This document shows, one piece after another, positions 1 to 64,000 of a stretch of DNA of 64,000 nucleotides. Origin of the DNA: Bryobacteraceae bacterium. GTDB taxonomy: Bacteria > Acidobacteriota > Terriglobia > Bryobacterales > Bryobacteraceae. Every line of letters starts with the position of its first letter. The stretch's first letter is position 1. A program made the position numbers and the translations under genes. A model generated the notes under the pieces. The model had not been told where the DNA came from and ran no database searches. It saw nothing but the letters and a program-made list of their open reading frames with translations. The stretch spans positions 1 through 64,000 of the forward strand of contig JAHCHE010000003.1 in the NCBI GenBank assembly GCA_026129905.1, in the 5' to 3' direction.

Positions 1-2
1 CA

Positions 3-1373
3 TCAGCAGGGAAAGGAGTTCGCGACTTGACGGATGGTGTTAGCCGGACAGTAGTGACTTTCCCACGTGCAAAGCAAATTGTTGTAGTCCAAAAATTTGT
101 CAATCGAGCAACATAGAAGATGGTAGATAGCCTCTCCGACCTCATGCCCCTCAGACTGAAGGATTTCCCCTCGCATGCCCACCAGGTTCTCAACAAGCGT
201 ACCAAAGCAGAGCAGCTGACGTGAAGAAAACAGGTCCGCCCAGTGGGGCATGCCGTAGGTCCGAGGCCGCTCGTCCGAGCTAACCTTCGGGTACAGTTCC
301 GTCGGGATGACATTCGCCTTTTCCCAACCTGCGCGCAGGCGGTCCAGTTCCCTTTCTGCCACAGTCACAGCCTCCAAGTCGTCGGGTGTTGGCGGCTGAA
401 AGACGAGGCCTTGGGTCGTTTTGAGTGCGACGGCGTACATGGCGCTGCGCATCTCACCGTTCTGAGCTTTGGCCTTGATCCAGTCGGGATCGATCTGATG
501 GTTGGTGAACAACGAGATGCCCTTGCCCCGGTCGTAGCTGGGTGGAGGCGCTTCGCTGATCTGGCCCGCGCCCCGGCCGATCTTGACCATGTCCACCCAC
601 CAGGTTCCGTGCTTCTTGTCAACGTGCGGGCGGGCGACCTGCCGGGTTCCACTCTTCGGCTTGAGCAGATGCCAATCCGGCACGAGAGGCGTGTGATGTT
701 TGGTATCCGGACATGGCACGGTCCGCGCGAAAATGTAGCAATGAGGCGGGATGATACCGTGCGGCGGGTAAAACTTCTCCATTCGCTTGTTGAATCTCCG
801 TCGCAATTCCGCTCCCCAAAGTCGAGCCTTCGCTACGAGCGCGGATCCAAAGCGGAAAGGATAATCGACCGTCGCCTCCAGCACTGAGCAAGCAACGGGA
901 TTGTACTCGTTGGCGAGCGTCTTGAAGCCGAGCCGTGCCGACTCAAGCGGTATCGATCCACCGCCCGCCATCGGGTCGATAATTGTAACGTGGTCCCGCC
1001 AAAGCTTCTTCGCGGCCTCATGCGCCTTCTCGACATGCTCCGACCGTAAGGTCGCGCGGAAGGCTCTGATACCGTGAGGATTCCTCACCTTCGAGCCGGT
1101 CGCGCGGGCATAGTTGAGGTACTCTTCCGCGGCAATGAGCTGCTTCGAAGTGCCCCAAAACCCCAGGAGCTTTTCAAATACCTCTTTGGGAAAGTCTGCA
1201 GGAAGCACGGACCCTAAAACGGCCGCGCGCGATGCGGTCAGCGGCCGCCTCGCCCACCAGACGTGAAGCCGCTTGTCGGGCGGCTGCTGACCGGTTGATC
1301 GCTCACGGATGCACTCCACGCCGATTGCGGCTGCCGGGAGCCACTCCTCAATAAGTACGCGGGGGCGCTTCAT
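3..1373 (-). CDS. DUF1156-family DNA methylase, short (456 aa)
   Basis: The start ATG (1373) overlaps the upstream stop as ATGA, so the shorter start fits better than the open frame to 1451. Residues 1-50 carry the DUF1156 N-terminus (LIEEWLP, then VWWARRPL), and residues 133-145 the SAM-binding motif I, DPMAGGGSIPLES. Members are usually about 900 aa adenine-type DNA methylases. This one stops at 456 aa, just after an HLLCCSIDKFLDYN segment that in relatives precedes more conserved sequence, so it is truncated, frameshifted or split beyond the window edge. It is the last visible gene of a translationally coupled trio with DUF499, a pairing typical of anti-phage islands. Family call confident; modification activity unproven. 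Confidence 0.85.
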   Translation of the reverse strand: MKRPRVLIEEWLPAAAIGVECIRERSTGQQPPDKRLHVWWARRPLTASRAAVLGSVLPADFPKEVFEKLLGFWGTSKQLIAAEEYLNYARATGSKVRNPHGIRAFRATLRSEHVEKAHEAAKKLWRDHVTIIDPMAGGGSIPLESARLGFKTLANEYNPVACSVLEATVDYPFRFGSALVAKARLWGAELRRRFNKRMEKFYPPHGIIPPHCYIFARTVPCPDTKHHTPLVPDWHLLKPKSGTRQVARPHVDKKHGTWWVDMVKIGRGAGQISEAPPPSYDRGKGISLFTNHQIDPDWIKAKAQNGEMRSAMYAVALKTTQGLVFQPPTPDDLEAVTVAERELDRLRAGWEKANVIPTELYPKVSSDERPRTYGMPHWADLFSSRQLLCFGTLVENLVGMRGEILQSEGHEVGEAIYHLLCCSIDKFLDYNNLLCTWESHYCPANTIRQVANSFPC

Positions 1374-1798
1374 CGGACCGCCTCCACCAGAATTCTGAGG
1401 GCGCGGATCGCGCGCATATGTTGTCCTCCACTCATAAGCCCGAACCACCACGCCGCCTCGGTACCATCCGCCTGCTGGAGATGTGATGCGGCCTTATGCA
1501 GACGCTCGGGGTTCCTCAGGCCCATTGCCACGAGGGTGTAGCAGGCGACGCGAGCGCCCCAATCCGCGTCGAGAGGAAGATACGGTCCCGGTGCGAGCTT
1601 GCTGGATTGCCCGCCGCTTCGCTTCACGGACATTCGCAGAAGGGGCGCTCCCGCCGTGAATGCCAGCGGAGATAAAGCGCCCACCTTGGTGAGCCGCTCA
1701 TGCTGGTGCTTGTTCAGGGTCCGGCGGTAAAGGATGGCCGCATCACCTGCTCGCCTGCGGATGACGCGAACCGCGAAGGCAGCTTCTCGGATCTTCAT
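1370..1798 (-). CDS. small protein of the DUF499/DUF1156 operon, unknown function
   Basis: A 142 aa basic protein. Both ends overlap neighbours as ATGA (ATG 1798 over the DUF499 stop; its own stop over the DUF1156 start), so the three proteins are probably made together. I see no catalytic motif. The middle contains LYRRTLNKHQHERL and the C-terminal half, with GTEAAWWFGLMSGGQ, looks helical. Small proteins of this size often sit between DUF499 and DUF1156 genes in defence loci, which suggests an accessory subunit. That role is inferred only from position. Confidence 0.7.
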   Translation of the reverse strand: MKIREAAFAVRVIRRRAGDAAILYRRTLNKHQHERLTKVGALSPLAFTAGAPLLRMSVKRSGGQSSKLAPGPYLPLDADWGARVACYTLVAMGLRNPERLHKAASHLQQADGTEAAWWFGLMSGGQHMRAIRALRILVEAVR

Positions 1799-4719
1799 GC
1801 GGTGGCGCCTTCCGCCCGGTCGAACTGGGCCTTGATCTGAACTCCGTCTGCGGCATTCTCCCTCATTTGCTGGAGTGAATCCATCAAGCCGCGCCTTCCA
1901 GAGGCGCCGAACGACAGCCTGAGCACCGCCTCATAGCTCACGCCCTCGCTCAACGAATTGAAGATCGTCTGAGCGGTTGGGAGCGGCCTCGTCGGATGGT
2001 TGAGGCTTACGCCGCTGGCGGCGAAATTCATCCGGCCGCCGTCCTTGAGGTTTCCTCCCACAGTGACGGAAAGCGTAAGCCCGTCCGCACCCAAAGGCTG
2101 CGCCAGACCGGCGAGGGTACTTGCCAGGGAAGGAGTGCGCGCAATCAAACTGAGCTCGAGGAGGGGTCGATCTGCGGATAGCTCAATGAGCTGGTCCCAG
2201 GTAGTTGCCGTCGCGCGCGAAGGGGGTGGGGGCGGTGGCGGTGGAATCTCATCCTCGCCTTCTTTCCCCTCCTTCTGCTGTTTCGGCGCGTCTTCCTTCA
2301 GCCAGGCGTCCGCTGATGTACTGCCAATGCTGGATATCAGCACGTCGTCTGTGAGACTGATACCGGTGAGGGTCGCCGGCGCCCGCCGCCGCTGGCCTTC
2401 GGGACCCTGGACACAGCCCCTGCCGTCATACGTGCGGCCGTCCGGCAGGCGAACGGCGATCTTTCCCTGCTCAACCGCCTTCAACAACGTGTTCCGGACG
2501 ATCTGCCCGTCCGGAACCAGCCGCAGATTCGGGGCGGAAAGAAACCGTTCGTGGATTGCCTTGGCCGTGAAAGCGTCCAGCGTCCCGGCCAGTGGCACGG
2601 CGCCATCCAGAATGTTCTTCATGAACAACGACGTGTCGAGAGTGGCGCCCGCCTTATAGATCAACTCCTTCTCTTCGAGGAAGCGCTTGATACACGGCTG
2701 CCCATAAGGCTGTTGCAGCATCTGCTCTTCGGAAACCTGGAATTTCTCATCCAGTTTCCCAAGTAGCCCCGAGGCGGAGTAGATCTGGTCGAAGGCTCGC
2801 CGCGTTTGGGTGTGGAACCGTTTCTGCAATTCCGGCTTCACGCGAGCCACTTGATCGCGTGTCTGCTTCCCGGATTCGCCTTTCGCGTCCTTCTCAATTG
2901 CTTCCGCCGCCATGAGACGACAGGCGCGCGTGATCGCTTCCTCGAACGCGCTGCGCGTCGGCGCCACACCCACGATCGCGTTGCGGAACCGACGCGGCAT
3001 CGGGGCCTTGGGATCGGAGTTGTCCTCATGCCGGCAGACCGCGTCGGCGACCTCGGTGTCTTCGCACAAGGCCAGTTGAAGCTCTGCGGAATTGGAAACA
3101 GCAGAGGCGGTTTTGGGCCAGGCGGCGAGACGGAACGTCGGGCCGCCAAAGTAGCCCTGGGCATCGGCTAGCACTCGGCTGCGCGCATCCTCCACGCTTA
3201 CGTCCCGCATGCGGTCTTCGATCTGCTTGATAATGTTCGCTTCATACCGGAACTGGAGTCCACGCCCGCTTTCCATCGGGTAGGTGTGCCAGCAGACTCC
3301 CGCCAGGCGGTCCAACGCCTCGCCGGCCTCCGGTCCCGCTTCCTCCGGCCGCACTACTGCCAGCGTCATGTCGCCCTTATCCATGCCGCTCGTCGGTTGC
3401 ATTGGCAGGCTTTCCAACAGCAAGGCCGAAGCTACGCGAACGTGGATTCCGCGCCTGGTTTCGCCATCCAACTCCTGAGCATGCTTTTCAATATCGGCTT
3501 TCACGGCGGCGTCGAACCGGTCTCGCTGCAACCGTTGGAGGAGATCCGCCCTGATCCGCTCGCTGGACCAATCGATATCGCCCGCGGAAACGAGGTCGCG
3601 GTCTTCTTTTCGGTCGTGGAGATCTCGAAGGATCCTGGCGAAGAGGCGTAGCACGCCGCGACTCTTCTGGAAATCCTGCATTGCCGACAGACGCTCCTGC
3701 GCTGTGTCGAGCAAGCGTGGATGGAAAGGATAACATTCGACAATACGCTTTGCATACGCCTGCGTCGAGGCTTGTTGAATCTCGGGATCTTTCATCTCCT
3801 GCCCAACCCGGCGATACAGGGAGTGATAGCTGGCGGACGCTGACTGGGCGGCGACCGGGTCCACTTTCTCAAAAAGCCGCCGCACGATAATCTGCGCGGA
3901 TTCGCTTCCGATGGGATCGAAGTCCGAGACTTTCCGGCTCTGCATTTCGTTGAGCTTCACCGCCGTCGACTCCAACGACACGGCAAGGCTGGCCGATTCG
4001 CTCGCATACGCTGCCTGGCGGGCCGGGTCAGTCAGCACGAGAACAGTCTGTGGGCGCTTGCTGACTACCGCGACCAGAGAGTTCAAGAACCCCAGCAGAT
4101 TCCCCTGTCCGCGATCCGAAAGCCGCGCCATGTAGATGACGAGTTCGTCGAGCAAAACCAGAACCGGGCCCTTCGGAAAGACGGAGGCAATCTGGTCTTC
4201 GCTGGGCGATGCCTCCGGATCGTCCGCTTTCCCGAGCGCCTTCAGGGCCTTCTCATCACCGAGCCGAAAGAAAAGCTCTCCCCAAAGGCTGTGCACCTTG
4301 ATGGCCCCGTGCTTGCCAAACTGAGGGACACCGGCCTTGCCGGCGTCGATACCGACCACGATAACGGACTTGGGCCGTCCCGCCGCCGGCAGCAACTCCG
4401 TGCCAAGCGAGACATCCGAGATGTTCTTTCCGAGGTGCCACAGCGCCATCAGAGTGTGCGTCTTGCCGCCGCCGAAACCTGTGCTCAACCGAACCGATAC
4501 TCCAGGCTCCTTGGCGTTTGCCAAACGCTCGAACACCGCCGCGATCACCTTGCACAGCTCTTTGGCCGGGTGGGTGTTCTGGAAGAACGTCGCGGCGTTC
4601 CCGTACACCGCGGGCGCCTTGTTCGCAATGAGGTCGCCAAAATCGGCGGCGAAAATCGCGTCCTCGAGGTCCCCCTTGAGGACCTCATCCCGAGCCTTGG
4701 CGCCAGTCAGAATTCCCAT
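1795..4719 (-). CDS. DUF499 AAA-like ATPase, defence-island type (974 aa)
   Basis: The chosen ATG has a GGAGAG ribosome site five bases upstream and a promoter just beyond; the open frame to 4776 would start inside that promoter. Residues 81-88 are the Walker A loop GFGGGKTH, followed by a DUF499-type ATPase core (VLLDELVIYMARL resembles Walker B). A run of eight prolines lies before the C-terminal domain, probably a flexible linker. DUF499 proteins accompany DUF1156 methylases in islands annotated as anti-phage. The likely role is the NTPase motor of a restriction-like complex; the target and mechanism are not visible here. Confidence 0.88.
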   Translation of the reverse strand: MGILTGAKARDEVLKGDLEDAIFAADFGDLIANKAPAVYGNAATFFQNTHPAKELCKVIAAVFERLANAKEPGVSVRLSTGFGGGKTHTLMALWHLGKNISDVSLGTELLPAAGRPKSVIVVGIDAGKAGVPQFGKHGAIKVHSLWGELFFRLGDEKALKALGKADDPEASPSEDQIASVFPKGPVLVLLDELVIYMARLSDRGQGNLLGFLNSLVAVVSKRPQTVLVLTDPARQAAYASESASLAVSLESTAVKLNEMQSRKVSDFDPIGSESAQIIVRRLFEKVDPVAAQSASASYHSLYRRVGQEMKDPEIQQASTQAYAKRIVECYPFHPRLLDTAQERLSAMQDFQKSRGVLRLFARILRDLHDRKEDRDLVSAGDIDWSSERIRADLLQRLQRDRFDAAVKADIEKHAQELDGETRRGIHVRVASALLLESLPMQPTSGMDKGDMTLAVVRPEEAGPEAGEALDRLAGVCWHTYPMESGRGLQFRYEANIIKQIEDRMRDVSVEDARSRVLADAQGYFGGPTFRLAAWPKTASAVSNSAELQLALCEDTEVADAVCRHEDNSDPKAPMPRRFRNAIVGVAPTRSAFEEAITRACRLMAAEAIEKDAKGESGKQTRDQVARVKPELQKRFHTQTRRAFDQIYSASGLLGKLDEKFQVSEEQMLQQPYGQPCIKRFLEEKELIYKAGATLDTSLFMKNILDGAVPLAGTLDAFTAKAIHERFLSAPNLRLVPDGQIVRNTLLKAVEQGKIAVRLPDGRTYDGRGCVQGPEGQRRRAPATLTGISLTDDVLISSIGSTSADAWLKEDAPKQQKEGKEGEDEIPPPPPPPPSRATATTWDQLIELSADRPLLELSLIARTPSLASTLAGLAQPLGADGLTLSVTVGGNLKDGGRMNFAASGVSLNHPTRPLPTAQTIFNSLSEGVSYEAVLRLSFGASGRRGLMDSLQQMRENAADGVQIKAQFDRAEGATA

Positions 4720-4747
4720 GGACTGCTCTCCATTCTTGCGAAAGACA

Positions 4748-4776
4748 ATAATATGCCTTCTCCCGCACAACAGCAA
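4748..4776 (-). promoter_or_regulatory. sigma70-type promoter of the DUF499 operon
   Basis: Reading the minus strand: a TTGCTG -35 (4776-4771), a 17-bp spacer and a TATTAT -10 (4753-4748, five of six consensus bases). The predicted transcript starts near 4741, about 22 nt before the DUF499 ATG, leaving room for the GGAGAG ribosome site. Confidence 0.55.
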
Positions 4777-4812
4777 TCGGCGCCTTTTGGGTCTGACGGG
4801 TCGCCGCCGTGT

Positions 4813-4825
4813 CTAACGGCGTTAG
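4813..4825. promoter_or_regulatory. CTAACG-G-CGTTAG palindrome, possible operator
   Basis: Perfect six-base inverted repeat around one base, about 37 bp upstream of the DUF499 -35 box. The placement suits an activator or repressor site. The rest of 4777-4953 shows no gene. Confidence 0.3.
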
Positions 4826-4953
4826 CCACCCGCTTCGGTCACAACCCATTCAGATATTTCCAAGTTCCCTTATTTCAGCACATTAGAGCCGAACTTATGG
4901 CCCACAGAGCCGGGCCTCATGGCCTTCTCCCCGAGGTGTTCCTACGCACTTGA

Positions 4954-5400
4954 CATCCAACGCCCGGCGCGCCGGCTCCAGCCGCGCCGCCGAACTCGCC
5001 ATGGGATCGAGTTCCGAGCCCGGACAAGATTCCCTCCACCGCAGCGCCAGGCGGAGCGGACTACACGCCCAAGCTGCCGCTCGAAGCTTACTCGAAACCC
5101 GAACGCGAGCCGCCCGAACTGCCCGAGGCCGGCCCTGGAGCGCGCACCGTCACGATGGGCGCCGCCTCGATTGCCAACTCCTACGCGTCCCGGATCATTG
5201 TGATCGGCGACCTTGCCAACGCCCGCGGCGACGGGAATCCGATTCCCGGGAGTCGTGCCTGTGGCGAGGCAGCAGGGCTATGTGGGCCGCGCGCTTCGCG
5301 ATCATCGCTCGCGGGCCGGGAAATCGTGACCACCCATTCGGTCACCGGCGACGTCACGACCCTGGAGGATTTCACCGTCGTGACCAAGCTGTCGGCGTAG
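4954..5400 (+). pseudogene. 3' remnant of a proline-rich protein
   Basis: The frame is open from 4954, just after an in-frame TGA, with no credible start. It encodes a Pro/Glu-rich stretch (for example PKLPLEAYSKPEREPPELPE) and then a beta-rich tail ending TLEDFTVVTKLSA and a stop at 5400. Near 5255 the sequence GYVGRALRDHRSRAG in another frame continues the tail more plausibly, so at least two frameshifts are likely. I do not recognise the family; short Gly/Asp/Thr-rich ends like this occur in surface or phage structural proteins. It looks like a decayed gene end beside the defence operon. Confidence 0.35.
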
Positions 5401-5433
5401 GATCGACCGAAACCGGCGTCTGCGGGCGTTCCC

Positions 5434-5970
5434 TCACGGCAGCATGATGCCGAACAGCAGATCCGCCTGGTTGGCGCTGGGGATCGCCAGTTTTCCCTCG
5501 AGCCGCGAGTAGCGCAGCCCGGCCGAGAAACGCAGCACCGGTACCTTCAGCTCGAGTCCGCCGCCCGCGGTGAATCCTTTTCGATTCCCCGTTTCCAGCG
5601 TCAACACGTCGCTGAGGCGGTTGAAGGTGATGCCCGCCTCGAGATAGGGGCGCACGAGGCCGCTGGTGAAGCGGTACTTGCCCAGCACAGGAAATTCCCA
5701 GCTCGAGCCGGTGGCCGTCTGTCCGCCGCTCTCCACCTCGAACCGCTTGTATAGGGCATTGACTTCGATGCCCAGCCGGAACGGCAACCGCAATTCGAAT
5801 GCCGGCCCAGCCGTGTAGCGCCGCGTCTGTGTCACCAGCGGAATGCTGCCTCCCAGGCCCTGGCCTTCGATAATGTCCGTCAGCGGTACGCCGCCTTTGA
5901 TCCCGACCGAGATTCCCTGGCCGAAAGCGGCGCCGGCGCAAACGAAGAGAAGGGCGATTCGGATGGTCAC
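5434..5970 (-). CDS. outer-membrane beta-barrel protein (porin-like, 178 aa)
   Basis: Begins with GTG. Residues 1-17 form a signal peptide ending AAFG before QGISVGIKGGVPLTD. The rest is alternating hydrophobic strands with Gly and aromatic residues (LGIEVNALYKRFEV, VRPYLEAGITFNRL) and a C-terminal strand ending LLFGIMLP, as in small OmpA/OprF-like eight-strand barrels. The function of such orphan barrels is not predictable. It is followed on the same strand by no close partner; the ThuA gene upstream ends 34 bp away. Confidence 0.75.
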   Translation of the reverse strand: MTIRIALLFVCAGAAFGQGISVGIKGGVPLTDIIEGQGLGGSIPLVTQTRRYTAGPAFELRLPFRLGIEVNALYKRFEVESGGQTATGSSWEFPVLGKYRFTSGLVRPYLEAGITFNRLSDVLTLETGNRKGFTAGGGLELKVPVLRFSAGLRYSRLEGKLAIPSANQADLLFGIMLP

Positions 5971-6003
5971 TCTTCCATCATCTCGCCTTATGGCGAACCC
6001 CGG

Positions 6004-6819
6004 CTACTTCGCCATTTCCGCTGCAACCGGCTGCGTCACTTTGCCCGTAGCGGCCCACTCGGCGCCCCGGGCGTACGTCACCTGGAATCCTTTGTTGTTC
6101 AGGTTCTCCGGAGCGTGACCCAATGCTGTGGCGAATACCCGGCCTTGTCCGTAATCGAGCGTCCACAGCATCGGCTGGTGAATACCCTTACCGGGCGTCG
6201 GCTGGCGCGGATTCTTGTAGAGCGAGTGGTCGTCCCAAGCTGTCGCCAGCACGCGATAGGTTCCTTCCGGCTGCCACTTCAGGTTGGCGTACAGCTCATC
6301 GTTCGTCACCGCGAACGACGATTTCAGGCCCTGCGTGATGGGATGGTCCACGTCCTTGATATCCACCGTGAAGTCGTGCGCCGGAGAGTGGTGCCCCTGG
6401 TTGGGTCTCCAGTTGCCGCCCGACAGTTTCTCGTATTCGTCCCAGCCGGCGAACGCCGCGGTGGAAAAGTGATACATCACCAGGCCCTTGCCGGAACGGA
6501 GCCAGCTTAGCAGCGCGTTCTCCGCCCGCGCGCCCCACCACCACTCGGGCATTCGGCGCTCGAAGTAGTTCAGCACCACCAGGTCGTACGGCCTCAGGGT
6601 CTCCTCGCTCGCGCCGCGAAAATCCTCCGTCACCCGCACCTCGAACAGCCCGGTGTCTTCCAGGATTTTTCGCAGCATCGGCGTCGTGCCGCGCCAGTCG
6701 TGGCCGTTCTGGCCGGTGATGATGAGCGTCTGGATCTTCTTCGCCTGGCTCTGGGCCTGCGGCGCCGCCACGGGGCAGAAAACAAGAAAGCAGAAAGAAA
6801 GTATCGCGATCTTCCTCAA
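6004..6819 (-). CDS. secreted ThuA-domain protein (271 aa)
   Basis: I chose a TTG start at 6819 because GGAG lies seven bases upstream and it gives a clean signal peptide (LRKIAILSFCFLVFCPVAAPQAQ); the ATG at 6882 would add a charged tail. The mature part is a ThuA-like flavodoxin/GATase-fold domain: LIITGQNGHDWRGTTP, then DLVVLNYFE, LVMYHFSTAAFAGW, and HHSPAHDFTVDIKDVDHPITQGL near the middle. ThuA-like proteins are linked to sugar use (trehalose utilisation in rhizobia) and in this phylum are usually secreted proteins with unassigned chemistry. Confidence 0.85.
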   Translation of the reverse strand: MRKIAILSFCFLVFCPVAAPQAQSQAKKIQTLIITGQNGHDWRGTTPMLRKILEDTGLFEVRVTEDFRGASEETLRPYDLVVLNYFERRMPEWWWGARAENALLSWLRSGKGLVMYHFSTAAFAGWDEYEKLSGGNWRPNQGHHSPAHDFTVDIKDVDHPITQGLKSSFAVTNDELYANLKWQPEGTYRVLATAWDDHSLYKNPRQPTPGKGIHQPMLWTLDYGQGRVFATALGHAPENLNNKGFQVTYARGAEWAATGKVTQPVAAEMAK

Positions 6820-6952
6820 GTTGATTCTCCTGTCGTTCGCCAATATATCCGATTCGTCCCGGCGGGTGAAATCCGGCGCCAAGCTCCAGAGGAATGCCGG
6901 GTTGGCGAAACGCCGGGCGAAAGAAGCGCTCTACGACAGAGGAGGAGGTGAT

Positions 6953-7312
6953 ATGGCGCACGCGCAACATATGACCAGCGAAATCCGCGAATGCATCCAA
7001 AACTGCCTCGACTGCTTCAGCATCTGTCTGGAGACCGGTTACCACTGCCTGACCGTGGGCGGCAAACATACGGAAGCGAAACATATCGCGCTGCTCGAAA
7101 CCTGCGCGAGAATCTGCGAAACGTCCGCCGCCTTCATGCTGTCCGGCTCGGAATTCCATCACCGCACGTGCGGCGTTTGCGCGGAGGTCTGCCGGGCCTG
7201 CGCCGAAAGCTGCTCCTCGCTGGCGGACGGCGACGAGACGATGCGCCGCTGCGCCGACCTTTGCCTCCGGTGCGCGGAGTCGTGTCGGCGAATGTCCGCC
7301 GGCCGGCATTGA
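6953..7312 (+). CDS. four-helix-bundle copper-binding protein (DUF326-type, 119 aa)
   Basis: ATG 6953 follows a strong GGAGGAGG site by a few bases. The protein is rich in regularly spaced cysteines (IQNCLDCFSICLETGYHC, later CGVCAEVCRACAESC and CADLCLRCAESCRR), the pattern of the DUF326 / Csp-like four-helix bundle that stores Cu(I) in the cytosol. No export signal is seen. It is a single gene between two minus-strand genes, so it probably has its own promoter. Confidence 0.88.
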   Translation: MAHAQHMTSEIRECIQNCLDCFSICLETGYHCLTVGGKHTEAKHIALLETCARICETSAAFMLSGSEFHHRTCGVCAEVCRACAESCSSLADGDETMRRCADLCLRCAESCRRMSAGRH

Positions 7313-7319
7313 GCGGCGC

Positions 7320-9005
7320 CTATCCCAGCGCCTCGGAGTGGCCCGTTCGTACGTCCAAGAGCACGGGCGCGTCCGCCGCAAAGGATTCGCGCACCGCGTC
7401 GCTCAATTCGTCCGGCTCGGTGATGCGGCGGGCGTCGACGCCGAACGACCGCGCGAGGCCGACGTAGTCCACTTCCGGTTCCACCAGATCGAGGCCGATA
7501 AACCGTCCAGCGGAGGCGCCGGGCACCTTCATGATCCGGGCGCCTTCCTTCAAGATCCGGTACTGACGGTTGTTGGCGACGACAAAAGTGACGGGAAGGC
7601 GATAGCGCGCCGCGGTCCACAGGCCCTGGCAGCCGTAGAGCGCCGCGCCGTCGCCGATCACCGCAAGCACCGGCCGCCCGGGCCACGCCAGCCGCACGCC
7701 GATGGCGCAATTCAGTCCCCAGCCGAGGGCCCATCCTTTGTGCGCGAAATACCCGTCGCCGGTGCGCAGCAGACCCGAGCGTTCCAGATAGCCGAGCGTT
7801 GTGGTCGGCGCTTCCTCCACCACGGCGACGTCGTCCGGCAAAACGCGCGCCAGGCTGTGCATCAGGCATAGCGGCGTCAGCGGCCGCGCATCGAACTGCT
7901 CCTCGGCCTTGCGGCGGAGCGCCTCGCGTTCGGCCGCATGAGCGCGGGCTCGCGCCGCGCACCGGTCCCGCGCCGCATCCACCTGCTCCGGCGTCATGAG
8001 GGATTCGAGTTGGACCAGCAACTCGGCCAGCGCCGGCTTGAGGTGCCCGAGCAGCCCGGCTTCTACCGGGTAGTTCTTCGCCATCTCCCACGGGTCCACA
8101 TCCACCTGAACGATGCGGATGCCCTCGGGAATGGGCCGCGACGGCTCGTGATAGATGTACTGCTGGAACAGGTCGACGCCCGCCGCCAGCAGGACGTCGA
8201 ATTCCGCCAGGCGCGCGCGTATGTCCGGGGACCATAGCGGCAGCATCCCCGCGGCGAGCGGATGACTCGGGGGAATGCTGCCGCGGTTGTGCGAAGCCTG
8301 CGAATCGTGGAAGACCGGCGCGCCGAGCCGCTCCGCAAGCGCCGCCAGTTCACCGGCCGCTCCGGCCTCGCACACGCGGCTGCCGGCCAGGACTGCGGGA
8401 TTCCGCGCCAAAGCCAATGTTTGGGCCGCGCGCGCAATCTCGCTCAGCGGCGGCCGCACATGCGCGTCCGGAAGCCGCATGGGCGCAACGTCCAGTTCCG
8501 CCGTTTCCATCTGGACGTCCACCGGCAGCGCCAGGAAAACCGGTCCGGTGGGCGGCGTCAGCGCGGTCTTTAGTGCCCGGCGGATGGCCTGCGGCAGGTC
8601 CTCGACGCGGCGCACTTCCGCGGCCCACTTCGTCCACGGCCTCGCCACGCTGACCAGGTCGCCCCAAAGCACCGGCTCCTCGAAAGCGAGGCGACGGTCC
8701 TGCTGCCCGGCGGTGAGCAGCAGCGGCGCGCCGGCGCGCCAGGCGTTATACAACATCCCCATGGCGTTGCCGAGGCCGCAGCCGATATGCACGTTGACAA
8801 CGCCGGCGGAGCGCGATGCCTGCGCGTACCCGTCGGCCATGGCCATCGCGGGGACCTCCTGAAGCGCCAGGATGTACTGGAGCCTGTCCTGCCCGGCGAG
8901 CGCATCCATGAGCGGCATCTCGGTGGAGCCCGGATTGCCAAAGAGATAGCGCACGCCGCTTTCGGCCAGCAGTTCCACCACCGCTCGCGCGCCTGTTGTC
9001 GTCAT
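7320..9005 (-). CDS. ThDP-dependent decarboxylase, benzoylformate decarboxylase-like
   Basis: ATG 9005 has GAGGAA just upstream; an in-frame ATG at 9017 is less well placed. About 561 aa with the three ThDP-enzyme domains. The N-terminus has GNPGSTE and the ThDP-activating Glu in LQEVPAMAMADGYAQ; NVH-IGCGLGNAMG keeps the His that corresponds to the active-site His70 of benzoylformate decarboxylase; the C-terminus has the Mg/ThDP motif GDG...NN (VIGDGAALYG through VANNRQYR). Related 2-oxoacid decarboxylases and lyases share this pattern, so the substrate is open. It lies 13 bp downstream of the DUF4838 stop region on the same strand. Confidence 0.8.
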   Translation of the reverse strand: MTTTGARAVVELLAESGVRYLFGNPGSTEMPLMDALAGQDRLQYILALQEVPAMAMADGYAQASRSAGVVNVHIGCGLGNAMGMLYNAWRAGAPLLLTAGQQDRRLAFEEPVLWGDLVSVARPWTKWAAEVRRVEDLPQAIRRALKTALTPPTGPVFLALPVDVQMETAELDVAPMRLPDAHVRPPLSEIARAAQTLALARNPAVLAGSRVCEAGAAGELAALAERLGAPVFHDSQASHNRGSIPPSHPLAAGMLPLWSPDIRARLAEFDVLLAAGVDLFQQYIYHEPSRPIPEGIRIVQVDVDPWEMAKNYPVEAGLLGHLKPALAELLVQLESLMTPEQVDAARDRCAARARAHAAEREALRRKAEEQFDARPLTPLCLMHSLARVLPDDVAVVEEAPTTTLGYLERSGLLRTGDGYFAHKGWALGWGLNCAIGVRLAWPGRPVLAVIGDGAALYGCQGLWTAARYRLPVTFVVANNRQYRILKEGARIMKVPGASAGRFIGLDLVEPEVDYVGLARSFGVDARRITEPDELSDAVRESFAADAPVLLDVRTGHSEALG

Positions 9006-9030
9006 CGTGTTCCTCATCGGCGCCCGCTCG

Positions 9031-11526
9031 CTATTCGACGCTGTAATCCGCGCTCAGCCGCAACGCCTCGCCCGGGCCGAGCATCTTCTCGTCCGACCAC
9101 AGTCCGAATGTGAGGCGGTTTTCGCCCCGGACGGTCCAGCTTGTCAGGCACCGCTTCACCTCGCCGTCGGAAAACCGGTTCACCACGGCGGGGCCGCCGG
9201 AGCGGTGCAGGCCTCGCCACTCCCCCTGGGGGCACTCCTCGGCCGGCGCCGTCTCCGAGCCCTGCGTTTCCAGCCCTGGACGGAACAGCGTCCGGTCCAC
9301 CGCGCTTCCGTTCCGCGCGCGGTAACGAATGGCGGCGCCGGGCTCCTCCGGCGGGTGAAAGCGGAACTCCGCCCGCGCGTGCAAGGCTGCGGGAATCGGC
9401 GCGGCCGCGGCGTTTTCAACTTCGGTCCGCGTGCGGAGGATGCCGCCTTCAAGCCGGATGGAACGCTTCAGGTTGGCGCCGTTGACCGCGAGGCCGTTCA
9501 AGACCAGGCTGTCCGCGGCCGCCGGTTCGGCGATCTCCCACTTCACGTCCCAGGGGCGCGACTGGTAGTCGGAATAGAGCGCGGCCGCGATGCCGGAGAC
9601 GTCGGGGTAGCCTCGTTCGCCCGAATCGGGCTGGTGGAGGACATCGGCGCCCGTGCGCTTATCGATCAACCGTATGACGCGGGCGTTCAATTCCGGAACC
9701 ACGTCGGCGCGAAGCGAGGCGTTCTCCAGGGTTATCACCCGGTATGATTTCATGCGCAGCGCAAACTCGTCTTCATCCCACGGCAAATTCCGCCCTTCGT
9801 GTAGCTGCGTGATGCCGAAACCGCGCACGCGTCCCATGAAATCCGCGAACGCGCGCGTGAGACGCTCCAGGTTCGCCGGCGCGTAGGAGTCGCCACGGAC
9901 GGCGAACGCCCGCTCGCGCCAAAGCGCGACATAGTCGAGCGGGAGGCGCGCTTTCACAACGCGGCGCCGGACTCCCGAATCGCCGGCGTCGGCCTCGGCC
10001 TGGCGGAAGAGTTCGGTTGCGCGGGCCAGGAACTCCGCCGAAAGGTACGGCGCTCCGGGCTGCTGGTAGATCCAGAGATGATGTCCCCGCCCGTCCGGGG
10101 GCCGGCGAACCTGCCGGTGCAGGAGGTCGAAGTACTCCCGCATCGGCCGGGCGGCGCGGCCGTAGACGCCTTCCAGGAACTCGTCGATATCGCGGTTCAC
10201 GTCGGCCTTCGTATCCCACATCAGGCGGGCCATCACCCAGGAGCGCAGTTCCGCCATTTCACCGCCGCCGCCGGGCGCGTAGGCGCCCTCCATGAACAGG
10301 CCCACCACGCCGTGGCGTTTGTACATCGGGATGTCGGCCGCCAGTTCGTCGAAATCGGGAAACGGGAGCAGGTAATGCGAAAAATTCGTATTGTAGTGCC
10401 AGATATAAAGCTGTCCGGTTACCTTTGCCCATGCGCGAAGGTTATTCATGAAATAGGCGTTTCGGTCGCAGGTTTCGTACGGGTGGGCCTGACAGGCGCC
10501 GATCGGGCAGAGGCGGATGCGCACGTTCGGCCGCGGCCGCGTCCTGGCCGGCGGCGCTTCCGTGTACCAGTAGGCGAGCGTATCGATCAGCTTGTCCGGG
10601 TGTTTCTTCTCCACCTGTTCCGCCAGCGCGTTCACGAATCGGAGGAGCGGTCCCGAATGGACGCCGCCTTCCTCCTCCTCCACGCGCCGGCAGCGGTCGC
10701 ACTCGCACCAGCCCGTCCAGTCGTTCTGCGACACGGAGAAGATCGTGGCTTCGGGATGCTCGCCGATCCAGGCCAGGACCTTTTCCGTGGCGACGCGCAG
10801 CGCGCCTTGATTGGTGAGACAGAGCTGGCTGCGCACGGCGCGCCGCTTGCCCGCGATGAGCGAGAAGTATTCCGGGTGTTCGCCGATATATTCCTCCGGC
10901 GGCACGAGCTGCTCGAAGGAGTGTACGAACGGATAGTACGCGATTTTGCCGCCGGTGGACTCGTCCAGCTTGGAAAAATGACCGTTGGTTTTGTTCCGCG
11001 CGGCCCAGTCTTTGTCGAACGCTTCCGTGAAATACGGTTCACGGTACTCGAAGGCGGGCGTCTGCCGTTCGTCCAGCGGCGGGACCTCGATGGTCCGCCT
11101 CTTCGGAATCCGGCTGACCTCCGGCGTGAACCAGCGGCAGCCGAGCTTTTCAAGGAACGCGTATACGCCGTACATCGAACCGCGCTGCCGGCCGCCGGCG
11201 ATCGCAATGTTGCGCCCGGCCGTCTTGAGGACGAAACCTTCCGGCCCGAGTCGCTCGAAGGGCAGGTTCAGCTTCAGCCGGTCGAGCGCCCTGCCCGCGC
11301 CGACGACGATGAGGTCTCCGCTCGCCTCGTCGCCGACGATGGGTAGCCGCGCTCCGGACATCTCTTCGAGGAATCGCTGAAGTTCGGCGGCGGCCCGTTT
11401 TTCCGAAGACGAGGCTTCGCTGGACAGAGCGATCGAATAAGTGCTGGCCCCGTTCTCGGCGAGCGTGATGGGGAGTCCGGCGGCCGGCAACGCGAACGCC
11501 GGAAGCAGAAATAAGAACAGCTTCAT
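9031..11526 (-). CDS. secreted DUF4838 glycosidase-like protein (831 aa)
   Basis: Residues 1-17 are a signal peptide (FLFLLPAFALPAAG). An alpha-glucuronidase/GH20-like N-terminal domain follows (EKRAAAELQRFLEEMSG and GSMYGVYAFLEKLGCRWF). The central DUF4838 barrel includes FSVSQNDWTGWCECDRC, LAYWYTEAPP and WHYNTNFSHYLLPFPD. The C-terminal 200 residues are a beta-rich accessory domain. DUF4838 proteins are putative polysaccharide-acting enzymes. It is a likely co-transcript with the downstream decarboxylase (26 bp gap) but functional coupling is not obvious. Confidence 0.85.
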   Translation of the reverse strand: MKLFLFLLPAFALPAAGLPITLAENGASTYSIALSSEASSSEKRAAAELQRFLEEMSGARLPIVGDEASGDLIVVGAGRALDRLKLNLPFERLGPEGFVLKTAGRNIAIAGGRQRGSMYGVYAFLEKLGCRWFTPEVSRIPKRRTIEVPPLDERQTPAFEYREPYFTEAFDKDWAARNKTNGHFSKLDESTGGKIAYYPFVHSFEQLVPPEEYIGEHPEYFSLIAGKRRAVRSQLCLTNQGALRVATEKVLAWIGEHPEATIFSVSQNDWTGWCECDRCRRVEEEEGGVHSGPLLRFVNALAEQVEKKHPDKLIDTLAYWYTEAPPARTRPRPNVRIRLCPIGACQAHPYETCDRNAYFMNNLRAWAKVTGQLYIWHYNTNFSHYLLPFPDFDELAADIPMYKRHGVVGLFMEGAYAPGGGGEMAELRSWVMARLMWDTKADVNRDIDEFLEGVYGRAARPMREYFDLLHRQVRRPPDGRGHHLWIYQQPGAPYLSAEFLARATELFRQAEADAGDSGVRRRVVKARLPLDYVALWRERAFAVRGDSYAPANLERLTRAFADFMGRVRGFGITQLHEGRNLPWDEDEFALRMKSYRVITLENASLRADVVPELNARVIRLIDKRTGADVLHQPDSGERGYPDVSGIAAALYSDYQSRPWDVKWEIAEPAAADSLVLNGLAVNGANLKRSIRLEGGILRTRTEVENAAAAPIPAALHARAEFRFHPPEEPGAAIRYRARNGSAVDRTLFRPGLETQGSETAPAEECPQGEWRGLHRSGGPAVVNRFSDGEVKRCLTSWTVRGENRLTFGLWSDEKMLGPGEALRLSADYSVE

Positions 11527-11640
11527 GGCAACTCTACAGCATATGCCGTAAACCGTCCAGCAAGCTGAACGGGCGATCTTTCTGGCTGGCGAGTGCGCGC
11601 CGGCGGCATACTACAATCGGCAGGGAACGCTTCCTCCGCC

Positions 11641-12792
11641 ATGAAGATCACCAATGTTGAAGTGCTGGTCCTGAAGTCCCCTGGCCTCTACGCGCGCCCG
11701 ACGGACGCGGAAGAGCCGCCGGGCCCAACGCTGATGGGCCTGGTGAGAGTATCCACCGACGCCGGCATCACCGGCTACTCGGACATGGAGACTTCCGCTC
11801 CGGTCGCGAAAGCGGCTGTCGAAGCGCCGCGCTGGAGTGAAGCCGGGATGGAGTTTTTTGAAGGACTCGCGTCGCTGCTCGTCGGCGAAAACCCGCTCGA
11901 AGTGGAGCGGCTCTGGTACAAGATGTACCGCGGCAGCATCTATTACGGCCGGCGCGGCGCGGCGATCCAGGCCCTTTCGGCGATCGACATCGCGCTGTGG
12001 GACATCATGGGCAAGTTCTATGGTCAGCCGGTCCACATGCTGCTCGGAGGCAAGTGGCGCGACCGGGTCCGCGCCTACGCCAGCACGCTGTTCCGCCCGA
12101 CGCCCGAAGCCATGCGGGAGGCGGCTCGGCGCTACCTGGACCAGGGCTTCACCGCGGTGAAGTTCGGCTGGGGCGTGTTCGGCGAGGATCCCTGGCGCGA
12201 CGTTCAGCTTGTGGAAGCGGCGCGCGCCGCTTTGGGCGATCGCAACGATCTGTTGGTGGACACCGGCTGGTTCATTGAGCGGACGCCGAAGCAGGCGATC
12301 CAGGTGATCCGTTCCATCGAGGCGTTCAAGCCCTTCTTCGTCGAGGAAATCCTGCATCCGGAGGACTACGACGGCTACCGCCAGGTGGCCGAAGCGGTGG
12401 ACACGCTGATCGCCTGCGGCGAGCAGGAAGCCACCGAATGGGGCTTCCGCGAACTGATCGAGCGCGCCCACGTGGACGTGCTTCAGCCGGACCTGACGCG
12501 CTGCGGCGGCTTCACCGCGGCCCGCAAGATCGTGCACATGGCCGAGACCGCCAACGTTCTGGTGATCCCGCACTCGTGGTCGTCGGACCTGCTCACCGCC
12601 GCCTCGCTCCACCTGAACGCGTTTCAGCGCCGCGCGGTGTTCGTCGAATTTAACACGTCGCAGGGGCCATTGTCGCGCGCCATGGTGAAGGAGCCGCTGA
12701 AGCTGGAGGACGGGTACCTGCGCGTGCCCACAAGTCCGGGCCTCGGCGTCGATGTGGACGAGCGAACGATCGAGCAGTACCGGATTGCGTGA
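11641..12792 (+). CDS. mandelate racemase/muconate lactonizing enzyme family, sugar-acid dehydratase-like
   Basis: I prefer ATG 11641 (MKITNVEVLVLKSP), where the enolase-superfamily capping domain starts. A TACAAT -10-like hexamer sits at 11612-11617. The 383 aa protein has K174 (VKFGWG), metal ligands D207 (VDTGW), E235/E236 and E261, D284 (QPDLTRCGG) and H311 (IPHSW). This Lys plus His-Asp arrangement marks the mandelate-racemase subgroup, most of which dehydrate acid sugars. With the fucosidase and RhaT-type transporter nearby, a deoxy-sugar acid substrate is a fair guess. Confidence 0.85.
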   Translation: MKITNVEVLVLKSPGLYARPTDAEEPPGPTLMGLVRVSTDAGITGYSDMETSAPVAKAAVEAPRWSEAGMEFFEGLASLLVGENPLEVERLWYKMYRGSIYYGRRGAAIQALSAIDIALWDIMGKFYGQPVHMLLGGKWRDRVRAYASTLFRPTPEAMREAARRYLDQGFTAVKFGWGVFGEDPWRDVQLVEAARAALGDRNDLLVDTGWFIERTPKQAIQVIRSIEAFKPFFVEEILHPEDYDGYRQVAEAVDTLIACGEQEATEWGFRELIERAHVDVLQPDLTRCGGFTAARKIVHMAETANVLVIPHSWSSDLLTAASLHLNAFQRRAVFVEFNTSQGPLSRAMVKEPLKLEDGYLRVPTSPGLGVDVDERTIEQYRIA

Positions 12793-12804
12793 CCGCCGCG
12801 CCCG

Positions 12805-13647
12805 CTAAATTCCCAGCAGGTCGAGCGAGTCCCGGTTGATCAGGCGCTCGATGGCGGCCTCAGGTATGCGCGGGAGGTTGGTGCCCTCCACCATAGAATT
12901 CATCTTCCGGAGCGCTTCGATGGTCGAGCCGGGCGTGGTGAACGGATAGTCCGAACCGAATAGCAGGCGGTCCAGCACGCCGTACTCCATCGCCGAGACC
13001 ATGCCGTTGTAGAACTGCCAGGGCCGGTAGTAGAGGGCCGAGATGTCGGCGAACACGTTCCGGTTCTTGCGGATCAGAACCATCGTTTCGTCGATCCATG
13101 GGTGGCCCATGTGCGCGATCACCATCTTCAGGTTCGGGAACTCGAGCGCGAGCGGCTGGAGCTGAATCGGATTGGCGATTTCGAGCGAAACGTTCGCGCA
13201 GAACGTGGTCCCCTGGTGGATCAACAGAGGAATGCGCAGTTCTTCGGCCCGGCGGAGGATGCGGCGGAAGCGCGAGTCCTCCGGCGCCACGTTCTGATAG
13301 ATGGGGCCCATCTTCAGGCCCCGCAGCTTCAGCGTCTGTACCGCGTGATCGAGCTGGTCGACGGCGTCGGGGTCCTGCGGGTCCACCGAGCAGAAGCCGA
13401 TGAGCTTCTCCGGGTGTTGGGCCACGTATTCGGCGACATACTCGTTCGGGACCAGCACGCCCACGTGCCGGGCGCGAAACCCGAGCACCACCGCGCGGTC
13501 CGCCGGTTCCATGGCCGCCCAGTGCCTGGTCAGATCGACCGCGATGTCCTTGTAACCGTCGCCCGCTACCGCCCGGGCGTCGGCGAGGAATTGTTCGCCG
13601 AGGTGGCAGGGCGACTCCCAAACGTGCGTGTGAATGTCAACGATCAT
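12805..13647 (-). CDS. amidohydrolase family protein (Amidohydro_2 type, 280 aa)
   Basis: ATG 13647 begins MIVDIHTHVW, giving the first metal motif HxH at once; an in-frame TTG two codons earlier is possible. Further TIM-barrel metal positions are seen in LLIHQGTTF, VIAHMGHPW and FGSDYPF. No signal peptide, so cytosolic. Family members hydrolyse lactones or decarboxylate 2-pyrone and related acids. It is convergent with the dehydratase gene (12 bp between stops), and a lactonase step in the same sugar-acid pathway is plausible but unproven. Confidence 0.82.
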   Translation of the reverse strand: MIVDIHTHVWESPCHLGEQFLADARAVAGDGYKDIAVDLTRHWAAMEPADRAVVLGFRARHVGVLVPNEYVAEYVAQHPEKLIGFCSVDPQDPDAVDQLDHAVQTLKLRGLKMGPIYQNVAPEDSRFRRILRRAEELRIPLLIHQGTTFCANVSLEIANPIQLQPLALEFPNLKMVIAHMGHPWIDETMVLIRKNRNVFADISALYYRPWQFYNGMVSAMEYGVLDRLLFGSDYPFTTPGSTIEALRKMNSMVEGTNLPRIPEAAIERLINRDSLDLLGI

Positions 13648-13745
13648 AGGCAAACCGAATCCGCGTCATTAGCCAATATAAACCCGCCAGCCACGGCAAG
13701 CACTGACCTTATCTCGGGGTACAGATTCCCTGTTAGGATAAACGC

Positions 13746-15086
13746 ATGTGTTGCTCGTGTTTCGTTCGTCTGTTGTGCCTGGCGGGAGCGCTGCTCTTCT
13801 GCCGGCTATCCTTCGGGGACGATCCGAACCAGGCGGAGCGCCTCCGCCGCTTCAACGACGCGAAGTTCGGCATGTTCATTCACTGGGGTCCCTACTCGCT
13901 GGCCAGCGTCGAGGCGTCGTGGCCGATCATGGAGCCAGCCCAATGGAACATCAGCGAGGCGGACTACCGGGCGCTTCCCAAGCGCTTCAATCCGGTAAAG
14001 TACGATCCGGAGGCCTGGGTGCAACTGGCCCGGGACGCCGGGCAGCGGTACATGGTTTTCACCTCGAAGCACCACGACGGCTTTTGCATGTTCGACTCGA
14101 TGTACACGGACTACAAGATCACGAAGACTCCCTACGGCAAGGACGTCGTCGCCGCGCTGGCGGCTGCGGCGAGGGAGGCGAAGATGCCGCTGGGATTCTA
14201 TTATTCGCCGCCGGACATGAACCATCCCGGTTTCCGCGACACGTCCAAGCCGTCGCGCACGAACTGGCGCGGCGAGCCGGCGCGGCCGGAGTGGCCACTG
14301 TACCTGGACTACATGGAACTCCAACTCCGCGAACTGCTCACCCGCTACGGGGACTTGTTTCTCATCTGGTTCGACGGCCTGGGACAGCAGGAAAAGTACG
14401 CCGGGGCCCGCTTCCACAAGCTGATCCACGAAATGCAGCCGTTCGCCATCATCAACAATCGCATCGGCCTGACCGGCGACTACGTGACGCCCGAGCAGCG
14501 GCTCCCGAAGGGGATCCCGGTGAAAGGCGCGAACGTCGGCGCCACGGACCCGGCCGACAAGGGGCTCTCCGCCGCCGCTCCCAGGCCGGAGGAATTTCAG
14601 CCATGGGAAACGTGCATGACGATCAATGAAACCTGGGGCTATAACAAAAATGATACGAAATACAAGTCGAAAACCGATCTGATTCGCGCGCTGATCGACG
14701 CCGCCAGCAAAGGGGGCAACTTCCTGCTCAACGTCGGCCCAACGCCCGAGGGCACGATTCAGCCCGAGTTCGAGGAGCGGCTGCGCGGAATCGGGCAGTG
14801 GCTGAAAACCAATGGCGAAGCGATCTACGGCACGACGTACGGTCCGCTTCAGGACCTGCCGTTCGGGCGGACGACGTCGAAGGGCAAGACGATCTACCTC
14901 CACGTCTTCGACTGGCCGGGCGCGTCGATGGAGCTCACGGGTCTCAACGCCAGAGTACGAAACGTCCGCGCGTTGTCGGGCGGCGCCGCGCTCAAATACG
15001 CGCAGACGGGCGACAAACTGGTCATCTCCACCGATGGCGCGACGCCCGATCCGGACGCGACCGTCCTGGCCATCGAAACCCGGTAG
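13746..15086 (+). CDS. secreted alpha-L-fucosidase, GH29 (446 aa)
   Basis: A short Cys-rich signal peptide (VRLLCLAGALLFCRLSFG) is followed by the GH29 barrel: KFGMFIHWGPYSLASVEASW, SKHHDGFCMFDS, LGFYYSPPDMNHP and the nucleophile Asp in LFLIWFDGL. GH29 enzymes retain configuration and cleave alpha-L-fucosyl ends. The C-terminal 90 residues are a small beta domain. A TAGGAT hexamer at 13734-13739 is the nearest -10-like element and would put the transcript start almost on the ATG. It heads a plus-strand run through the URO-D-like genes and the transporter. Confidence 0.9.
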   Translation: MCCSCFVRLLCLAGALLFCRLSFGDDPNQAERLRRFNDAKFGMFIHWGPYSLASVEASWPIMEPAQWNISEADYRALPKRFNPVKYDPEAWVQLARDAGQRYMVFTSKHHDGFCMFDSMYTDYKITKTPYGKDVVAALAAAAREAKMPLGFYYSPPDMNHPGFRDTSKPSRTNWRGEPARPEWPLYLDYMELQLRELLTRYGDLFLIWFDGLGQQEKYAGARFHKLIHEMQPFAIINNRIGLTGDYVTPEQRLPKGIPVKGANVGATDPADKGLSAAAPRPEEFQPWETCMTINETWGYNKNDTKYKSKTDLIRALIDAASKGGNFLLNVGPTPEGTIQPEFEERLRGIGQWLKTNGEAIYGTTYGPLQDLPFGRTTSKGKTIYLHVFDWPGASMELTGLNARVRNVRALSGGAALKYAQTGDKLVISTDGATPDPDATVLAIETR

Positions 15087-15096
15087 GAAGGCCGCA

Positions 15097-16143
15097 ATGA
15101 CCTCCAAAGAACGTGCGTTACGCAACTATACCTTTCAGAAGGTGGACCGATTTACTATCGATTTCTGCGCCAGCTCCGACGTTTACGCGAAACTCTGCGA
15201 ATATTACGGCGTCAAGACCGACCTCGAGCTGATGGAAACGCTGCGCGTCGACTTCCGGTACCCTAAGCCGAACTGGATCGGATTCCCGCTGGTGGACAAG
15301 GACGGCCGCGCCACGGACTACTTCGGCATCCCGCGGACCGGAGTCGGCGATTTCGGGTACCCCATCGTGCATCCGCTGGCCCATGTCTCCTCCCTTGCCG
15401 ACTTGGAGGATTATCCCTGGTGGCCGGCGGCCGACATGTGGGACTACGACCAATACGCGCGGGATTGCGCGCAATTCTCCGAATACGCCGTCTACGGGGG
15501 AGCGTGGGCGTGGTTTTTCGAGGCGGCGTGCGAACTGGTGGGCATGGACCGATTTTTTCTCCTGATGCACGACCAGCCGGAGGTGGCTCACGCGATCCTC
15601 GAAAAAACCACCGGCTTCATGGAGCGGACGTCGGAAATCATGTTCGAGAAAGCGGGTAAATATATCGATATTTGCTTCACCGGGGACGATTACGGGTTTC
15701 AGAACGGCCCTATGATGAGCCAGCGGACGTTCGACGAATTCGTGCGGCCGTACTTGCAGCGGATCTACGACTGCGGAAAACGGAACGGCAAGCTGGTGAT
15801 GCACCACTCCTGCGGCAGCGTGGCGCGCTTCATCCCCTCGTTCCTCGAAATGGGGCTGAACATTCTGGAGCCGATCCAGGTGAAGGCGGCCGGTATGGAC
15901 CCAAAGGAACTGGCGCGGCGGTACGGCGGGCGCCTCTGCTTCCACGGATCGATCGACACGCAGGGAACGCTGCCGTTCGGTTCGCCGGAGGACGTGCGGC
16001 GGGAAGTGCGGGAGCGCGTCGAGACGTTCAGGCCGTACGGCGGCTTCACCATCTCGCCATCGCAGCACTTGCTCGCGGACATCCCGGTGGAGAACATCGC
16101 CGCCATGTACGACGAAGCATGGCGCGCCGCGTGGCTGAACTGA
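15097..16143 (+). CDS. URO-D-fold methyltransferase-like protein 1 (348 aa)
   Basis: ATG 15097 follows AGGAAGG, ten bases after the fucosidase stop. The sequence fits the uroporphyrinogen-decarboxylase superfamily branch shared with MtaA/MetE-type methyltransferases rather than HemE: the Zn-type H-x-C is present (MHHSCGSVARFIP), with a C-terminal GGFTISPSQHLLADIPVENI motif typical of this group. Three such genes in a row next to sugar genes argue against haem synthesis. Likely role: methyl transfer or demethylation of a plant-derived compound, but no corrinoid protein is encoded in this window. Confidence 0.82.
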   Translation: MTSKERALRNYTFQKVDRFTIDFCASSDVYAKLCEYYGVKTDLELMETLRVDFRYPKPNWIGFPLVDKDGRATDYFGIPRTGVGDFGYPIVHPLAHVSSLADLEDYPWWPAADMWDYDQYARDCAQFSEYAVYGGAWAWFFEAACELVGMDRFFLLMHDQPEVAHAILEKTTGFMERTSEIMFEKAGKYIDICFTGDDYGFQNGPMMSQRTFDEFVRPYLQRIYDCGKRNGKLVMHHSCGSVARFIPSFLEMGLNILEPIQVKAAGMDPKELARRYGGRLCFHGSIDTQGTLPFGSPEDVRREVRERVETFRPYGGFTISPSQHLLADIPVENIAAMYDEAWRAAWLN

Positions 16144-16154
16144 GGCGCCGATCT

Positions 16155-17321
16155 ATGATTCGCACGGCGAACTGCCTGGCCAAGTTGGACCGCATGCGGA
16201 AGACGCTGCGCCATAGCGAACCGGATCGCGTTCCGGTGAGCGACTTCTTCTGGGGCGGCTTTCTCCGGCGGTGGCGGGACGAACTGGGACTCCCTCCGGA
16301 CGCCGATATCTATCGCTACTACGACCTGGACTGGTTCCAGCTCAACCCAAACCTCGACCCGCACATCAAGCCATTCGAAATCCTCCGCGAAAACGAGGAG
16401 GAAGTTGTAGTGCGTACGGGATTCGAGGCGGTAATCCGAAAGAAATTCGCCGATCCGATGCCCGCGTTTCTCCACTTCGACACCGACAGCGTCGAGAAAA
16501 TGGAGACCTTCGAGTTCGATGATCCGTGGGACGACCGGCGCTACTTCGTCGCCGGGGACGACCAGATCAACGGCGTGGGCGACGGGTTCGCGCGCGGCAT
16601 TACGGCGTTTGACGCGCGGGTGAAGGCGGCGTATCCCGATTTTCCGCTTTTCGGCGGCGTTTGCGAGGCGCACGAAACGCTGTGGCGCATCGTCGGTTCG
16701 GAAAACGCCATGCTCTGGATGGGGCTCTATCCCGAACAGGTGGCGCGCTTCGTCGCCCGGCTCAACGCCTTCTCCCTGGAGCTGCTGAAAGCGCAGATCA
16801 AGGCTGCCGGCGGACGGTTGGACGGCATCGTGATCTGGGGAGACGTCGCGTACCGGAAGGGAATGCTGTTCTCCCCGGAGTTCTGGCGCCGCCATTTCAA
16901 GACCGGCGTGAAGGCGCTGGTGGACGAAGCGCACAGCCATGGCCTGCCGGTGATCTACCACGGGTGCGGCAACGTGAACCGGATTTTCGAGGATTTCATT
17001 GAAATCGGCGTCGACGCCTACAATCCGCTGGAGGCCAAAGCCGGGCTGGACGTGGTGGACTTGCGCCGCCGCTTCGGGCATCGCATCGGGTTCTGCGGCA
17101 ATATGGACGTCCTGCTGTGGGCATATGGAACCCGCGAGCAACTTCGCGCCGCCGTGCTCACCAAGCTAAACGCCGCCAAGGGCGGCGGCTATATTTTCCA
17201 ATCGGATCATTCCGTGCCGAGCAACGTCTCGGCGGAAGACTACGAATACGTCATCAACCTTGTTCGCGCGCGCGGCGCGTATCCGCTGGACCTCGGCGAA
17301 TTCGACCTCGCGGATCTGTAA
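16155..17321 (+). CDS. URO-D-fold methyltransferase-like protein 2 (388 aa)
   Basis: Starts 11 bp after the previous stop; the ATG at residue 14 is an alternative. It carries the URO-D pattern KTLRHSEPDRVPVSDFFWGG near the start, the H-x-C motif in VIYHGCGNVNRIF and GFCGNMDVLLWAYG. Only about a third of the fold is recognisable by eye as shared with its neighbours, so these are paralogues, not recent copies. Expected to be cytosolic and to act with the flanking URO-D-like proteins. Confidence 0.8.
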   Translation: MIRTANCLAKLDRMRKTLRHSEPDRVPVSDFFWGGFLRRWRDELGLPPDADIYRYYDLDWFQLNPNLDPHIKPFEILRENEEEVVVRTGFEAVIRKKFADPMPAFLHFDTDSVEKMETFEFDDPWDDRRYFVAGDDQINGVGDGFARGITAFDARVKAAYPDFPLFGGVCEAHETLWRIVGSENAMLWMGLYPEQVARFVARLNAFSLELLKAQIKAAGGRLDGIVIWGDVAYRKGMLFSPEFWRRHFKTGVKALVDEAHSHGLPVIYHGCGNVNRIFEDFIEIGVDAYNPLEAKAGLDVVDLRRRFGHRIGFCGNMDVLLWAYGTREQLRAAVLTKLNAAKGGGYIFQSDHSVPSNVSAEDYEYVINLVRARGAYPLDLGEFDLADL

Positions 17322-17333
17322 CGGAGAACCACG

Positions 17334-18398
17334 ATGAACCGCCAGTTCTATCTCGACCTTGCCGGCGCGGGCCTGCGCATGCCCATTGGCACGGACCTCG
17401 TCCTGCATGAGCAGCCGGACCCGGAAGCCGTCATGAACGACGGCCGGTCGCTCGGCAAAGTGATGGAAGCGGCCGCTGCGCGCTACAAGACGCCGCTGGC
17501 CGTTCCGCTGATGGACCTCCGGCTGGAAAAGGCCGACCTGCTCCATCTGCTCGGCGTCGCCGGCTCCGAGGTGGACACGTTTCACTTCGACGCCGCGCCG
17601 TCCGCGCACGACGTGGCTCGGCTCCAGGCCAACGCCGGCGCGGCCTTCGCGCGGCGCAACCAGGCGCACCAGGATTCGATCGGCTACATCGCCCATGAGA
17701 CGAAGCTCTTCCCGGTGGGCATGGCGATCGGCCCATTCTCGCTGATGACGAAGCTGCTGGCCGATCCCATCACAGCGGTGGCGATGGCGGGAACGGGGCT
17801 GACCGGCGAAGACGATGGCGCCGTATTGGCGGCCGAGCGCTGCCTCGCGCTCGCCGAGGCCGCGGTGGAGCGCTCCGTTACGGCGCAGGTCCGCGCGGGG
17901 GCCAGGGCGGTGATCGTCTGCGAGCCGGCGGCGAACCGGGTCTACCTCTCGCCGAAGCAGATCGAAGCCGGCGCCGACGTGTTCGAACGGTTCGTGATGC
18001 AGCCCAACCTCCGGCTGCGCGAGACGCTCGACGGCGCGGGCGCGGACCTGATTTTTCACGACTGCGGCGAGCTGATCGACGACATGGTCCGGCAGTTCGC
18101 GACGCGGCTGGATCCGGCGATCCTGAGCTTCGGAAGTTCGCGCAGACTCTGGGAGGACGCGGCTCTGACGCCGAAGGATGTCGTCCTGTTCGGCAACCTG
18201 CCGACGAAGAACTTCTACTCCGACGCGGTGATTCCGTTGGAGGCGGTGGCCGTGAAGACCTGCGAGCTCATCGGCAGGATGCGCGCGTGCGGGCATCCGC
18301 ACATTGTCGGGTCGGAGTGCGACGTCCTTTATGTGCCGGACGCGGCGGAAACGATCCGCCGGAAGGTGGATCGCATGCTGAACTGCTCGTGCGCATGA
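17334..18398 (+). CDS. URO-D-fold methyltransferase-like protein 3 with C-S-C tail (354 aa)
   Basis: Closest of the three to MtaA-type enzymes. It has a GMAIGPFSLMTKLLADP segment, VIVCEPAANRVYLSP, the Zn ligands H-x-C in IFHDCGELIDDM, and a distal Cys in VGSECDVLYVPD, which together make the His-Cys-Cys set of methylcobamide methyltransferases. The protein ends NCSCA, an extra C-x-C. It begins 12 bp after the previous stop and precedes the transporter by 22 bp, so it is almost certainly part of the same transcript. Confidence 0.82.
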   Translation: MNRQFYLDLAGAGLRMPIGTDLVLHEQPDPEAVMNDGRSLGKVMEAAAARYKTPLAVPLMDLRLEKADLLHLLGVAGSEVDTFHFDAAPSAHDVARLQANAGAAFARRNQAHQDSIGYIAHETKLFPVGMAIGPFSLMTKLLADPITAVAMAGTGLTGEDDGAVLAAERCLALAEAAVERSVTAQVRAGARAVIVCEPAANRVYLSPKQIEAGADVFERFVMQPNLRLRETLDGAGADLIFHDCGELIDDMVRQFATRLDPAILSFGSSRRLWEDAALTPKDVVLFGNLPTKNFYSDAVIPLEAVAVKTCELIGRMRACGHPHIVGSECDVLYVPDAAETIRRKVDRMLNCSCA

Positions 18399-18420
18399 GG
18401 CCCGGAAGAAAGGCGATCGA

Positions 18421-19434
18421 ATGAGCGCCGACGCGTGGGTTGGCGTGCTCCTGGCGTTGACCGCCGGAGTAACCGCGGGCAACTGCATGCTGCCGATGAA
18501 GTTCGCCCGCCGATGGGCCTGGGAAAACACCTGGCTGGTTTTCAGCGTTGTTTCGCTGGTCATTCTGCCGTGGGCGCTTGCGTTCGGCGCCGTCGACAAC
18601 CTGCCCGCCGTTTACCGGGGCACGCCCGCCGCCGCGTACGCCGCGCCGCTGCTGTTCGGGTTTGGCTGGGGCATCGCGCAGGTATTGTTCGGGCTGTCGA
18701 TCGCCCGGCTCGGCCTTGCCCTCGGTTACGCCATCATCATCGGATTGGGCGCGCTGTTAGGCACGCTTGTCCCGCTGGCCGCGCAACAGCCCCAGGTGCT
18801 CGGCTCGGCGGCCGGCGCGCTGATTCTCTGCGGAGTGGCGATCATGATCGGCGGCATCGTCGTCTCGTCGGCCGCTGGGCGGTTGCGGGAGCGCGCGGCG
18901 GGCGCCGGCGGGGAAGCGGGGGGTTCGTACGGCATGGCGCTGCTGCTCGCGGTGATCTGCGGGTTGCTCGCGCCCATGATCAACTTCTCCTTCGCCTTCG
19001 GGCAAGGCCTGGCGGAAGAAGCGGTGAGAAACGGCGCCTCGGCCGCGCGCGCCGGTTACGCGGTGTGGCCGGTCTCGCTGGCCGGAGGATTCATTCCCAA
19101 CCTTGCCTACAGCGTTTACCTGCTGAACCGCAACGGCGCATGGCGCCGCTTCGGCCGTTGTCCCCAGGAGGCTTGGGCAGGCTCGGCCATGGCCATCCTC
19201 TGGATGGGCGCAATGGCGATCTATACGGCGGCGTCGGCTTATCTCGGCCGGCTGGGCACGTCGGCGGGATGGGCGCTGTTCCAGATCTTCATGATTATGA
19301 CCGCGAACCTCTCGGGCATCTTAACGGGCGAATGGCGCGGTGCGCCTCGGGGCGCCGTCCGGCTGCTGGCGCTGGGCCTGCTGTTACTGGCGGCAGCGAC
19401 GATCGTGATCTCGATAGGCAACGCGCGCGTTTGA
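18421..19434 (+). CDS. RhaT-type sugar-proton symporter (337 aa)
   Basis: About ten hydrophobic helices with the RhaT/DMT features GVTAGNCMLPMKFARRWAWENTW in helix 1-2 and GFGWGIAQVLFGLSIARLG, close to E. coli RhaT and its relatives, which are often annotated L-rhamnose-proton symporters. An inner-membrane permease, probably for the sugar processed by the upstream fucosidase and dehydratase. Last gene of the block; about 190 bp of non-coding sequence follows. Confidence 0.85.
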   Translation: MSADAWVGVLLALTAGVTAGNCMLPMKFARRWAWENTWLVFSVVSLVILPWALAFGAVDNLPAVYRGTPAAAYAAPLLFGFGWGIAQVLFGLSIARLGLALGYAIIIGLGALLGTLVPLAAQQPQVLGSAAGALILCGVAIMIGGIVVSSAAGRLRERAAGAGGEAGGSYGMALLLAVICGLLAPMINFSFAFGQGLAEEAVRNGASAARAGYAVWPVSLAGGFIPNLAYSVYLLNRNGAWRRFGRCPQEAWAGSAMAILWMGAMAIYTAASAYLGRLGTSAGWALFQIFMIMTANLSGILTGEWRGAPRGAVRLLALGLLLLAAATIVISIGNARV

Positions 19435-19624
19435 GGCTGTGCGGCCGCCGAAATCGCGGAAACGGGTAATCGCCAAAACGCCGGTCACGAGCAATCCACA
19501 TTTATATCTGCCGTAATTTCAGCGAATTACCGAAACGGTTCGGGGCCGCGGCAACCTCTTCGCCCGTAGAATGTAGTCAACCGGCAACTGGGAGCTTGTT
19601 TCTCGCGGTCCGGGAATCCCGTCT

Positions 19625-20959
19625 ATGCCCGAACCGCTCAATTCGATTTCGGAAACCGAAGGTATGCCCTCGCTCCAAAAACAAAAGGCAGCCGGCGCCG
19701 AGCCGGAGGGTTCCTTGTCTGCCGCGGACCCGTCGGAGGTAGCCCGGCTGACCGAGGAACTCGCCGCTGCCCGGGCGGCGCTTCGAAAAGCGAAAGAAGA
19801 CCTCCATTGGGAACTGGCCGTGGGCTCCGCTCTTCGCGAGCTACACCGCCCCTTGATCTCACCCGACTCCACCATCGAGGAAATGGCGAAATTGGTCCTG
19901 GCAAAGGCGCGCGAGCTGACCGGGAGTCCCCGGGGCTACGTTTCGGCGCTCAATCCGCAGACCGGCCAGGTGGAAGGCCATGCCACGGCGGCCGCCGACG
20001 CCGGCGTCTGCGGGATCTCCGGCAAGTGCCCCAAGGCCGACCCTCTGGAAGACGGTAGTAGCGTCTGTCTGTGGAGCCGGGAGCGCCGCAGCGGTCCGCG
20101 CTATTTCACCAACCGCACCAAGGCGGTGGTCTGCGACTGCCTGGCCGGCGGCGCCACGGCCATCGAACGTTTCCTTTGCGTTCCGGTAATGCTCGACGGC
20201 AAGCCGGCGGCCAAGATCGCGCTGGCGAACTCGCCGCGGGATTATTCCAGCCGCGACGTTCAGGCGGTGCGTCACCTGGCCGGATTCTACGCCCTGGCGA
20301 TCGACCGCAAGCGCTACCAGACGGGCATCATCGACGCGTTGCGCGAAAAGGAAGTACTGCTCCGCGAGGTGCACCATCGCGTCAAGAACAATCTCCAGGT
20401 GATCTCCAGTCTCCTAAGCCTGCAGGCGGGCGGCCTCCGGGATCCCAAGGCGCTGGAGATGCTCAAGGAAAGTCAGAACCGGGTGCGTTCGATGGCCATG
20501 GTTCATGAGCACCTTCACCGCTCGCGAGAATTGTCGCGAATCTCGTTCGGCGAGTACGTCCGCAACCTTTGCGCCAGCCTGTTCTCGTCCTATGGCATCG
20601 ACTCGGCGCGGATCGGGCTGCAAATTCAACTCCAGGACGTGTCCTTCGCCATCGATACGGCGATCCCGTGCGGCTTGATTATTCAGGAACTGGTTTCCAA
20701 TTCCTTGAAATACGCCTTCCCGGCGGGCCGTTCCGGACAAATCGCCATCCGCCTTCAGCCGGGCGACGGACCGTCCATGACGCTGTCGGTATCCGACGAC
20801 GGGGTGGGCCTGCCGCCGACGGTCGACTTTGCCGGTTCGAACTCGCTCGGACTGCGCCTGGTGAGGATTCTCGCCGCGCAGATGGACGGCGCGGTTCAGT
20901 GCTTCTCCGGTAAAGGAACCTCGTTCCGAATCGAATTTAAATGTCAAGAAAGCAGTTGA
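19625..20959 (+). CDS. GAF sensor histidine kinase, HisKA_2 type, cysteine-rich
   Basis: 444 aa without membrane segments, so a soluble sensor. Residues 36-75 form a short coiled coil, residues 80-230 a GAF domain, then HisKA_2 (phospho-acceptor His251 in HHRVKNNLQVISSLL) and a HATPase_c domain with an intact N box (LVSNSLKYAF) and G1 (VSDDGVGLP). The GAF holds six cysteines (C129, C135, C148, C170, C172, C185), clustered as CGISGKC and CDCLAGG; this suggests metal, Fe-S or redox sensing. Seven base pairs separate it from the receiver gene. A TAGAAT at 19567 could be its -10. Confidence 0.85.
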   Translation: MPEPLNSISETEGMPSLQKQKAAGAEPEGSLSAADPSEVARLTEELAAARAALRKAKEDLHWELAVGSALRELHRPLISPDSTIEEMAKLVLAKARELTGSPRGYVSALNPQTGQVEGHATAAADAGVCGISGKCPKADPLEDGSSVCLWSRERRSGPRYFTNRTKAVVCDCLAGGATAIERFLCVPVMLDGKPAAKIALANSPRDYSSRDVQAVRHLAGFYALAIDRKRYQTGIIDALREKEVLLREVHHRVKNNLQVISSLLSLQAGGLRDPKALEMLKESQNRVRSMAMVHEHLHRSRELSRISFGEYVRNLCASLFSSYGIDSARIGLQIQLQDVSFAIDTAIPCGLIIQELVSNSLKYAFPAGRSGQIAIRLQPGDGPSMTLSVSDDGVGLPPTVDFAGSNSLGLRLVRILAAQMDGAVQCFSGKGTSFRIEFKCQESS

Positions 20960-20966
20960 AAATCTG

Positions 20967-22409
20967 ATGAAGCAACCGAAAATCCTGGTCGTGGAAGATG
21001 AAGGGGTCGTCGCCGCGGACATCGAGGAATCGCTTTCCAAGATGGGTTACGCCGTCGTTGGTTCGGCGGCGTCCGCGGTGAGCGCCATCCGAAAAGCGGT
21101 GGAAACGGAGCCCGATCTCGTCCTGATGGATATCAAGCTCAAGGGCCCCGTCGACGGCGTCGACGCCGCGGGCGAGCTTCACGAACGGCTCGGCATCCCG
21201 GTGGTCTACCTCACCGCGCACGCTGACGGCGAGATTCTCGACCGGGCCAAGAAGAGCTCTCCTTCCGGCTACGTCCTGAAGCCGTTCGACGAGCGGTCGC
21301 TGCGGTCGGCCGTCGAGATCGCGCTCCACAAGCATCCCCAGGAACAGAAGCTGATCGAGAACGAGAAGCGGCTCGTCATGGCTCTGCGAAGCGTCGTCGA
21401 GGCGGTGATTCTCACCGATCGCGCGGGTATTGTCACCTTGATGAACCGGGCCGCCGAAAATCTCACCGGCAGGAGGCAGAGCGAGACCGTCGGCCGGCCG
21501 GTCAAGGACGTCTTCACGTCGATTCACGCCACGCGCGGCAGCTTGATGAGCGACCCCGTCGCCCGAGTGCTGCGCGAAGGCGCCGGCGCCGGGCTTGGGG
21601 ACAAAAGGGTTGTCGTCGGCAGGGATGGCTCGGAAACCTGGATTCAAGGTTCGGTCGTTCCCTTGCGGGACGAGGAGGGTCAGGTGGTCGGCGCCGCCAT
21701 CGTTTTTCGTCCGGCGGACGTTTCCTCGGACGAGGTTCGCGATGCGGCCCGATCGCTTCACTCCAGCCGCTTGGAGACGTTAGGCCGTCTCGCCGCCGGC
21801 GTCGCCGAGGATTTCGCCCGGACGCTCAAATCCATCGGCGATTCCTCGCGCGCTCTCTTCCACCGCTTCCCTGCCGGCGACCCTGGGAGACGCGACCTGG
21901 AGAAACTCGTGGCCTCCGCCGAGCGTGGCTTGCAGCTTTCCGATCGGCTGCTCAGCTATACGAGGCGTCGCCTGCCCCGTCCGGTAACCTTCGCCATCAA
22001 TGACCTGATGAGGAACCTCGCCCCTCTTATCGAGTGCGCCGCGGGAGAAAACGTCGAAACTCTTACGCAACTCGGCCCGGACGCCGGCAATGCGACCGCC
22101 GACCCCGGCCACGTCGAACACGTGATTCTGAGCCTGGTCGCGGCGGCTCGCGAGGCCATGCCCGACGGCGGCAAACTCAGCATAGAAACCGCTTGCGTCG
22201 AGCTTTCGGAAGACCCTCCGGGAGGGCTCCCCGCCGGCTGGTACGCGCTTGTTTCGCTCAGCCACACCGGATCGGACGGGCCGGGAGACGCGCGGCGGCC
22301 GCCCGAGCAGATCGTGGAGCTTCTCCGGCTCGCCGGCGGCGGAATCGTGTCGCACGCCGAGCCCGGCCGGGTGACAGCGTTCGAAATCTTCCTGCCCAGC
22401 GTCGCCTGA
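20967..22409 (+). CDS. receiver-PAS protein with degenerate histidine-kinase module (480 aa)
   Basis: Residues 5-120 are an intact receiver (EDE at 10-12, phospho-site Asp55 in LVLMDIKLKGP, Lys105). Residues 130-250 are a PAS domain. From 265 the protein follows the NtrB-like kinase pattern ETLGRLAAGVA-DF, but the phospho-acceptor His is Glu281 (VAEDF for VAHDF). The N box LSLVAAAREAMPDGG has Ser389 and Ala393 in place of the Asn residues, and G1 Asp is His433 (HTG). The LGLS-type G2 is absent. It therefore looks unable to autophosphorylate or bind ATP normally; probably an output or scaffold partner of the upstream kinase. Confidence 0.85.
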   Translation: MKQPKILVVEDEGVVAADIEESLSKMGYAVVGSAASAVSAIRKAVETEPDLVLMDIKLKGPVDGVDAAGELHERLGIPVVYLTAHADGEILDRAKKSSPSGYVLKPFDERSLRSAVEIALHKHPQEQKLIENEKRLVMALRSVVEAVILTDRAGIVTLMNRAAENLTGRRQSETVGRPVKDVFTSIHATRGSLMSDPVARVLREGAGAGLGDKRVVVGRDGSETWIQGSVVPLRDEEGQVVGAAIVFRPADVSSDEVRDAARSLHSSRLETLGRLAAGVAEDFARTLKSIGDSSRALFHRFPAGDPGRRDLEKLVASAERGLQLSDRLLSYTRRRLPRPVTFAINDLMRNLAPLIECAAGENVETLTQLGPDAGNATADPGHVEHVILSLVAAAREAMPDGGKLSIETACVELSEDPPGGLPAGWYALVSLSHTGSDGPGDARRPPEQIVELLRLAGGGIVSHAEPGRVTAFEIFLPSVA

Positions 22410-22509
22410 GACTCCGCTGGGACGCGCGTCGTGTCATCCTCGGGTGTAGAACCGTAGGAGGCAGGTTGCGGGGCCGCCGCCGGAGGCGCCTTCCGCAAGG
22501 AGTACGACG

Positions 22510-23874
22510 ATGTCGCTGAAACATTGGTGCATTGTGGCGCTGGGCGCGGCTGTGGCGTGCCAGCCCTCGTGCGCGAAGCGCGAGCCGGCCGAAAAGCCGA
22601 ATATCGTGCTGATCCTGGCCGACGATCTCGGGATGGAGGCCATCGGGGCTTACGGAGGCGAGTCCTACCGGACGCCGAACCTTGATCGCCTTGCCGCCGA
22701 AGGCATTCGATTCGACCGCGCCTATGCCCAGCCGCTATGCACGCCGACGCGCCTTCAGTTGATGACCGGGAAGTACAACTGCCGGAACTGGAAGGCGTTC
22801 GGCATCATGGACCCGGCCGAACGCACCTTCGGCCATATGATGTCGGAGGCCGGTTACACCACATGCATTTCCGGCAAATGGCAGCTTTATAGTTATAATC
22901 CGCCCGACTTCGAGCCGGAATGGCGCGGCAAGGGCAAGCATCCCAAGGACGCCGGATTCGACGAGTACCACCTGTGGCACGCTCTCCACACGGAGGACAA
23001 AGGCTCGCGCTACGCCGATCCCGCGATCCTCGCGAACGGAACGCTGCGGACCGACGCAAAGGGCAAGTACGGGCCGGACCTGTACGCCGACTACATCATG
23101 GATTTCATCGAGCGGAACGCCAACCGTCCCTTCTTCGTGTATTACCCCATGGCGCTGACGCACGCGCCGTTCAATCCCACGCCGCGGTCCCAGACCTGGG
23201 CGAAAGGCAACCGGCTTGAGAACGACCCAAAGTACTTCGGGGACATGGTGGAGTACATGGACGAGATTGTCGGCAGGCTGGTGGCGAAGCTCGACGAGTT
23301 GAAACTGCGCGAGAAGACGCTGGTCCTGTTTTTCTCCGACAACGGTTCCGACCGGCTGACCCGGTCTCGGATGAAGGGGCGCGAAGTCCGGGGCGGCAAA
23401 GGAGAATGCGACGAGGCGGGAACGCGCATGCCGTTGATCGCCAACTGGCCGGGCGTGGTATCCCGGGGCCAGGTACTCGACGACCTGATCGATTCCACGG
23501 ACTTCTACCCGACGCTGGCAGAACTTGCCGGCTTCGACCTTTCCAAGGAAGGCCAGGTCGACGGACGAAGCTTCGCCGACCGGCTTCGCGGGCAGCCGGG
23601 CAATCCCCGGGAGTGGGTCTTCTTTCACCACGACCCCCGCCCCGGCGTCGACAAGAAAGGCCGCCGTCTGGACCGCTGGGCCCAGGAGCGCGACTATAAG
23701 CTGTTCGATGATGGCCGGTTTCTTTCCGTCTCCCCGGACTACCTGGAGGAGACACTCGTCGCGCCGGACTCGATGACCCCCGCGATGACCGCAACGCGGG
23801 CTCGTCTGCAAAAAGTCCTGGACAGTTACCCCAACCCGGGGCCCATGGTGAAGCCCGGGACGCCGGGGTACTGA
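22510..23874 (+). CDS. type I sulfatase (454 aa), probably exported
   Basis: ATG follows AAGGAG by seven bases. Residues 1-22 are a hydrophobic export signal containing Cys residues (VACQPSC), possibly a lipoprotein. The sulfatase core starts NIVLILADDLGMEAIG, and Cys77 in CTPTR is the residue expected to be converted to formylglycine by a sulfatase-modifying enzyme. VLFFSDNGSD supplies further metal ligands. Substrates of this family are sulfated polysaccharides or small sulfate esters. A terminator-like hairpin lies downstream. Confidence 0.9.
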   Translation: MSLKHWCIVALGAAVACQPSCAKREPAEKPNIVLILADDLGMEAIGAYGGESYRTPNLDRLAAEGIRFDRAYAQPLCTPTRLQLMTGKYNCRNWKAFGIMDPAERTFGHMMSEAGYTTCISGKWQLYSYNPPDFEPEWRGKGKHPKDAGFDEYHLWHALHTEDKGSRYADPAILANGTLRTDAKGKYGPDLYADYIMDFIERNANRPFFVYYPMALTHAPFNPTPRSQTWAKGNRLENDPKYFGDMVEYMDEIVGRLVAKLDELKLREKTLVLFFSDNGSDRLTRSRMKGREVRGGKGECDEAGTRMPLIANWPGVVSRGQVLDDLIDSTDFYPTLAELAGFDLSKEGQVDGRSFADRLRGQPGNPREWVFFHHDPRPGVDKKGRRLDRWAQERDYKLFDDGRFLSVSPDYLEETLVAPDSMTPAMTATRARLQKVLDSYPNPGPMVKPGTPGY

Positions 23875-23984
23875 CCTGCCGTTTCGGTCGCCGTCCCGCC
23901 GCCGCTTTGTGCTACGCTGGTGTTGCCCCGATACGAAGGGGACCAAGAAGTTACAACTCCAGGGTCAAATCCGAACAACGCGGC

Positions 23985-24009
23985 AAGGGGCGCTCCCACA
24001 GCGCCCCTT
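23985..24009 (+). terminator. hairpin after the sulfatase gene
   Basis: A ten-pair perfect stem (AAGGGGCGCT / AGCGCCCCTT) with a CCCAC loop, followed by CTGCTTT, about 110 bp after the sulfatase stop. The T tract is weak, so termination may be partial. Confidence 0.5.
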
Positions 24010-24063
24010 CTGCTTTACGGTGGCAGGGGGCGCGCGGCGCTACAATTGGCACACGGAGCCCCC

Positions 24064-24975
24064 GTGCGCATCAGCATCACCTATCTCTACGCCATTTTTC
24101 GCTACGGTTATCCACCCTCCCTCGACGACGACCTGAAAGCCTTCGCGGACGTCCGGAAACTCGGCTTTCGCTTCCTCGAAACCGAAGGGCTCGGCGAACG
24201 CAAGCTGTTGGAACTTGCCGCCCATCGCGACGGCGTGAAGGACGCCCTGGAGCGGAATGGCTTGCAGGTGCACAATTTCTGCGTCGTTCTCCCTGAACTG
24301 GTAGACCTCGACCCGCAAGCGCGCCGCCGCGCCTACGAGCTGTTCCAAACGGGCGCCGAACTCGGCGCGTGGTTCGGCGCCGGGACGCTGCACTTGGCCA
24401 GCTATCCTCCGCCGGTCGAGTACATCGAGGAAAAGCCGTACCAGCTCGATTCGGCGTACAAGTTCGCCACGCACGCCCGCGTCCGGATTCCCGAGAGGTT
24501 TTCGTGGCAGCGGGTGTGGGACGCGCTGGTGGACTCCTGCCGGACGTGCGCCGACATCGCGGCTCGCCTTGGGAAGGTCGTCATCATGGAGCCGCGCGTC
24601 GGGGAGGCGATCTGCTCGGTGGATTCTCTCCTTCGGTTGATCGAGCACGTGGACCGGCCGAACTTCAAGGCGAACTTCGACACCGCACACTTCTGCGCGC
24701 AGCGGGAAAACGTTCCGCTCGCCCTGGCCAAGCTCGAGGGGCGCTTCGCCAACATTCACATCGCCGACAACGATCCCGCCAACACGGACCATCTCCCCGT
24801 CGGCGACGGCATCATCGACTGGCGCGAGTTCTTCCGCGTCCTCCAGCGAATGGGCTACAACGGCTATCTCGGCCTCGACCTCGGCTTGGAGGCGTCCCTC
24901 CCGGACGGCTACCGGCGCTCGGTGGAGACGATCCGCCGGATCGCCGCCGAACTCGGGATCGAGATCGAGGTCTGA
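24064..24975 (+). CDS. sugar phosphate isomerase/epimerase-like TIM barrel (303 aa)
   Basis: I chose GTG 24064 (GGAG seven bases upstream, TACAAT at 24041-24046); the frame is open upstream but that sequence is the terminator region. The protein starts RISITYLYAIFRYGYPPSLDDDL and has the AP-endonuclease-2/xylose-isomerase-like fold: FLETEGLGERKL, VIMEPRVGEAICSVDSLLRLI, NFKANFDTAHFC, FANIHIADND and YLGLDLG, with Glu, Asp and His positions typical for the metal site. Substrate unknown. Confidence 0.82.
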   Translation: MRISITYLYAIFRYGYPPSLDDDLKAFADVRKLGFRFLETEGLGERKLLELAAHRDGVKDALERNGLQVHNFCVVLPELVDLDPQARRRAYELFQTGAELGAWFGAGTLHLASYPPPVEYIEEKPYQLDSAYKFATHARVRIPERFSWQRVWDALVDSCRTCADIAARLGKVVIMEPRVGEAICSVDSLLRLIEHVDRPNFKANFDTAHFCAQRENVPLALAKLEGRFANIHIADNDPANTDHLPVGDGIIDWREFFRVLQRMGYNGYLGLDLGLEASLPDGYRRSVETIRRIAAELGIEIEV

Positions 24976-25062
24976 GCGGCACGCCGCCTCCGGGTGGGGG
25001 CGAGCGTCCACGCTGCAAGCCGGCTTTCATGCCGGCGCCGGCGTCCCGGCATTGGAACGCGA

Positions 25063-25071
25063 TGCTAGAAT
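25063..25071 (+). promoter_or_regulatory. lutA: extended -10 promoter (TGC-TAGAAT) of lutABC
   Basis: TG at 25063-25064, one base, then TAGAAT at 25066-25071. The predicted start is near 25078, only about three bases before the lutA ATG (25081), so the message may be nearly leaderless. No good -35 is seen, as usual for extended -10 promoters. Confidence 0.45.
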
Positions 25072-25080
25072 CGTAACTTC

Positions 25081-25806
25081 ATGCCGGTTCGAGTCTCGTT
25101 GTTCGTCACCTGCGTTGTGGATCAACTGTTTCCGCGGGTCGGCATGGCGATGGTCGACGTGCTGGAACGCATCGGCTGCAAGGTGGATTTCCCCGAGGCG
25201 CAAACCTGCTGCGGACAGCCCGCCTACAACAGCGGCTACCGCCAGGAAGCGCGGCAGGTGGCGCGGCATTTCCTTCAGGTCTTTCGCGAAGCCGAATACA
25301 TCGTCGCGCCTTCGGGCTCCTGCGCTTCCATGGTTGCCCATCACTACGAGGACCTTTTCCGAAAGGAACCGGAGTGGCTGGAACAGGCCAGGCTTGTAGC
25401 GCCGCGGGTGTGGGAGTTCTCGAAGTTTCTTACCGAAGTGATGAAGGTTGCCGACGTCGGCGCCAAGCTTGAGCGAATCGTCACCTATCACGATAGCTGC
25501 CATGCGCTGCGCGAGCTCGGCGTCAAGGAGGGCCCCCGCGAGCTCCTGGCGCACGTCCGCGGCCTGGAGTTGCGCGAGATGGATATTCCCGAGGAATGCT
25601 GCGGTTTCGGCGGAACCTTTTCGGTGAAATTCGCCGACGTTTCCGGCGGCATGGCGCGCACCAAAATCGAAGCCATCCAGCGAACCGGCGCCGAAGCGGT
25701 GGTGTCCATCGATTCCAGTTGCCTGATGCAGTTGCAGGGAGCGATGTCCCGCGCCGGCCTGCCGATTCAGACGATGCATCTGGCCGAAGTGCTTGCCAGC
25801 CGTTAA
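25081..25806 (+). CDS. lutA: LutA/LldE, lactate oxidation iron-sulfur subunit
   Basis: 241 aa with the two CCG-type cysteine motifs of LutA: QTCCGQPAYNSGYR and, near the C-terminus, EECCGFGGTFSVKFADVS, plus VTYHDSCHALRELG between them. These ligate Fe-S or a related cluster in the LutABC complex that oxidises L-lactate to pyruvate. It is followed by lutB after 4 bp and lutC, the canonical order. Confidence 0.92.
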   Translation: MPVRVSLFVTCVVDQLFPRVGMAMVDVLERIGCKVDFPEAQTCCGQPAYNSGYRQEARQVARHFLQVFREAEYIVAPSGSCASMVAHHYEDLFRKEPEWLEQARLVAPRVWEFSKFLTEVMKVADVGAKLERIVTYHDSCHALRELGVKEGPRELLAHVRGLELREMDIPEECCGFGGTFSVKFADVSGGMARTKIEAIQRTGAEAVVSIDSSCLMQLQGAMSRAGLPIQTMHLAEVLASR

Positions 25807-25810
25807 CCTT

Positions 25811-27262
25811 ATGGTCGCTCCTCCGTTAGTTCAGATCCGAAAAGCCCTGGACGATTCCGGGCTGCAGTCCGCCATCTACTCCTCGACGGCGCGGCTGATG
25901 CACAAACGCAGCTCGGCGCTGGCGGATCCACTGGCCGGCGAATTCCAGCAGTGGCGGGAGCAGGCGCACCAGCTCAAGAAGCACACGCTCGAGAACCTCG
26001 ACTACTATCTCGAGCTGTTTGAAACCCGCCTCGCCGAACGCGGCGGCAAGGTGATCTACGCGCGCGACGGCGGCGAGGTCGCCAACTTCGTCATCAAGCT
26101 GTGCAAGGACAAGAACGCGCGCCTGCTGGTCAAGTCCAAGTCGATGACCACCGAGGAGATCGACCTGCGCGAGCACGTCGAGGAGCAGCAGATCGAGACC
26201 GTCGAGACCGACCTCGGCGAGTGGATCGTGCAACTCGCTCGCGAGCGGCCATCGCACATTGTCGCTCCGGCGCTGCACAAGACTCGCTACGACGTCGCCG
26301 CTCTGTTCACCGAGAAACTGGGCGTCGAGCGGGAGGACGTTCCGGAGAAACAGACGCTCATCGCGCGCCGCACGCTGCGCGAGAAATTCCTCGCCTCCGA
26401 CGTCGGCATGACGGGCGCCAACTACCTGGTGGCGGAGTCGGGTTCCGTCGTGGTGATCGAGAACGAAGGCAACGCGCGCCTGTGCAGTTCGGTCCCTCGC
26501 ATTCAGATCGCGGTCGCCGGGATCGAGAAACTCATTCCGCGGGCGGCGGACCTGGCGACGTTCCTCAAGGTGCTCGGCCGCAGCGCCACGGGTCAGCCGC
26601 TTACGGTCTACACGTCATTCCTCACCGGACCACGGCGCGAAGCCGAAATTGACGGCCCCGAGGAGTTTTACGTCGTTCTGCTGGACAACGGCCGGACGAA
26701 ACTCCTGGCGGACCGGAACAAGCGTCAATCGCTATACTGTATCCGCTGCGGGGCCTGCCTCAATCACTGTCCGGTATACCGCAAGATCGGCGGGCACAAC
26801 TATCCCTGGGTCTACTCCGGACCCATCGGCGCCATCATCACGCCGCAGTACCACGGCATCATGCAGGAGGCCTGGCTGCCCTACGCCTCGAGCCTTTGCG
26901 GCGCCTGCGCGGAAGTCTGTCCGGTGAAGATCGACATTCCGCAGATCCTGCTCGACCTGCGCGCGGAAGCCGTCAAGGCGAAAACCCGTGAAGGCGAGTC
27001 CAGGCTGGAGCGGCTGGGGTTCCGCCTTTGGGCCTGGCTCATGTCGCATCCGAGGCTCTACGAGATGAGTTCCCTCATGCGGGGCTCGGTGTCGCCGGAC
27101 GAGGCGAACGGCTGGACCAGCCAGGCGCCCGCCCTGCTCAACGTCGGTCCGCTGCGAAGCTGGCTTAGCCAGCGCGACCTGCCCCCCGCTCCCGCCAAGA
27201 CGTTTCGCCGCCTGTGGCGCGAGCGCTCCGCCGGAGGCTCGGGCGCCGGAGGCAATAGCTGA
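25811..27262 (+). CDS. lutB: LutB/LldF, iron-sulfur subunit of lactate oxidation
   Basis: ATG 25811 is four bases after lutA; an in-frame ATG at 25793 would overlap lutA. The LUD domain comes first (MTGANYLVAESGSVVVIENEGNARL), followed by two 4Fe-4S motifs, CIRCGACLNHCPVYR and LCGACAEVCPVKI, with the usual Cys spacing. 483 aa, normal length. The stop overlaps the lutC start (TGATG). Confidence 0.93.
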   Translation: MVAPPLVQIRKALDDSGLQSAIYSSTARLMHKRSSALADPLAGEFQQWREQAHQLKKHTLENLDYYLELFETRLAERGGKVIYARDGGEVANFVIKLCKDKNARLLVKSKSMTTEEIDLREHVEEQQIETVETDLGEWIVQLARERPSHIVAPALHKTRYDVAALFTEKLGVEREDVPEKQTLIARRTLREKFLASDVGMTGANYLVAESGSVVVIENEGNARLCSSVPRIQIAVAGIEKLIPRAADLATFLKVLGRSATGQPLTVYTSFLTGPRREAEIDGPEEFYVVLLDNGRTKLLADRNKRQSLYCIRCGACLNHCPVYRKIGGHNYPWVYSGPIGAIITPQYHGIMQEAWLPYASSLCGACAEVCPVKIDIPQILLDLRAEAVKAKTREGESRLERLGFRLWAWLMSHPRLYEMSSLMRGSVSPDEANGWTSQAPALLNVGPLRSWLSQRDLPPAPAKTFRRLWRERSAGGSGAGGNS

Positions 27263-27903
27263 TGGCTCGCGATCATATACTCCACAAAGTGCGTACGGCG
27301 ATCGGCCGCAGCGCCGGCCAGGCGCCCGCGGAACCGCCTCCGGTGATGCTGCACGTCCGCGAATGGCCCCAACAGGAGCGCATCCACCTGTTTTCCGCCG
27401 CCCTCGAGCGTCTCGCGGGTAAGACATTCGTGGCGGCGTCCCCGGAGGAGGCCCGGAAATACGCCGCCGATCTCATCGCCGCCGGGAGCGCGGTGGCCTC
27501 CAACGCGCCCTTCCTCCGCGAGTGCGGCATCGCCGGTCTCGAAAACGTGCGGACGGGCATCCACGACCCGAACGAATTGCGCAACGTTTGCGCCTCCGCC
27601 GGCGTCGGAGTTACAAGCGCCGACTACGCTCTGGCCGATACGGGAACACTCGTGATGCTGGCCTCGCCGGCCGAGGCTCGCGTGGTTTCGCTGCTGCCGC
27701 CCGTGCACCTTGCCGTTGTGCCGGCGTCGCGGCTGCTGACCGGACTGGATGAGTTGTTCTCGATTCTGCCCGATCCGTCGGCGTCGACAAGTTCCATGGT
27801 TCTCATCACCGGACCGAGCCGCACCGCCGATATCGAACAGATTCTGGTGCGGGGCGTGCACGGCCCCGGGGAAATTCATGTTGTACTGGTATTAGGATGC
27901 TGA
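27262..27903 (+). CDS. lutC: LutC/LldG, LUD-domain subunit
   Basis: 213 aa LUD-domain protein: VTSADYALADTGTLVMLASPAEARVVSLLPPVHLAVV and TGPSRTADIEQILVRGVHGPGE, the signature of the family. It starts inside the lutB stop codon and ends seven bases inside the next gene, so translation is coupled along the operon. No catalytic cysteines; proposed to help electron transfer or assembly. Confidence 0.92.
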   Translation: MARDHILHKVRTAIGRSAGQAPAEPPPVMLHVREWPQQERIHLFSAALERLAGKTFVAASPEEARKYAADLIAAGSAVASNAPFLRECGIAGLENVRTGIHDPNELRNVCASAGVGVTSADYALADTGTLVMLASPAEARVVSLLPPVHLAVVPASRLLTGLDELFSILPDPSASTSSMVLITGPSRTADIEQILVRGVHGPGEIHVVLVLGC

Positions 27904-28472
27904 ACAGAAAAACGAGTTGGATTCCAGTGTGCGCGCTTCTGATGTTCGGCGCGGCCGCGCAAGCGCAAGTGGCGGAGCTCGGCGCGTACGGAGGCATTCA
28001 CCGCATCAGCGGGAAGGACTTGGGGTCGGGCTATTCTCTGGACGATGGCTGGCTGTTCGGCTTCCGCCTCGCCCTGAACAGCTATCGTTTCTTCGGGCAT
28101 GAGTTCGGCTACGGCTATAACCGGACCACCTGGAACGCTCCGGAAGGCGAGGCGGGGTCGGCCATTCACCGCGGCTTCTACAATTTTCTTGTCTACGGGC
28201 TGCCGGAAGGCACGGTGGTCCGCCCGTATGGGACCGGCGGCGTACACTTCAACAACTACGTGTTCCCCGGCTATTCGGTGACGCAAGGCGGCGGGTCGAC
28301 GAAATTCGGCGTCAACTACGGCGGCGGCATCAAGGTTCGCGTGGCGCCGATGTGGGGCATACGGTTCGATGTCCGAAATTATTGGAACGGGAAACCCTTC
28401 GGCAACTTCCTAGGGGGAAGCGGCAAGACGAATCTGCTCGAGATGTCCGCCGGCTTCTCATTCCTGCTTTAG
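27897..28472 (+). CDS. outer-membrane beta-barrel protein downstream of lutABC
   Basis: 191 aa, overlapping lutC by seven bases. Signal peptide (VCALLMFGAAAQAQ), then Gly- and aromatic-rich strands (HEFGYGYNRTTWN, VRPYGTGGVHFNNYV) ending MSAGFSFLL, as in small outer-membrane barrels. Coupling to lutC may be accidental, or it may help lactate or other acid uptake; nothing in the sequence decides this. Confidence 0.75.
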   Translation: MLNRKTSWIPVCALLMFGAAAQAQVAELGAYGGIHRISGKDLGSGYSLDDGWLFGFRLALNSYRFFGHEFGYGYNRTTWNAPEGEAGSAIHRGFYNFLVYGLPEGTVVRPYGTGGVHFNNYVFPGYSVTQGGGSTKFGVNYGGGIKVRVAPMWGIRFDVRNYWNGKPFGNFLGGSGKTNLLEMSAGFSFLL

Positions 28473-28474
28473 TT

Positions 28475-30481
28475 TTAGTCGTTTAGCCGCCGCCTCGTGG
28501 GTACGCGCACCAGCACGTATGCGAGGCTCGCAAACCCGGCCAGCGACAGCCATCCGCCCCAGTTCTGGAAAAACGCCGGCTCATCGGACCCGGTGAGCAT
28601 GTGCGTGAGCGAAGGAACTCCCGAGACGAACGCAACCGCCAACAGAATGCCGAAGATGGCTTCGCCCGCGATCAGGCCGCTCGCCAGCAGCGTTCCCTCC
28701 TCTTCCACCCGCTGCTGGGCCGGCGCCCCGTAGCGCGCCGCGATGCGATCGGCCGCCCACCGCAGCGCGCCCCCCGCGAAGATGGCCGAAGTGGTCTCAA
28801 ACGGCAGATACATGCCCACCGCGATCAGCATCGGCGCGCGCGCGCCGCACAGTATCAGCGCGATGGCAAACGCCGCTCCCGCCCCGAGTAGCGCCCACGC
28901 CATCTGACCTCCGACGATCCCCCTGGCGAGCTGCGCCATCAGACCCGCCTGCGGCGCCGGCAGATCCCGGCCTCCGATTCCGCCCGTGGCCAGGTTGGCT
29001 TCATGCAAAGCGATGATCGGGCCCATGAGGAAGAACGCCAGCGTCACCACCGCGATGATCTCCACCACCTGCATCTTCCACGGCGTGCCTCCCAACAGGT
29101 GGCCGGCCTTCAGATCCTGAATCAGCGAACCTGAGACGCAGCACGCGGTGCATACCACCGCCGCCACGCCAAGCACCGCCGCCACGCCCGCCAATCCCGT
29201 GACCCCCGCCGCCAGCAGCACCAGCGCCGAGACTACCAGCGCCGCCAGCGTCAAGCCGGACACCGGCTGGTTCGAGCTGCCCACCAGCCCGACCAGGTAC
29301 GCGCCCACGGCCGAGAGCAGAAACCCGGTGACGCTCATCACGGCCGCCGACAACAGCGCGGGGCCCCAGCCCCCGGTGAAGTGGAGATAGATGGCGGTGA
29401 TGGGGACCAGCAGCGCCAGAAGCGACGCCAGCACCCACGCGCCGGGAATATCCCGCTCCGTTCTCTCTCGCGCCGCCCGTTCATGGGCGGCGGCCGTCGA
29501 GGCCCGGAACGCTCCGCGCAGCGAAGTGGCGATCGACGTCCTGAGTTGGAACAGCGTATAGCAAGACGCCACCAGCATCGCTCCCACCGCCACCGGCCGA
29601 ACGATGTTGTACCAGACGGTAAAGGCCAGGATTTCCGGCGTCGCGTTCTCCGGCCCCCCCAGCCGAGCCGCGAGATCGGGATCGAAAAACAGCAGCAGGG
29701 GAATCATCACCCACCAGGCGACGATCCCGCCCGAGACATTGATCGACGCCAGCTTTGGCCCGATGATGTAGCCGATCCCCAGCAGCGCGGGCGACAGGCT
29801 CGGCGTGCTCCAGGCGACCCCGCCGGCGTGCGCCACCTCGCCGATCGGCTGCCGCTGAAAATTGAAATGCTGTACGACCGAACGTGGAAATTGCCAGAAT
29901 CCATCGATAAATTCCCGAAAGACCAGGAGCCCTTTATCGCTCTTCAGGATCTGGATGATCGCCCCGTGCGCCATAGCGCCGAATATATAACGGGCGGCTC
30001 GGCCCGCTTTTTCGCCCGCCTTGACAATCTCCACGCTGGCGACGCTCTCCGGCCAGGGCAGGCCCGCGTCGACGCACAACGGCCGCCGCAGCACGATAAT
30101 GAAAAAAACCCCGACGAGTCCTCCAACCAGGAGGATGAAGGCGGCTTCCCAGTAGTGCTCCCTCAGATTTCTCCACAGGCGCTCGCCGCCGATTTCCACC
30201 AGCATGAACGCCGGGATGGTGAAGATGGCGCCCGCCACCAATGCTTCGCCGACCGACGCCGCCGTCCGCGCGATGTTCTGCTCCTGCAACGTCCCCCGGA
30301 ACGCCGGCAACCGAAACAGCGCCATCGCGATCACCGCGGCGGGAATGGTGGCCGCCACCGTTTGCCCTGCCTTCATGCCCAGGTACGCGTTGGCCGCGCC
30401 GAACACCAAAGACAGGAACAGGCCCAACCCGACCGCCTTCCAGGTCATTTCCGCCGGCGGACGATCTTCGGGTGCGGCCAT
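28475..30481 (-). CDS. OPT-family oligopeptide transporter (668 aa)
   Basis: About 14-16 hydrophobic helices. The N-terminus has FGAANAYLGMKAGQTVAATIPAA, the characteristic OPT segment, and later GVAWSTPSLSPALLGIGYIIGPK and FETTSAIFAGGALRW. OPT transporters import oligopeptides or metal chelates with protons. Convergent with the preceding barrel gene, only two bases apart, without a visible terminator. Codon use is like the neighbours. Confidence 0.9.
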   Translation of the reverse strand: MAAPEDRPPAEMTWKAVGLGLFLSLVFGAANAYLGMKAGQTVAATIPAAVIAMALFRLPAFRGTLQEQNIARTAASVGEALVAGAIFTIPAFMLVEIGGERLWRNLREHYWEAAFILLVGGLVGVFFIIVLRRPLCVDAGLPWPESVASVEIVKAGEKAGRAARYIFGAMAHGAIIQILKSDKGLLVFREFIDGFWQFPRSVVQHFNFQRQPIGEVAHAGGVAWSTPSLSPALLGIGYIIGPKLASINVSGGIVAWWVMIPLLLFFDPDLAARLGGPENATPEILAFTVWYNIVRPVAVGAMLVASCYTLFQLRTSIATSLRGAFRASTAAAHERAARERTERDIPGAWVLASLLALLVPITAIYLHFTGGWGPALLSAAVMSVTGFLLSAVGAYLVGLVGSSNQPVSGLTLAALVVSALVLLAAGVTGLAGVAAVLGVAAVVCTACCVSGSLIQDLKAGHLLGGTPWKMQVVEIIAVVTLAFFLMGPIIALHEANLATGGIGGRDLPAPQAGLMAQLARGIVGGQMAWALLGAGAAFAIALILCGARAPMLIAVGMYLPFETTSAIFAGGALRWAADRIAARYGAPAQQRVEEEGTLLASGLIAGEAIFGILLAVAFVSGVPSLTHMLTGSDEPAFFQNWGGWLSLAGFASLAYVLVRVPTRRRLND

Positions 30482-30511
30482 ATCCAGGCGATCTTAGCAC
30501 GCGTGGCCGTT

Positions 30512-30739
30512 TCACCCGCCGGCGCGCATCTCTTCCCGTTCCAAGGCCTCGTGGAGCAGCATCTTCAGATACGTCTGGTACCGAATGCCCTTTCGCGCCG
30601 CCTGCGTCCGCGCCCGCGCCAGGTCCGCGGGGTCGATCCGGATCGAGACAGCCGGCGTCCGGCCTGTTCGCCGCGACAGCCGCGGGTTCACGCCTGCGGC
30701 TTCGAGCCCTTCGGGTTGGTAGTTGTCGCCATCGTCCAC
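30512..30739 (-). CDS. ribbon-helix-helix CopG-type antitoxin-like protein (75 aa), orphan
   Basis: I chose GTG 30739 (start VDDGDNYQPEG); the frame is open much further upstream, into the MerR promoter. The C-terminal half, PAVSIRIDPADLARARTQAA then RYQTYLKMLLHEALERE, is the RHH beta-strand plus two helices of CopG/BrnA-type antitoxins. No toxin gene is adjacent on either side; the neighbours are the OPT transporter and MerR. It could act on a toxin elsewhere or simply be a repressor. Confidence 0.65.
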   Translation of the reverse strand: MDDGDNYQPEGLEAAGVNPRLSRRTGRTPAVSIRIDPADLARARTQAARKGIRYQTYLKMLLHEALEREEMRAGG

Positions 30740-30823
30740 GCCGTTTTTCGTCGACCCCTCCGCCGATTGTACATACCCGGTCCACACAAAACAAGCCTGA
30801 TGTCTTTTGTTGCAACTCCGCTC

Positions 30824-30852
30824 TTGACTCTGCCGCGAACTCAGGGCAGAAT
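30824..30852 (+). promoter_or_regulatory. promoter with MerR-type dyad upstream of the MerR gene
   Basis: TTGACT -35 (30824-30829), 17-bp spacer, CAGAAT -10 (30847-30852). A CTGCC / GGCAG dyad (30830-30834, 30845-30849) sits between and into the -10, the placement used by MerR-family regulators. The transcript would start near 30859, about 32 bases before the ATG. Autoregulation is inferred. Confidence 0.45.
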
Positions 30853-30890
30853 TTGGAAGGGTCGATCCGTCGCAACGAAAGCGCCGCGTC

Positions 30891-31388
30891 ATGTTCAAAA
30901 CAAGAAAGAGTGCTCCTGATCTAACCGCTCCCGAGCCCGCCTATAACAGCAGCGATGTCGCCAGGATCGCCGGCGTCAGTCTCCGGCAGCTTCAGTGGTG
31001 GGATGAACGGAAAGTCGTTTCGCCGCGGCATGAAGGGCACAAACGGGTCTACCATCCCGCCGAGGTCATCGAGATTACGATCATTGCCGAGCTGCGGCGC
31101 AAAGGTTTCTCCCTGCAGAAGATCCGCCGCGTTCTGCGCTTTCTGCAACGGGAGATGGGACGGCGGCTGACGGACGTGCTGTCGTCGGATTCCGAACTTC
31201 ACCTGCTCACGGACGGCAAGGCGATTTATTTCGTCGACGAGGAAAGACGGATCATCGACCTCTTGAAGAACGCCCGCCAACCGATGTTCCTGGTGTGCGT
31301 GACGGACCAGGCGCGGAGGCTCGACATCGCCCGGAAGCTGCCCGCCAGCGAAGACGCCGCGCCTCGGCGAAAAGCCCGCGCCAGTTGA
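30891..31388 (+). CDS. MerR-family transcriptional regulator (165 aa)
   Basis: Winged-helix MerR N-terminus: YNSSDVARIAGVSLRQLQWWDERKVVSPRH, then VYHPAEVIEITIIAELRRKGFSLQKIRRVLRFL. The C-terminus lacks the cysteines of metal sensors and looks like the soluble MerR proteins with a dimer coiled coil (about residue 75-110) and a short effector part (KAIYFVDEERRIIDLL). The target is probably its own promoter; the nearest other gene is the divergent RHH gene. Confidence 0.85.
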   Translation: MFKTRKSAPDLTAPEPAYNSSDVARIAGVSLRQLQWWDERKVVSPRHEGHKRVYHPAEVIEITIIAELRRKGFSLQKIRRVLRFLQREMGRRLTDVLSSDSELHLLTDGKAIYFVDEERRIIDLLKNARQPMFLVCVTDQARRLDIARKLPASEDAAPRRKARAS

Positions 31389-31496
31389 GTAACGAGCGAT
31401 CAGCGGACGGGTTTCAGCGATCGGCTCTGCAACCTACCCGCGACGCTCGTCCGAAAAAGCCGACCGCTGGTCGGCTGAAAGCTGTCGGCTCTTCCA

Positions 31497-32063
31497 TCAC
31501 GCCGCCGCAATCCAGGCGATCAGCAACGTTCCGCAACCGACGCCCGCCGCCAGCAGAACGCCGCCGATTCTGCGCTCCGTGTGGAGCTTGAACCACATGT
31601 AGACGCCGGTGGCGCCGAGCAGGATCAGGGCGGCGGAGACAAGTCCGACGAACACGCCCCAGGCGTTCAGCACGGCCGAGTCTCGCCACAGGCCGCCCAG
31701 GTGATGGATCCGGTTGAGCATGCCCAGCACGCCTGTCGAACTCGTCCGGATGTGGGCCTCGCCGCTTGCCGGCGAGAAGCTGACTTCATGCGTCGTCGCG
31801 AGCCGCTGCAACCGGAAGCGGACGCCGTCCGCCGTCGTCTCCACCTGCTGAAGTTCGCCTTTCGCAACCCCGCGATCCATCAACTCCCGCGCCAACGTCC
31901 TGGCGTCTTTCGCAGCGGCGCCATCGACCCGCACCCGATCCTCGGCGACCCGCGCGGGGATGTTGAAGTGGGCCATCTGGACGGCGCTGACGCCGTACAT
32001 CAGCAGAAACACGACGCTGAACGTTCCCAGGCAGAGATGAATGGTTCGAATCGCGCGATACAT
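31497..32063 (-). CDS. PepSY-type membrane protein, partner 1 (188 aa)
   Basis: ATG 32063 is preceded by GAGGTGA. Two membrane helices: near residues 8-28 (TIHLCLGTFSVVFLLMYGVSAVQ) and 130-185 (AWGVFVGLVSAALILLGATGVYMWFKL; then VLLAAGVGCGTLLIAWIAAA). The periplasmic part between them is a PepSY-like domain. Such pairs are annotated as PepSY-associated transmembrane proteins; function unclear, sometimes near iron or redox genes. Starts two bases after its partner's stop. Confidence 0.75.
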   Translation of the reverse strand: MYRAIRTIHLCLGTFSVVFLLMYGVSAVQMAHFNIPARVAEDRVRVDGAAAKDARTLARELMDRGVAKGELQQVETTADGVRFRLQRLATTHEVSFSPASGEAHIRTSSTGVLGMLNRIHHLGGLWRDSAVLNAWGVFVGLVSAALILLGATGVYMWFKLHTERRIGGVLLAAGVGCGTLLIAWIAAA

Positions 32064-32065
32064 CG

Positions 32066-32656
32066 TCACCTCGACAGCCAGTACAGAGCGATGAACGAAC
32101 CCGCGCCCGCCACGAGCGAGATCTGCGCCAGGCGGTGGCGCGGCCGCGCCGACAGCCATAGATAGACGCCGCTCAGACTGAGAAACAGCAGGGCGGCGAT
32201 GGCGAACTCGTTGTAGAGTACCCACAGCCGCATCCGCCAGTCTCGCGGCAGGTCCCGGACCGTGGTGGCGTGCAGGTTGTTCAGGAACATCCAGGCGCCG
32301 GCCGGAGTGGTCTCCAGGCGCAACTTGCCCTCCTTCTCCAGCGCCGTCACCCGAATGACCGATTTCGGCGTGTAGAAGGCAAAGGCCAGATCGTTGTTTT
32401 CGTCGCGCTGCACTCCATAGCGGGGCGGATTGGTAAGCGGCAATCGCAGGTGTTCCCATATGCGGTCCGCCGCTTCGTTGTCGCTGAGATTCCCCGGGAC
32501 CACGTAGTCGCGCATTTCGACCGATGGCGCGGGTCGCGAGCGATCTTCGTATCGTGGCAGGAATGTCACTCCGATGCCCGTGATGCCATCCACCAGCAGG
32601 ATGAGGAAGCTCAGAAGGCCCACCCAGATGTGGATTCTCTTCACCAGACGGTTCAT
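32066..32656 (-). CDS. PepSY-type membrane protein, partner 2 (196 aa)
   Basis: N-terminal helix (HIWVGLLSFLILLVDGITGIGV), a periplasmic segment with NEAADRIWEHLRLPLTNPPRYG, and C-terminal helices (EFAIAALLFLSLSGVYLWLSA). Same layout as the downstream protein, so a two-component membrane pair. Divergent from the amidohydrolase gene 75 bp away. I cannot assign a substrate. Confidence 0.75.
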   Translation of the reverse strand: MNRLVKRIHIWVGLLSFLILLVDGITGIGVTFLPRYEDRSRPAPSVEMRDYVVPGNLSDNEAADRIWEHLRLPLTNPPRYGVQRDENNDLAFAFYTPKSVIRVTALEKEGKLRLETTPAGAWMFLNNLHATTVRDLPRDWRMRLWVLYNEFAIAALLFLSLSGVYLWLSARPRHRLAQISLVAGAGSFIALYWLSR

Positions 32657-32731
32657 GGAAACGGTTTTCGAAGATTATCCCATATGCGGACCTTCAGGTT
32701 GCATTACACTGGAGCACGGTATCGAACCATC

Positions 32732-33877
32732 ATGAAAATCGTCCATATCTCTCTCTGCCTTACGGCGCTCGCCTGCCTGCTGTCCTGCCGGGAACAGGCG
32801 CCGGCCCCAGGCGAAAAAAGCGCCGCCGAGCCGGTGATGAAGTACGGCGTGACCGTACAATCCGGACCGATGGACTCCATACTCCTCAAGGATTACAAGC
32901 CAGCGTCCTCGCTCGTCGTGCCGCGAACGCCGGTCGGAAAGGCGCGCTTTCCGGTCATCGACGTCCACACGCACTCCGACATGAACGGCGTCAAGACGGC
33001 GGACGACGTGGATGCCTGGGTTCGCGTCATGGACGAGACCGGCGTCGAGACATCGGTGGTTTTCACCGGCGCCGTTGGCGAGGAATTCGACCGCCAGGCC
33101 GAGTTGTTTCTCAGACGACATCCCAAGCGGTTTCAGGTGTACTGCGACCTGCTGACCGAGGGCATCGACGCGCCGGATTACCCCCAACGCGCCGTTAAGG
33201 AACTCGAGCGGTGCTACCAAAAAGGCGCGCGCGGCGTCGGCGAGCTTTCCGACAAAGGCGCGGGACTCCAGGGCGGCCAACTGCCCCGGGACAAGCGCCT
33301 GCACGTGGACGACCCCCGGCTGGACCCGTTCTGGGAGAAGTGCGCGGAATTGAAGCTGCCCGTCAACCTGCACATCGCCGATCACCCTTCGTGCTGGCAG
33401 CCGCTCGGCCCCAACCAGGAGCGCACGCCGGACTTCCAGCACTTCAACCTCTACGGCATGGACGTGCCGTCCTACGAGGAATTGCTCGCCTCGCGGGACC
33501 GGCTGCTCCAGAAGCACCCGCGGACCACCATCATCACCTGTCACCTCAGCAACCAGGGGAACGATCTCGCGTCACTGGCCAAGGCGCTGGACCGTTATCC
33601 GAACCTCTACGCCGACATCTCGGCCCGCGACTATGAGATCGGCCGCCAGCCCCGGAACGCATCCAAGTTCCTCGCCAGCTACAAAGACCGCATTATGTTC
33701 GGCACCGACATGGGCCGCGACAACGAGATGTACCTGGGTTGGTGGCGTTTGCTCGAGACGCCCGACGAATACCTGCCCGGCCGAATCTGGTGGACGTACT
33801 ACGGGCTGGAGCTGCCGCCGGAAATCCTCAAAAGCCTTTACCGGGACAACGCGCTCCGAGTCCTGAACTGGAAATAA
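32732..33877 (+). CDS. lipoprotein amidohydrolase, Amidohydro_2 type (381 aa)
   Basis: ATG 32732 gives a lipoprotein signal (LCLTALACLLSC) with Cys19 as lipidation site. The amidohydrolase barrel has DVHTHSD (HxH), LPVNLHIADH, IITCHLSNQGND and FGTDMGRDN. Metal-dependent hydrolase; substrate unknown, and secreted lipoprotein forms of this family are unusual. A TACACT -10-like hexamer is at 32704-32709. Confidence 0.8.
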   Translation: MKIVHISLCLTALACLLSCREQAPAPGEKSAAEPVMKYGVTVQSGPMDSILLKDYKPASSLVVPRTPVGKARFPVIDVHTHSDMNGVKTADDVDAWVRVMDETGVETSVVFTGAVGEEFDRQAELFLRRHPKRFQVYCDLLTEGIDAPDYPQRAVKELERCYQKGARGVGELSDKGAGLQGGQLPRDKRLHVDDPRLDPFWEKCAELKLPVNLHIADHPSCWQPLGPNQERTPDFQHFNLYGMDVPSYEELLASRDRLLQKHPRTTIITCHLSNQGNDLASLAKALDRYPNLYADISARDYEIGRQPRNASKFLASYKDRIMFGTDMGRDNEMYLGWWRLLETPDEYLPGRIWWTYYGLELPPEILKSLYRDNALRVLNWK

Positions 33878-33943
33878 CCCACCCTGGCCCCGCCTGGAGT
33901 TTCTGTCGTGGATCTTAAAGGTGGGGTGAACCTCCGGTTTGCG

Positions 33944-33986
33944 AGCCGGTTACCAACCGGCTTTGCGTCGCCACTCCTGGCGACGC
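33944..33986. repeat. tandem hairpins between convergent genes
   Basis: First hairpin: eight pairs, AGCCGGTT / AACCGGCT, loop ACC (33944-33962). Second: nine pairs, GCGTCGCCA / TGGCGACGC, loop CTCC (33965-33986). They lie between the stops of two convergent genes. No T tract, so possibly a bidirectional terminator or a REP-like element. Confidence 0.5.
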
Positions 33987-34005
33987 CTCGCTGCTGAAAT
34001 TCCGG

Positions 34006-34371
34006 TTAGTCCTGAAATCCGTTGGAACCCGCCGTGCGAAACTCGTACTGCTGAATTTCGATGGCTGCCTTCCCTTTGTCGACGCGGACCACCCGCCCCC
34101 GCGCCACCAGCTTCAGTGGGCAATGATCGTTGAGTTGCGCCGGCCAGCTTATCGCGAGTTCCACCCGTCTTCCGGGCGTCAGGTCGCAGTCGGAGGTGAA
34201 CAGAATCCCGGTACTGCTCATGTTGATGGTCTGCCCGCGGCACGGCCCCACATCCCCTTTCCTTGATACCACCCGCACCCGGAGGTTCCTTTCGATCGGA
34301 AACCGGCTTGCGCTTCGCCGCTCCGTCCGGGGCAACGTAACCATCTCCATGAAACTGTTACTCTCGAGCAT
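34006..34371 (-). CDS. PilZ-domain protein (121 aa)
   Basis: The first 27 residues contain RTERRSASRFPIER, with the RxxxR c-di-GMP motif, followed by NMSSTGILF, the (D/N)xSxxG motif. The rest forms the small beta barrel. AAGGA precedes the ATG closely. PilZ proteins bind c-di-GMP and alter motility, exopolysaccharide or other targets by contact. It lies about 146 bp after rarA on the same strand; its own promoter may hold the palindrome at 34447. Confidence 0.82.
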   Translation of the reverse strand: MLESNSFMEMVTLPRTERRSASRFPIERNLRVRVVSRKGDVGPCRGQTINMSSTGILFTSDCDLTPGRRVELAISWPAQLNDHCPLKLVARGRVVRVDKGKAAIEIQQYEFRTAGSNGFQD

Positions 34372-34446
34372 TTTCCTTCCCGCGGTACCTATAGTCTCCG
34401 CAATGTTGGCTGCGGGAACAATGGGGCTTTAGTGGCAATTTTCCAG

Positions 34447-34458
34447 GTACCATGGTAC
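34447..34458. promoter_or_regulatory. 12-bp perfect palindrome GTACCATGGTAC
   Basis: It lies between rarA and the PilZ gene, upstream of the latter. Partial GGTAC copies at 34384 and 34494 suggest a repeated binding element. The regulator is unknown. Confidence 0.3.
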
Positions 34459-34517
34459 TGCGGCGGATAAGTCGGAAAAATCTTAGGGTCCTGGTACTTC
34501 CGGTTCCCGTTGAATCC

Positions 34518-35831
34518 CTATTTTCCCCTCTTCTTCTGTATCTCCTCCAGCCGCTCGCCGATCCGCCGCTCGCTCCCGCGATCCGTCGGCGTATAGAACC
34601 GGCGACCCGCCAGCGCCGGCGGCAGACACTCCATCTCCGTGATGGCGTCCTCGAATTCGTGCGCGTGGCGGTACCCTTTACCGTATCCCCAGCCTTTCAT
34701 CGCCGAAGTTGCCGGATTCCGCAAATGCATTGGAACCGGCTCCGCGATCCCCGTTCGAACTTCCGCCAACGCCGCGTTCAGCGCGCGGTACGCGGCGTCG
34801 GACTTGGGAGCGACGGAAAGGTAAATAGCGACCTGCGCCAACGCCTGGTCGCCTTCCGGAATACCAAGAAAATGGACGGTTTGCTGCGCGGCGATCGCCT
34901 GCTCGATCGCGTGCGGCTCCGCCAGGCCGACATCTTCGATCGCCATCCGGACCAGGCGACGCGCGATGTAAAGGCGGTCCTCGCCGGCTTCCAGCATTCG
35001 CGCCAGCCAGTAGAGCGCGGCATCCGGGTCGGAGGAACGTACCGACTTGTGCAATGCCGAGATCAGGTTGAAGTGCTCCTCCCCCGCCTTGTCGTACAGA
35101 AGTACCTTCCGTTCCGTCGCGTCCTCGACGCTCTGGCGCGAGAGTTCCGAGCCCTCCGTGGCAGCTACGGCGAGTTCCAGGATGTTGTAGGCGGCCCGGG
35201 CGTCGCCGCTGGCGTAAATGCCGATCTGCTCCAGCAGGTCCGCGGGCGCATCGATGCCCCGGTCGCCGAGACCGTGTTCCCGGTCTTTCAGCGCGCGATC
35301 GAGCAGCGTGGCAACCTCCTCGGGCGTCAGCGGGCGCAGCGAGTAGACTTTGGCCCGGGACAGCAGCGCCGAAATCACCTCGAAGGACGGGTTCTCCGTG
35401 GTAGCGCCTATCAAAATAATGTCGCCGCGTTCCACGTAGGGGAGAAAAGCATCCTGCTGGGCCTTGTTGAAGCGATGGATCTCGTCGACGAAGACCACCG
35501 TCCGGCGGCCGAAGCGGCGGTTCTTCTCGGCGGCCGCCATCACCTCCTTGATTTCCTTGATGCCGCTCAGCACGGCGCTGAACGGCACGAAATCCGCCCG
35601 GCTCAGGCGGGCGATCAGGCGAGCCAGCGTCGTTTTGCCAACCCCGGGGGGTCCCCAGAAGATCAGTGAACTCAGTTCGTCCCGGTCGATCTGCGCGCGG
35701 AGCGGTTTGCCGGGCGCCAGAATATGTTCCTGCCCGACGAACTCCTCCAGCCGCTCCGGGCGCATTCGTTCGGCCAGCGGCCGTTTCTTGTCGGTTTCCG
35801 GTTCTCGAGGCGAGGTGTCGAACAGGCTCAT
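34518..35831 (-). CDS. rarA: replication-associated recombination protein A (RarA/MgsA)
   Basis: 437 aa AAA+ clamp-loader-like ATPase: LAERMRPERLEEFVGQEHIL, Walker A WGPPGVGKTT (residues 59-68), DEIHRFNKAQQDAFLP, sensor TTENPSFEVISALLSRAKV, and the C-terminal MgsA helical domain ending GYGKGYRHAHEFEDA. Helps stalled replication forks. It overlaps the upstream methyltransferase by four bases (ATGA). Common housekeeping gene, normal length. Confidence 0.95.
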   Translation of the reverse strand: MSLFDTSPREPETDKKRPLAERMRPERLEEFVGQEHILAPGKPLRAQIDRDELSSLIFWGPPGVGKTTLARLIARLSRADFVPFSAVLSGIKEIKEVMAAAEKNRRFGRRTVVFVDEIHRFNKAQQDAFLPYVERGDIILIGATTENPSFEVISALLSRAKVYSLRPLTPEEVATLLDRALKDREHGLGDRGIDAPADLLEQIGIYASGDARAAYNILELAVAATEGSELSRQSVEDATERKVLLYDKAGEEHFNLISALHKSVRSSDPDAALYWLARMLEAGEDRLYIARRLVRMAIEDVGLAEPHAIEQAIAAQQTVHFLGIPEGDQALAQVAIYLSVAPKSDAAYRALNAALAEVRTGIAEPVPMHLRNPATSAMKGWGYGKGYRHAHEFEDAITEMECLPPALAGRRFYTPTDRGSERRIGERLEEIQKKRGK

Positions 35832-36667
35832 GGCCGGCCGGACCTCTGCCGGGCCGCATCGTAAAGGATGATGCCCGCCGCCACCGCCACGTTCAGGCTC
35901 TCGACGCCGGCGGTCGGGATGCGGAGTTCGGTTGCGCCTGCGCGGAACGCCTCGCTGACGCCGCGGCTTTCGCTGCCCAAAACCAGCGCAAATCCGCCCC
36001 TCAGGTTGGCGTCGCCCAATACCGCTCCGCCCCGCGGCGTTGCAACGTAAAGGGCGAGACTTCGGCCGCGAATCTCGTTGCGAACCGCCGCGCCATCATA
36101 GCCTTCGACAAACGGCGTCCGAAACAGTGAGCCGGCGGAGGCCCGGAGCGTCTTCGGATTGTGGGGACTGACCGATCCTCGGAGGAAGATTATTCCGCTC
36201 GCGCCGAATGCCTCCGCCGCGCGCGCCACGGCGCCGGCGTTGCCCGGATCCTGAATGCCGTCCAGCGCCACCACCAGCGGGGCCTCGCCAAAAAGCTCCT
36301 CGACCGTCCATTGCCGCGGCGCCACCAGGGTGATGACGCCTTGGCTGTGCTCGGTGGAAGAAATCTCGCGGAACAGCCCGTCCTCCAGCGCCACCACGCG
36401 GACCTCGGGCCGCGCAGCGACGCGCTCCCGGGCCGCCGCCGCCTCGGACGCCGCCGCCAGCACGGCGCTTATTGGCCGGCCGCTCCGCAGCGCCTCCTCC
36501 ATGAGGTGAACGCCCTCGGCTACCGCAAAGCCGCCGCTGGTGAGACCGCCTCGCGTGACGGCCCGGCGGACGTCTTTCAGCAGCGGGTTGCGAGAACTGG
36601 TGAGCACGGCCGTGCTGATGACTTCCGCTCGCCGACCTCCGATAGTGGCGCGCGCGGCTCCTCCCAC
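35828..36667 (-). CDS. SpoU-type RNA methyltransferase (TrmH/RlmB family, 279 aa)
   Basis: SPOUT knot motifs: LDGIQDPGNAGAVARAAEAFG (motif 1), VLGSESRGVSE (motif 2) and LRIPTAGVESLNVAVAAGIILYDA (motif 3). The N-terminal part is an L7Ae-like substrate domain (LTSSRNPLLKDVRRA). The ORF opens with GTG at 36667 but the conserved part begins near residue 20; a GTG at 36607 is an alternative start. 2'-O-methylates 23S rRNA or tRNA; the exact site cannot be told. Confidence 0.87.
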   Translation of the reverse strand: MGGAARATIGGRRAEVISTAVLTSSRNPLLKDVRRAVTRGGLTSGGFAVAEGVHLMEEALRSGRPISAVLAAASEAAAARERVAARPEVRVVALEDGLFREISSTEHSQGVITLVAPRQWTVEELFGEAPLVVALDGIQDPGNAGAVARAAEAFGASGIIFLRGSVSPHNPKTLRASAGSLFRTPFVEGYDGAAVRNEIRGRSLALYVATPRGGAVLGDANLRGGFALVLGSESRGVSEAFRAGATELRIPTAGVESLNVAVAAGIILYDAARQRSGRP

Positions 36668-36737
36668 GTAGACTGTTTAGGTGCGCCCACGGCGGAATAC
36701 GCCACGCCGCGGCCTGCGAGTAGCATCATACCGCAAC

Positions 36738-37334
36738 ATGCGGCGCCTCCTTTGGATCCTGTTTGCGCTGCTGGCGGCGACCGCGGTCGTTGGCGGCTTG
36801 CGCACCGCTTCGCTCATGCTCCAGATCGACCGGCAGTCCTCTCAGGACGAAGCCAGAAAGGTGGATGTCATCGTGATCCTGGGCGCGGCCGAGTATCGCG
36901 GCAGACCCTCGCCCGTTTTCAAGGCGCGCCTGGACCACGGACTGGAACTATACCGGCGCGGCATTGCTCCCCACATCCTTACCACCGGCGGCGCCGGTGG
37001 CGACCCGGACTTCACCGAGAGCGAGGTGGGACGGGCCTACCTGATCCAGCATGGCGTGCCTTCGGAAGTCATCATCCTGGAGCCGGCAGGCGAAAGTACT
37101 GTCCACAGCGCCGCCGCCAGCGCGGAAATCATGCGGCGAATGAACCTTGACTCCTGCGTGGTCGTTAGCGATGGCTACCATATCTTTCGCGCCAAGAAGC
37201 TCCTCGAAGAGCACGGTATGAAGGTGTACGGTTCGCCCCGCCCGTCTCCCCGGCGGTCCGACTGGCGGTATTGGCGGCTTTGCTTCCGTCAGGCCGTGGG
37301 ATACATGCTCTGGTCCATGGGGGTAAGAGTCTGA
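36738..37334 (+). CDS. YdcF/SanA-like DUF218 protein (198 aa)
   Basis: Starts at ATG 36738 with a membrane helix (LLWILFALLAATAVVGGL), then the DUF218 core: VDVIVILGAAEYRGRPSPVF, HILTTGGAGGDPDFTESEVG, GESTVHSAAASAEI and VVVSDGYHIFRAKKLLEEHG. DUF218 proteins act on envelope precursors or are of unknown role. Divergent from the methyltransferase gene, 71 bp away. Confidence 0.85.
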   Translation: MRRLLWILFALLAATAVVGGLRTASLMLQIDRQSSQDEARKVDVIVILGAAEYRGRPSPVFKARLDHGLELYRRGIAPHILTTGGAGGDPDFTESEVGRAYLIQHGVPSEVIILEPAGESTVHSAAASAEIMRRMNLDSCVVVSDGYHIFRAKKLLEEHGMKVYGSPRPSPRRSDWRYWRLCFRQAVGYMLWSMGVRV

Positions 37335-37453
37335 GGGGGCTGGTTTTCCGGTTCCGCTGGCGCTCGCAGCCCAAACGCTTGTAACCTAAGTATTTGCCGG
37401 TACGCCTTCACTGTTGAGGCTTTTTCGAGCTTACGTGCCGGACCGAATTCCGC

Positions 37454-38092
37454 GTGTCAGTGGATTTTCAACTCATCCGGCGGGTACAGGACGGCGACGA
37501 TGTTGCCTTTAACGAGCTTGTCCAGCAGTATCGCAAGCGGATTCTCGGCACGATCGCGCGCATCATCGGTCGGCCGGAGGACGTGGAGGATGTCGGGCAG
37601 GAAGTCTTTGTCCGCCTGTACTTTTCCATCGATCAGCTCCGCACGCCGGAGGTTTTCGAACCCTGGCTGTACCGGCTTACCGTCAATGCGGCCTACGACT
37701 ATCTGCGTAAGCAGCGGCGCAGGTCCGAAGCCCGTCTTGCCGATCTGTCGGACCAGCAGATCCTCCTCGCCGATGCGGCCGCCGGGTCCAGAGAAGCCGC
37801 CGAGAAGCATCGCAGAACTCAGGTGCGCGACACCGTCCAGGCCTTGCTGGCCGAGATCTCCGAGGAGGATCGAGTACTGCTAACGTTGAAGGAAATTGAG
37901 CAGTTGTCGCTCAAGCAGCTTGAAAACATCTACCGGGTGAACGAGAATGCCCTTAAGGTGCGGCTGTTCCGCGCTCGCCAGCGCGTGCTCAAAGCCTATG
38001 GTAAGATGCAAGCGGCAACAGCGAGAGCGACCGAACCCAGTAGGGATGTGACTGGAGCAAACGATGTACCCAGACGAGGAACGGCTCGATAG
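37454..38092 (+). CDS. ECF-type RNA polymerase sigma factor (212 aa)
   Basis: GTG start. Region 2 (AFNELVQQYRKRILGTIARIIGRPEDVEDVGQEVFVRLY) and region 4 (LKEIEQLSLKQLENIYRVNENALKVRLFRARQRVLKAYG) are both present. About 25 residues of tail after region 4 are extra. It overlaps the next gene by 29 bp, so an anti-sigma partner is expected there. No obvious autoregulated -35/-10 repeat upstream. Confidence 0.9.
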   Translation: MSVDFQLIRRVQDGDDVAFNELVQQYRKRILGTIARIIGRPEDVEDVGQEVFVRLYFSIDQLRTPEVFEPWLYRLTVNAAYDYLRKQRRRSEARLADLSDQQILLADAAAGSREAAEKHRRTQVRDTVQALLAEISEEDRVLLTLKEIEQLSLKQLENIYRVNENALKVRLFRARQRVLKAYGKMQAATARATEPSRDVTGANDVPRRGTAR

Positions 38093-38411
38093 CCTCTTTG
38101 CCGCATACCGCGAGGCGTTGCCCGATCCCGAAACGGGCCCGGCGTTCATGCCGGGATTGTGGTCCAGGATCGATGCCCGCCGCCGCAGCGCGAAGCTTCT
38201 TCGACGGCTCACCGGAGCGTTCGTCACGACGGCTGTCGCGCTATCGCTCATCATGGCGTTCCAGATCGCCCGCGCCCCGGCGAACCTCGCCGAAACAACG
38301 ACGTACGTCGATACTCTCGATGAGGAGGATATCTACCACACCGTCGCGCAAGCGGACGCCTCCAGGTTCGTGATCCGGCCGACGGTTGCGCCCGGAGGCT
38401 TTGAAGACTGA
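38064..38411 (+). CDS. single-pass membrane protein, candidate anti-sigma partner (115 aa)
   Basis: Overlaps the sigma gene by 29 bp and the next gene by one base. Residues 1-45 are cytosolic, then a membrane helix (LTGAFVTTAVALSLIMAFQIA) and a short periplasmic tail with an acidic stretch (VDTLDEEDIYHTV). No ZAS zinc motif (HxxxCxxC), so if it is an anti-sigma factor it is an unusual one. The position is the main evidence. Confidence 0.6.
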   Translation: MYPDEERLDSLFAAYREALPDPETGPAFMPGLWSRIDARRRSAKLLRRLTGAFVTTAVALSLIMAFQIARAPANLAETTTYVDTLDEEDIYHTVAQADASRFVIRPTVAPGGFED

Positions 38412-38818
38412 TGAAACGCTCCACTCTCACCTTATTGTTGTCCCTCTCGCTGGTGTTCTTGAGCGGGTTGCTGGTGGGTTTCTTCAGCGAACGCATGGTC
38501 TGTTCCCGGAGCGTCTCCGCGAGCCCGCCGCCGGCCCGCCTCACCCCCGAACAGTTCCGCCAGCATTACGTGGAAACCATGAACGCCAGGCTGCAACTGA
38601 CGCCCGAGCAACTCACCCGCCTCGACGCCATCCTGGACGACACCCGAACCGGCTTCCAGCAATTGAAGCAGAAGCAGACCGATGAGATCAATGCGATGCT
38701 CACCGCCGAGCAGCAGGTCGCCTACGCTCAACTCCGCAAGGAGCGCGAAGAACGCCGCAAGCGCGAAGAGCAGCAGGCCCGCGAGAACGAGCAGAAACAG
38801 TCCAAGCCCGCCGAATAG
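38411..38818 (+). CDS. Spy/CpxP-like periplasmic protein (135 aa)
   Basis: One N-terminal membrane helix (LLLSLSLVFLSGLLVGFF), then the LTxxQ-type helical region (LTPEQFRQHYVETMNARLQLTPEQLTRLDAILDD and TAEQQVAYAQLRKEREERRK). Such proteins sense misfolded or metal-stressed envelope proteins and often belong to sigma/anti-sigma operons, as here. The C-terminus is very charged and probably coiled coil. Confidence 0.7.
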   Translation: MKRSTLTLLLSLSLVFLSGLLVGFFSERMVCSRSVSASPPPARLTPEQFRQHYVETMNARLQLTPEQLTRLDAILDDTRTGFQQLKQKQTDEINAMLTAEQQVAYAQLRKEREERRKREEQQARENEQKQSKPAE

Positions 38819-39810
38819 TGTCGCCACTGCCTGCCGGTAAGCTCCCGGCGCGCCTCCTGCGCCCTTTCCTCGATTCGCTTCCTTCCGCCGACCCGAGCGT
38901 GCTCGTTCGCCCAACCGTCGGTGAGGACGCCGCCGTGATCGACCTTGGCGGTCCGGAACTCCTCGTCGCCAAGGCGGACCCGATCACCTTCGCCGCCCTC
39001 GATCCGGCCCGCTACCTGCTGACGGTCAACGGCAACGACCTGGCAACTATGGGCGCCGAGCCGCGCTGGCTTCTGGTGACCACGCTGCTGCCGGAAGGCG
39101 TCCACGAAGAAGATGCCCAACGGACTCTGGCCCGCCTGTCGGAAGTCTGCGCCGCTTCCGGCGTCTCGCTCGTCGGTGGCCATACCGAGATCACCGTCGG
39201 CCTGCCGCGGACGATTCTGGCTGGGTGCCTGCTCGGGACGGTCGCCCGTGGCAAGCTGCTTCGGACCTCCGGCGCCAGGGCCGGCGACGCGGTGCTGTTG
39301 GCCGGCGGCATCGCCATCGAGGGCACGGCCATTCTCGCCTCCGAACACGCCGATCGCCTTCGGAGCGCAGGCGCGGATCCCGGCGCGATCGCGCGCGCGG
39401 CAACCTGGCTGGATTCGCCGGGAATCTCGGTGCTCCCGGCGGCGCGCTATCTGCGTTCGCTCGAAACCATCCACGCCATGCACGATCCAACCGAAGGCGG
39501 ATTGGCCACGGCCCTGCACGAACTCGCCGAAGCGGCCGCCGCCGGCATCCGGGCGAATCTCGGGTCCGTACCCGTCCTGCCGGAATCGAAAGCGATTTGC
39601 GACGCCCTGGGGCTCGACCCGCTTGGCCTGCTGGCGTCGGGCGCGCTGTTGGCCGCTCTTTCTCCCGCCGAAGCCGGCGCCGCCGTAAAAGGCCTGTATG
39701 AGCGCGGCATTCCCGCCGAGGTCATCGGTCAACTGGTCGCGCCGGAAGACGGCGACGCGCTGCCTTCGTTCCCGCGGGACGAACTCGCTCGCTTTCTCTC
39801 GTCAACGTGA
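38818..39810 (+). CDS. AIR synthase-related protein (HypE/PurM fold, 330 aa)
   Basis: The GTG start shares its G with the TAG stop of the preceding gene (TAGTG). PurM-type N-terminal domain: PTVGEDAAVIDLGG, KADPITFA, VNGNDLATMGAEPRWLLVTTLLP and GGHTEIT; C-terminal domain: DPTEGGLATALHELAEAA. Members use ATP to dehydrate or amidate substrates; HypE-like paralogues without hydrogenase genes are common and unassigned. No hydrogenase genes here. Confidence 0.82.
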   Translation: MSPLPAGKLPARLLRPFLDSLPSADPSVLVRPTVGEDAAVIDLGGPELLVAKADPITFAALDPARYLLTVNGNDLATMGAEPRWLLVTTLLPEGVHEEDAQRTLARLSEVCAASGVSLVGGHTEITVGLPRTILAGCLLGTVARGKLLRTSGARAGDAVLLAGGIAIEGTAILASEHADRLRSAGADPGAIARAATWLDSPGISVLPAARYLRSLETIHAMHDPTEGGLATALHELAEAAAAGIRANLGSVPVLPESKAICDALGLDPLGLLASGALLAALSPAEAGAAVKGLYERGIPAEVIGQLVAPEDGDALPSFPRDELARFLSST

Positions 39811-39843
39811 GCGCCGGTGGGCGGCCGGAATCGCTACGAACCG

Positions 39844-41565
39844 CTAACGCCGTTCGATCTCGCGCCGCGTCGCCGTCATCGCTTGCCGCAACCCGGCGAG
39901 TTCCTCCAGCCGCTCGGTCAAGAGCCGCCGCTGAGCCCGCACAAACTGCGCATACGGCGCGACGCCCTCGTTCATGCGCCGGAGGCTGCGCTCGATCTCG
40001 CCCTCGAAACGAGAGGTCAACGCGCTCATCAGTTGCTGCCGCAGCCGCGCCACTTTCTCCCGCAGTTCGTTCCGGGCGGCGCGCCGCTTGTGCGGAATCA
40101 CCAAGAATCCCACCGCCGCCAGCACGCTCGCCGCGGCAACTCCGGTGATATCCGCCGCGGTCGAGGTGGCGGCGACCGTGACCAGCGCGCCCAGACCGAC
40201 CGCGCCCACCTCGATGAAAGCGGCGTTGGCCACCGCCCCCCGCACCGATTCGGCCATCCGGTCGGCTTCGGCCCGCTGATCGTAGCTTTCCATCGTCCGC
40301 TGCGCCGTGCGGCCGAGCGTATCGATCAGCCGCGCCCGGTCGTACTCGAGCCGCCCGCCGATGTCCCCGGCGGCCCGCTCGGAAAGCTCCGTCCGCCGCC
40401 GCAGCAGGTGGTCCCGGATCATCTGCCACTGCTGGAGTTCACTCGAGATCAGCCAGTCGATGATCGCGTCCACCCGCTTTTCGACGGTCGCCGGGACGTC
40501 GCCCACCACCTGCTTCTCGAATTCCGCTTTCACCTTGTCGCGCTTCAGCAGGTCGAAGACGCGGCCGACCCGAACGGTGTCGTCGATAAAATCCCTGCCC
40601 CGCGCCTCCATCTGGCGCAGGACGTTGTCGAGATCGGCCAGCCGCAGCCGGAATCCCTGGCTCATGTCCTCCTTGTAGACCTCCAGGCGGCTCTCGAGTT
40701 CCTCGATCGTGCCCAAGTCTTCCCGCAGTAGCGCCAGTTCCGCTTCGCCCCTTGCGGCGTTCTTCCCGATGACGTGTTCGCCGATGCCCAGCGGGTTCAG
40801 CAGCTTCAGGCGGACGCGCTCCTCCGCGTCCAGCGTTTCCACGACGTACCGCTCCAGCGCTTCGAAGCCCGCCGGAACCGGCCCTCCGGTCTGCTTGGCC
40901 CGCAGCGCCTCTCGCGCGGAAATCAGGAAGATATCCGGATAAATTCCCAGTAAACGTATGGAATTGTCCGCGACAAATTCCCGCATTCGCTCCGCGTCTT
41001 CCGGCCGCTCCAGAATATCGATCTTGTTCACCACCACCACGATTTTCTTGCCCCACGCCCGGATCCGCTCCATGAACGCCCGCTCGCTCTCGGTAAACGG
41101 CCGATCCGCCGACGTGACGAAGAACACCAGTTCGGCCCGGGGAACGAACTCCTGGGTGATCGCCTCGTGCTTTCGCTCGATCGCGTTCGTTCCGGGCGTA
41201 TCGACGATACTGATGTCGCGCAGCAAGGCCACGGGCGCTTCGACCAACTGCCTCGACTCGTCCAGCGCCGTGCGGCCGGGCGCATCGCCGTAGCGGAGAA
41301 TCTGTATGGTCGTGGTGGTCGGGAGAACCCCTTCTTCCAGCACGGCCTCGCCCACCAGCGCGTTCACAAACACGCTCTTGCCGGCGTTGAATTCGCCCAC
41401 CACCACCAGCAGAAACAGGTCGTCCAATTGCCGGAGCGAGTTCCTGACGCCGGCCTCGTCCTCCGGCGCGGCGCCGGACCTCGAAAGGATGGCGAGGAGC
41501 TGCGTGAGCCGCTCGCGCACATCGGCGAGCCACGCTTCCTGCTCGGGTCGGAGAATGGTCTGCAC
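39844..41565 (-). CDS. dynamin-like GTPase (573 aa)
   Basis: GTPase motifs near the N-terminus: G1 GEFNAGKS, G2 TTTT, G3 DTPG, G4 NKID. The remainder is long helices, with a pair of hydrophobic stretches around residue 470-500 (VGALGALVTVAATSTAADI-like region then AASVLAAVGFLVIP) as in bacterial dynamin-like proteins that bind or fuse membranes. Ends with a coiled coil (RRLLTERLEELAGLRQAM). Reads from 41565, 10 bp after the 5'-nucleotidase gene, so probably one transcript. Confidence 0.85.
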   Translation of the reverse strand: MQTILRPEQEAWLADVRERLTQLLAILSRSGAAPEDEAGVRNSLRQLDDLFLLVVVGEFNAGKSVFVNALVGEAVLEEGVLPTTTTIQILRYGDAPGRTALDESRQLVEAPVALLRDISIVDTPGTNAIERKHEAITQEFVPRAELVFFVTSADRPFTESERAFMERIRAWGKKIVVVVNKIDILERPEDAERMREFVADNSIRLLGIYPDIFLISAREALRAKQTGGPVPAGFEALERYVVETLDAEERVRLKLLNPLGIGEHVIGKNAARGEAELALLREDLGTIEELESRLEVYKEDMSQGFRLRLADLDNVLRQMEARGRDFIDDTVRVGRVFDLLKRDKVKAEFEKQVVGDVPATVEKRVDAIIDWLISSELQQWQMIRDHLLRRRTELSERAAGDIGGRLEYDRARLIDTLGRTAQRTMESYDQRAEADRMAESVRGAVANAAFIEVGAVGLGALVTVAATSTAADITGVAAASVLAAVGFLVIPHKRRAARNELREKVARLRQQLMSALTSRFEGEIERSLRRMNEGVAPYAQFVRAQRRLLTERLEELAGLRQAMTATRREIERR

Positions 41566-41575
41566 GGCGCGCTCC

Positions 41576-42901
41576 CTACTCCAGCGTTCCCCGCTTCTTG
41601 ATCCACTCGATCAAGGCGTCGCGGACCAGCGCTCCCTGTTGCGAGAACCGCGGACCGCTATCCTTCCACTGGTCGGCAATGAAGTCGTTTGTCGCGAACA
41701 CGTACTCGCGCTCCGGGTCCAACTGGCGGCCGGCCGCCGCTTCTTTCGGGATCTGCTTCCCTTTCACCCTTTCGTACACGATCAGGTTGTCGAAGGGCAT
41801 GACGTTCCAGACGTGGCGCGCCAGCAGTTGTCCCTGCGGCAGACCGTCCCGCACTCCGCCCGGGTTCATGTACGCGACGTCGGCGCCGGAGACCTCCGCC
41901 ATCGCCCGTTCCAGCAGCGCCTTCGTCTCCCGCCGGTCGAACCTGCGCGCGGCGACCCCGATCGGCCGATCGACCACGGCCGCGACTTTCGATTCCCATT
42001 TATGGACCAGCGCTTCCACCTTCCGGTCCGCCGGATAGCGCCGGGTGGTGTCGATGGGAACGCGCCGCCACTGATACTGGACGATCCGTTTTTTCTCCGT
42101 GTCCACCGTGAGGCTGAGCCGTCCGAGTTCGACGCCGTACGACCGTACCTTGACGGCCAGCCGCCCGTCGATCTCGCGGACCTCCTTCTGTCCCGCATGG
42201 TCGTGCCCGCTGACCACCACCGACACGTCCGGCGCCTGCCGCAGGATGCGCTCGTCTTCCTCATGGCCCAGGTGGCCCAGAACGACAATCAGATCGCTTT
42301 GCGTCCGCAGTTTGGAAGCATAGCGGCGGACGGCTTCCACCACCGGCGCCGCCTTCCACGGCCCCCGGGCGTCTTCGCGCGTCAGCCGCGGCAGCGTTTC
42401 CGTCAACGCGCCGATGACCGCAACGCGCAATCCGCCGGCTTTGTGGATCGCGTACGCGCGCCCCGACAGCAATTCGCCTTTATCGTTCACCACGTTGGCC
42501 GCAATCACAGGATAATGTGCCGCCTTTACGAATTCGCGCGCCCTGCGCCAGCCGTAATCGAATTCATGATTGCCCAGCACGCCCACGTCGAAGCCGAGAT
42601 GGTTCGCGACCTCGTAGCACGGCAGACCCCGAAAAATGGAGGACACCGGCGTCCCCTGCACCAGGTCGCCGCCATTCAGCGTCAGCGTGGCGCCCGCGGT
42701 CTCCTTCTCCTTCCGGATCGCCGACGCAACGTACGCAAAGCCGCCGCGGCCCTGCTCGTCCGGAAGAAAGCGCGCGTGCAGATCGTTGATGTGAAGGATG
42801 GTGAGGTTTCGCTCCGCCGGGCGCGCCCTTGCGCCGCAGCCGAACAGGAGAATGGTCACAACAACCGGCTGCGCCAGCCGGCACAGGTTGAAAATAGTCA
42901 T
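41576..42901 (-). CDS. secreted UshA-type 5'-nucleotidase/2',3'-cyclic phosphodiesterase (441 aa)
   Basis: Signal peptide with possible lipobox (VTILLFGCG). Metallophosphatase motifs in order: HINDLHARF, NGGDLVQGTP, LGNHEFDYG, LGHLGHEED and VSGHDHAGQ. C-terminal nucleotidase domain: VAYMNPGGVRDGLPQG and FDNLIVYERVKGKQ. Dephosphorylates nucleotides or UDP-sugars in the periplasm or at the surface. Normal length. Confidence 0.9.
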   Translation of the reverse strand: MTIFNLCRLAQPVVVTILLFGCGARARPAERNLTILHINDLHARFLPDEQGRGGFAYVASAIRKEKETAGATLTLNGGDLVQGTPVSSIFRGLPCYEVANHLGFDVGVLGNHEFDYGWRRAREFVKAAHYPVIAANVVNDKGELLSGRAYAIHKAGGLRVAVIGALTETLPRLTREDARGPWKAAPVVEAVRRYASKLRTQSDLIVVLGHLGHEEDERILRQAPDVSVVVSGHDHAGQKEVREIDGRLAVKVRSYGVELGRLSLTVDTEKKRIVQYQWRRVPIDTTRRYPADRKVEALVHKWESKVAAVVDRPIGVAARRFDRRETKALLERAMAEVSGADVAYMNPGGVRDGLPQGQLLARHVWNVMPFDNLIVYERVKGKQIPKEAAAGRQLDPEREYVFATNDFIADQWKDSGPRFSQQGALVRDALIEWIKKRGTLE

Positions 42902-42944
42902 CCCGGCTATCTACATTTAACCACCCGCGCGAGAAGGGCTCCGA

Positions 42945-43886
42945 TCACGCGAGCCGCAGATGGCGGAACTGGGCGATTAATTCGAAATCGGTGCGCAGGG
43001 CGGCCGGCGATTCGCCGCGCTGCGAAATCGCGTCGGCGTCGATGTTGCCGAGGTCGTCCACCGCCCGGATGTAGTCCACCCGCGCCGGATCGATTCCCAT
43101 GATCCGGCAGCAGGTGGCGTCCACCGCCACCAGGTCCGCGCCCATAACGATGGCGCCCGCGTGTTTCGGCGCTCCCTGGATGGGGCCGTTGCCTTCCATG
43201 CCGACGATGCCGTCGACGATCGCGAACGTGCGGCGGAAAATCCGCTGGAGCGCGGGTATCGCCCGGTTGATGCCCACGTAGTGCAGCCAGTTTTTCGGCC
43301 AGCCGTAGACGGCGCCCGGGACCACGCCGAAGAAGTTCTTCATCGACAGCGTCGCGCCCACCCAGTGGTGCGTCTTCATTTTCGGAATCGAGACCACCAG
43401 GTCCGCCGCCAGCGCTTTCTTCGACAGGTAGACATCGCCGCCGAAAAAGCCGGACACCGCCGCCGCTTCGTCCAGGTTGAGATCGACGAAGCGCTGCTCG
43501 AAGCGCGGCACGAGACTCCGGTAGCGCGCCTGTTCCGCCAGGTCCATCGTGTCCCGCCGGTGTCCCGGGCCTTCTCCGATCATGACCTCCGCCGCGCCCA
43601 GCCGTTCGAACAGCTCGACGGCGGCGGCCAGCACCGACGCGTCGGTGTTGATCGAGTTGGCCGAATCGAACTCCACCAGGTTCGGCTTCAGCAGTACGCG
43701 CTTCCCACGCGCCTCCAGTCCGCATAGCTGTGCGCCGCGCGCCAGCAAATTCGCGAGATCGGCCGCATAGGAGCCGGCGTGAAGGACCGCGACCGTCGAC
43801 TCGGCGCCGGGGCGGCGAAGCGGCCCGCAGGAGCACGCCAGACCGGCGGCCATGGGTAGGAATAAACGTCGAGGCATGGGATTCAT
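42945..43886 (-). CDS. DUF362 iron-sulfur-like protein (313 aa)
   Basis: ATG 43886 overlaps the stop of the preceding gene (ATGA). Lipoprotein-like start (RLFLPMAAGLACSCG). DUF362 core: VLLKPNLVEFDSANSINTDASVL, PKMKTHHWVGATLSMKNFFGVVPG, VDGIVGMEGNGPIQGAPKHAGAI and DATCCRIMGIDP. DUF362 proteins are often annotated as putative Fe-S or redox proteins of unknown function. Its two-gene partner is the terpene-cyclase-repeat protein. Confidence 0.82.
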   Translation of the reverse strand: MNPMPRRLFLPMAAGLACSCGPLRRPGAESTVAVLHAGSYAADLANLLARGAQLCGLEARGKRVLLKPNLVEFDSANSINTDASVLAAAVELFERLGAAEVMIGEGPGHRRDTMDLAEQARYRSLVPRFEQRFVDLNLDEAAAVSGFFGGDVYLSKKALAADLVVSIPKMKTHHWVGATLSMKNFFGVVPGAVYGWPKNWLHYVGINRAIPALQRIFRRTFAIVDGIVGMEGNGPIQGAPKHAGAIVMGADLVAVDATCCRIMGIDPARVDYIRAVDDLGNIDADAISQRGESPAALRTDFELIAQFRHLRLA

Positions 43887-44788
43887 GGAACCGATTCGGT
43901 CTCGAACAGGCGGAAGTTGCCGTCCGGCGCTCCGATCGCCTCGAGCGCCGCCACGTGCACCGGCCCCTTCACCTCTTCCGTGGGCGACAGTACCTCCGGC
44001 GCCGGCTGTCCGTAAGCCTGGAGGCAGATGGCCGTCCAGGCGCGGGCCAGGCGCGACGTCATTCTCGCGCCGCTCGCTCCAGTCCCCAGCGGCGGCGGCT
44101 GAAATCCCGCGGCGCCTCTCATCGCCAGCGACGCGATCGCCGTCAGTTCCGGATAGGAGGGAAGCGCATGGCCGAGCACCAGGCGGTTTCCGTAGTTCCA
44201 CCCGCCGTCGGCGGCGCGTCGTCCAAGCAGCATCTGCTCTCCCATCGCCACCCGTTCCCGCAATCGCGCGCGCAAACCCGCCGGCAGGCTGAGATAATCG
44301 TCGGCCTTCCGCAGCGCGATCAACGCGTGGCAGGTCGGCTCCACCCAGGAGCCGGTACCGGGTAGCCACGGCCACCCGACGATGCTCGGATCGTGGCCGA
44401 ACAACGTGGGCAGCGCCCGGTACATTACCCGCTTCCAAAAGGTTCCCTCGGCGCCCTTATTCCCCAGTAGCCAATTGACGCCGGCGAGGAAGCCCTCGCC
44501 GTACTCCCGCCGGACGCAGTGCGCCGTCACGCATAGCGCGGTAGTCCAATGGGCCCGCTGGACTCCGGGCGCCGGAGGCCACGACCCGTCGGCCTGCTGC
44601 CAGGAACGAAGCCTTTGCCAGCCCCGATCCGCCGCGTCTGTCCCGCCACTCTTGCCATGCAGCGCCAGGATCGCATAGGCGGTCGGCTCCACCCAGGGTG
44701 GCCCGCCGGGCGCATAGCCCCATCCGCCATCCGCATGCTGCGCGTTCAGAAGGAAGCGCAAACGCAATTCCAGGACTTGCCCGGTCAT
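43883..44788 (-). CDS. squalene cyclase/prenyltransferase-repeat protein (301 aa)
   Basis: ATG 44788 has GGAAGG nearby; upstream of it the frame is not protein-like. The protein consists of (alpha/alpha)6-type repeats with QW-like motifs (QHADGGWGYAPGGPPWVEPTAYAILAL, WQQADGSWPPAP, RRAADGGWNYGN). It is half the length of squalene-hopene cyclase and I see no DxDD catalytic motif, so cyclase activity is doubtful; it may be a prenyltransferase-fold protein with other function. Translationally coupled to the DUF362 gene. Confidence 0.75.
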   Translation of the reverse strand: MTGQVLELRLRFLLNAQHADGGWGYAPGGPPWVEPTAYAILALHGKSGGTDAADRGWQRLRSWQQADGSWPPAPGVQRAHWTTALCVTAHCVRREYGEGFLAGVNWLLGNKGAEGTFWKRVMYRALPTLFGHDPSIVGWPWLPGTGSWVEPTCHALIALRKADDYLSLPAGLRARLRERVAMGEQMLLGRRAADGGWNYGNRLVLGHALPSYPELTAIASLAMRGAAGFQPPPLGTGASGARMTSRLARAWTAICLQAYGQPAPEVLSPTEEVKGPVHVAALEAIGAPDGNFRLFETESVP

Positions 44789-44838
44789 CTCAGCCCTTCC
44801 ATCGGACCCTTCCCCCTGGCACTTTAGCCATGGTCTTC

Positions 44839-45920
44839 TCACTGATTTGCCGGCACAAGAGTCCACACGAGCGGCAGACGATCCCGTCCCAATTGCGGCT
44901 TGCGCCTGGGCGGGAACGTCTCTGGCGGCAGAAACGGGGCCAGCCATGGCCCGGTCAGGTCCCGCGCCGCAACCCAACGCGCGATTGCGCGGCTGACCTC
45001 CTCCTCTTCGCGAACGATCCGCAGCGCCGGATCCGCGAACGGCGTAGTCAACAGCTCGGTATTAAACGCTCGGACGAGTTCGAATCCCGATTGGCGCATG
45101 AGTCGGTTCAGCGAGTCGAGCGTGTAGCCGTAGAGATACGGAAATCCGAGCAGGTTGTTGTACCGGAGCGCGGCGCGTGGGATGCCGGAGCGGCCGTTCC
45201 GCCTCCGCTGGTGCCGGTAGAAAGCGGCATTCGGGACGCGGATCACCAGCAGGCCCCGGCCCTTCAACGCCTGGTGAACAGCCCGGAGGGTATGCGCGGG
45301 GTCGGGAATCTGTTCGAAGCAGTTCCACACGAACTCGGCGTCCAGCCCTCCCGGGGGCGGACGGAATTCCTCCGGCATCTGCCGGCGAACCGCGAAGCCC
45401 ATCCGGCGGACAAACTCGGATGTGTGTCTGCCGACGTCCTGCCCCACCGCGCGCCAGTTCCACTCCTCCGACGCCTGGAGAAAGCCGCCGAGGTGACTGC
45501 CGATCTCCAGTACGGAGCTGCCGTGAGCGAGCATCGCCCGGTACGCCGGGGCCTTGCGGCGAAAAGCTTCCACATACCGGGGAAAGAGCATGCCCATCAG
45601 ATCGGGATCGTTTTGAATCGTCCGCGTATGAATTTGCGTCGAGGGTGTCCCTCTCCTCCCGCATCACCAGGCGGCAGCCGGCGCTCTCGGGACAGCGGCG
45701 CGGGCGCTCCGTGCATGAACTCCGTCAAATCCTTCAACTCGGCCGGATCGGCCGTTCTCCCCAACCGCGAAAAGACAAACCGTTGTTGTTCCTCCAGTTC
45801 GCGCCGGATTTCGCACCCCTCCGGACATTCGAGGGCGCCGCAGCGTAATTCGCTCAGAGTGGATTGTGTATCCAGCGGTTTGGTGCCATTGAATGCCATT
45901 TGACAAATGGTATACCCCAT
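44839..45920 (-). pseudogene. SAM-dependent methyltransferase gene with two frameshifts
   Basis: The product needs three frames. Frame 1 (from 45920 or the ATG at 45899) gives a zinc-type cysteine region and LTEFMHGAPAPLS. Near 45690 the sense passes to a second frame (RCPESAGCRLVMREERDTLD) and near 45625 to a third (TIQNDPDLMGMLFPRYVEAFRRKAP), which continues to 44839 with the Methyltransf_23 core VLEIGSHLGGFLQASEEW and FVWNCFEQIPDP. Both steps have the same sense (one extra base or two lost). A real pseudogene or assembly error; the 3' 252 codons alone would make a truncated protein. Confidence 0.7.
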
Positions 45921-45930
45921 ATGACAATGG
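45896..45930. promoter_or_regulatory. duplicated operator of the vapBC-like module
   Basis: Two similar sites, CCATTTGACAAATGG (45896-45910; perfect CCATTT / AAATGG dyad) and CCATATGACAATGG (45917-45930), begin exactly 21 bp apart, two helical turns. They cover the -35 and -10 boxes of the antitoxin gene, as expected for autorepression by an AbrB/VapB-VapC complex. Confidence 0.55.
45900..45928 (+). promoter_or_regulatory. promoter of the vapBC-like operon
   Basis: Consensus TTGACA -35 (45900-45905), 17-bp spacer, GACAAT -10 (45923-45928). A start seven bases on would fall at or next to the antitoxin ATG (45935), and no ribosome site precedes that ATG, so the mRNA is probably leaderless. Confidence 0.6.
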
Positions 45931-45934
45931 CATT

Positions 45935-46210
45935 ATGAGACGGGTAGTCACGCTTGACAAGGCGGGTCGCATTGTCCTCCCCAAGCCTGTACGGGATGAA
46001 TTGCGCCTACGCCCGGGCGACTCCCTCGACCTGTCCCTGGAGGGCGAGAAAGTGATGCTGTTGCCTCGGCGCAGCTTATCGCCACTGCGAAAGAAGCAGG
46101 GCGTCTGGGTTTTCAGTACCGGCAAGCCCATGATCGCTGACGAAACGGCGGAAACCCTCCGTAGAATCCGTGAGCAGCGCGACCGCCACAACGCCGGGGC
46201 GTTCAGGTGA
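45935..46210 (+). CDS. AbrB-type antitoxin (91 aa)
   Basis: Start ATG 45935, not the in-frame ATG at 45893, which lies in the promoter. Swapped-hairpin AbrB/VapB/MazE domain: RRVVTLDKAGRIVLPKPVRDELRLRPGDSLDLSLEG. The C-terminal helix would wrap the toxin. Its stop overlaps the toxin's GTG start (GTGA), keeping production coupled. Confidence 0.88.
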   Translation: MRRVVTLDKAGRIVLPKPVRDELRLRPGDSLDLSLEGEKVMLLPRRSLSPLRKKQGVWVFSTGKPMIADETAETLRRIREQRDRHNAGAFR

Positions 46211-46644
46211 AGGATTTTCTTGATACCTCCGTCCTGGTGGCGGCATTCTACGTCGACCATCCAAGCCATCAGCCGAGCTTCGATCTCTTCATCCGCTGTA
46301 ACAAGATCGAAGCCTGCTGCGCCATGCACAGCCTCGCCGAGGTCTACGCCACGCTCACCGGCATGCCGGCGCCGCGGCGGGCCGGCGGCGACCAAGCCCT
46401 TCTGTTCATATCCAATATCCGCGAACGATTGACGCTAGTGGCCCTGGATGAGCAGGAGTATTCTTATGCGCTCGAATCGTCCGCCGCGGCGGGTTTACAC
46501 GGCGGCGCCATCTATGACGCAGTTCTCGGGCATTGCGCGCTCAAAGCCGGTGCGGAGACGGTATACACTTGGAACACCAAGGACTTTTTGCGTCTGCCCC
46601 AGGCCATAGCGGCGCGCGTGAAGCGGCCCGATGCGGCGGCTTGA
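46207..46644 (+). CDS. PIN-domain toxin, VapC type (145 aa)
   Basis: GTG start inside the antitoxin stop. PIN-domain acidic residues: Asp6 region in FLDTSVLVAAF, Glu in HSLAEVYATL, Asp in GAIYDAVLGH, and Asp in WNTKDFLRL. A ribonuclease that cleaves RNA unless bound by the antitoxin. Appears intact, unlike the TA relics further right. Confidence 0.88.
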   Translation: MKDFLDTSVLVAAFYVDHPSHQPSFDLFIRCNKIEACCAMHSLAEVYATLTGMPAPRRAGGDQALLFISNIRERLTLVALDEQEYSYALESSAAAGLHGGAIYDAVLGHCALKAGAETVYTWNTKDFLRLPQAIAARVKRPDAAA

Positions 46645-46762
46645 ACGGACGCCGAGCGGCTCCTATGGTAGGAAGTACCCCCGCCGGGGGCGAGGCTGCG
46701 GCCAAGAGAAAACAGCCTCCCTATGGCGAACGGCCGCGGCGGGCGGTTCACCGGCGATGCTG

Positions 46763-46771
46763 TGATACACT
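46763..46771 (+). promoter_or_regulatory. extended -10 (TGA-TACACT) of the mannonate dehydratase operon
   Basis: TG at 46763-46764 and TACACT at 46766-46771, about 25 bp before the predicted start region of the 46,803 gene, whose AAAGGAG ribosome site begins about 15 bases before the ATG. A CCCCC-GCC-GGGGG hairpin lies about 70 bp upstream. Confidence 0.4.
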
Positions 46772-46802
46772 CAACCGCATTACCCAAAAGGAGCGAGCGG
46801 GA

Positions 46803-47888
46803 ATGAAACGGAGAGGATTTTTGTCGGTCGCCGGAGCGGTCGCCGCTGTGGGAACGCCGTCGTTGAGGGCCGCCCCGGACAGCAAGCCGGTTCTGATGCG
46901 CCTCGGGTGTCAGAGCGGGCCCACGGACGACAAGCGGCTCCAGTTCTTCAAGCGCCATGCCGTGGATCACATCTGCGGCTACCCCGACGCCGAGCGCACC
47001 CAGGAGCGCTACACCGTCGAGGACCTGTCCCGGCTGAAGGAGCGCTGCGAAAACCACGGCGTCAGCCTCGACATGGTGCCCGCGCCCTTCCTGTCCTCCA
47101 GCCACATCGACCGCGAGAAGCGCGGCGCCATCATGCTCGCCCAGGACCCCGAGCGCGACCGCGACATCGAGGATATCCAGGAATCCATCCGCGCCTGCGC
47201 CAAGGTCGGCATCCCCTCGATGAAGTACAACATGAGCATCCTCGGCGTCCTGCGCACCGAGGGGACGCCCGGACGCGGCGGCACGACGCTCAGCACCTGG
47301 CGCCTCGCCGAAGCCGTCCCGAAGACGCCGCTGACGCGCGCCGGCCGCGTCGACGCCGACATGTTCTGGGAGCGCATCGCCTACTTCCTCGACCGCGTCA
47401 TCCCCGTCGCCGCGGAGTACAAAGTCCGCATGGCGTGCCATCCCCACGACCCCGGCGTGCCGCCGGAAGGCTACCAGGGCGTGGACCGGGTGCTCGGAAC
47501 CGTCGACGGCCTCAAGAAGTTCGTCACCATTCAGGAGAGCCCTTACCACGGCATCAACTTTTGCCAGGGCACCGTTTCCGAAATGCTCCAGGACCCGGGC
47601 AAGGAAATCTTCGACGTCATCCGCTATTTTGGATCGCGGAACAAGATTTTCAACGTCCATTTCCGGAATATCCGCGGAAAACGCGACGATTTCCAGGAGG
47701 TATTTCCCGACGAAGGCGATATCGACTTCCTCCAGGCGGCGCTGACGTACAAGGAAATCGGCTACCCCTACATGCTCATGCCGGACCACGTCCCGCGCCA
47801 CCCCGACGACCCCCGCGGCGATCAGGCGTTCGCCTTCTGCTACGGCTACATCAGGGCCGTCCTCCAGGCTGTGGAACGCATGAGATGA
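46803..47888 (+). CDS. mannonate dehydratase-like protein, Tat-exported type (361 aa)
   Basis: Starts with a twin-arginine-like signal (KRRGFLSVAGAVAAVG). The UxuA-like barrel has SMKYNMSILGVLRTEG, MACHPHDPGVPPEGYQGVDRVLG, NFCQGTVSEM and NVHFRNIRG, with the His/Cys/Asp/His residues typical of the Mn-site. UxuA normally is cytosolic and dehydrates D-mannonate; an exported relative may have another substrate. Coupled to the next gene by ATGA overlap. Confidence 0.8.
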   Translation: MKRRGFLSVAGAVAAVGTPSLRAAPDSKPVLMRLGCQSGPTDDKRLQFFKRHAVDHICGYPDAERTQERYTVEDLSRLKERCENHGVSLDMVPAPFLSSSHIDREKRGAIMLAQDPERDRDIEDIQESIRACAKVGIPSMKYNMSILGVLRTEGTPGRGGTTLSTWRLAEAVPKTPLTRAGRVDADMFWERIAYFLDRVIPVAAEYKVRMACHPHDPGVPPEGYQGVDRVLGTVDGLKKFVTIQESPYHGINFCQGTVSEMLQDPGKEIFDVIRYFGSRNKIFNVHFRNIRGKRDDFQEVFPDEGDIDFLQAALTYKEIGYPYMLMPDHVPRHPDDPRGDQAFAFCYGYIRAVLQAVERMR

Positions 47889-48862
47889 AACGCCGGGACT
47901 TTCTCGGTACTCTCGGCGCGGCGGCCGTCGCGCCGGCCGACCCAAAGCCCGAGCCGCGCCTCGTCTCCGTCAGGAAGATCTGGGACGGAGGCCCCCACAA
48001 CGCCTTTACCGATCTGGTCCGCTTCCAGTCGCGCTGGTATTGCTGTTTCCGCGAGGCCGAAGATCACGTCGGCGGCGACGGCAAGCTCCGCGTCCTGGTC
48101 TCAACCGACGGCGACGCCTGGAAGTCCGCCGCGCTGGTCGCGGAGACCGGAGTGGACCTCCGCGATCCGAAGTTCTCCAATACGCCGGACGGCCGGCTGA
48201 TGATGCTGGCCGGCGGCAGCGTCTACGAGGGCAAGACGTTCAAGGGGCGCCAGCCGCGCGTCGCCTTCTCCAGCGATGGCGCCGAGTGGAGCCGGCCTCA
48301 GCGCATTCTGGCCGAAGGCGACTGGCTCTGGCGCGCCACCTGGCACGGCGGCAGGGCCTACGGCGTTTCGTACCTCGGCTGGGGAACGGAGCCGCGCAAC
48401 GGCCACCTTTACTCCAGCGAGGACGGCCTCCAGTGGCGGCACGAAGTCCACTGGGACGTCCCCGGCGTCTCCGAGGTCACCCTGCGCGTCATGCATGACG
48501 GCGAGATGATCGCCCTGGCCCGGCGCGAACTCGATACCCGAAACGGCTGGATCGGCGTCAGCAAGCCCCCCTACAAACAGTGGACGTGGCGCGACGCCGG
48601 CCACCGCCTCGGCGGGCCGAATTTCATCCGGTTGCCCAACGGCGACCTGTGGGCGGGCAGCCGCTCGCACCTGAAGAGCGCGCCGGAAACCGTGCTGGCC
48701 CGCATGACGCGCGACAGCTACCAGCCGGCCCTCTCGCTGCCGAGCGGCGGCGACAACAGCTATCCGGGGCTCTTCTGGCATGACAACCTGCTCTGGATCA
48801 GCTACTATTCGTCCCACGAAGGGAAAACCAGCATCTACCTGGCCAAGGTGAAGCTCGGGTAA
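47885..48862 (+). CDS. sialidase-like beta-propeller protein, Tat signal (325 aa)
   Basis: Begins with a Tat-like signal (KRRDFLGTLGAAAVAP). Asp-box-like and propeller strands (LVSTDGDAWKSAALV, AFSSDGAEWSRPQRIL, LYSSEDGLQWRHEV) fit a sialidase/BNR-fold exo-hydrolase or lectin. Overlaps the upstream gene by four bases. Exact substrate cannot be told. Confidence 0.75.
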   Translation: MKRRDFLGTLGAAAVAPADPKPEPRLVSVRKIWDGGPHNAFTDLVRFQSRWYCCFREAEDHVGGDGKLRVLVSTDGDAWKSAALVAETGVDLRDPKFSNTPDGRLMMLAGGSVYEGKTFKGRQPRVAFSSDGAEWSRPQRILAEGDWLWRATWHGGRAYGVSYLGWGTEPRNGHLYSSEDGLQWRHEVHWDVPGVSEVTLRVMHDGEMIALARRELDTRNGWIGVSKPPYKQWTWRDAGHRLGGPNFIRLPNGDLWAGSRSHLKSAPETVLARMTRDSYQPALSLPSGGDNSYPGLFWHDNLLWISYYSSHEGKTSIYLAKVKLG

Positions 48863-48874
48863 CGGCGCGGCATC

Positions 48875-49681
48875 ATGAACGGCGACAAACTGAAGTACCG
48901 ATACGACCACCACACGTGGCCCGAGATGAAGGAAGTCATCGCGCGGCAGCCGGTCTGCGTTCTGCCGATCGGCTCCGTGGAGGACCACGGCCATCATCTT
49001 CCGCTCGACGTCGACAACTTCCTGATTACCTCGATCTGCGAAGAAGCGGCGCGTCGCATTCCGGACGAAACGCTGCTGCTGCCGCCGATCCCCTATGGTT
49101 TCGAGGATCACCACATGAGCTTCCCGGGCACCGTCACCGTCAAGGCGGAACACCTGGAAGCGTTCGTCCTCGACATCACGCTCAGCCTCGCGCACCACGG
49201 CTTCCGCAAAATCCTGATCGCGGACGGGCACGGCAGCAACATGCCGATCCTCGACCTGGCGGCGCGCAAGACCATCATCCAATCCGACGCCCTCTGCGCC
49301 TGCTTCATCTGGCCTTCGCTGATTTCCGACCTGGTGAAGCAGACCCGGGAAGGCCCGGCCCCCGGCGGCATGTCGCACGCCTGCGAACTCGAGACCTCCG
49401 TCTACCTCCACCTGAACGCCGCCGCGGTGCAGATGGACAAGGCGCGCAAGGAGATCGGCTTTCACAAGTCGAATTACTACTGGCACGACCTGATCGCCGG
49501 CCCGAAGGTGCGCATGATGGAGTGGTGGAGCCGCATCTCCAAGACCGGCGTCATCGGCGACCCCACCGTCGCCACTGCCGAAAAAGGCAAGCTCTGGTTC
49601 GACGCCAGCGTCCAGGCGCTGATCGAGTTCATCCGCGAATTCCGCGGCTTCGAGATCCGCGAGAAACTGGATCTCCACTGA
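48875..49681 (+). CDS. creatininase-family amidohydrolase (268 aa)
   Basis: Metal-binding motifs in order: Glu/His/Asp in SVEDHGHHLPLDVDNF, ADGHGSNMP and CELETSVYLH. Family members hydrolyse creatinine, formamides or lactams such as mycofactocin precursors. No signal peptide, so cytosolic. Twelve bases after the propeller gene and presumably co-transcribed. Confidence 0.87.
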   Translation: MNGDKLKYRYDHHTWPEMKEVIARQPVCVLPIGSVEDHGHHLPLDVDNFLITSICEEAARRIPDETLLLPPIPYGFEDHHMSFPGTVTVKAEHLEAFVLDITLSLAHHGFRKILIADGHGSNMPILDLAARKTIIQSDALCACFIWPSLISDLVKQTREGPAPGGMSHACELETSVYLHLNAAAVQMDKARKEIGFHKSNYYWHDLIAGPKVRMMEWWSRISKTGVIGDPTVATAEKGKLWFDASVQALIEFIREFRGFEIREKLDLH

Positions 49682-49743
49682 TCAGCCTTCGACCGCGAAC
49701 GGCGCCGACATTCCCTTGTGGGGCGGCCTCTCAGGCAGGCTGC

Positions 49744-49762
49744 GCGGGACTCCCAGTCCCGC
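49744..49762. repeat. small GC-rich hairpin
   Basis: GCGGGACT / AGTCCCGC with a CCC loop, in the gap after the creatininase gene. No T tract. Looks like a REP-type element or weak terminator. Confidence 0.4.
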
Positions 49763-49783
49763 CACTGGAGTTACTACATTTGT

Positions 49784-49951
49784 TCAAGCGGCGGCAGCCT
49801 TGGTGAGTCCGCGATCGGTGGTTCGGAGATCGAATTTCTGGACCAGTTCGGGATGATCCACCATCTCTTGAGGCAGCGAGGCGATTAGCCTAGCCTGGAT
49901 CGAGGCAGGAGGGCCGGTGGCCTTGGCCGCCGTGGTGCGGTTGTGTTCGAG
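49784..49951 (-). other. short coding remnant next to the ADOP permease gene
   Basis: In-frame reading on the minus strand gives an approximately 55-residue tail (LEHNRTTAAKATGPPASIQA then RLIASLPQEMVDHPELVQKF) ending RTTDRGLTKAAAA and a stop at 49784. It looks like a protein C-terminus but no start or family is visible, and it abuts the permease stop (49953). Possibly the relic of a gene displaced by the permease. Confidence 0.3.
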
Positions 49952-49952
49952 G

Positions 49953-52619
49953 TCACTCGCATCGGAGCGTCTTCATCGGGTCGACGTGGATGGCGCGCCT
50001 CGTCGGAGCCCAACAGGCGAGGAGAGCCACGCCGATGAACAGCATCGCGACCGCGATCAGCGTCGCCGGGTCGTTCGGCTCCACTTCGTACAAGAAGGAC
50101 CGCAGCACTCGCGAGAATGCGAGCGCCCCGGCCAGACCCGCCGCTACGCCGCCCGCGATCAGACGGAGGCCGTCGGAAAGGATGAGTGTCCGTATATCGC
50201 GTCGCTCGGCGCCGATCGCGGTGCGGATGGCGATCTCGTGGCGGCGCGAGGCCACCGAGAGCGACAGCACCCCGTAGATGCCGACCAGGGTCAGCAGGCA
50301 GCCCACCATCGAGAAACCAACCAGCAGTCGCATGGCGAAGGTGCGGCCGGCGAGGGAGTCGTCGCGGATCTGGTCGAAGGTCTTGATGTGCTCGACGGCG
50401 GCATGGGGGTTGACCTCGCGCAGTGCGGACTGGACAGCGGAAGCCATCGAGAGCGGCTCGGCCTCGGTGCGAATGAGGAGGTGCTTGGAGTAGGCGGAGT
50501 ACTGCCAAAAGGAACCGTAGATCTCGGGGGTTGCGCGTCGCGTCAGGTCGTCGGTGCGGCCGTTTGCCACGACGCCGACGATTGTATTATGCGGCTCCTT
50601 GGGTCCGCGCAGCCAAACCTTTTTGCCGAGCGCCTCGGTATTGGGAAAGTAGCGGTCGGCGAAAGCCTGGTTGACGATGGCGACCGGCGGCGCCTGGTCG
50701 ACATCGTTCGAGCGGAAGTCGCGGCCCTCGAGGAGCGGCAGGCCGAGCATTTCGAAGTAGCCCGGCGTGACGGAGCGAAGAGGAAGCTCGGTCGCCTCAC
50801 TCGCGCGCACGGGAACCGGCTGGCCTTCGATGATGACGCGCATGGGCCAGTTGTTGCCGGTGAGCGGAACGCCCCAGGCATAGGCGGCGCGCTGGACGCC
50901 GGGCAGTGCCTGTACGCGCTCCAAGGAGCGCCGATGAAAGTCGGCCCCGCTCCTCTGGACCGAAGTGACGCTCATGGTGAGGATGCGCGATGTGTCGTAG
51001 CCGGAGGGCGCGTTCGCAATGTTGATCATGGTGCGAATGAGCAGGCCGGCGCCGGCCAGCAGGACGAGCGTTAGAGCGGCCTGAGCCATTGTGACCGCTC
51101 GCAGCAGCCGGCGCTCGCCGCGGCCGACGGTGGATTTGGGTCCCGCGCCCTTCAGCGCTTCGTTTGGATCGAGGCGAGAGGCGCGCCATGCGGGGAAGAG
51201 GCCGGCGAGCGTAGCGGCGATGAGAGCAAGGCCAAGTCCGAAAAGCAGTACGGGCCAGCCAGTGGTGACGGCGTCGAGTCGCGGGATGGCGTGTCCGCCG
51301 ATCGACTGGAATGCCCGCACCGCGCCGAACGCGAGTCCCGCTCCGAGTGCTCCGCCGGCAAGAGCGAGCAACAGGCTTTCAGTGGATGCCTGGCGGAAGA
51401 GCCCCGCTCGGCCGACCCCGAGGGCGGCTCGCATGGCGTACTCCTGCTGGCGTCCGAGGCCACGCAGGAAAAGCAAGGCAGCGGCGTTGCCGCAGGCGAT
51501 CAACAGCACCAGAGCGGCGGACCCGAACAGCGGGAGGAGGATACGCTCGCCGTCGCGATTGTACTCGGAGGTGAGCGATTGGACGTTGGGCGTGAAGCCG
51601 GCGAAGTCGCGATCGGCTTGGGCTTGTCGCTCGGCGAGGAGGGCGAGCTCGGCTTGCGCCTGCTCGGGTGTGACGCCGGGGGCCAGGCGGCCGACGACAT
51701 TCCATCGCGGGCGTTTGAGTTCCGCGGCGTCGGATCCAGGGCTGAAGGGCGCCCAGATGTCCACGAGCGCGTTCACGTCATAGTTTGGCTCCTGCGCAAC
51801 GTTGGGAGCCGGTAAGAAACGAACGCCGGGCGGCATTACGCCAACGATCTCCAACGGAGCGTCCTCGCGGCTGACGCGAACCCTTTGACCGAGGATGTTG
51901 GGGTCGCCGCCGAACCTGCGCTGCCACAGCTCATAGCCGATCATGAGAACCGGGGCGGCGGAGGGAGTGGTGTCCGAAGCCACGAACTTGCGGCCGAGCG
52001 CCGGTTCGAGTCCAACGACAGAGAAGTATTCCGGCGTGACCGCCATCGCCTCGAAGGATTCCACGCGATCCGGCAAGATCAGGAAGTTGAACATCCAGCG
52101 GTAGGCGGCGATCGACTGGACGGACTTCGCCTCGCGCTGCCACTCCATCCATTGCGCCGCGGGCCAAGGCCGCGGGCTCTCCTGCTGCTGGCCGTCTGTG
52201 CGAGCGGAGGGGATGAGGATAAGCTGCTCCGGGTCCTGATAGGGCGGCGGCGTGAGCAGGACTCCCTGGATCAGGCTGAAGACAGCCGCGGTCGCGCCGA
52301 TGCCGAGCGCGAGCGTCAGCGCGGTCACCGCAACGAAACTCGGCGCGCGGCCGAGCGTGCGGACGGCTATGCGGAAGTCGCGCGCCCCCGTCTCGATCCA
52401 ACGCACGCTCCTCCGGTCCCGATGCTCTTCCTTCATCTGTTCGATTCCCCCGAATCTCCGCCGCGCCGCCCACTGAGCCTCTTCGGCCGACAATCCCGCT
52501 TTCCGCGCATCTCTTTCCGCCATCTCCAGGTGCGCCTCGACCTCAGCTTCCAACTCCCGATCCAGCCGCCGTCCCCGCGCCAGCGCCAGGACACGTTCGA
52601 TCCGCCCACGCCACCTCAT
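49953..52619 (-). CDS. ADOP-type ABC permease, MacB/FtsX family (888 aa)
   Basis: ATG 52619 overlaps the PadR stop (ATGA) and has GGAGG upstream. Two FtsX-type permease modules: N-terminal helix near residue 75 (FVAVTALTLALGIGATAAVFSLIQ), MacB periplasmic domain (PGVRFLPAPNV), then helices near 390, 440, 480, and again near 790, 840 and 880 with the MacB-type ENDING WAPTRRAIHVDPMKTLRCE pattern. The acidobacterial duplicated orphan permease family has no own ATPase and is usually preceded by a PadR regulator, as here. Confidence 0.9.
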   Translation of the reverse strand: MRWRGRIERVLALARGRRLDRELEAEVEAHLEMAERDARKAGLSAEEAQWAARRRFGGIEQMKEEHRDRRSVRWIETGARDFRIAVRTLGRAPSFVAVTALTLALGIGATAAVFSLIQGVLLTPPPYQDPEQLILIPSARTDGQQQESPRPWPAAQWMEWQREAKSVQSIAAYRWMFNFLILPDRVESFEAMAVTPEYFSVVGLEPALGRKFVASDTTPSAAPVLMIGYELWQRRFGGDPNILGQRVRVSREDAPLEIVGVMPPGVRFLPAPNVAQEPNYDVNALVDIWAPFSPGSDAAELKRPRWNVVGRLAPGVTPEQAQAELALLAERQAQADRDFAGFTPNVQSLTSEYNRDGERILLPLFGSAALVLLIACGNAAALLFLRGLGRQQEYAMRAALGVGRAGLFRQASTESLLLALAGGALGAGLAFGAVRAFQSIGGHAIPRLDAVTTGWPVLLFGLGLALIAATLAGLFPAWRASRLDPNEALKGAGPKSTVGRGERRLLRAVTMAQAALTLVLLAGAGLLIRTMINIANAPSGYDTSRILTMSVTSVQRSGADFHRRSLERVQALPGVQRAAYAWGVPLTGNNWPMRVIIEGQPVPVRASEATELPLRSVTPGYFEMLGLPLLEGRDFRSNDVDQAPPVAIVNQAFADRYFPNTEALGKKVWLRGPKEPHNTIVGVVANGRTDDLTRRATPEIYGSFWQYSAYSKHLLIRTEAEPLSMASAVQSALREVNPHAAVEHIKTFDQIRDDSLAGRTFAMRLLVGFSMVGCLLTLVGIYGVLSLSVASRRHEIAIRTAIGAERRDIRTLILSDGLRLIAGGVAAGLAGALAFSRVLRSFLYEVEPNDPATLIAVAMLFIGVALLACWAPTRRAIHVDPMKTLRCE

Positions 52620-52969
52620 GGCGCCGCCTCCAGGAACCGCGCCACCAGCGCGTTGGCCTGCTCCCATTTCTGGACCTCCGTCTCAAGCTGCTTCCTGCCG
52701 GCCTTGGTCAACGAGTAAAACTTCACCTTCCGGTTCGTCTCGGAAATACCCCATTTGGTCCGAATCCAGCCTTCCTGCTCCAAGCGGATCAACGCCGGAT
52801 AGATGGCCCCCTGGCTAAGCTTCAGGGCGTCGCCCGAGACCTGCTCAATCCGCCGCGCGATGCGATAGCCATTCATCTCTCCCATCGTCTCGAGTGTTTT
52901 CAGGGCAAGGAGATCCAAGGTTCCATACGGAACATCGGTTCGTTGTCTCGACATGTCTTTTTTAGACAT
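52616..52969 (-). CDS. PadR-family regulator (about 118 aa)
   Basis: ATG 52969 or 52954; the longer start would overlap the operator. PadR winged helix: YGTLDLLALKTLETMGEMNGYRIARRIEQVSG, LSQGAIYPALIRLEQEGWIRTKWG, KVKFYSLTKAGRKQLE. Always paired with ADOP permeases in this family and probably represses the operon. Stop overlaps the permease start. Confidence 0.88.
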   Translation of the reverse strand: MSKKDMSRQRTDVPYGTLDLLALKTLETMGEMNGYRIARRIEQVSGDALKLSQGAIYPALIRLEQEGWIRTKWGISETNRKVKFYSLTKAGRKQLETEVQKWEQANALVARFLEAAP

Positions 52970-52970
52970 G
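52952..52970. promoter_or_regulatory. CATGTCT-N5-AGACATG operator of PadR
   Basis: Perfect seven-base inverted repeat around TTTTT; the nested GACATGTC octamer occurs twice (52950, 52965). It overlaps the PadR start region and lies beside a TATAGA -10-like box on the minus strand. PadR sites with ATGT/ACAT halves are usual for the family. Confidence 0.5.
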
Positions 52971-53010
52971 TCTATAATCATCAACCAACGGATGGCTGTC
53001 TGTCAATTGT

Positions 53011-53665
53011 GCGGATTTCGAGCAGGACCGCGAAACTATCCGTCAGCTCGTCCTGACCGCCTCTGAAACACGACCGCGCCTGGCGGAGAGGCTCGCCCTA
53101 CTCGGCCAAGCACTCCTCCCGCCAGCGCCACCGTCCCTCTCCCTTGCGCCGCCATTCGCTTTCGCCGAAGCGGAAGTCACCCCACACTTCGGCCGGGTAC
53201 CGCACCCGGTGGACGTGTTCGCCCGGCTCGTCAAACGGCGCCGCTCTGCTTCTCACGATCGCCTCCAGCGGCGGGCAGATGAACACCGGAATCGAAACGC
53301 GGGAGCGGGTGGAGGACGGGTTGATCACCCGGTGGGGATCGGAGCGGATCTTCCCGCCGGTGGCAATTTCGGCCAGTTCGCCGTAATGCACGCACACGGG
53401 CTCGGGAACCGGGCGCCAGCGGCCATGCTCATCCATCGTTTCCAGCCCGCCGACGTCGTCCTGAAACAGGACCGTCAGCCAACTCCAGTCGCAACGGGCG
53501 GCCACGCCGGAGCGCCCTTCGCCCGGGTGATAGCAGATCATCTTCATCAGCAGGTACGCCGGCTCTTCCACCGGCAGCCCGGCTTCCGCCAGCAGGCGGC
53601 ATCCCACGCGCGCCGTTTCATCCAGGAAGTCAAGGACCGTCTCGCGCCATCGCGCTCTCAGCGCC
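53011..53665. repeat. 655-bp duplicated segment, copy 1
   Basis: Matches 60338-60992 at a constant offset of 7327 bp at both ends I compared, without indels, with scattered substitutions. It contains the tail of a UPF0175-like gene and the 3' part of a 2OG-Fe(II) oxygenase gene. The left edge abuts the PadR promoter; the right edge abuts a shredded FRG gene. Confidence 0.75.
53098..53665 (-). pseudogene. 2OG-Fe(II) oxygenase 3' fragment, catalytic His lost
   Basis: C-terminal two-thirds of an isopenicillin-N-synthase-type oxygenase (WRETVLDFLDETARVGCRLLAEAG and DPHRVINPSSTRSRVSIPVFI). The HxD iron motif that is HCD in copy 2 is RCD here (CAT to CGT), so the iron site is broken. Upstream (53670-53946) the frame continues only into unrelated FRG-gene sequence. 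No valid start. Confidence 0.7.
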
Positions 53666-53669
53666 GACC

Positions 53670-54014
53670 GCCATCGTCCCGAGTCTCGACTTCCTTGCAC
53701 ACGCAGAAGTACAGGGCCGCCAAAGGGCTCCTGGTCCAATCCAGAAGCCGTGTGGCAAGACCGTGGTTTTGCGCGATTCGCGAGCAGCTCCCAATCGTCC
53801 AGAGTCGCTGCTTGCAGATGGCCGTCGGATTGGCGGCGAAACAACTTCAGGATTAGCGATTCGTTTACGGATGTCGACTTCGACATCGGCGGTGGCCTTA
53901 GCCGACCGACTTTTGGCCGAAGGATAAGACGCCGCGCCATGACCACGATAGATGACCGTCATCGCCGAACTCTTCCTCGATTAGGGTCGAAAGGTGCGCG
54001 ACGGACTCGATCAT
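53670..54014 (-). pseudogene. FRG-domain gene, three frameshifts and truncated
   Basis: Reading four successive frames from ATG 54014 rebuilds an FRG domain: MIESVAHLSTLIEEEFGDD, then VIYRGHGAASYP, then LRPKVGR and ESLILKLFRRQSDGHLQAAT...DDWELLA, then IAQNHGLATRLLDWTRSPLA followed by ALYFCV. These match the FRG consensus (YRG-YPL-P-GR; QHHGLPTRLLDWT). Each shift has the same sense (one extra base or two lost). The gene is cut off by the oxygenase repeat at about 53665. FRG proteins occur in phage-defence islands. Confidence 0.6.
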
Positions 54015-54125
54015 TTTCGGTTCAGCCACATGGCTCAATTCGAGGCCTAACGTTGCGAATGAGCCGCGCGCCGTCTCTCATCCAGCTGCGCGTCTGCTCC
54101 ATTTGCGTGTCAGCCCGCTCACTTC

Positions 54126-54596
54126 TTACCGCTCAGGGGCAAGCGCCATGAGTGCGTCCTTGAACTCCTTCACTACTCCACCGACGCCGCCCGTTACAGC
54201 GATCAACGAATCGAGATGAGCGTCAATTGCCTCGACCACCCGCTTGAACCCGCCGCCGATCGTGAAATGATCACGCACCGCGCCCCAACCACGAGACACC
54301 GCCGCCATGACGTTGTACTTGAATCGCGCCGCTCGACCCGTCAGTCCGTGTTGAACGAGGGCGCGTTCTGGGACCTCCGGTATCGCACTGAGCAATTCCT
54401 CGGCACCGCGCTGGACGTCGCTCTCGAACGCCCCACGCGCCATCTCACGGAGTTCTGGATTCAACTCCCAAAGCACGCTAGCGGCGTCCGTCTCGAGAAC
54501 GTGAGCCAGGAGGCGCATGACTTCGCGGACAAACCGTGCCAGGTGTTCACGCCCTGGATCGGGGACTTCCGCGAGATCCGAGAACCAGTCATCCAT
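54126..54596 (-). CDS. hypothetical protein, 156 aa, helical
   Basis: ATG 54596 follows GGGAGAAA at a normal distance, so the frame is probably real. All-helical, acidic, beginning DDWFSDLAEVPDPGREHL; residues 50-80 (ESDVQRGAEELLSAIPEVPERAL) and a C-terminal segment (VVEAIDAHLDSLIAVTGGVGG VVKEFKDALMAL) are typical of a small cytosolic regulator or immunity-type protein, but I recognise no family. Apparently intact in a region where most frames are broken. Confidence 0.55.
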   Translation of the reverse strand: MDDWFSDLAEVPDPGREHLARFVREVMRLLAHVLETDAASVLWELNPELREMARGAFESDVQRGAEELLSAIPEVPERALVQHGLTGRAARFKYNVMAAVSRGWGAVRDHFTIGGGFKRVVEAIDAHLDSLIAVTGGVGGVVKEFKDALMALAPER

Positions 54597-54776
54597 CGAT
54601 TTCTCCCTCTCGAATTAGCCGGCACAATCTGAACACCCCAAGTTCGACCCAAGAAGGACGGGCCTGGATAAAACCGATCCTGGTCGGCCTAGGACGAAAC
54701 TGCCAGCGGCGGGCCCGGCTGGCAACCCTTGTGTTTACAACCCCCTATGGCATATACCAAAAGTTGCCCTCCTGTC

Positions 54777-54802
54777 TTAGGCCGACCGGTCGGTCGGCCT
54801 AA
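54777..54802. repeat. inverted repeat TTAGGCCGACC-GGTC-GGTCGGCCTAA
   Basis: Eleven-pair perfect arms with a four-base centre. A partial copy (GGTCGGCCTA) is at 54683-54692. In a non-coding stretch; may be a REP-like element or the end of an insertion. Confidence 0.5.
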
Positions 54803-55351
54803 TCCCGCCCTCGCTGGCTTCAGGATCCGAGTCTATACCACATCAGATGAGCGGGACGTCGCCGTCTCGGACGTTGGCGCCGCCAGATCGTCCAAGTCCG
54901 GCGCTTTGGCGATAGAACCTGGCTGGCCGCCAAGGGGCAAGCTATCGGCCGGGATGGCTCCTCGCGGTTGCCGATGATTCTCCGATCGCCATTACGCCGC
55001 TCGGGGAGGACCTACTGTCGGTAGGCCAGTTCTCATCAATGGGGTTTCCCGGCAACTGATTGCGAGCAGCCCAACTCCCGGTTGTCGCGTGAGGCAGGCC
55101 GCGGGGCGCGCCCCCACGCCACGTCCGCGACTCAACAACCTGTCAGCGCAAGAACCGATGGCTACGCGTACAGGCTGGGTCTCAGGACGCGCTGCGCCTC
55201 TCGCTGGCGCATCCGGACCGGCCGGAGCGTGGCCCAACGCTCAGCCGTTCGTAGCGCTATCCGTCGTTTGTTCGATCGCAATGCGCAAGCTCTCGCGGCG
55301 CGAGGCTCGCAAGCTCCAGGAGATCCACCGCCTCTGAGACGCCGCCGCGTC
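54803..55351. other. no intact gene; contains a diverged repeat block (55240-55333)
   Basis: I see no convincing gene. 55240-55333 resembles 60185-60278 (both include ATGCGCAAGCTCTCGCGG and code MRKLSRREAR in one frame). A plus-strand stretch around 54950-55059 (LLAVADDSPIAITPLGEDLL) is the end of some lost gene. Small ORFs here are unsupported. Confidence 0.4.
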
Positions 55352-55402
55352 TCAGGGCGCGCGCGCTGCTTCGATCGCGGTCCACCGGGGCAGCTCAGGC
55401 AT
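55352..55402 (-). pseudogene. hicA toxin 5' remnant
   Basis: Starts ATG 55402 inside hicB and reads PELPRWTAIEAARAP to a stop, against PKLPRWTAIEAERALLAAGF in the intact copy at 57164. The toxin is lost after about 16 codons. Confidence 0.7.
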
Positions 55403-55616
55403 TCACCTCGCCGGTGGTTGTCGGAATCGCGCGGCTGAGGAGAGCCTCACGTTGGTCGGCTGGGAGCGTTTCGAGGTACAGCTCAATCGCCTCTCTGATG
55501 TTTGCTAGAGCCTCCTCAAGCGTGGCGCCCTGCGACTGACATCCCTTCAGCTCGGGGCGCCAAACAGAGAACCCGTGTTCGTCGCGTTCGACAACGACGC
55601 TCGCCTTGCGGCTCAT
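55395..55616 (-). CDS. hicB: HicB-type antitoxin, solitary copy (73 aa)
   Basis: ATG 55616. HicB partial RNase-H fold: SRKASVVVERDEHGFSVWRPELKGCQSQGATLEEALANIREAIELYLETL. Nearly the same as the 57157-57378 copy (offset 1762 bp without gaps); differences include T-R and C-R changes. It could still neutralise the other HicA, or be a relic without function. Confidence 0.8.
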   Translation of the reverse strand: MSRKASVVVERDEHGFSVWRPELKGCQSQGATLEEALANIREAIELYLETLPADQREALLSRAIPTTTGEVNA

Positions 55617-55675
55617 GATTGCGTGTATCGCGCCCACTGCCGATCGCGCCGGCGCGTATCGGCGCCGCAACCGCC

Positions 55676-55725
55676 GCGGGCCTGGAACAGGTGACCCGCT
55701 TCGGCCGCTTCACGTCGTTCGCTCA
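55676..55725. repeat. short copy of the TolB/PD40 fragment
   Basis: Resembles 56085-56134 (GGCCTGGA-CA-GTGACCCGCTTCGG pattern). A 50-bp piece of the PD40 gene duplicated next to the hicB copy. Confidence 0.5.
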
Positions 55726-55797
55726 ATTCATCCGGCAGGCTGCACTCGGATAGCAGACGAATGTCATCGACCGCCCTACGTATCGAGCTCATCCAGG

Positions 55798-56223
55798 CTC
55801 ACGGACCGCTCCCCGCGGCTGGTCTGGCGGGCGAACCATCCTTCCGGCGATGCGCTGGCGCGCTACCGGGAACTGCTGGCAGCCGGCCTCACCTCGCCCA
55901 TGAAGATGGAGATCTTCCTTGCCGGCGCCGGCGGCCGCGACGTCCGGCAGCTAACGGATTTCGGCTGCGCGAGCTTCGCCCCCACCTTCACGCCGGACGG
56001 GAAAAAGATTCTCTTCTTCTCCAACAAGCACGACTGCGACGGCCGCCGCTTCGAACTCTACCTGATGAACCTCGACGGGACCGGCCTGGAGCAAGTGACC
56101 CGCTTCGGCGGCTTCACGTCATTCCCGGAATTCTCGCCCGACGGCAGGAAGCTCGTCTTCTCCTCCGACCTGAACGCGACGGGACGCTACGAGTTCAATA
56201 TTTTCACCGCGGACTGGCGATAG
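55798..56223 (+). pseudogene. TolB-like PD40 beta-propeller protein, C-terminal fragment
   Basis: About 140 residues of propeller end: APTFTPDGKKILFFSNKHDC, RFELYLMNLDGTGLEQVTRF and FPEFSPDGRKLVFSSDLN, with the PD40 DG(K/R)xL(L/V)F motifs and TADWR end. Related proteins are 450 or more residues. The open frame starts in unrelated sequence, so the front is missing. Confidence 0.75.
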
Positions 56224-56300
56224 GCCCGCCCTTCCCGTAGGATCGAGGCCGGTCGGCCAGCAGCGCGCCTCGACGGTGGTGGCCAGAATCGCGCCGCTTT
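56224..56300. repeat. mosaic of hicA and hicB fragments
   Basis: Joins pieces matching the hicA 3' part (TTCCCGTAG-ATCGA), its 5' part (GGCCAGCAGCGCGC) and the hicB 3' end (CCTCGACGGTGGTGG-CAGAATCGCG), with internal sections missing. Direct relic of a third hicBA copy. The sequence from 56301 to 56515 shows nothing recognisable. Confidence 0.6.
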
Positions 56301-56515
56301 CGTACACCATCTCTTTCCGAGCCGCGACCGCGAGGGAGCGGTTTGCGTCCCGTAGTTCCGAACAGGCGTACTACGCTTGCCGCCGAAGCGCCAATCGCGC
56401 GGAGCCGTGCGGCGGCCACTTCGATTGGTTGGCCTCTCTCGTCGCACGGATATCCTGACTCCGGTAACCGTCACCGGGAGACGGACTGGGGACAGCCACA
56501 GGGTAAGGAATCCTG

Positions 56516-56856
56516 GTGAGGGCCGCCTTCGTACCAGACGCGGGCGATTTCGTCTGGTTAACATTCGACCCTCAAGCCGGCCGCGAGCAGTCAGGACGGC
56601 GGCCGGCCTTGGTGCTGAGTCCGAGAATATATAATGCGAGGTCCGGTCTGGCGCTGGCGTGCCCGATCATGAAGCAAGCCAAAGGATACCCCTTCGAAAT
56701 GGCTGTTCCTGCCGGCTGCGGCGCGACTGGCGTCATTCTTGCCGATCACCTGAGAGCATCGACTGGAAAGCCCGGCGCGCCGAACGACTCGGGCGCTGCA
56801 CAGGTGAAGTGATGGAGGAGGTGCGGGCAAAATTAGTGCCCCTGCTGAGGTACTGA
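56516..56856 (+). pseudogene. MazF/PemK-type toxin with a -1 frameshift
   Basis: GTG 56516 starts RAAFVPDAGDFVWLTFDPQAGREQSGRRPALVLSPRIYN, the MazF N-terminus, and continues to GVILADHLR. Near 56757 one base appears to be missing; the next frame then reads SIDWKARRAERLGRCTGEVMEEVRAKLVPLLRY, the expected C-terminus. The antitoxin gene that should precede is not recognisable. Likely dead. Confidence 0.72.
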
Positions 56857-56864
56857 GGCGCTGG

Positions 56865-56945
56865 GCGGAAGTCGGGCCAGACCTCGGCCGGTTTCCGAAC
56901 CCGGTGGACGTGTTCGCTCGGCTCGTCAAATAGGACCCCTCTGCT
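56865..56945. repeat. third scrap of the 2OG oxygenase 3' end
   Basis: About 80 bp matching 60497-60577 at an offset of 3632 bp (ACCTCGGCCGG-TT-CG-ACCCGGTGGACGTGTTCGC), coding the last part of the C-terminal oxygenase domain. It directly follows the mazF relic. Confidence 0.6.
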
Positions 56946-56954
56946 TCTTGAGGT

Positions 56955-57164
56955 TCATCCGAGTTCGCGACTTTCCTCGATGGTTTCGAGAACCTGTTTG
57001 ACGATTTTCGGGTGAAGGCCGGCGCCGCTGTGAAACGGAACCGTCACCCTCCGGCCGCCTTTCCCGTAGATCCGATGACTGCCCTTCGACCTGAGGAGCT
57101 GGAATCCGGCGGCCAGCAGCGCGCGCTCTGCTTCGATTGCTGTCCACCGGGGCAGCTTAGGCAT
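56955..57164 (-). CDS. hicA: HicA-type mRNA interferase (69 aa)
   Basis: Starts ATG 57164, eight bases inside hicB. HicA dsRBD-like fold: PKLPRWTAIEAERALLAAGFQLLRSKGSHRIY with the catalytic His in GSHRIY, followed by VTVPFHSGAGLHPKIVKQVLETIEE. Intact. The order here is antitoxin first. Confidence 0.88.
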   Translation of the reverse strand: MPKLPRWTAIEAERALLAAGFQLLRSKGSHRIYGKGGRRVTVPFHSGAGLHPKIVKQVLETIEESRELG

Positions 57165-57378
57165 TCACCTCGACGGTGGTGGTCAGAATCGCGCGGCTGA
57201 GGAGAGCCTCACGTTCGTCGCCTGGAAGCGTTTCGAGGTAGAGCTCAATCGCCTCTCTGATGTTTGCCAGAGCCTCCTCGAGCGTTGCGCCCTGCGACTG
57301 ACACCCCTTCAGCTCGGGGCACCAGACATAAAACCCGTGTTCGTCGGTTTCGACAACGACGCTTGCCTTGCGGCTCAT
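57157..57378 (-). CDS. hicB: HicB-type antitoxin (73 aa)
   Basis: SRKASVVVETDEHGFYVWCPELKGCQSQGATLEEALANIREAIELYLETL; ends VEVNA overlapping hicA. Active module with the toxin just downstream. The copy at 55395-55616 is its near-twin without toxin. Confidence 0.87.
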   Translation of the reverse strand: MSRKASVVVETDEHGFYVWCPELKGCQSQGATLEEALANIREAIELYLETLPGDEREALLSRAILTTTVEVNA

Positions 57379-57468
57379 GATTCAGTGTATCGCGCCCAAT
57401 GCCGATCGCACCGGCGCGTTTGGTGAGGTTGACGTGCTCCGCGAGGCCGAAGAAGCCGTGGCCCCGGA

Positions 57469-58480
57469 TTAGGGGGGAGCCTCTGTCTTGGCGACCCGCT
57501 TTCTCAAGAATGGAAGCCACTGGGCGTCGCTTGGCGCAAGTCTTCCAGTCCGCTGCAACTCCTCGGCAACGGCCAGGGCTTTTGGCCACCACGATTCCTG
57601 TTTGGTGGCTTCGGCCATCCTAACGTAGCTGACAACAAGGTCCCACTGGGCCTCCGCGCTGGCCCGGTTGGCCTGCGCCAGTTTCTCTCGAATGGCCAGC
57701 GATTGCGTGAACCGCTCCCGCGCCCCGCCCAGGTCCCCCGCCGCCACCAGCACGTCCCCCAGTCGATTGAAGCTGAGGCTGACGTCCCGCTGGGCCTCCG
57801 CGCTGGCCGGGTTGGCCTGCGCCAGTTTCTCTCGAATGGCCAGCGATTGCGTGAACCGCTCCCGCGCCCCGCCCAGGTCCCCCGCCGCCACCAGCACGTC
57901 CCCCAGTTTACTCAGGCTCACGGACCGTTCCCGATCGCCGGCGGCCGAAGTCAGCGAGCTTGGCCGCGTTCCGGATTGCCGTAGCACGTTCCGCCGCCAC
58001 GTTTTCGGCTCGCACGATCTGCTCGATAACCGGAAAAGCCCCCACGCGATCGCCGTCGGCGAACCGCTGCAAAGCTCCGCTCAGTTCCGGATTGCCGGTA
58101 TCGGTCAACCCCGCAATCTGCCGGCGGAACTCCGCCACTTCGGCGGCGTAGGACCGGTCACGCTGTGCAATCGCATCCACCAGCCGTGACTTCTCCTCTA
58201 TCAACTCTTCGAGCCGTCCGCGAACCGCTGCCTGCTCCTCTCGGGTTCCGCCAAACTCGCGAGCCATCGCTCTTAGAGCCTTGTCACGTACCTCGAGCTC
58301 CGCGAAGAGGCGCTCCTCGCGTTCCTCCGCCAGGCGCCGCTCCCGGGCGATTGCGATCGCCCGTTGCGTGGTGAGGTCGTTCTGGAGAACGCGCCGGCTA
58401 ACGTTTACATCCTGTTGGGCGCTTTCAGCAATGCTGAGAATGGCGCAGGCGCAAACCAGATATCGAGTTGGTCCGCTCAT
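57469..58480 (-). pseudogene. secreted coiled-coil/TPR protein, broken by frameshift or deletion
   Basis: Frame from 58480: a signal peptide (YLVCACAILSIAESAQQ), coiled coil (residues 40-105), then ALQRFADGDRVGAFPVIEQIVRAE as in TPR-containing relatives, but it stops at 57908. The other frame (57987-57469) supplies a Sel1-like/TPR part with two nearly identical 48-residue units (LGDVLVAAGDLGGARERFTQ...; 57673 and 57817, 144 bp apart). An internal segment and frame have been lost at about 57930. Confidence 0.65.
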
Positions 58481-58498
58481 CGATACCCCCGCCGCACG

Positions 58499-59443
58499 TC
58501 AGCGGCATCGCTCCACAATGTCGACTCGGCGGGCCTCGGTGCTGCAAATTGCCAAGCCATCGAACCCGCAATGGAATCCGTCTTCCCGTTGCGAGCAGCG
58601 CCACTGTTTCGCTTCGGCTCGCGCCGATTTCAGCCGGTACTCGCCCTGGCTGTAGGATGCACAGATGTCTTCGATATCAGTTGCCGCTTGCGCGAGAGCA
58701 GCGGCGCGGGCCGCCGCTGCGGTCGCGGCAGGCTCCAGCGCCGTTCGAAGCGTGAACACGTGGGTCTTCTCCTCGGGAACCCAGTACTCGGCGCTTTCTT
58801 CTCGTCTCCCTGCTACGAGGTGACTGGCTTCCAGGGCATAGGCGCCTTTCGGGTACGTTGAGAGATACGCGCGAAGCGCCTGACAATCGCCCGCCGGGCG
58901 CGATCTCCAGAAAGCTTCTTCGTTCGGGGAAGGTACGCCGCCAATTCCCGGCGCGCGACACATTTCCCGGACCCCCGGCGCTCGACACAGAAAGCGGGAA
59001 CCGGTTTGCGTGGCCGAACCGGCCGCGGCCAGCGCCAGGGACAGGCACGCGACCATCCAAGCCCATCCGGGCACTTTTCGGATCAGGCCCAGAGACTCCT
59101 TGATCTCTCTGACGTCTTGCCTGATCTCCCCCACGTCCCGGCTCACGATGCCCAGCTTGTCCTCGATGCGTTGGAGCGGAACGCTGAGCCTTTCGAACTC
59201 GGTAGAGAAGCCGTCAAAGGACGCTATCGGAGCGGCGGCTGGCTCGCGAGCCGCGATTTCCGCCAGCAGTTTCGATTCAAACACTGTCGCGACGCGGGGC
59301 GTTGTCTTGAGCTTTTCGATGAAGGCGATGGCAACCAGGCCGTACCAGTCTCTGGTTACATTCTTCTGAAAGCGCGTGTCAATCGACCAGCCTTTTTCAA
59401 GAAGCTCTTCAATCACGGCTGGCCTCGGCCGTCCGGGAGCCAT
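58499..59443 (-). CDS. membrane protein with cysteine-rich tail, unknown (314 aa)
   Basis: ATG 59443, inside the end of the next upstream gene. Cytosolic N-part of about 120 residues with a coiled coil (VPLQRIEDKLGIVSRDVGEIRQDVREIKESLGL), one membrane helix (WAWMVACLSLALAAAGSATQ), then a periplasmic or lumenal part with regularly placed cysteines (FLCRAPGVREMCRAPG, WRCSQREDGFHCGFDGLAIC). No family recognised. Intact. Confidence 0.6.
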   Translation of the reverse strand: MAPGRPRPAVIEELLEKGWSIDTRFQKNVTRDWYGLVAIAFIEKLKTTPRVATVFESKLLAEIAAREPAAAPIASFDGFSTEFERLSVPLQRIEDKLGIVSRDVGEIRQDVREIKESLGLIRKVPGWAWMVACLSLALAAAGSATQTGSRFLCRAPGVREMCRAPGIGGVPSPNEEAFWRSRPAGDCQALRAYLSTYPKGAYALEASHLVAGRREESAEYWVPEEKTHVFTLRTALEPAATAAAARAAALAQAATDIEDICASYSQGEYRLKSARAEAKQWRCSQREDGFHCGFDGLAICSTEARRVDIVERCR

Positions 59444-59941
59444 CGGTCGAGATCCTCTCTCAGGTTTGCGGTGAGCGTGAGGCGCAGACGGGTCAGCCGG
59501 ACGGACGGCGCCAGCTCCGGATCAATCAAAAACAGATGGGCGTCCGCTAGCGGGCGGGACGCGGTTTTGCCGGAGTCTCTCAAGTCGCGCTCCACCGCCC
59601 GTCGAAGCATCCCCAGGCTCTCCGTATCTCCCGCCGTCCGCAGGCGAGAGGCCGATGTGACTACCGAGGTCCGCAATTCGGCCTGGCGGATGAGCTCGAG
59701 CGTGGCGAGAAGATAGGCTTCTCGCGTGGCTCGCTCCAGGTCATGGTTGAGAGCGGGGTCTTGTGTGCGGAGGTTCTTGAAGAAATGACGCGCCGGCTGC
59801 TCTGCAAACCAGACGATCGGCGCGGTTACCGACCAGGCCGCCGAAGATGGCCGCAATCAGCTTATGCGCCTGGTCGCCCAAAAGCGAATCGACGACCTTG
59901 CCCGCGACAGCTACCATAAGGCCCAGAGAAATTGGTTCCAT
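59413..59941 (-). pseudogene. hydrophobic-N-terminus helical protein, frameshifted
   Basis: ATG 59941 with GAGG site and TAAAAT -10 (59952-59957). Begins MEPISLGLMVAVAGKVVDSLLGDQAHKLIAAIFGGLVGNR, an amphipathic/glycine-zipper stretch seen in pore-type effector domains; near 59790 the frame changes to reach HFFKNLRTQDPALNHDLERATREAYLLATLELIRQAE, and it ends at 59413 just inside the next gene. Broken first gene of a three-gene group reading 59941 to 57469. Confidence 0.55.
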
Positions 59942-60184
59942 TTGGCCTCGTATTTTACCATCCTTAAGACGACAAGTCCTCGCAAATCCAGGGCAACCTC
60001 GGAACTTCGGCCAAAAATTACTGCTTTACGAGATTAGCGCCGGGCGCGGCTTCAGCGCCGCCGGGACGCGCTCGGAACCATCGGATCGTGGCGCCTCGCG
60101 CCGTTCCTCGGCGCGCTGATCGCGTTCGCATGCGGCTCCCGCTGGCGCATCCGACCGGCGGATCTCTGGCCCCAACGCGATGCC

Positions 60185-60278
60185 GTTCGTACTGCTGTCC
60201 GTCACCTAGTCCATCGCCATGCGCAAGCTCTCGCGGCGGGAAGCCCGCAGGCTTCAGGATGAGATCGACCGCCTTCCG
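60185..60278. repeat. diverged copy of the 55240-55333 block
   Basis: Shares the CCGTTCGTA start and ATGCGCAAGCTCTCGCGG core with 55240-55333, diverging around them. In one frame MRKLSRREAR. Confidence 0.5.
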
Positions 60279-60286
60279 AAACGCGT

Positions 60287-60400
60287 TTGCAGGTGGATGC
60301 GTTCTTGAAGGAGCACGGCGTATTCGACTTCACAGTGGCGGATTTCGAGCAGGACCGCGAAACTATCCGTCAGCTCGTCCTGACCGCCTCTGAAACACGA
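60287..60400 (+). pseudogene. UPF0175-like antitoxin C-terminal fragment
   Basis: Reads QVDAFLKEHGVFDFTVADFEQDRETIRQLV, the pattern of UPF0175 proteins (FLK-HGV-DYT-EDFE-D) without their N-terminal DNA-binding half. The last part lies within the 655-bp repeat and so is present twice. Confidence 0.45.
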
Positions 60401-60992
60401 CCGCGCCTGGCGGAGAGGCTCGCCCTACTCGGCCAAGCACTCCTCCCGCCAGCACCACCGTCCTTCTCCTTTGCGCCGCCACTCGCTGTCGCCGAAGCGG
60501 AAGTTGTCCCATACCTCGGCCGGATTTCGCACCCGGTGGACGTGTTCGCCCGGCTCGTTAAAAGGGACCGCTCTGCTTCTCACGATCGCGTCGAGCGGGG
60601 GGCAAATAAAAACCGGGATCGAAACGCGGGCGCGGGTAGCGGACGGATTGGTCACCCGGTGGGGATCCGAGCGGATCCTGCCGCCGGTGGCGATTTCAGC
60701 CAGTTCGCCGTAATGCACGCACACAGGCTCGGGAACCGGGCGCCAGCGGCCGTCGGAGGTCATCGTTTCCAGCCCGCCGACGTCGTCCTGAAACAGGACC
60801 GTCAGCCAGCTCCAGTCGCAATGGGCGGCCACGCCGGAGCGCCCTTCGCCCGGGTGATAGCAGATCATCTTCATCAGCAGGTAGGCCGGTTCTTCCACCG
60901 GCAGCCCGGCCTCCGCCAGCAGCCGGCATCCCACGCGCGCCGTTTCATCCAGGAAGTCGAGGACCGTCTCGCGCCATCGCGCGCCCAGCGCC
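60338..60992. repeat. 655-bp duplicated segment, copy 2
   Basis: Ungapped partner of 53011-53665 (offset 7327 bp). In this copy the oxygenase iron ligands are intact. Confidence 0.75.
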
Positions 60993-61219
60993 GCCGGCCA
61001 GAGGTTCGGCCCTTCCAGTCGGTGGAATCCGCCGCGTCCGGCCGCTCTCTCGGCTCCGAAGTGGATCTGCTCGCGCCAGTCGCGCGCGTTCTTCATCTCC
61101 GAGTAGCCGCGGAAGTGAGGCGAATGACGGATGTGGATGGCGTCCTTTTCTACCGCCGGCAGGGCGAAGAAGGCGCGCGCGGCCTCAAGGATGTTTGATC
61201 CGCAGCAGTTCCCGAACAT
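60425..61219 (-). CDS. 2OG-Fe(II) oxygenase, isopenicillin-N-synthase-like, N-terminus lost
   Basis: Iron ligands HCD (AHCDWSWLTVLFQDD) and His in DPHRVTNPSATRARVSIPVF with the 2OG-binding Arg-x-Ser. The N-terminal DIOX_N part is cut: the frame begins near NILEAARAFFALPAVEKDA where relatives have about 40 more residues, and the first bases overlap the deoxyribosyltransferase-like gene. ATG 61219 could give a 264 aa protein; activity is uncertain. Confidence 0.65.
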   Translation of the reverse strand: MFGNCCGSNILEAARAFFALPAVEKDAIHIRHSPHFRGYSEMKNARDWREQIHFGAERAAGRGGFHRLEGPNLWPAALGARWRETVLDFLDETARVGCRLLAEAGLPVEEPAYLLMKMICYHPGEGRSGVAAHCDWSWLTVLFQDDVGGLETMTSDGRWRPVPEPVCVHYGELAEIATGGRIRSDPHRVTNPSATRARVSIPVFICPPLDAIVRSRAVPFNEPGEHVHRVRNPAEVWDNFRFGDSEWRRKGEGRWCWREECLAE

Positions 61220-61904
61220 CGATGTGCGGCCCGAACACCGCGACGCCCTGGTAGCGGAACATCTCGCGAGTCTCGTGCTCCTGCCACGTGACGGCTGCCT
61301 TAAACGCGGCGCGCACCACGTCGCTTTCGTCCGCCGAGGACGGCAGGTACCACGCGCGGCCTTCCATGCCCAGCGCCAGGACCCGCAGATGATAGCCGCC
61401 GTTCACCGGCTTCGCCTCAAAGCGCAGGTCGCCGCACTCGATGTCGCTCAGAATCGCGCGGACCCGACGTCCGCTCCTCACCTGGGCGATTGCCTGCTCG
61501 ACGCCCTCCTCGACGTGTTCGAACACAGGCACGCCGTGCGCCGCCGCCATCGAGCGGACAAAGATCCGGCCGCGGTTCAGGTCGTCCCGTTCCTCGCTCC
61601 CCAGCCAGTCCGCGCCCTCCGGGATCATGCGAACCGCCAGCGCCAGCGGCCGCCCCAGCCCGATCAGGTAGCTTGCCTCGCCGACGCTCGCCACGCCGCG
61701 CGTGGATTCGTGAATGACGAACAGCAGGACCTCCGCCTCGTCCTTGGCCTTCATCTCCGCCGGCTCACAAGCAGGCGTCCATTCGCCGACGCCAAGCTGC
61801 GGGTTGTAGTAGCTCACGCCGGCGGCGTTCAGGCGCGGAATCGCGATCTCGCGCCGCCAGGTGGTCCGCCCGCACGCGCCGCCGAGAAAGACTTCGTTCT
61901 CCAT
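61185..61904 (-). CDS. nucleoside 2-deoxyribosyltransferase-like protein (239 aa)
   Basis: N-terminus VFLGGACGRTTWRREIAIPRLNAAGVSYYNPQLGVGEWTP and EVLLFVIHESTRGVASVGEASYLIGLGRPLALAV match the nucleoside-deoxyribosyltransferase-like family (PF15891 type). The second half is a separate alpha/beta region (VRAILSDIECGDLRFEAKPVNGGYH). Four bases after the ABC-type gene; overlaps the oxygenase frame by 35 bp. Cytosolic; substrate unknown. Confidence 0.78.
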   Translation of the reverse strand: MENEVFLGGACGRTTWRREIAIPRLNAAGVSYYNPQLGVGEWTPACEPAEMKAKDEAEVLLFVIHESTRGVASVGEASYLIGLGRPLALAVRMIPEGADWLGSEERDDLNRGRIFVRSMAAAHGVPVFEHVEEGVEQAIAQVRSGRRVRAILSDIECGDLRFEAKPVNGGYHLRVLALGMEGRAWYLPSSADESDVVRAAFKAAVTWQEHETREMFRYQGVAVFGPHIDVRELLRIKHP

Positions 61905-61908
61905 CGGC

Positions 61909-62844
61909 TCACATCCGTTCCACCGTCACCGAGGCCCGCAGGTTGGCCACGCCCGCCGTGTAGCGCGAGTCGGCGACCGAGAATGCGAGCGCGTCCTCCA
62001 GCCAGTCGTGCCAGACCCCGTCCGGATCGTGCGACGCGGCGGTGAGCGTGTACTCCTGCGGGCACAGGTTGCAGCAAAACGAAAATGTCACCCGCAGCGT
62101 CGTCCCCGCCGCGCACGGTCCCAGCGGCGCCCCTTCCAACTCGGTGTTCGTGCCGAAAACCTCGAAGCCGATGCGCGTGCGGATCATGATGCCGACCACC
62201 GGGTCGGCCACGTCTTTCGCGAAGCGGACCGTCACCCGCGCCGCGACCTCCGCGCCGCTCTGCCACACCATCGCCGGGCGCCCCGACGCATCCAGGGTCT
62301 CCAGGCCGGCGACCTCCGCCCGGCCATCGCCGCGCCGGAGGGAAGGCGCAAGCGGCTGCGCGATCGACCGGCCCCATTCCTGGAGCCTTCCCGCAATGTG
62401 ACGGTTGTACTTGTCGAGGACCTCGCGGGGGTCGCCCTTGGCCGCGATCCGGCCTTCCTTCAACCACCAGATCTCGTCGCAAAATGCGCGCAGCAGGTCC
62501 TGTTCATGGCTCGCTACCAGGACGGTGACGCCGGCGCGCCGCAGGCGCTCGATGCCCGCCAAGGCCCGTGCGCGAACCAGCGCGTCGTGCATCGCGAAGG
62601 CATGGTCCAGAGCCAGCGTGCCCGCCGGCGCGAGGTTCAACGGTTCGCCTACGCCGAGCAGCCGGCGCGGCTCGGTGGCGTCCACCAGGCCCGAAACGGG
62701 CTGGCCCAATCCCGCCGCCAGCCGCAGCAGCGCGCGTTTGCCCGAGCCGTCCTCGCCGATGATGCCGATGACGGCGCCGTTCGGCGCGGTTACGCTCACC
62801 TGTTCGAGCGGCGGGCAGTTCACTTCCCGGAACACGAGAGCCAT
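61909..62844 (-). CDS. degenerate ABC ATPase fused to a Wzt-C-like domain (311 aa)
   Basis: Walker A at 30-36 (GEDGSGK) and the switch His113 (ASHEQDLLRAFCDEIWWLKEGRI) are clear, but the nucleotide domain is only about 150 residues. The Q-loop and the LSGGQ signature are absent, and the Walker B catalytic Glu is His81 (LALDHAFAMHDALVRARA). The C-terminal 130 residues fit the Wzt_C O-antigen-binding fold (VVGIMIRTRIGFEVFGTNTELEG, TFSFCCNLCPQEYTLTAASHD). Wzt ATPases export polysaccharide; this one probably binds a sugar chain but may not hydrolyse ATP. Only 21 bp from a divergent gene. Confidence 0.7.
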   Translation of the reverse strand: MALVFREVNCPPLEQVSVTAPNGAVIGIIGEDGSGKRALLRLAAGLGQPVSGLVDATEPRRLLGVGEPLNLAPAGTLALDHAFAMHDALVRARALAGIERLRRAGVTVLVASHEQDLLRAFCDEIWWLKEGRIAAKGDPREVLDKYNRHIAGRLQEWGRSIAQPLAPSLRRGDGRAEVAGLETLDASGRPAMVWQSGAEVAARVTVRFAKDVADPVVGIMIRTRIGFEVFGTNTELEGAPLGPCAAGTTLRVTFSFCCNLCPQEYTLTAASHDPDGVWHDWLEDALAFSVADSRYTAGVANLRASVTVERM

Positions 62845-62865
62845 CCCAGATAGAATAGCCAGTTC

Positions 62866-64000
62866 ATGCCAAAGAGTCTTGCCGCGTTGGGAGTCCTCTG
62901 CCTCTTCGGCTGCGCGCGCGGGGAATTCAAGCTGACGCAAACCACCGGCGTGGTGCGCCTGCCGGCGGGGATCGTCGAGGTTGCCCGGGAACTGGAGATC
63001 GCGCCCGGGGCCCACGATCTGGAAATCGTCGGCGCGCCGGAAGGGACCACGCTGCGCGCCGCCGCCGGGTTCGACGGCCGGGCGGTATTGAGCTTCCGCG
63101 ACGCGAAGCGAATTCGCCTGCAAGGGTTCACCATCGACGGCAACCGCCTGGCGCTCGAACAGCGAACGGAGATTCCTCCGTCCGACATTCCTTTTATCGA
63201 CTACTTCTGCAACAACGGCGTGATCGCGCAGAACGCGGAGGAGTTGGAGATATCCTCGGTCCGCTTTGTGAATATCGCGAATTTCGCCGTGATTGTCTCG
63301 GAATCGCGGAATATTGTCCTGGACAAAATCGAGGTCAGCGACAGCGGTTCCCGCAATGCCGCCGGCCGGAACAACACGTCGGGCGGCGTGCTGCTGGAGG
63401 AGGGCGTCCAGGACTTCACCGTCCGCGACGGCCTGTTCGTCAACGTTCTCGGCAACGGCGTCTGGACGCATTCCCTCTATACATCCCCGCGCAACCGCAA
63501 AGGAGTCGTCGCGGGAAACGCCTTCCGGAACATCGGCCGCGACGCGATACAGGTGGGCCACGCGACGGAGGTCCTCGTCGAGCGCAACACGGGCGAGGGC
63601 ATCGGCTATCCCGTCGACGCGGTGGACGTCGAAGGCGGCGGCACGCCCGTAGCCATCGACACCGCCGGCGACGTGGACGCGACGATCTATCGCATCAACC
63701 GCTTCGAGGAGATCAACGGGAAGTGCGTCGACCTCGACGGCTTCCATGACGGCGAGGTGAGCGGCAACGTCTGCGTCAACAAGGGCAGGGCGGAGGACTA
63801 CCCGTTCGGCCATTACGGCATCGTGATGAACAACGCCAACCCCGATATGAATTCGCGCAATATCCGGATCGCGGACAACGTCATCGACGGCGTGAAATTC
63901 GGCGGCATTTTCGTCATCGGCTCGGGTCATCGAGTGGAGAACAACACGCTGCGCAACGTCAACGCCGCCGGCTGCAACGAGAGCGGCGCCCGCTTCGGCT
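62866..64000 (+). CDS. parallel beta-helix lipoprotein, 3' end outside the window
   Basis: Starts MPKSLAALGVLCLFGCARG, a lipoprotein signal with Cys16, and continues as right-handed beta-helix repeats (RIRLQGFTIDGNRL, NIVLDKIEVSDSGSRNA, VLVERNTGEGIGYP, NIRIADNVIDGVKFGG, HRVENNTLRNVNAAG). No stop within the window, 378 codons visible. Probable polysaccharide lyase or adhesin-type surface protein. TAGAAT at 62851-62856 is the likely -10, nearly leaderless. Confidence 0.82.
   Translation, partial: MPKSLAALGVLCLFGCARGEFKLTQTTGVVRLPAGIVEVARELEIAPGAHDLEIVGAPEGTTLRAAAGFDGRAVLSFRDAKRIRLQGFTIDGNRLALEQRTEIPPSDIPFIDYFCNNGVIAQNAEELEISSVRFVNIANFAVIVSESRNIVLDKIEVSDSGSRNAAGRNNTSGGVLLEEGVQDFTVRDGLFVNVLGNGVWTHSLYTSPRNRKGVVAGNAFRNIGRDAIQVGHATEVLVERNTGEGIGYPVDAVDVEGGGTPVAIDTAGDVDATIYRINRFEEINGKCVDLDGFHDGEVSGNVCVNKGRAEDYPFGHYGIVMNNANPDMNSRNIRIADNVIDGVKFGGIFVIGSGHRVENNTLRNVNAAGCNESGARFG

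Follow-up and report, generated by a model that had tools for sequence, protein, structure and literature searches.

A Wzt-derived pseudo-ATPase family in Bryobacterales with a candidate role in glycan-cap recognition

The pseudo-Wzt gene pW of a Bryobacteraceae bacterium encodes a protein that we hold, with moderate confidence, to be a former O-antigen export ATPase (Wzt) now acting as a soluble, non-catalytic reader of glycan caps. The loss of the ATPase part and of the membrane-coupling subdomain, the constraint on the carbohydrate-binding domain (CBD) and the linkage to neighboring genes were established by comparing sequences. Joint inheritance with a methyltransferase and an apparently exported protein suggests that pW now only recognizes a capped chain. 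pW is a Wzt homologue by its Wzt_C domain, and any function in export would be hypothetical. In the literature searched, where subscription journals are mostly absent, we found no description of a Wzt-derived pseudo-ATPase family, and its conserved three-gene association is likewise undescribed. The DNA analyzed, referred to as the window, is the whole stretch of 64,000 nucleotides (GenBank assembly GCA_026129905.1, contig JAHCHE010000003.1, positions 1 to 64,000, forward strand).

Results

The pW gene (61909–62844, minus strand) is an open reading frame (ORF) of 311 aa with an ATG start. Residues 169–301 (61942–62340, minus strand) form the Wzt_C domain, that is, the CBD, recognized by Pfam model PF14524 at 4.4e-31 and 108 bits against a cut-off of 30.4. 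Residues 1–160 (62365–62844, minus strand) are the remnant core of an ABC nucleotide-binding domain (NBD) without helical subdomain and include a helix (residues 139–159; 62368–62430, minus strand) equivalent to the Wzt hinge helix. The Pfam model ABC_tran aligns to residues 13–55 only, the first 43 of its 137 positions. NCBIfam models of complete NBDs found their best stretch on pW with either their N-terminal part (positions 17–60 of TIGR03873 on residues 13–56) or their C-terminal part (positions 170–242 of the Wzt model NF050108 on residues 76–148), so that ~110 model positions in between have no counterpart. Aligned to Aquifex aeolicus Wzt (7k2t), profile positions 12–60 correspond to chain residues 37–85 and positions 73–292 to residues 160–374; chain residues 86–159, which we take to be the Q-loop, helical subdomain and signature, found no match, and this part is thus missing from pW. 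The NBD is shorter by ~62 residues, and a short link (residues 56–76; 62617–62679, minus strand) replaces the absent segment. At the Walker A position (residues 30–37; 62734–62757, minus strand) the protein reads GEDGSGKR, with Arg for Ser/Thr, and Walker B reads LALD-H, Asp80 being followed by His81 where the catalytic Glu is expected (62602–62607, minus strand). The switch His is His113 (62506–62508, minus strand). A PHROGs search with pW returned generic ABC matches only.

Relatives of pW are widespread in its own family. Among 61 related genomes searched, the protein was matched end to end at 50–68% identity in many genera, and genome scanning across 84,980 species yielded 444 pattern matches, of which 180 were confirmed as relatives. 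The best 80 of these 180, together with the window protein, form the set of 81 in which motifs were counted (one row, L134, ends at a contig edge within Walker A). The record titles of the best 80 name Acidobacteria, Terriglobia, Solibacter or Bryobacterales, except for L082 and L096, which seem to be mislabeled, as the same contigs belong to own-family genomes (G031 and G024). Among 200 genomes that, judging by record titles, belong to the order Bryobacterales, pW was detected in 122 (124 minus two with a full-length Wzt only). Sampling 396 genomes across the phylum gave three matches at E 1e-55, all from the own family; remoter members could escape this cut-off.

Throughout the set of 81 (window plus best 80 of 180), the hallmarks of an ABC ATPase are lost to different degrees. 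The ABC signature (LSGGQ or a variant) and the catalytic Glu occur in none, the position of the latter being occupied by His (44), Gln (27), Arg (8), Asn (1) or Ala (1), and the helical subdomain is missing from all. The full Walker A motif GxxGxGK[ST], which GEDGSGKR of the window protein does not match, is present in 13 and its Lys in 28. Walker B Asp is found in 62 proteins, Asp87 in 78 and the switch His in 71, including the window protein. In 72 of 81 proteins the Walker B Asp follows Walker A at a spacing of exactly 50 residues, against 112 in full-length Wzts, so the shortening of the NBD is not a chance event. pW therefore departs from an ABC ATPase in Walker A, signature, catalytic Glu and Q-loop/helical subdomain; the switch His is present. 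The initial annotation had listed signature, Q-loop and Walker B Glu as missing, the last with His in its place, and all three absences extend beyond the window. It had also counted Walker A and the switch His among the remaining features: the former is already altered in the window by the Arg after the Lys, and the latter is indeed retained there but is not universal.

Controls were 22 distinct full-length Wzts (23 rows, one gene being listed twice) from this genome and from related ones, some of which carry no pW. All 22 have Walker A, the Walker B pair DE and the spacing of 112, and the signature pattern matched 21, the remaining one being missed by the pattern used. These paralogues (e.g. 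G000:C21:40926, L138) are homologous to pW in NBD core and CBD, with ~40% identity over residues 76–307. In a CBD tree, 20 of 21 full-length Wzts formed one clade (support 100/98), which neighbors the pW proteins and includes none of them; full_L139, the remaining one, sits on a very long branch and its placement is untrustworthy. Complete NBDs thus belong to a separate clade, and no orthologue with a complete NBD was seen among those examined. A full-length paralogue of this genome adjoins a long ORF that is presumably of phage tail type (L138:5401-10645), and no Wzm-like match was found in this 20-kb locus.

Conservation of the two domains is inverted between the groups. Mean pairwise identity in pW is 0.51 for the NBD and 0.66 for the CBD, the CBD being higher in 99% of 3240 pairs, whereas 19 full-length Wzts show 0.68 for the NBD and 0.52 for the CBD, which is higher in 0 of 171 pairs. 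Median omega in pW is 0.15 for the NBD and 0.10 for the CBD (118 non-independent pairs). This pattern and the low omega indicate that the pW gene is functional, with the strongest constraint on the CBD, whose ligand, judging by this conservation, is probably the same throughout the group. Purifying selection on the NBD core means that some unrecognized role of the NBD may exist. The prediction that a conserved short core would mark a pseudo-ATPase family is borne out at the level of sequence, in that signature and Glu are lacking from all 81 proteins and selection is purifying.

Two genes are linked to pW on its upstream side. A beta-helix gene with an N-terminal hydrophobic, lipobox-like segment (62866–64000, plus strand, extending beyond the window to contig position 64212) is transcribed divergently, and a methyltransferase gene (contig 64209-65519) follows 3' of it with an ATGA overlap. 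A neighborhood survey covered 100 pW loci (88 after removal of duplicates). Among 65 loci with at least 4 kb upstream, 49 had the beta-helix gene and 41 the methyltransferase gene within 12 kb of pW, and 52 had either of them, mostly <3 kb away. For the beta-helix protein, a match to PF13229 was all that Pfam and NCBIfam offered as to function, and a sequence search of the PDB found nothing. Four Cys are conserved, and 17 of 58 beta-helix proteins carry a lipobox-like N-terminal sequence (a loose pattern with unsure starts), which makes export likely. A SAM motif (EIGCGPGR) is conserved in the methyltransferase, the C-terminal part of which barely passes the Soli_cterm-like model TIGR03437 (29.2 against a cut-off of 29.05 bits). 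Its AF2 model (pLDDT 89.6) matches generic class I methyltransferases, with the sugar-type AtmM and RebM among many other matches, and Pfam, at E up to 0.01, returned methyltransferase families only and no kinase domain.

The association extends beyond adjacency. Across the 200 Bryobacterales genomes, the beta-helix gene was found in 113 and the methyltransferase gene in 121; 102 genomes had all three genes and 68 had none. pW and methyltransferase occurred together in 113 genomes, pW alone in 9, methyltransferase alone in 8 and neither in 70 (Fisher p 2.6e-34), and the corresponding counts for pW and the beta-helix gene were 106, 16, 7 and 71 (Fisher p 6.6e-30); both p values ignore phylogeny. 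Hence, 16 of the 122 pW genomes had no detectable beta-helix gene, and 9 gave no methyltransferase match above the cut-off, three of these nine having weaker, split matches. In four genomes (G010, G029, G030 and G032) pW is unlinked to both partner genes, yet all three are present. One genome (G049) has pW, the beta-helix gene and a divergent, split methyltransferase match, and neither G048 nor G050, of the same genus, gave a pW-type, beta-helix or methyltransferase match. Both the unlinked cases and this contrast within a genus support the three-gene association.

The conserved partners lie on the side opposite the nucleoside 2-deoxyribosyltransferase-like gene P0002 (61185–61904, minus strand; PF15891, 8e-12), which follows pW within at most 4 bp and which the initial annotation had placed in an operon with it. 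That arrangement proved particular to this genome (1 of 70 loci with 3 kb downstream). A conserved operon with the 2OG-Fe(II) oxygenase gene further downstream (60425-61219, minus strand), the ORF of which overlaps the deoxyribosyltransferase-like ORF, was rejected on the same count (1 of 70, this genome only). An ATP-grasp gene, which served as the adjacency control, lay within 12 kb of pW in 36 of these 70 loci; as it is present in 163 of 200 genomes, the link is unspecific and the gene was rejected as a specific partner. An RNR gene near pW in 8 of 65 loci was taken as synteny. Elsewhere in the window, an ORF contains the stretch GDVLVAAGDLGGARERFTQSLAIREKLAQAN repeated as near-identical units (57469-57987, minus strand), which we take by resemblance to be tetratricopeptide-like, and two small ORFs presumably encode a HicB-type antitoxin (55395-55670, minus strand) and a MazF/PemK-type toxin (56516-56812, plus strand).

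In the strongest rival reading, pW would belong to a Wzm-Wzt exporter as an inactive subunit or as a decoy, its CBD pairing with a full-length Wzt and tuning the exported chains; we consider this unlikely. Full-length paralogues do share many genomes with pW, and the Aquifex CBD is a dimer (PMC9445017). However, these paralogues also occur in genomes without pW. With six Wzm/ABC2-type queries from the own genome, no Wzm was found adjoining pW, and Wzm-like matches in the flanks of 6 of 100 pW loci (two on the same contig) were at least ~6.5 kb away; the test is weak, since the same search was positive in only 3 of 20 full-length Wzt loci and gave no match in the other 17. In ABC proteins the helical subdomain couples the NBD to the membrane subunit, and its absence from 81 of 81 pW proteins (window plus best 80 of 180) argues against such a subunit.

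Structure prediction supports the relationship to Wzt and locates a candidate pocket. The AF2 model of pW (27 sequences) has a pLDDT of 92 and a pTM of 0.81, and its best solved matches in Foldseek are full-length Aquifex Wzt structures. VIA-align placed 7k2t_A (Z 23.2, 270 residues, rmsd 9.6) level with the TagH NBD 7dd0_D (Z 22.9, 159 residues, rmsd 1.7), the high rmsd of the former probably reflecting a different orientation of the two domains in the model. As described in PMC9445017, the Aquifex CBD binds 3-O-methyl-mannose and not mannose: Asn313 contacts the ring oxygen, His350 the O2 hydroxyl, and the methyl pocket consists of Leu300, Thr346, Ala348 and Trp362, the last of which stacks on the 3-O-methyl group. 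Alignment to 7k2t gives as equivalents Asn233 (62146–62148), His272 (62029–62031) and Trp281 (62002–62004, all minus strand), together with Met220, Thr268 and Ala270. In the 81 proteins (window plus best 80 of 180), Asn233, Thr268 and Trp281 are invariant, Ala270 and His272 are each found in 80, and position 220 is Met in 55 and Leu in 26. The full-length paralogues keep the other pocket residues and have Gln (21 of 22) or Ala (1 of 22) at the position of His272, which is the sole pocket residue separating the two groups. With this methyl-sugar pocket near invariant, the earlier proposal of a sugar-chain sensor appears plausible. The hinge-helix residue Tyr233 of Aquifex is replaced, by Asn147 in the window protein and mostly by Arg in the family.

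Some features of pW would also suit a second alternative, in which the Wzt_C sandwich was reused for protein binding and pW is a sugar-free adaptor for the methyltransferase or the ATP-grasp neighbor. The surroundings of the pocket are unlike those in Aquifex, and the trap loop is shorter. The family has residues of its own (Glu124, Cys261 and Trp126-Trp127, the latter pair missing from the three homologues of family f3), and His279 is invariant in the set of 81 (window plus best 80 of 180) and present in 8 of 22 full-length Wzts. The genetic linkage of pW and methyltransferase is tight. Nevertheless, the Aquifex residues for the methyl sugar are kept, including His272, which is missing from the full-length paralogues, and the ATP-grasp link is unspecific; we regard the adaptor as improbable and place it after the exporter subunit. 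Separately, Cys258, Cys261, His272 and His279 (62008-62073) are almost invariant among the window protein and the best 80 of 180 relatives; Cys261 and His272 are absent from the 22 full-length paralogues and His279 from 14 of them. They might form a metal site or a disulfide.

Loss of the NBD has gone further in parts of the family. The match to pW begins past residue 45 in 29 of 122 genomes (one at a contig end), partly through gapping in the search. An eroded set of 18 loci was assembled from 17 with a late match start and G097. In genus g60 the protein has ~248 aa and neither Walker motif is readable; in several other genera it has ~240–280 aa, with a short NBD remnant of variable length and the CBD kept. 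The Asn, His, Thr, Ala and Trp positions of the pocket are each retained in 18 of 18 eroded forms. On the CBD tree these forms require five changes (bootstrap range 4–6), of which the best-supported branches alone force one. A switch that binds ATP without hydrolyzing it, like degenerate NBDs, would fit the Walker A Lys, Walker B Asp and switch His of the window protein and the NBD omega of 0.15. It fits poorly with relatives that have no readable Walker motif and with the scarcity of Walker A (full motif in 13 and Lys in 28 of the window protein and best 80 of 180), and is in our judgment very improbable. A pseudogene, deletion or assembly artefact, which the missing segment alone might suggest, was rejected as having next to no probability, since orthologues in other genomes (the best 80 of 180) share the truncated NBD, 72 of 81 proteins have the same spacing, omega is well below 1 and the start-site element described below is conserved.

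The 21-bp intergenic region between pW and the beta-helix gene (62845–62865) contains TAGAATA/TATTCTA at 62851-62857, a symmetric sequence that offers a -10-like hexamer in both directions and leaves room for leaderless transcripts. In 61 of 78 loci (the 80 minus two without start codon or flank), the motif TA[TC][TC]CT occurs at most 24 bp before the pW start, compared with 10 of 1600 random windows, and in 59 of these 61 it lies at -13 to -15. At 46 divergent loci the partner is the beta-helix gene (25) or the methyltransferase gene (21). The two starts are 20–25 bp apart in 26 of the 46, and the element is present in 24 of these 26 close pairs; in 12 the starts overlap by 8 bp, and start calls there are unsure. 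A sigma-70 scan of 60300-63100 found no full promoter and no -35 match, and the -10-like element rests on comparison among loci. The arrangement suggests that a bidirectional promoter gives rise to leaderless transcripts in either direction, in the window and upstream of pW in L058-L137.

Discussion

The closest known system is the O-antigen exporter of Aquifex aeolicus, the Wzt of which (7k2t, 8dku; CBD 8dky) is the best sequence match to pW among solved structures and has the same domain order. The two have the same methyl-sugar pocket residues (PMC9445017) and differ in that pW has lost segment 86–159 and the catalytic Glu, has a mostly broken Walker A and has no adjacent Wzm that we could find. 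Loss of the catalytic Glu is shared with the degenerate sites of heterodimeric ABC transporters. Further features separate them from pW, in which the helical subdomain and signature are gone and some species have also lost much of the NBD. Degenerate NBDs of heterodimeric transporters keep the helical subdomain and form a sandwich with an active partner.

For terminated O-polysaccharide systems, PMC11231755 describes a check of the terminal group by the Wzt carbohydrate-binding module before export. If pW is a glycan-cap reader, it would have retained this check and lost export. The protein would be cytoplasmic and dimerize through its CBD, as Aquifex Wzt does, and the conserved pocket would bind a methylated sugar at the non-reducing end. 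The linked methyltransferase would make the cap and work with pW, which might serve as a receptor or chaperone for the capped intermediate, or as its quality control, and pass it on or retain it. Once export has taken place, the beta-helix protein may act on this glycan or on the envelope, and the NBD remnant would be a scaffold beside the hinge helix with no nucleotide switch. A glycan-capping methyltransferase combined with a carbohydrate-binding module has counterparts in the WbdD-type and Klebsiella O7 ORF6 terminators, which join a methyltransferase to a kinase and, in O7 (PMC11231755), also to an Ig-like module. At the pW locus, in contrast, the module is a separate protein derived from an export ATPase, and the methyltransferase has no kinase domain and a Soli_cterm-like C-terminal part.

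More tentatively, and with rather less than even confidence, we extend this proposal to a reader/writer system of the whole order: the methyltransferase would cap a glycan conserved in Bryobacterales, pW as an ATP-free descendant of Wzt would read the cap and the beta-helix protein would handle the product outside, with the NBD undergoing parallel dismantling in several lineages and the glycan pocket unchanged. If true, it would be a case of an ABC protein turning into a pure carbohydrate-binding protein, a free-standing lectin.

The pW family displays the stepwise loss of the motor of an ABC ATPase and its survival as a putative recognition protein, with intermediates visible in living species that range from an intact-looking core through broken Walker motifs to little remaining NBD. 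Proteins of this type are likely annotated as ABC transporter ATP-binding proteins, a label that would be misleading as to function. As for the three-gene association, it probably represents a glycan system, and the soil bacteria that carry it are a large group with poorly characterized surface polysaccharides.
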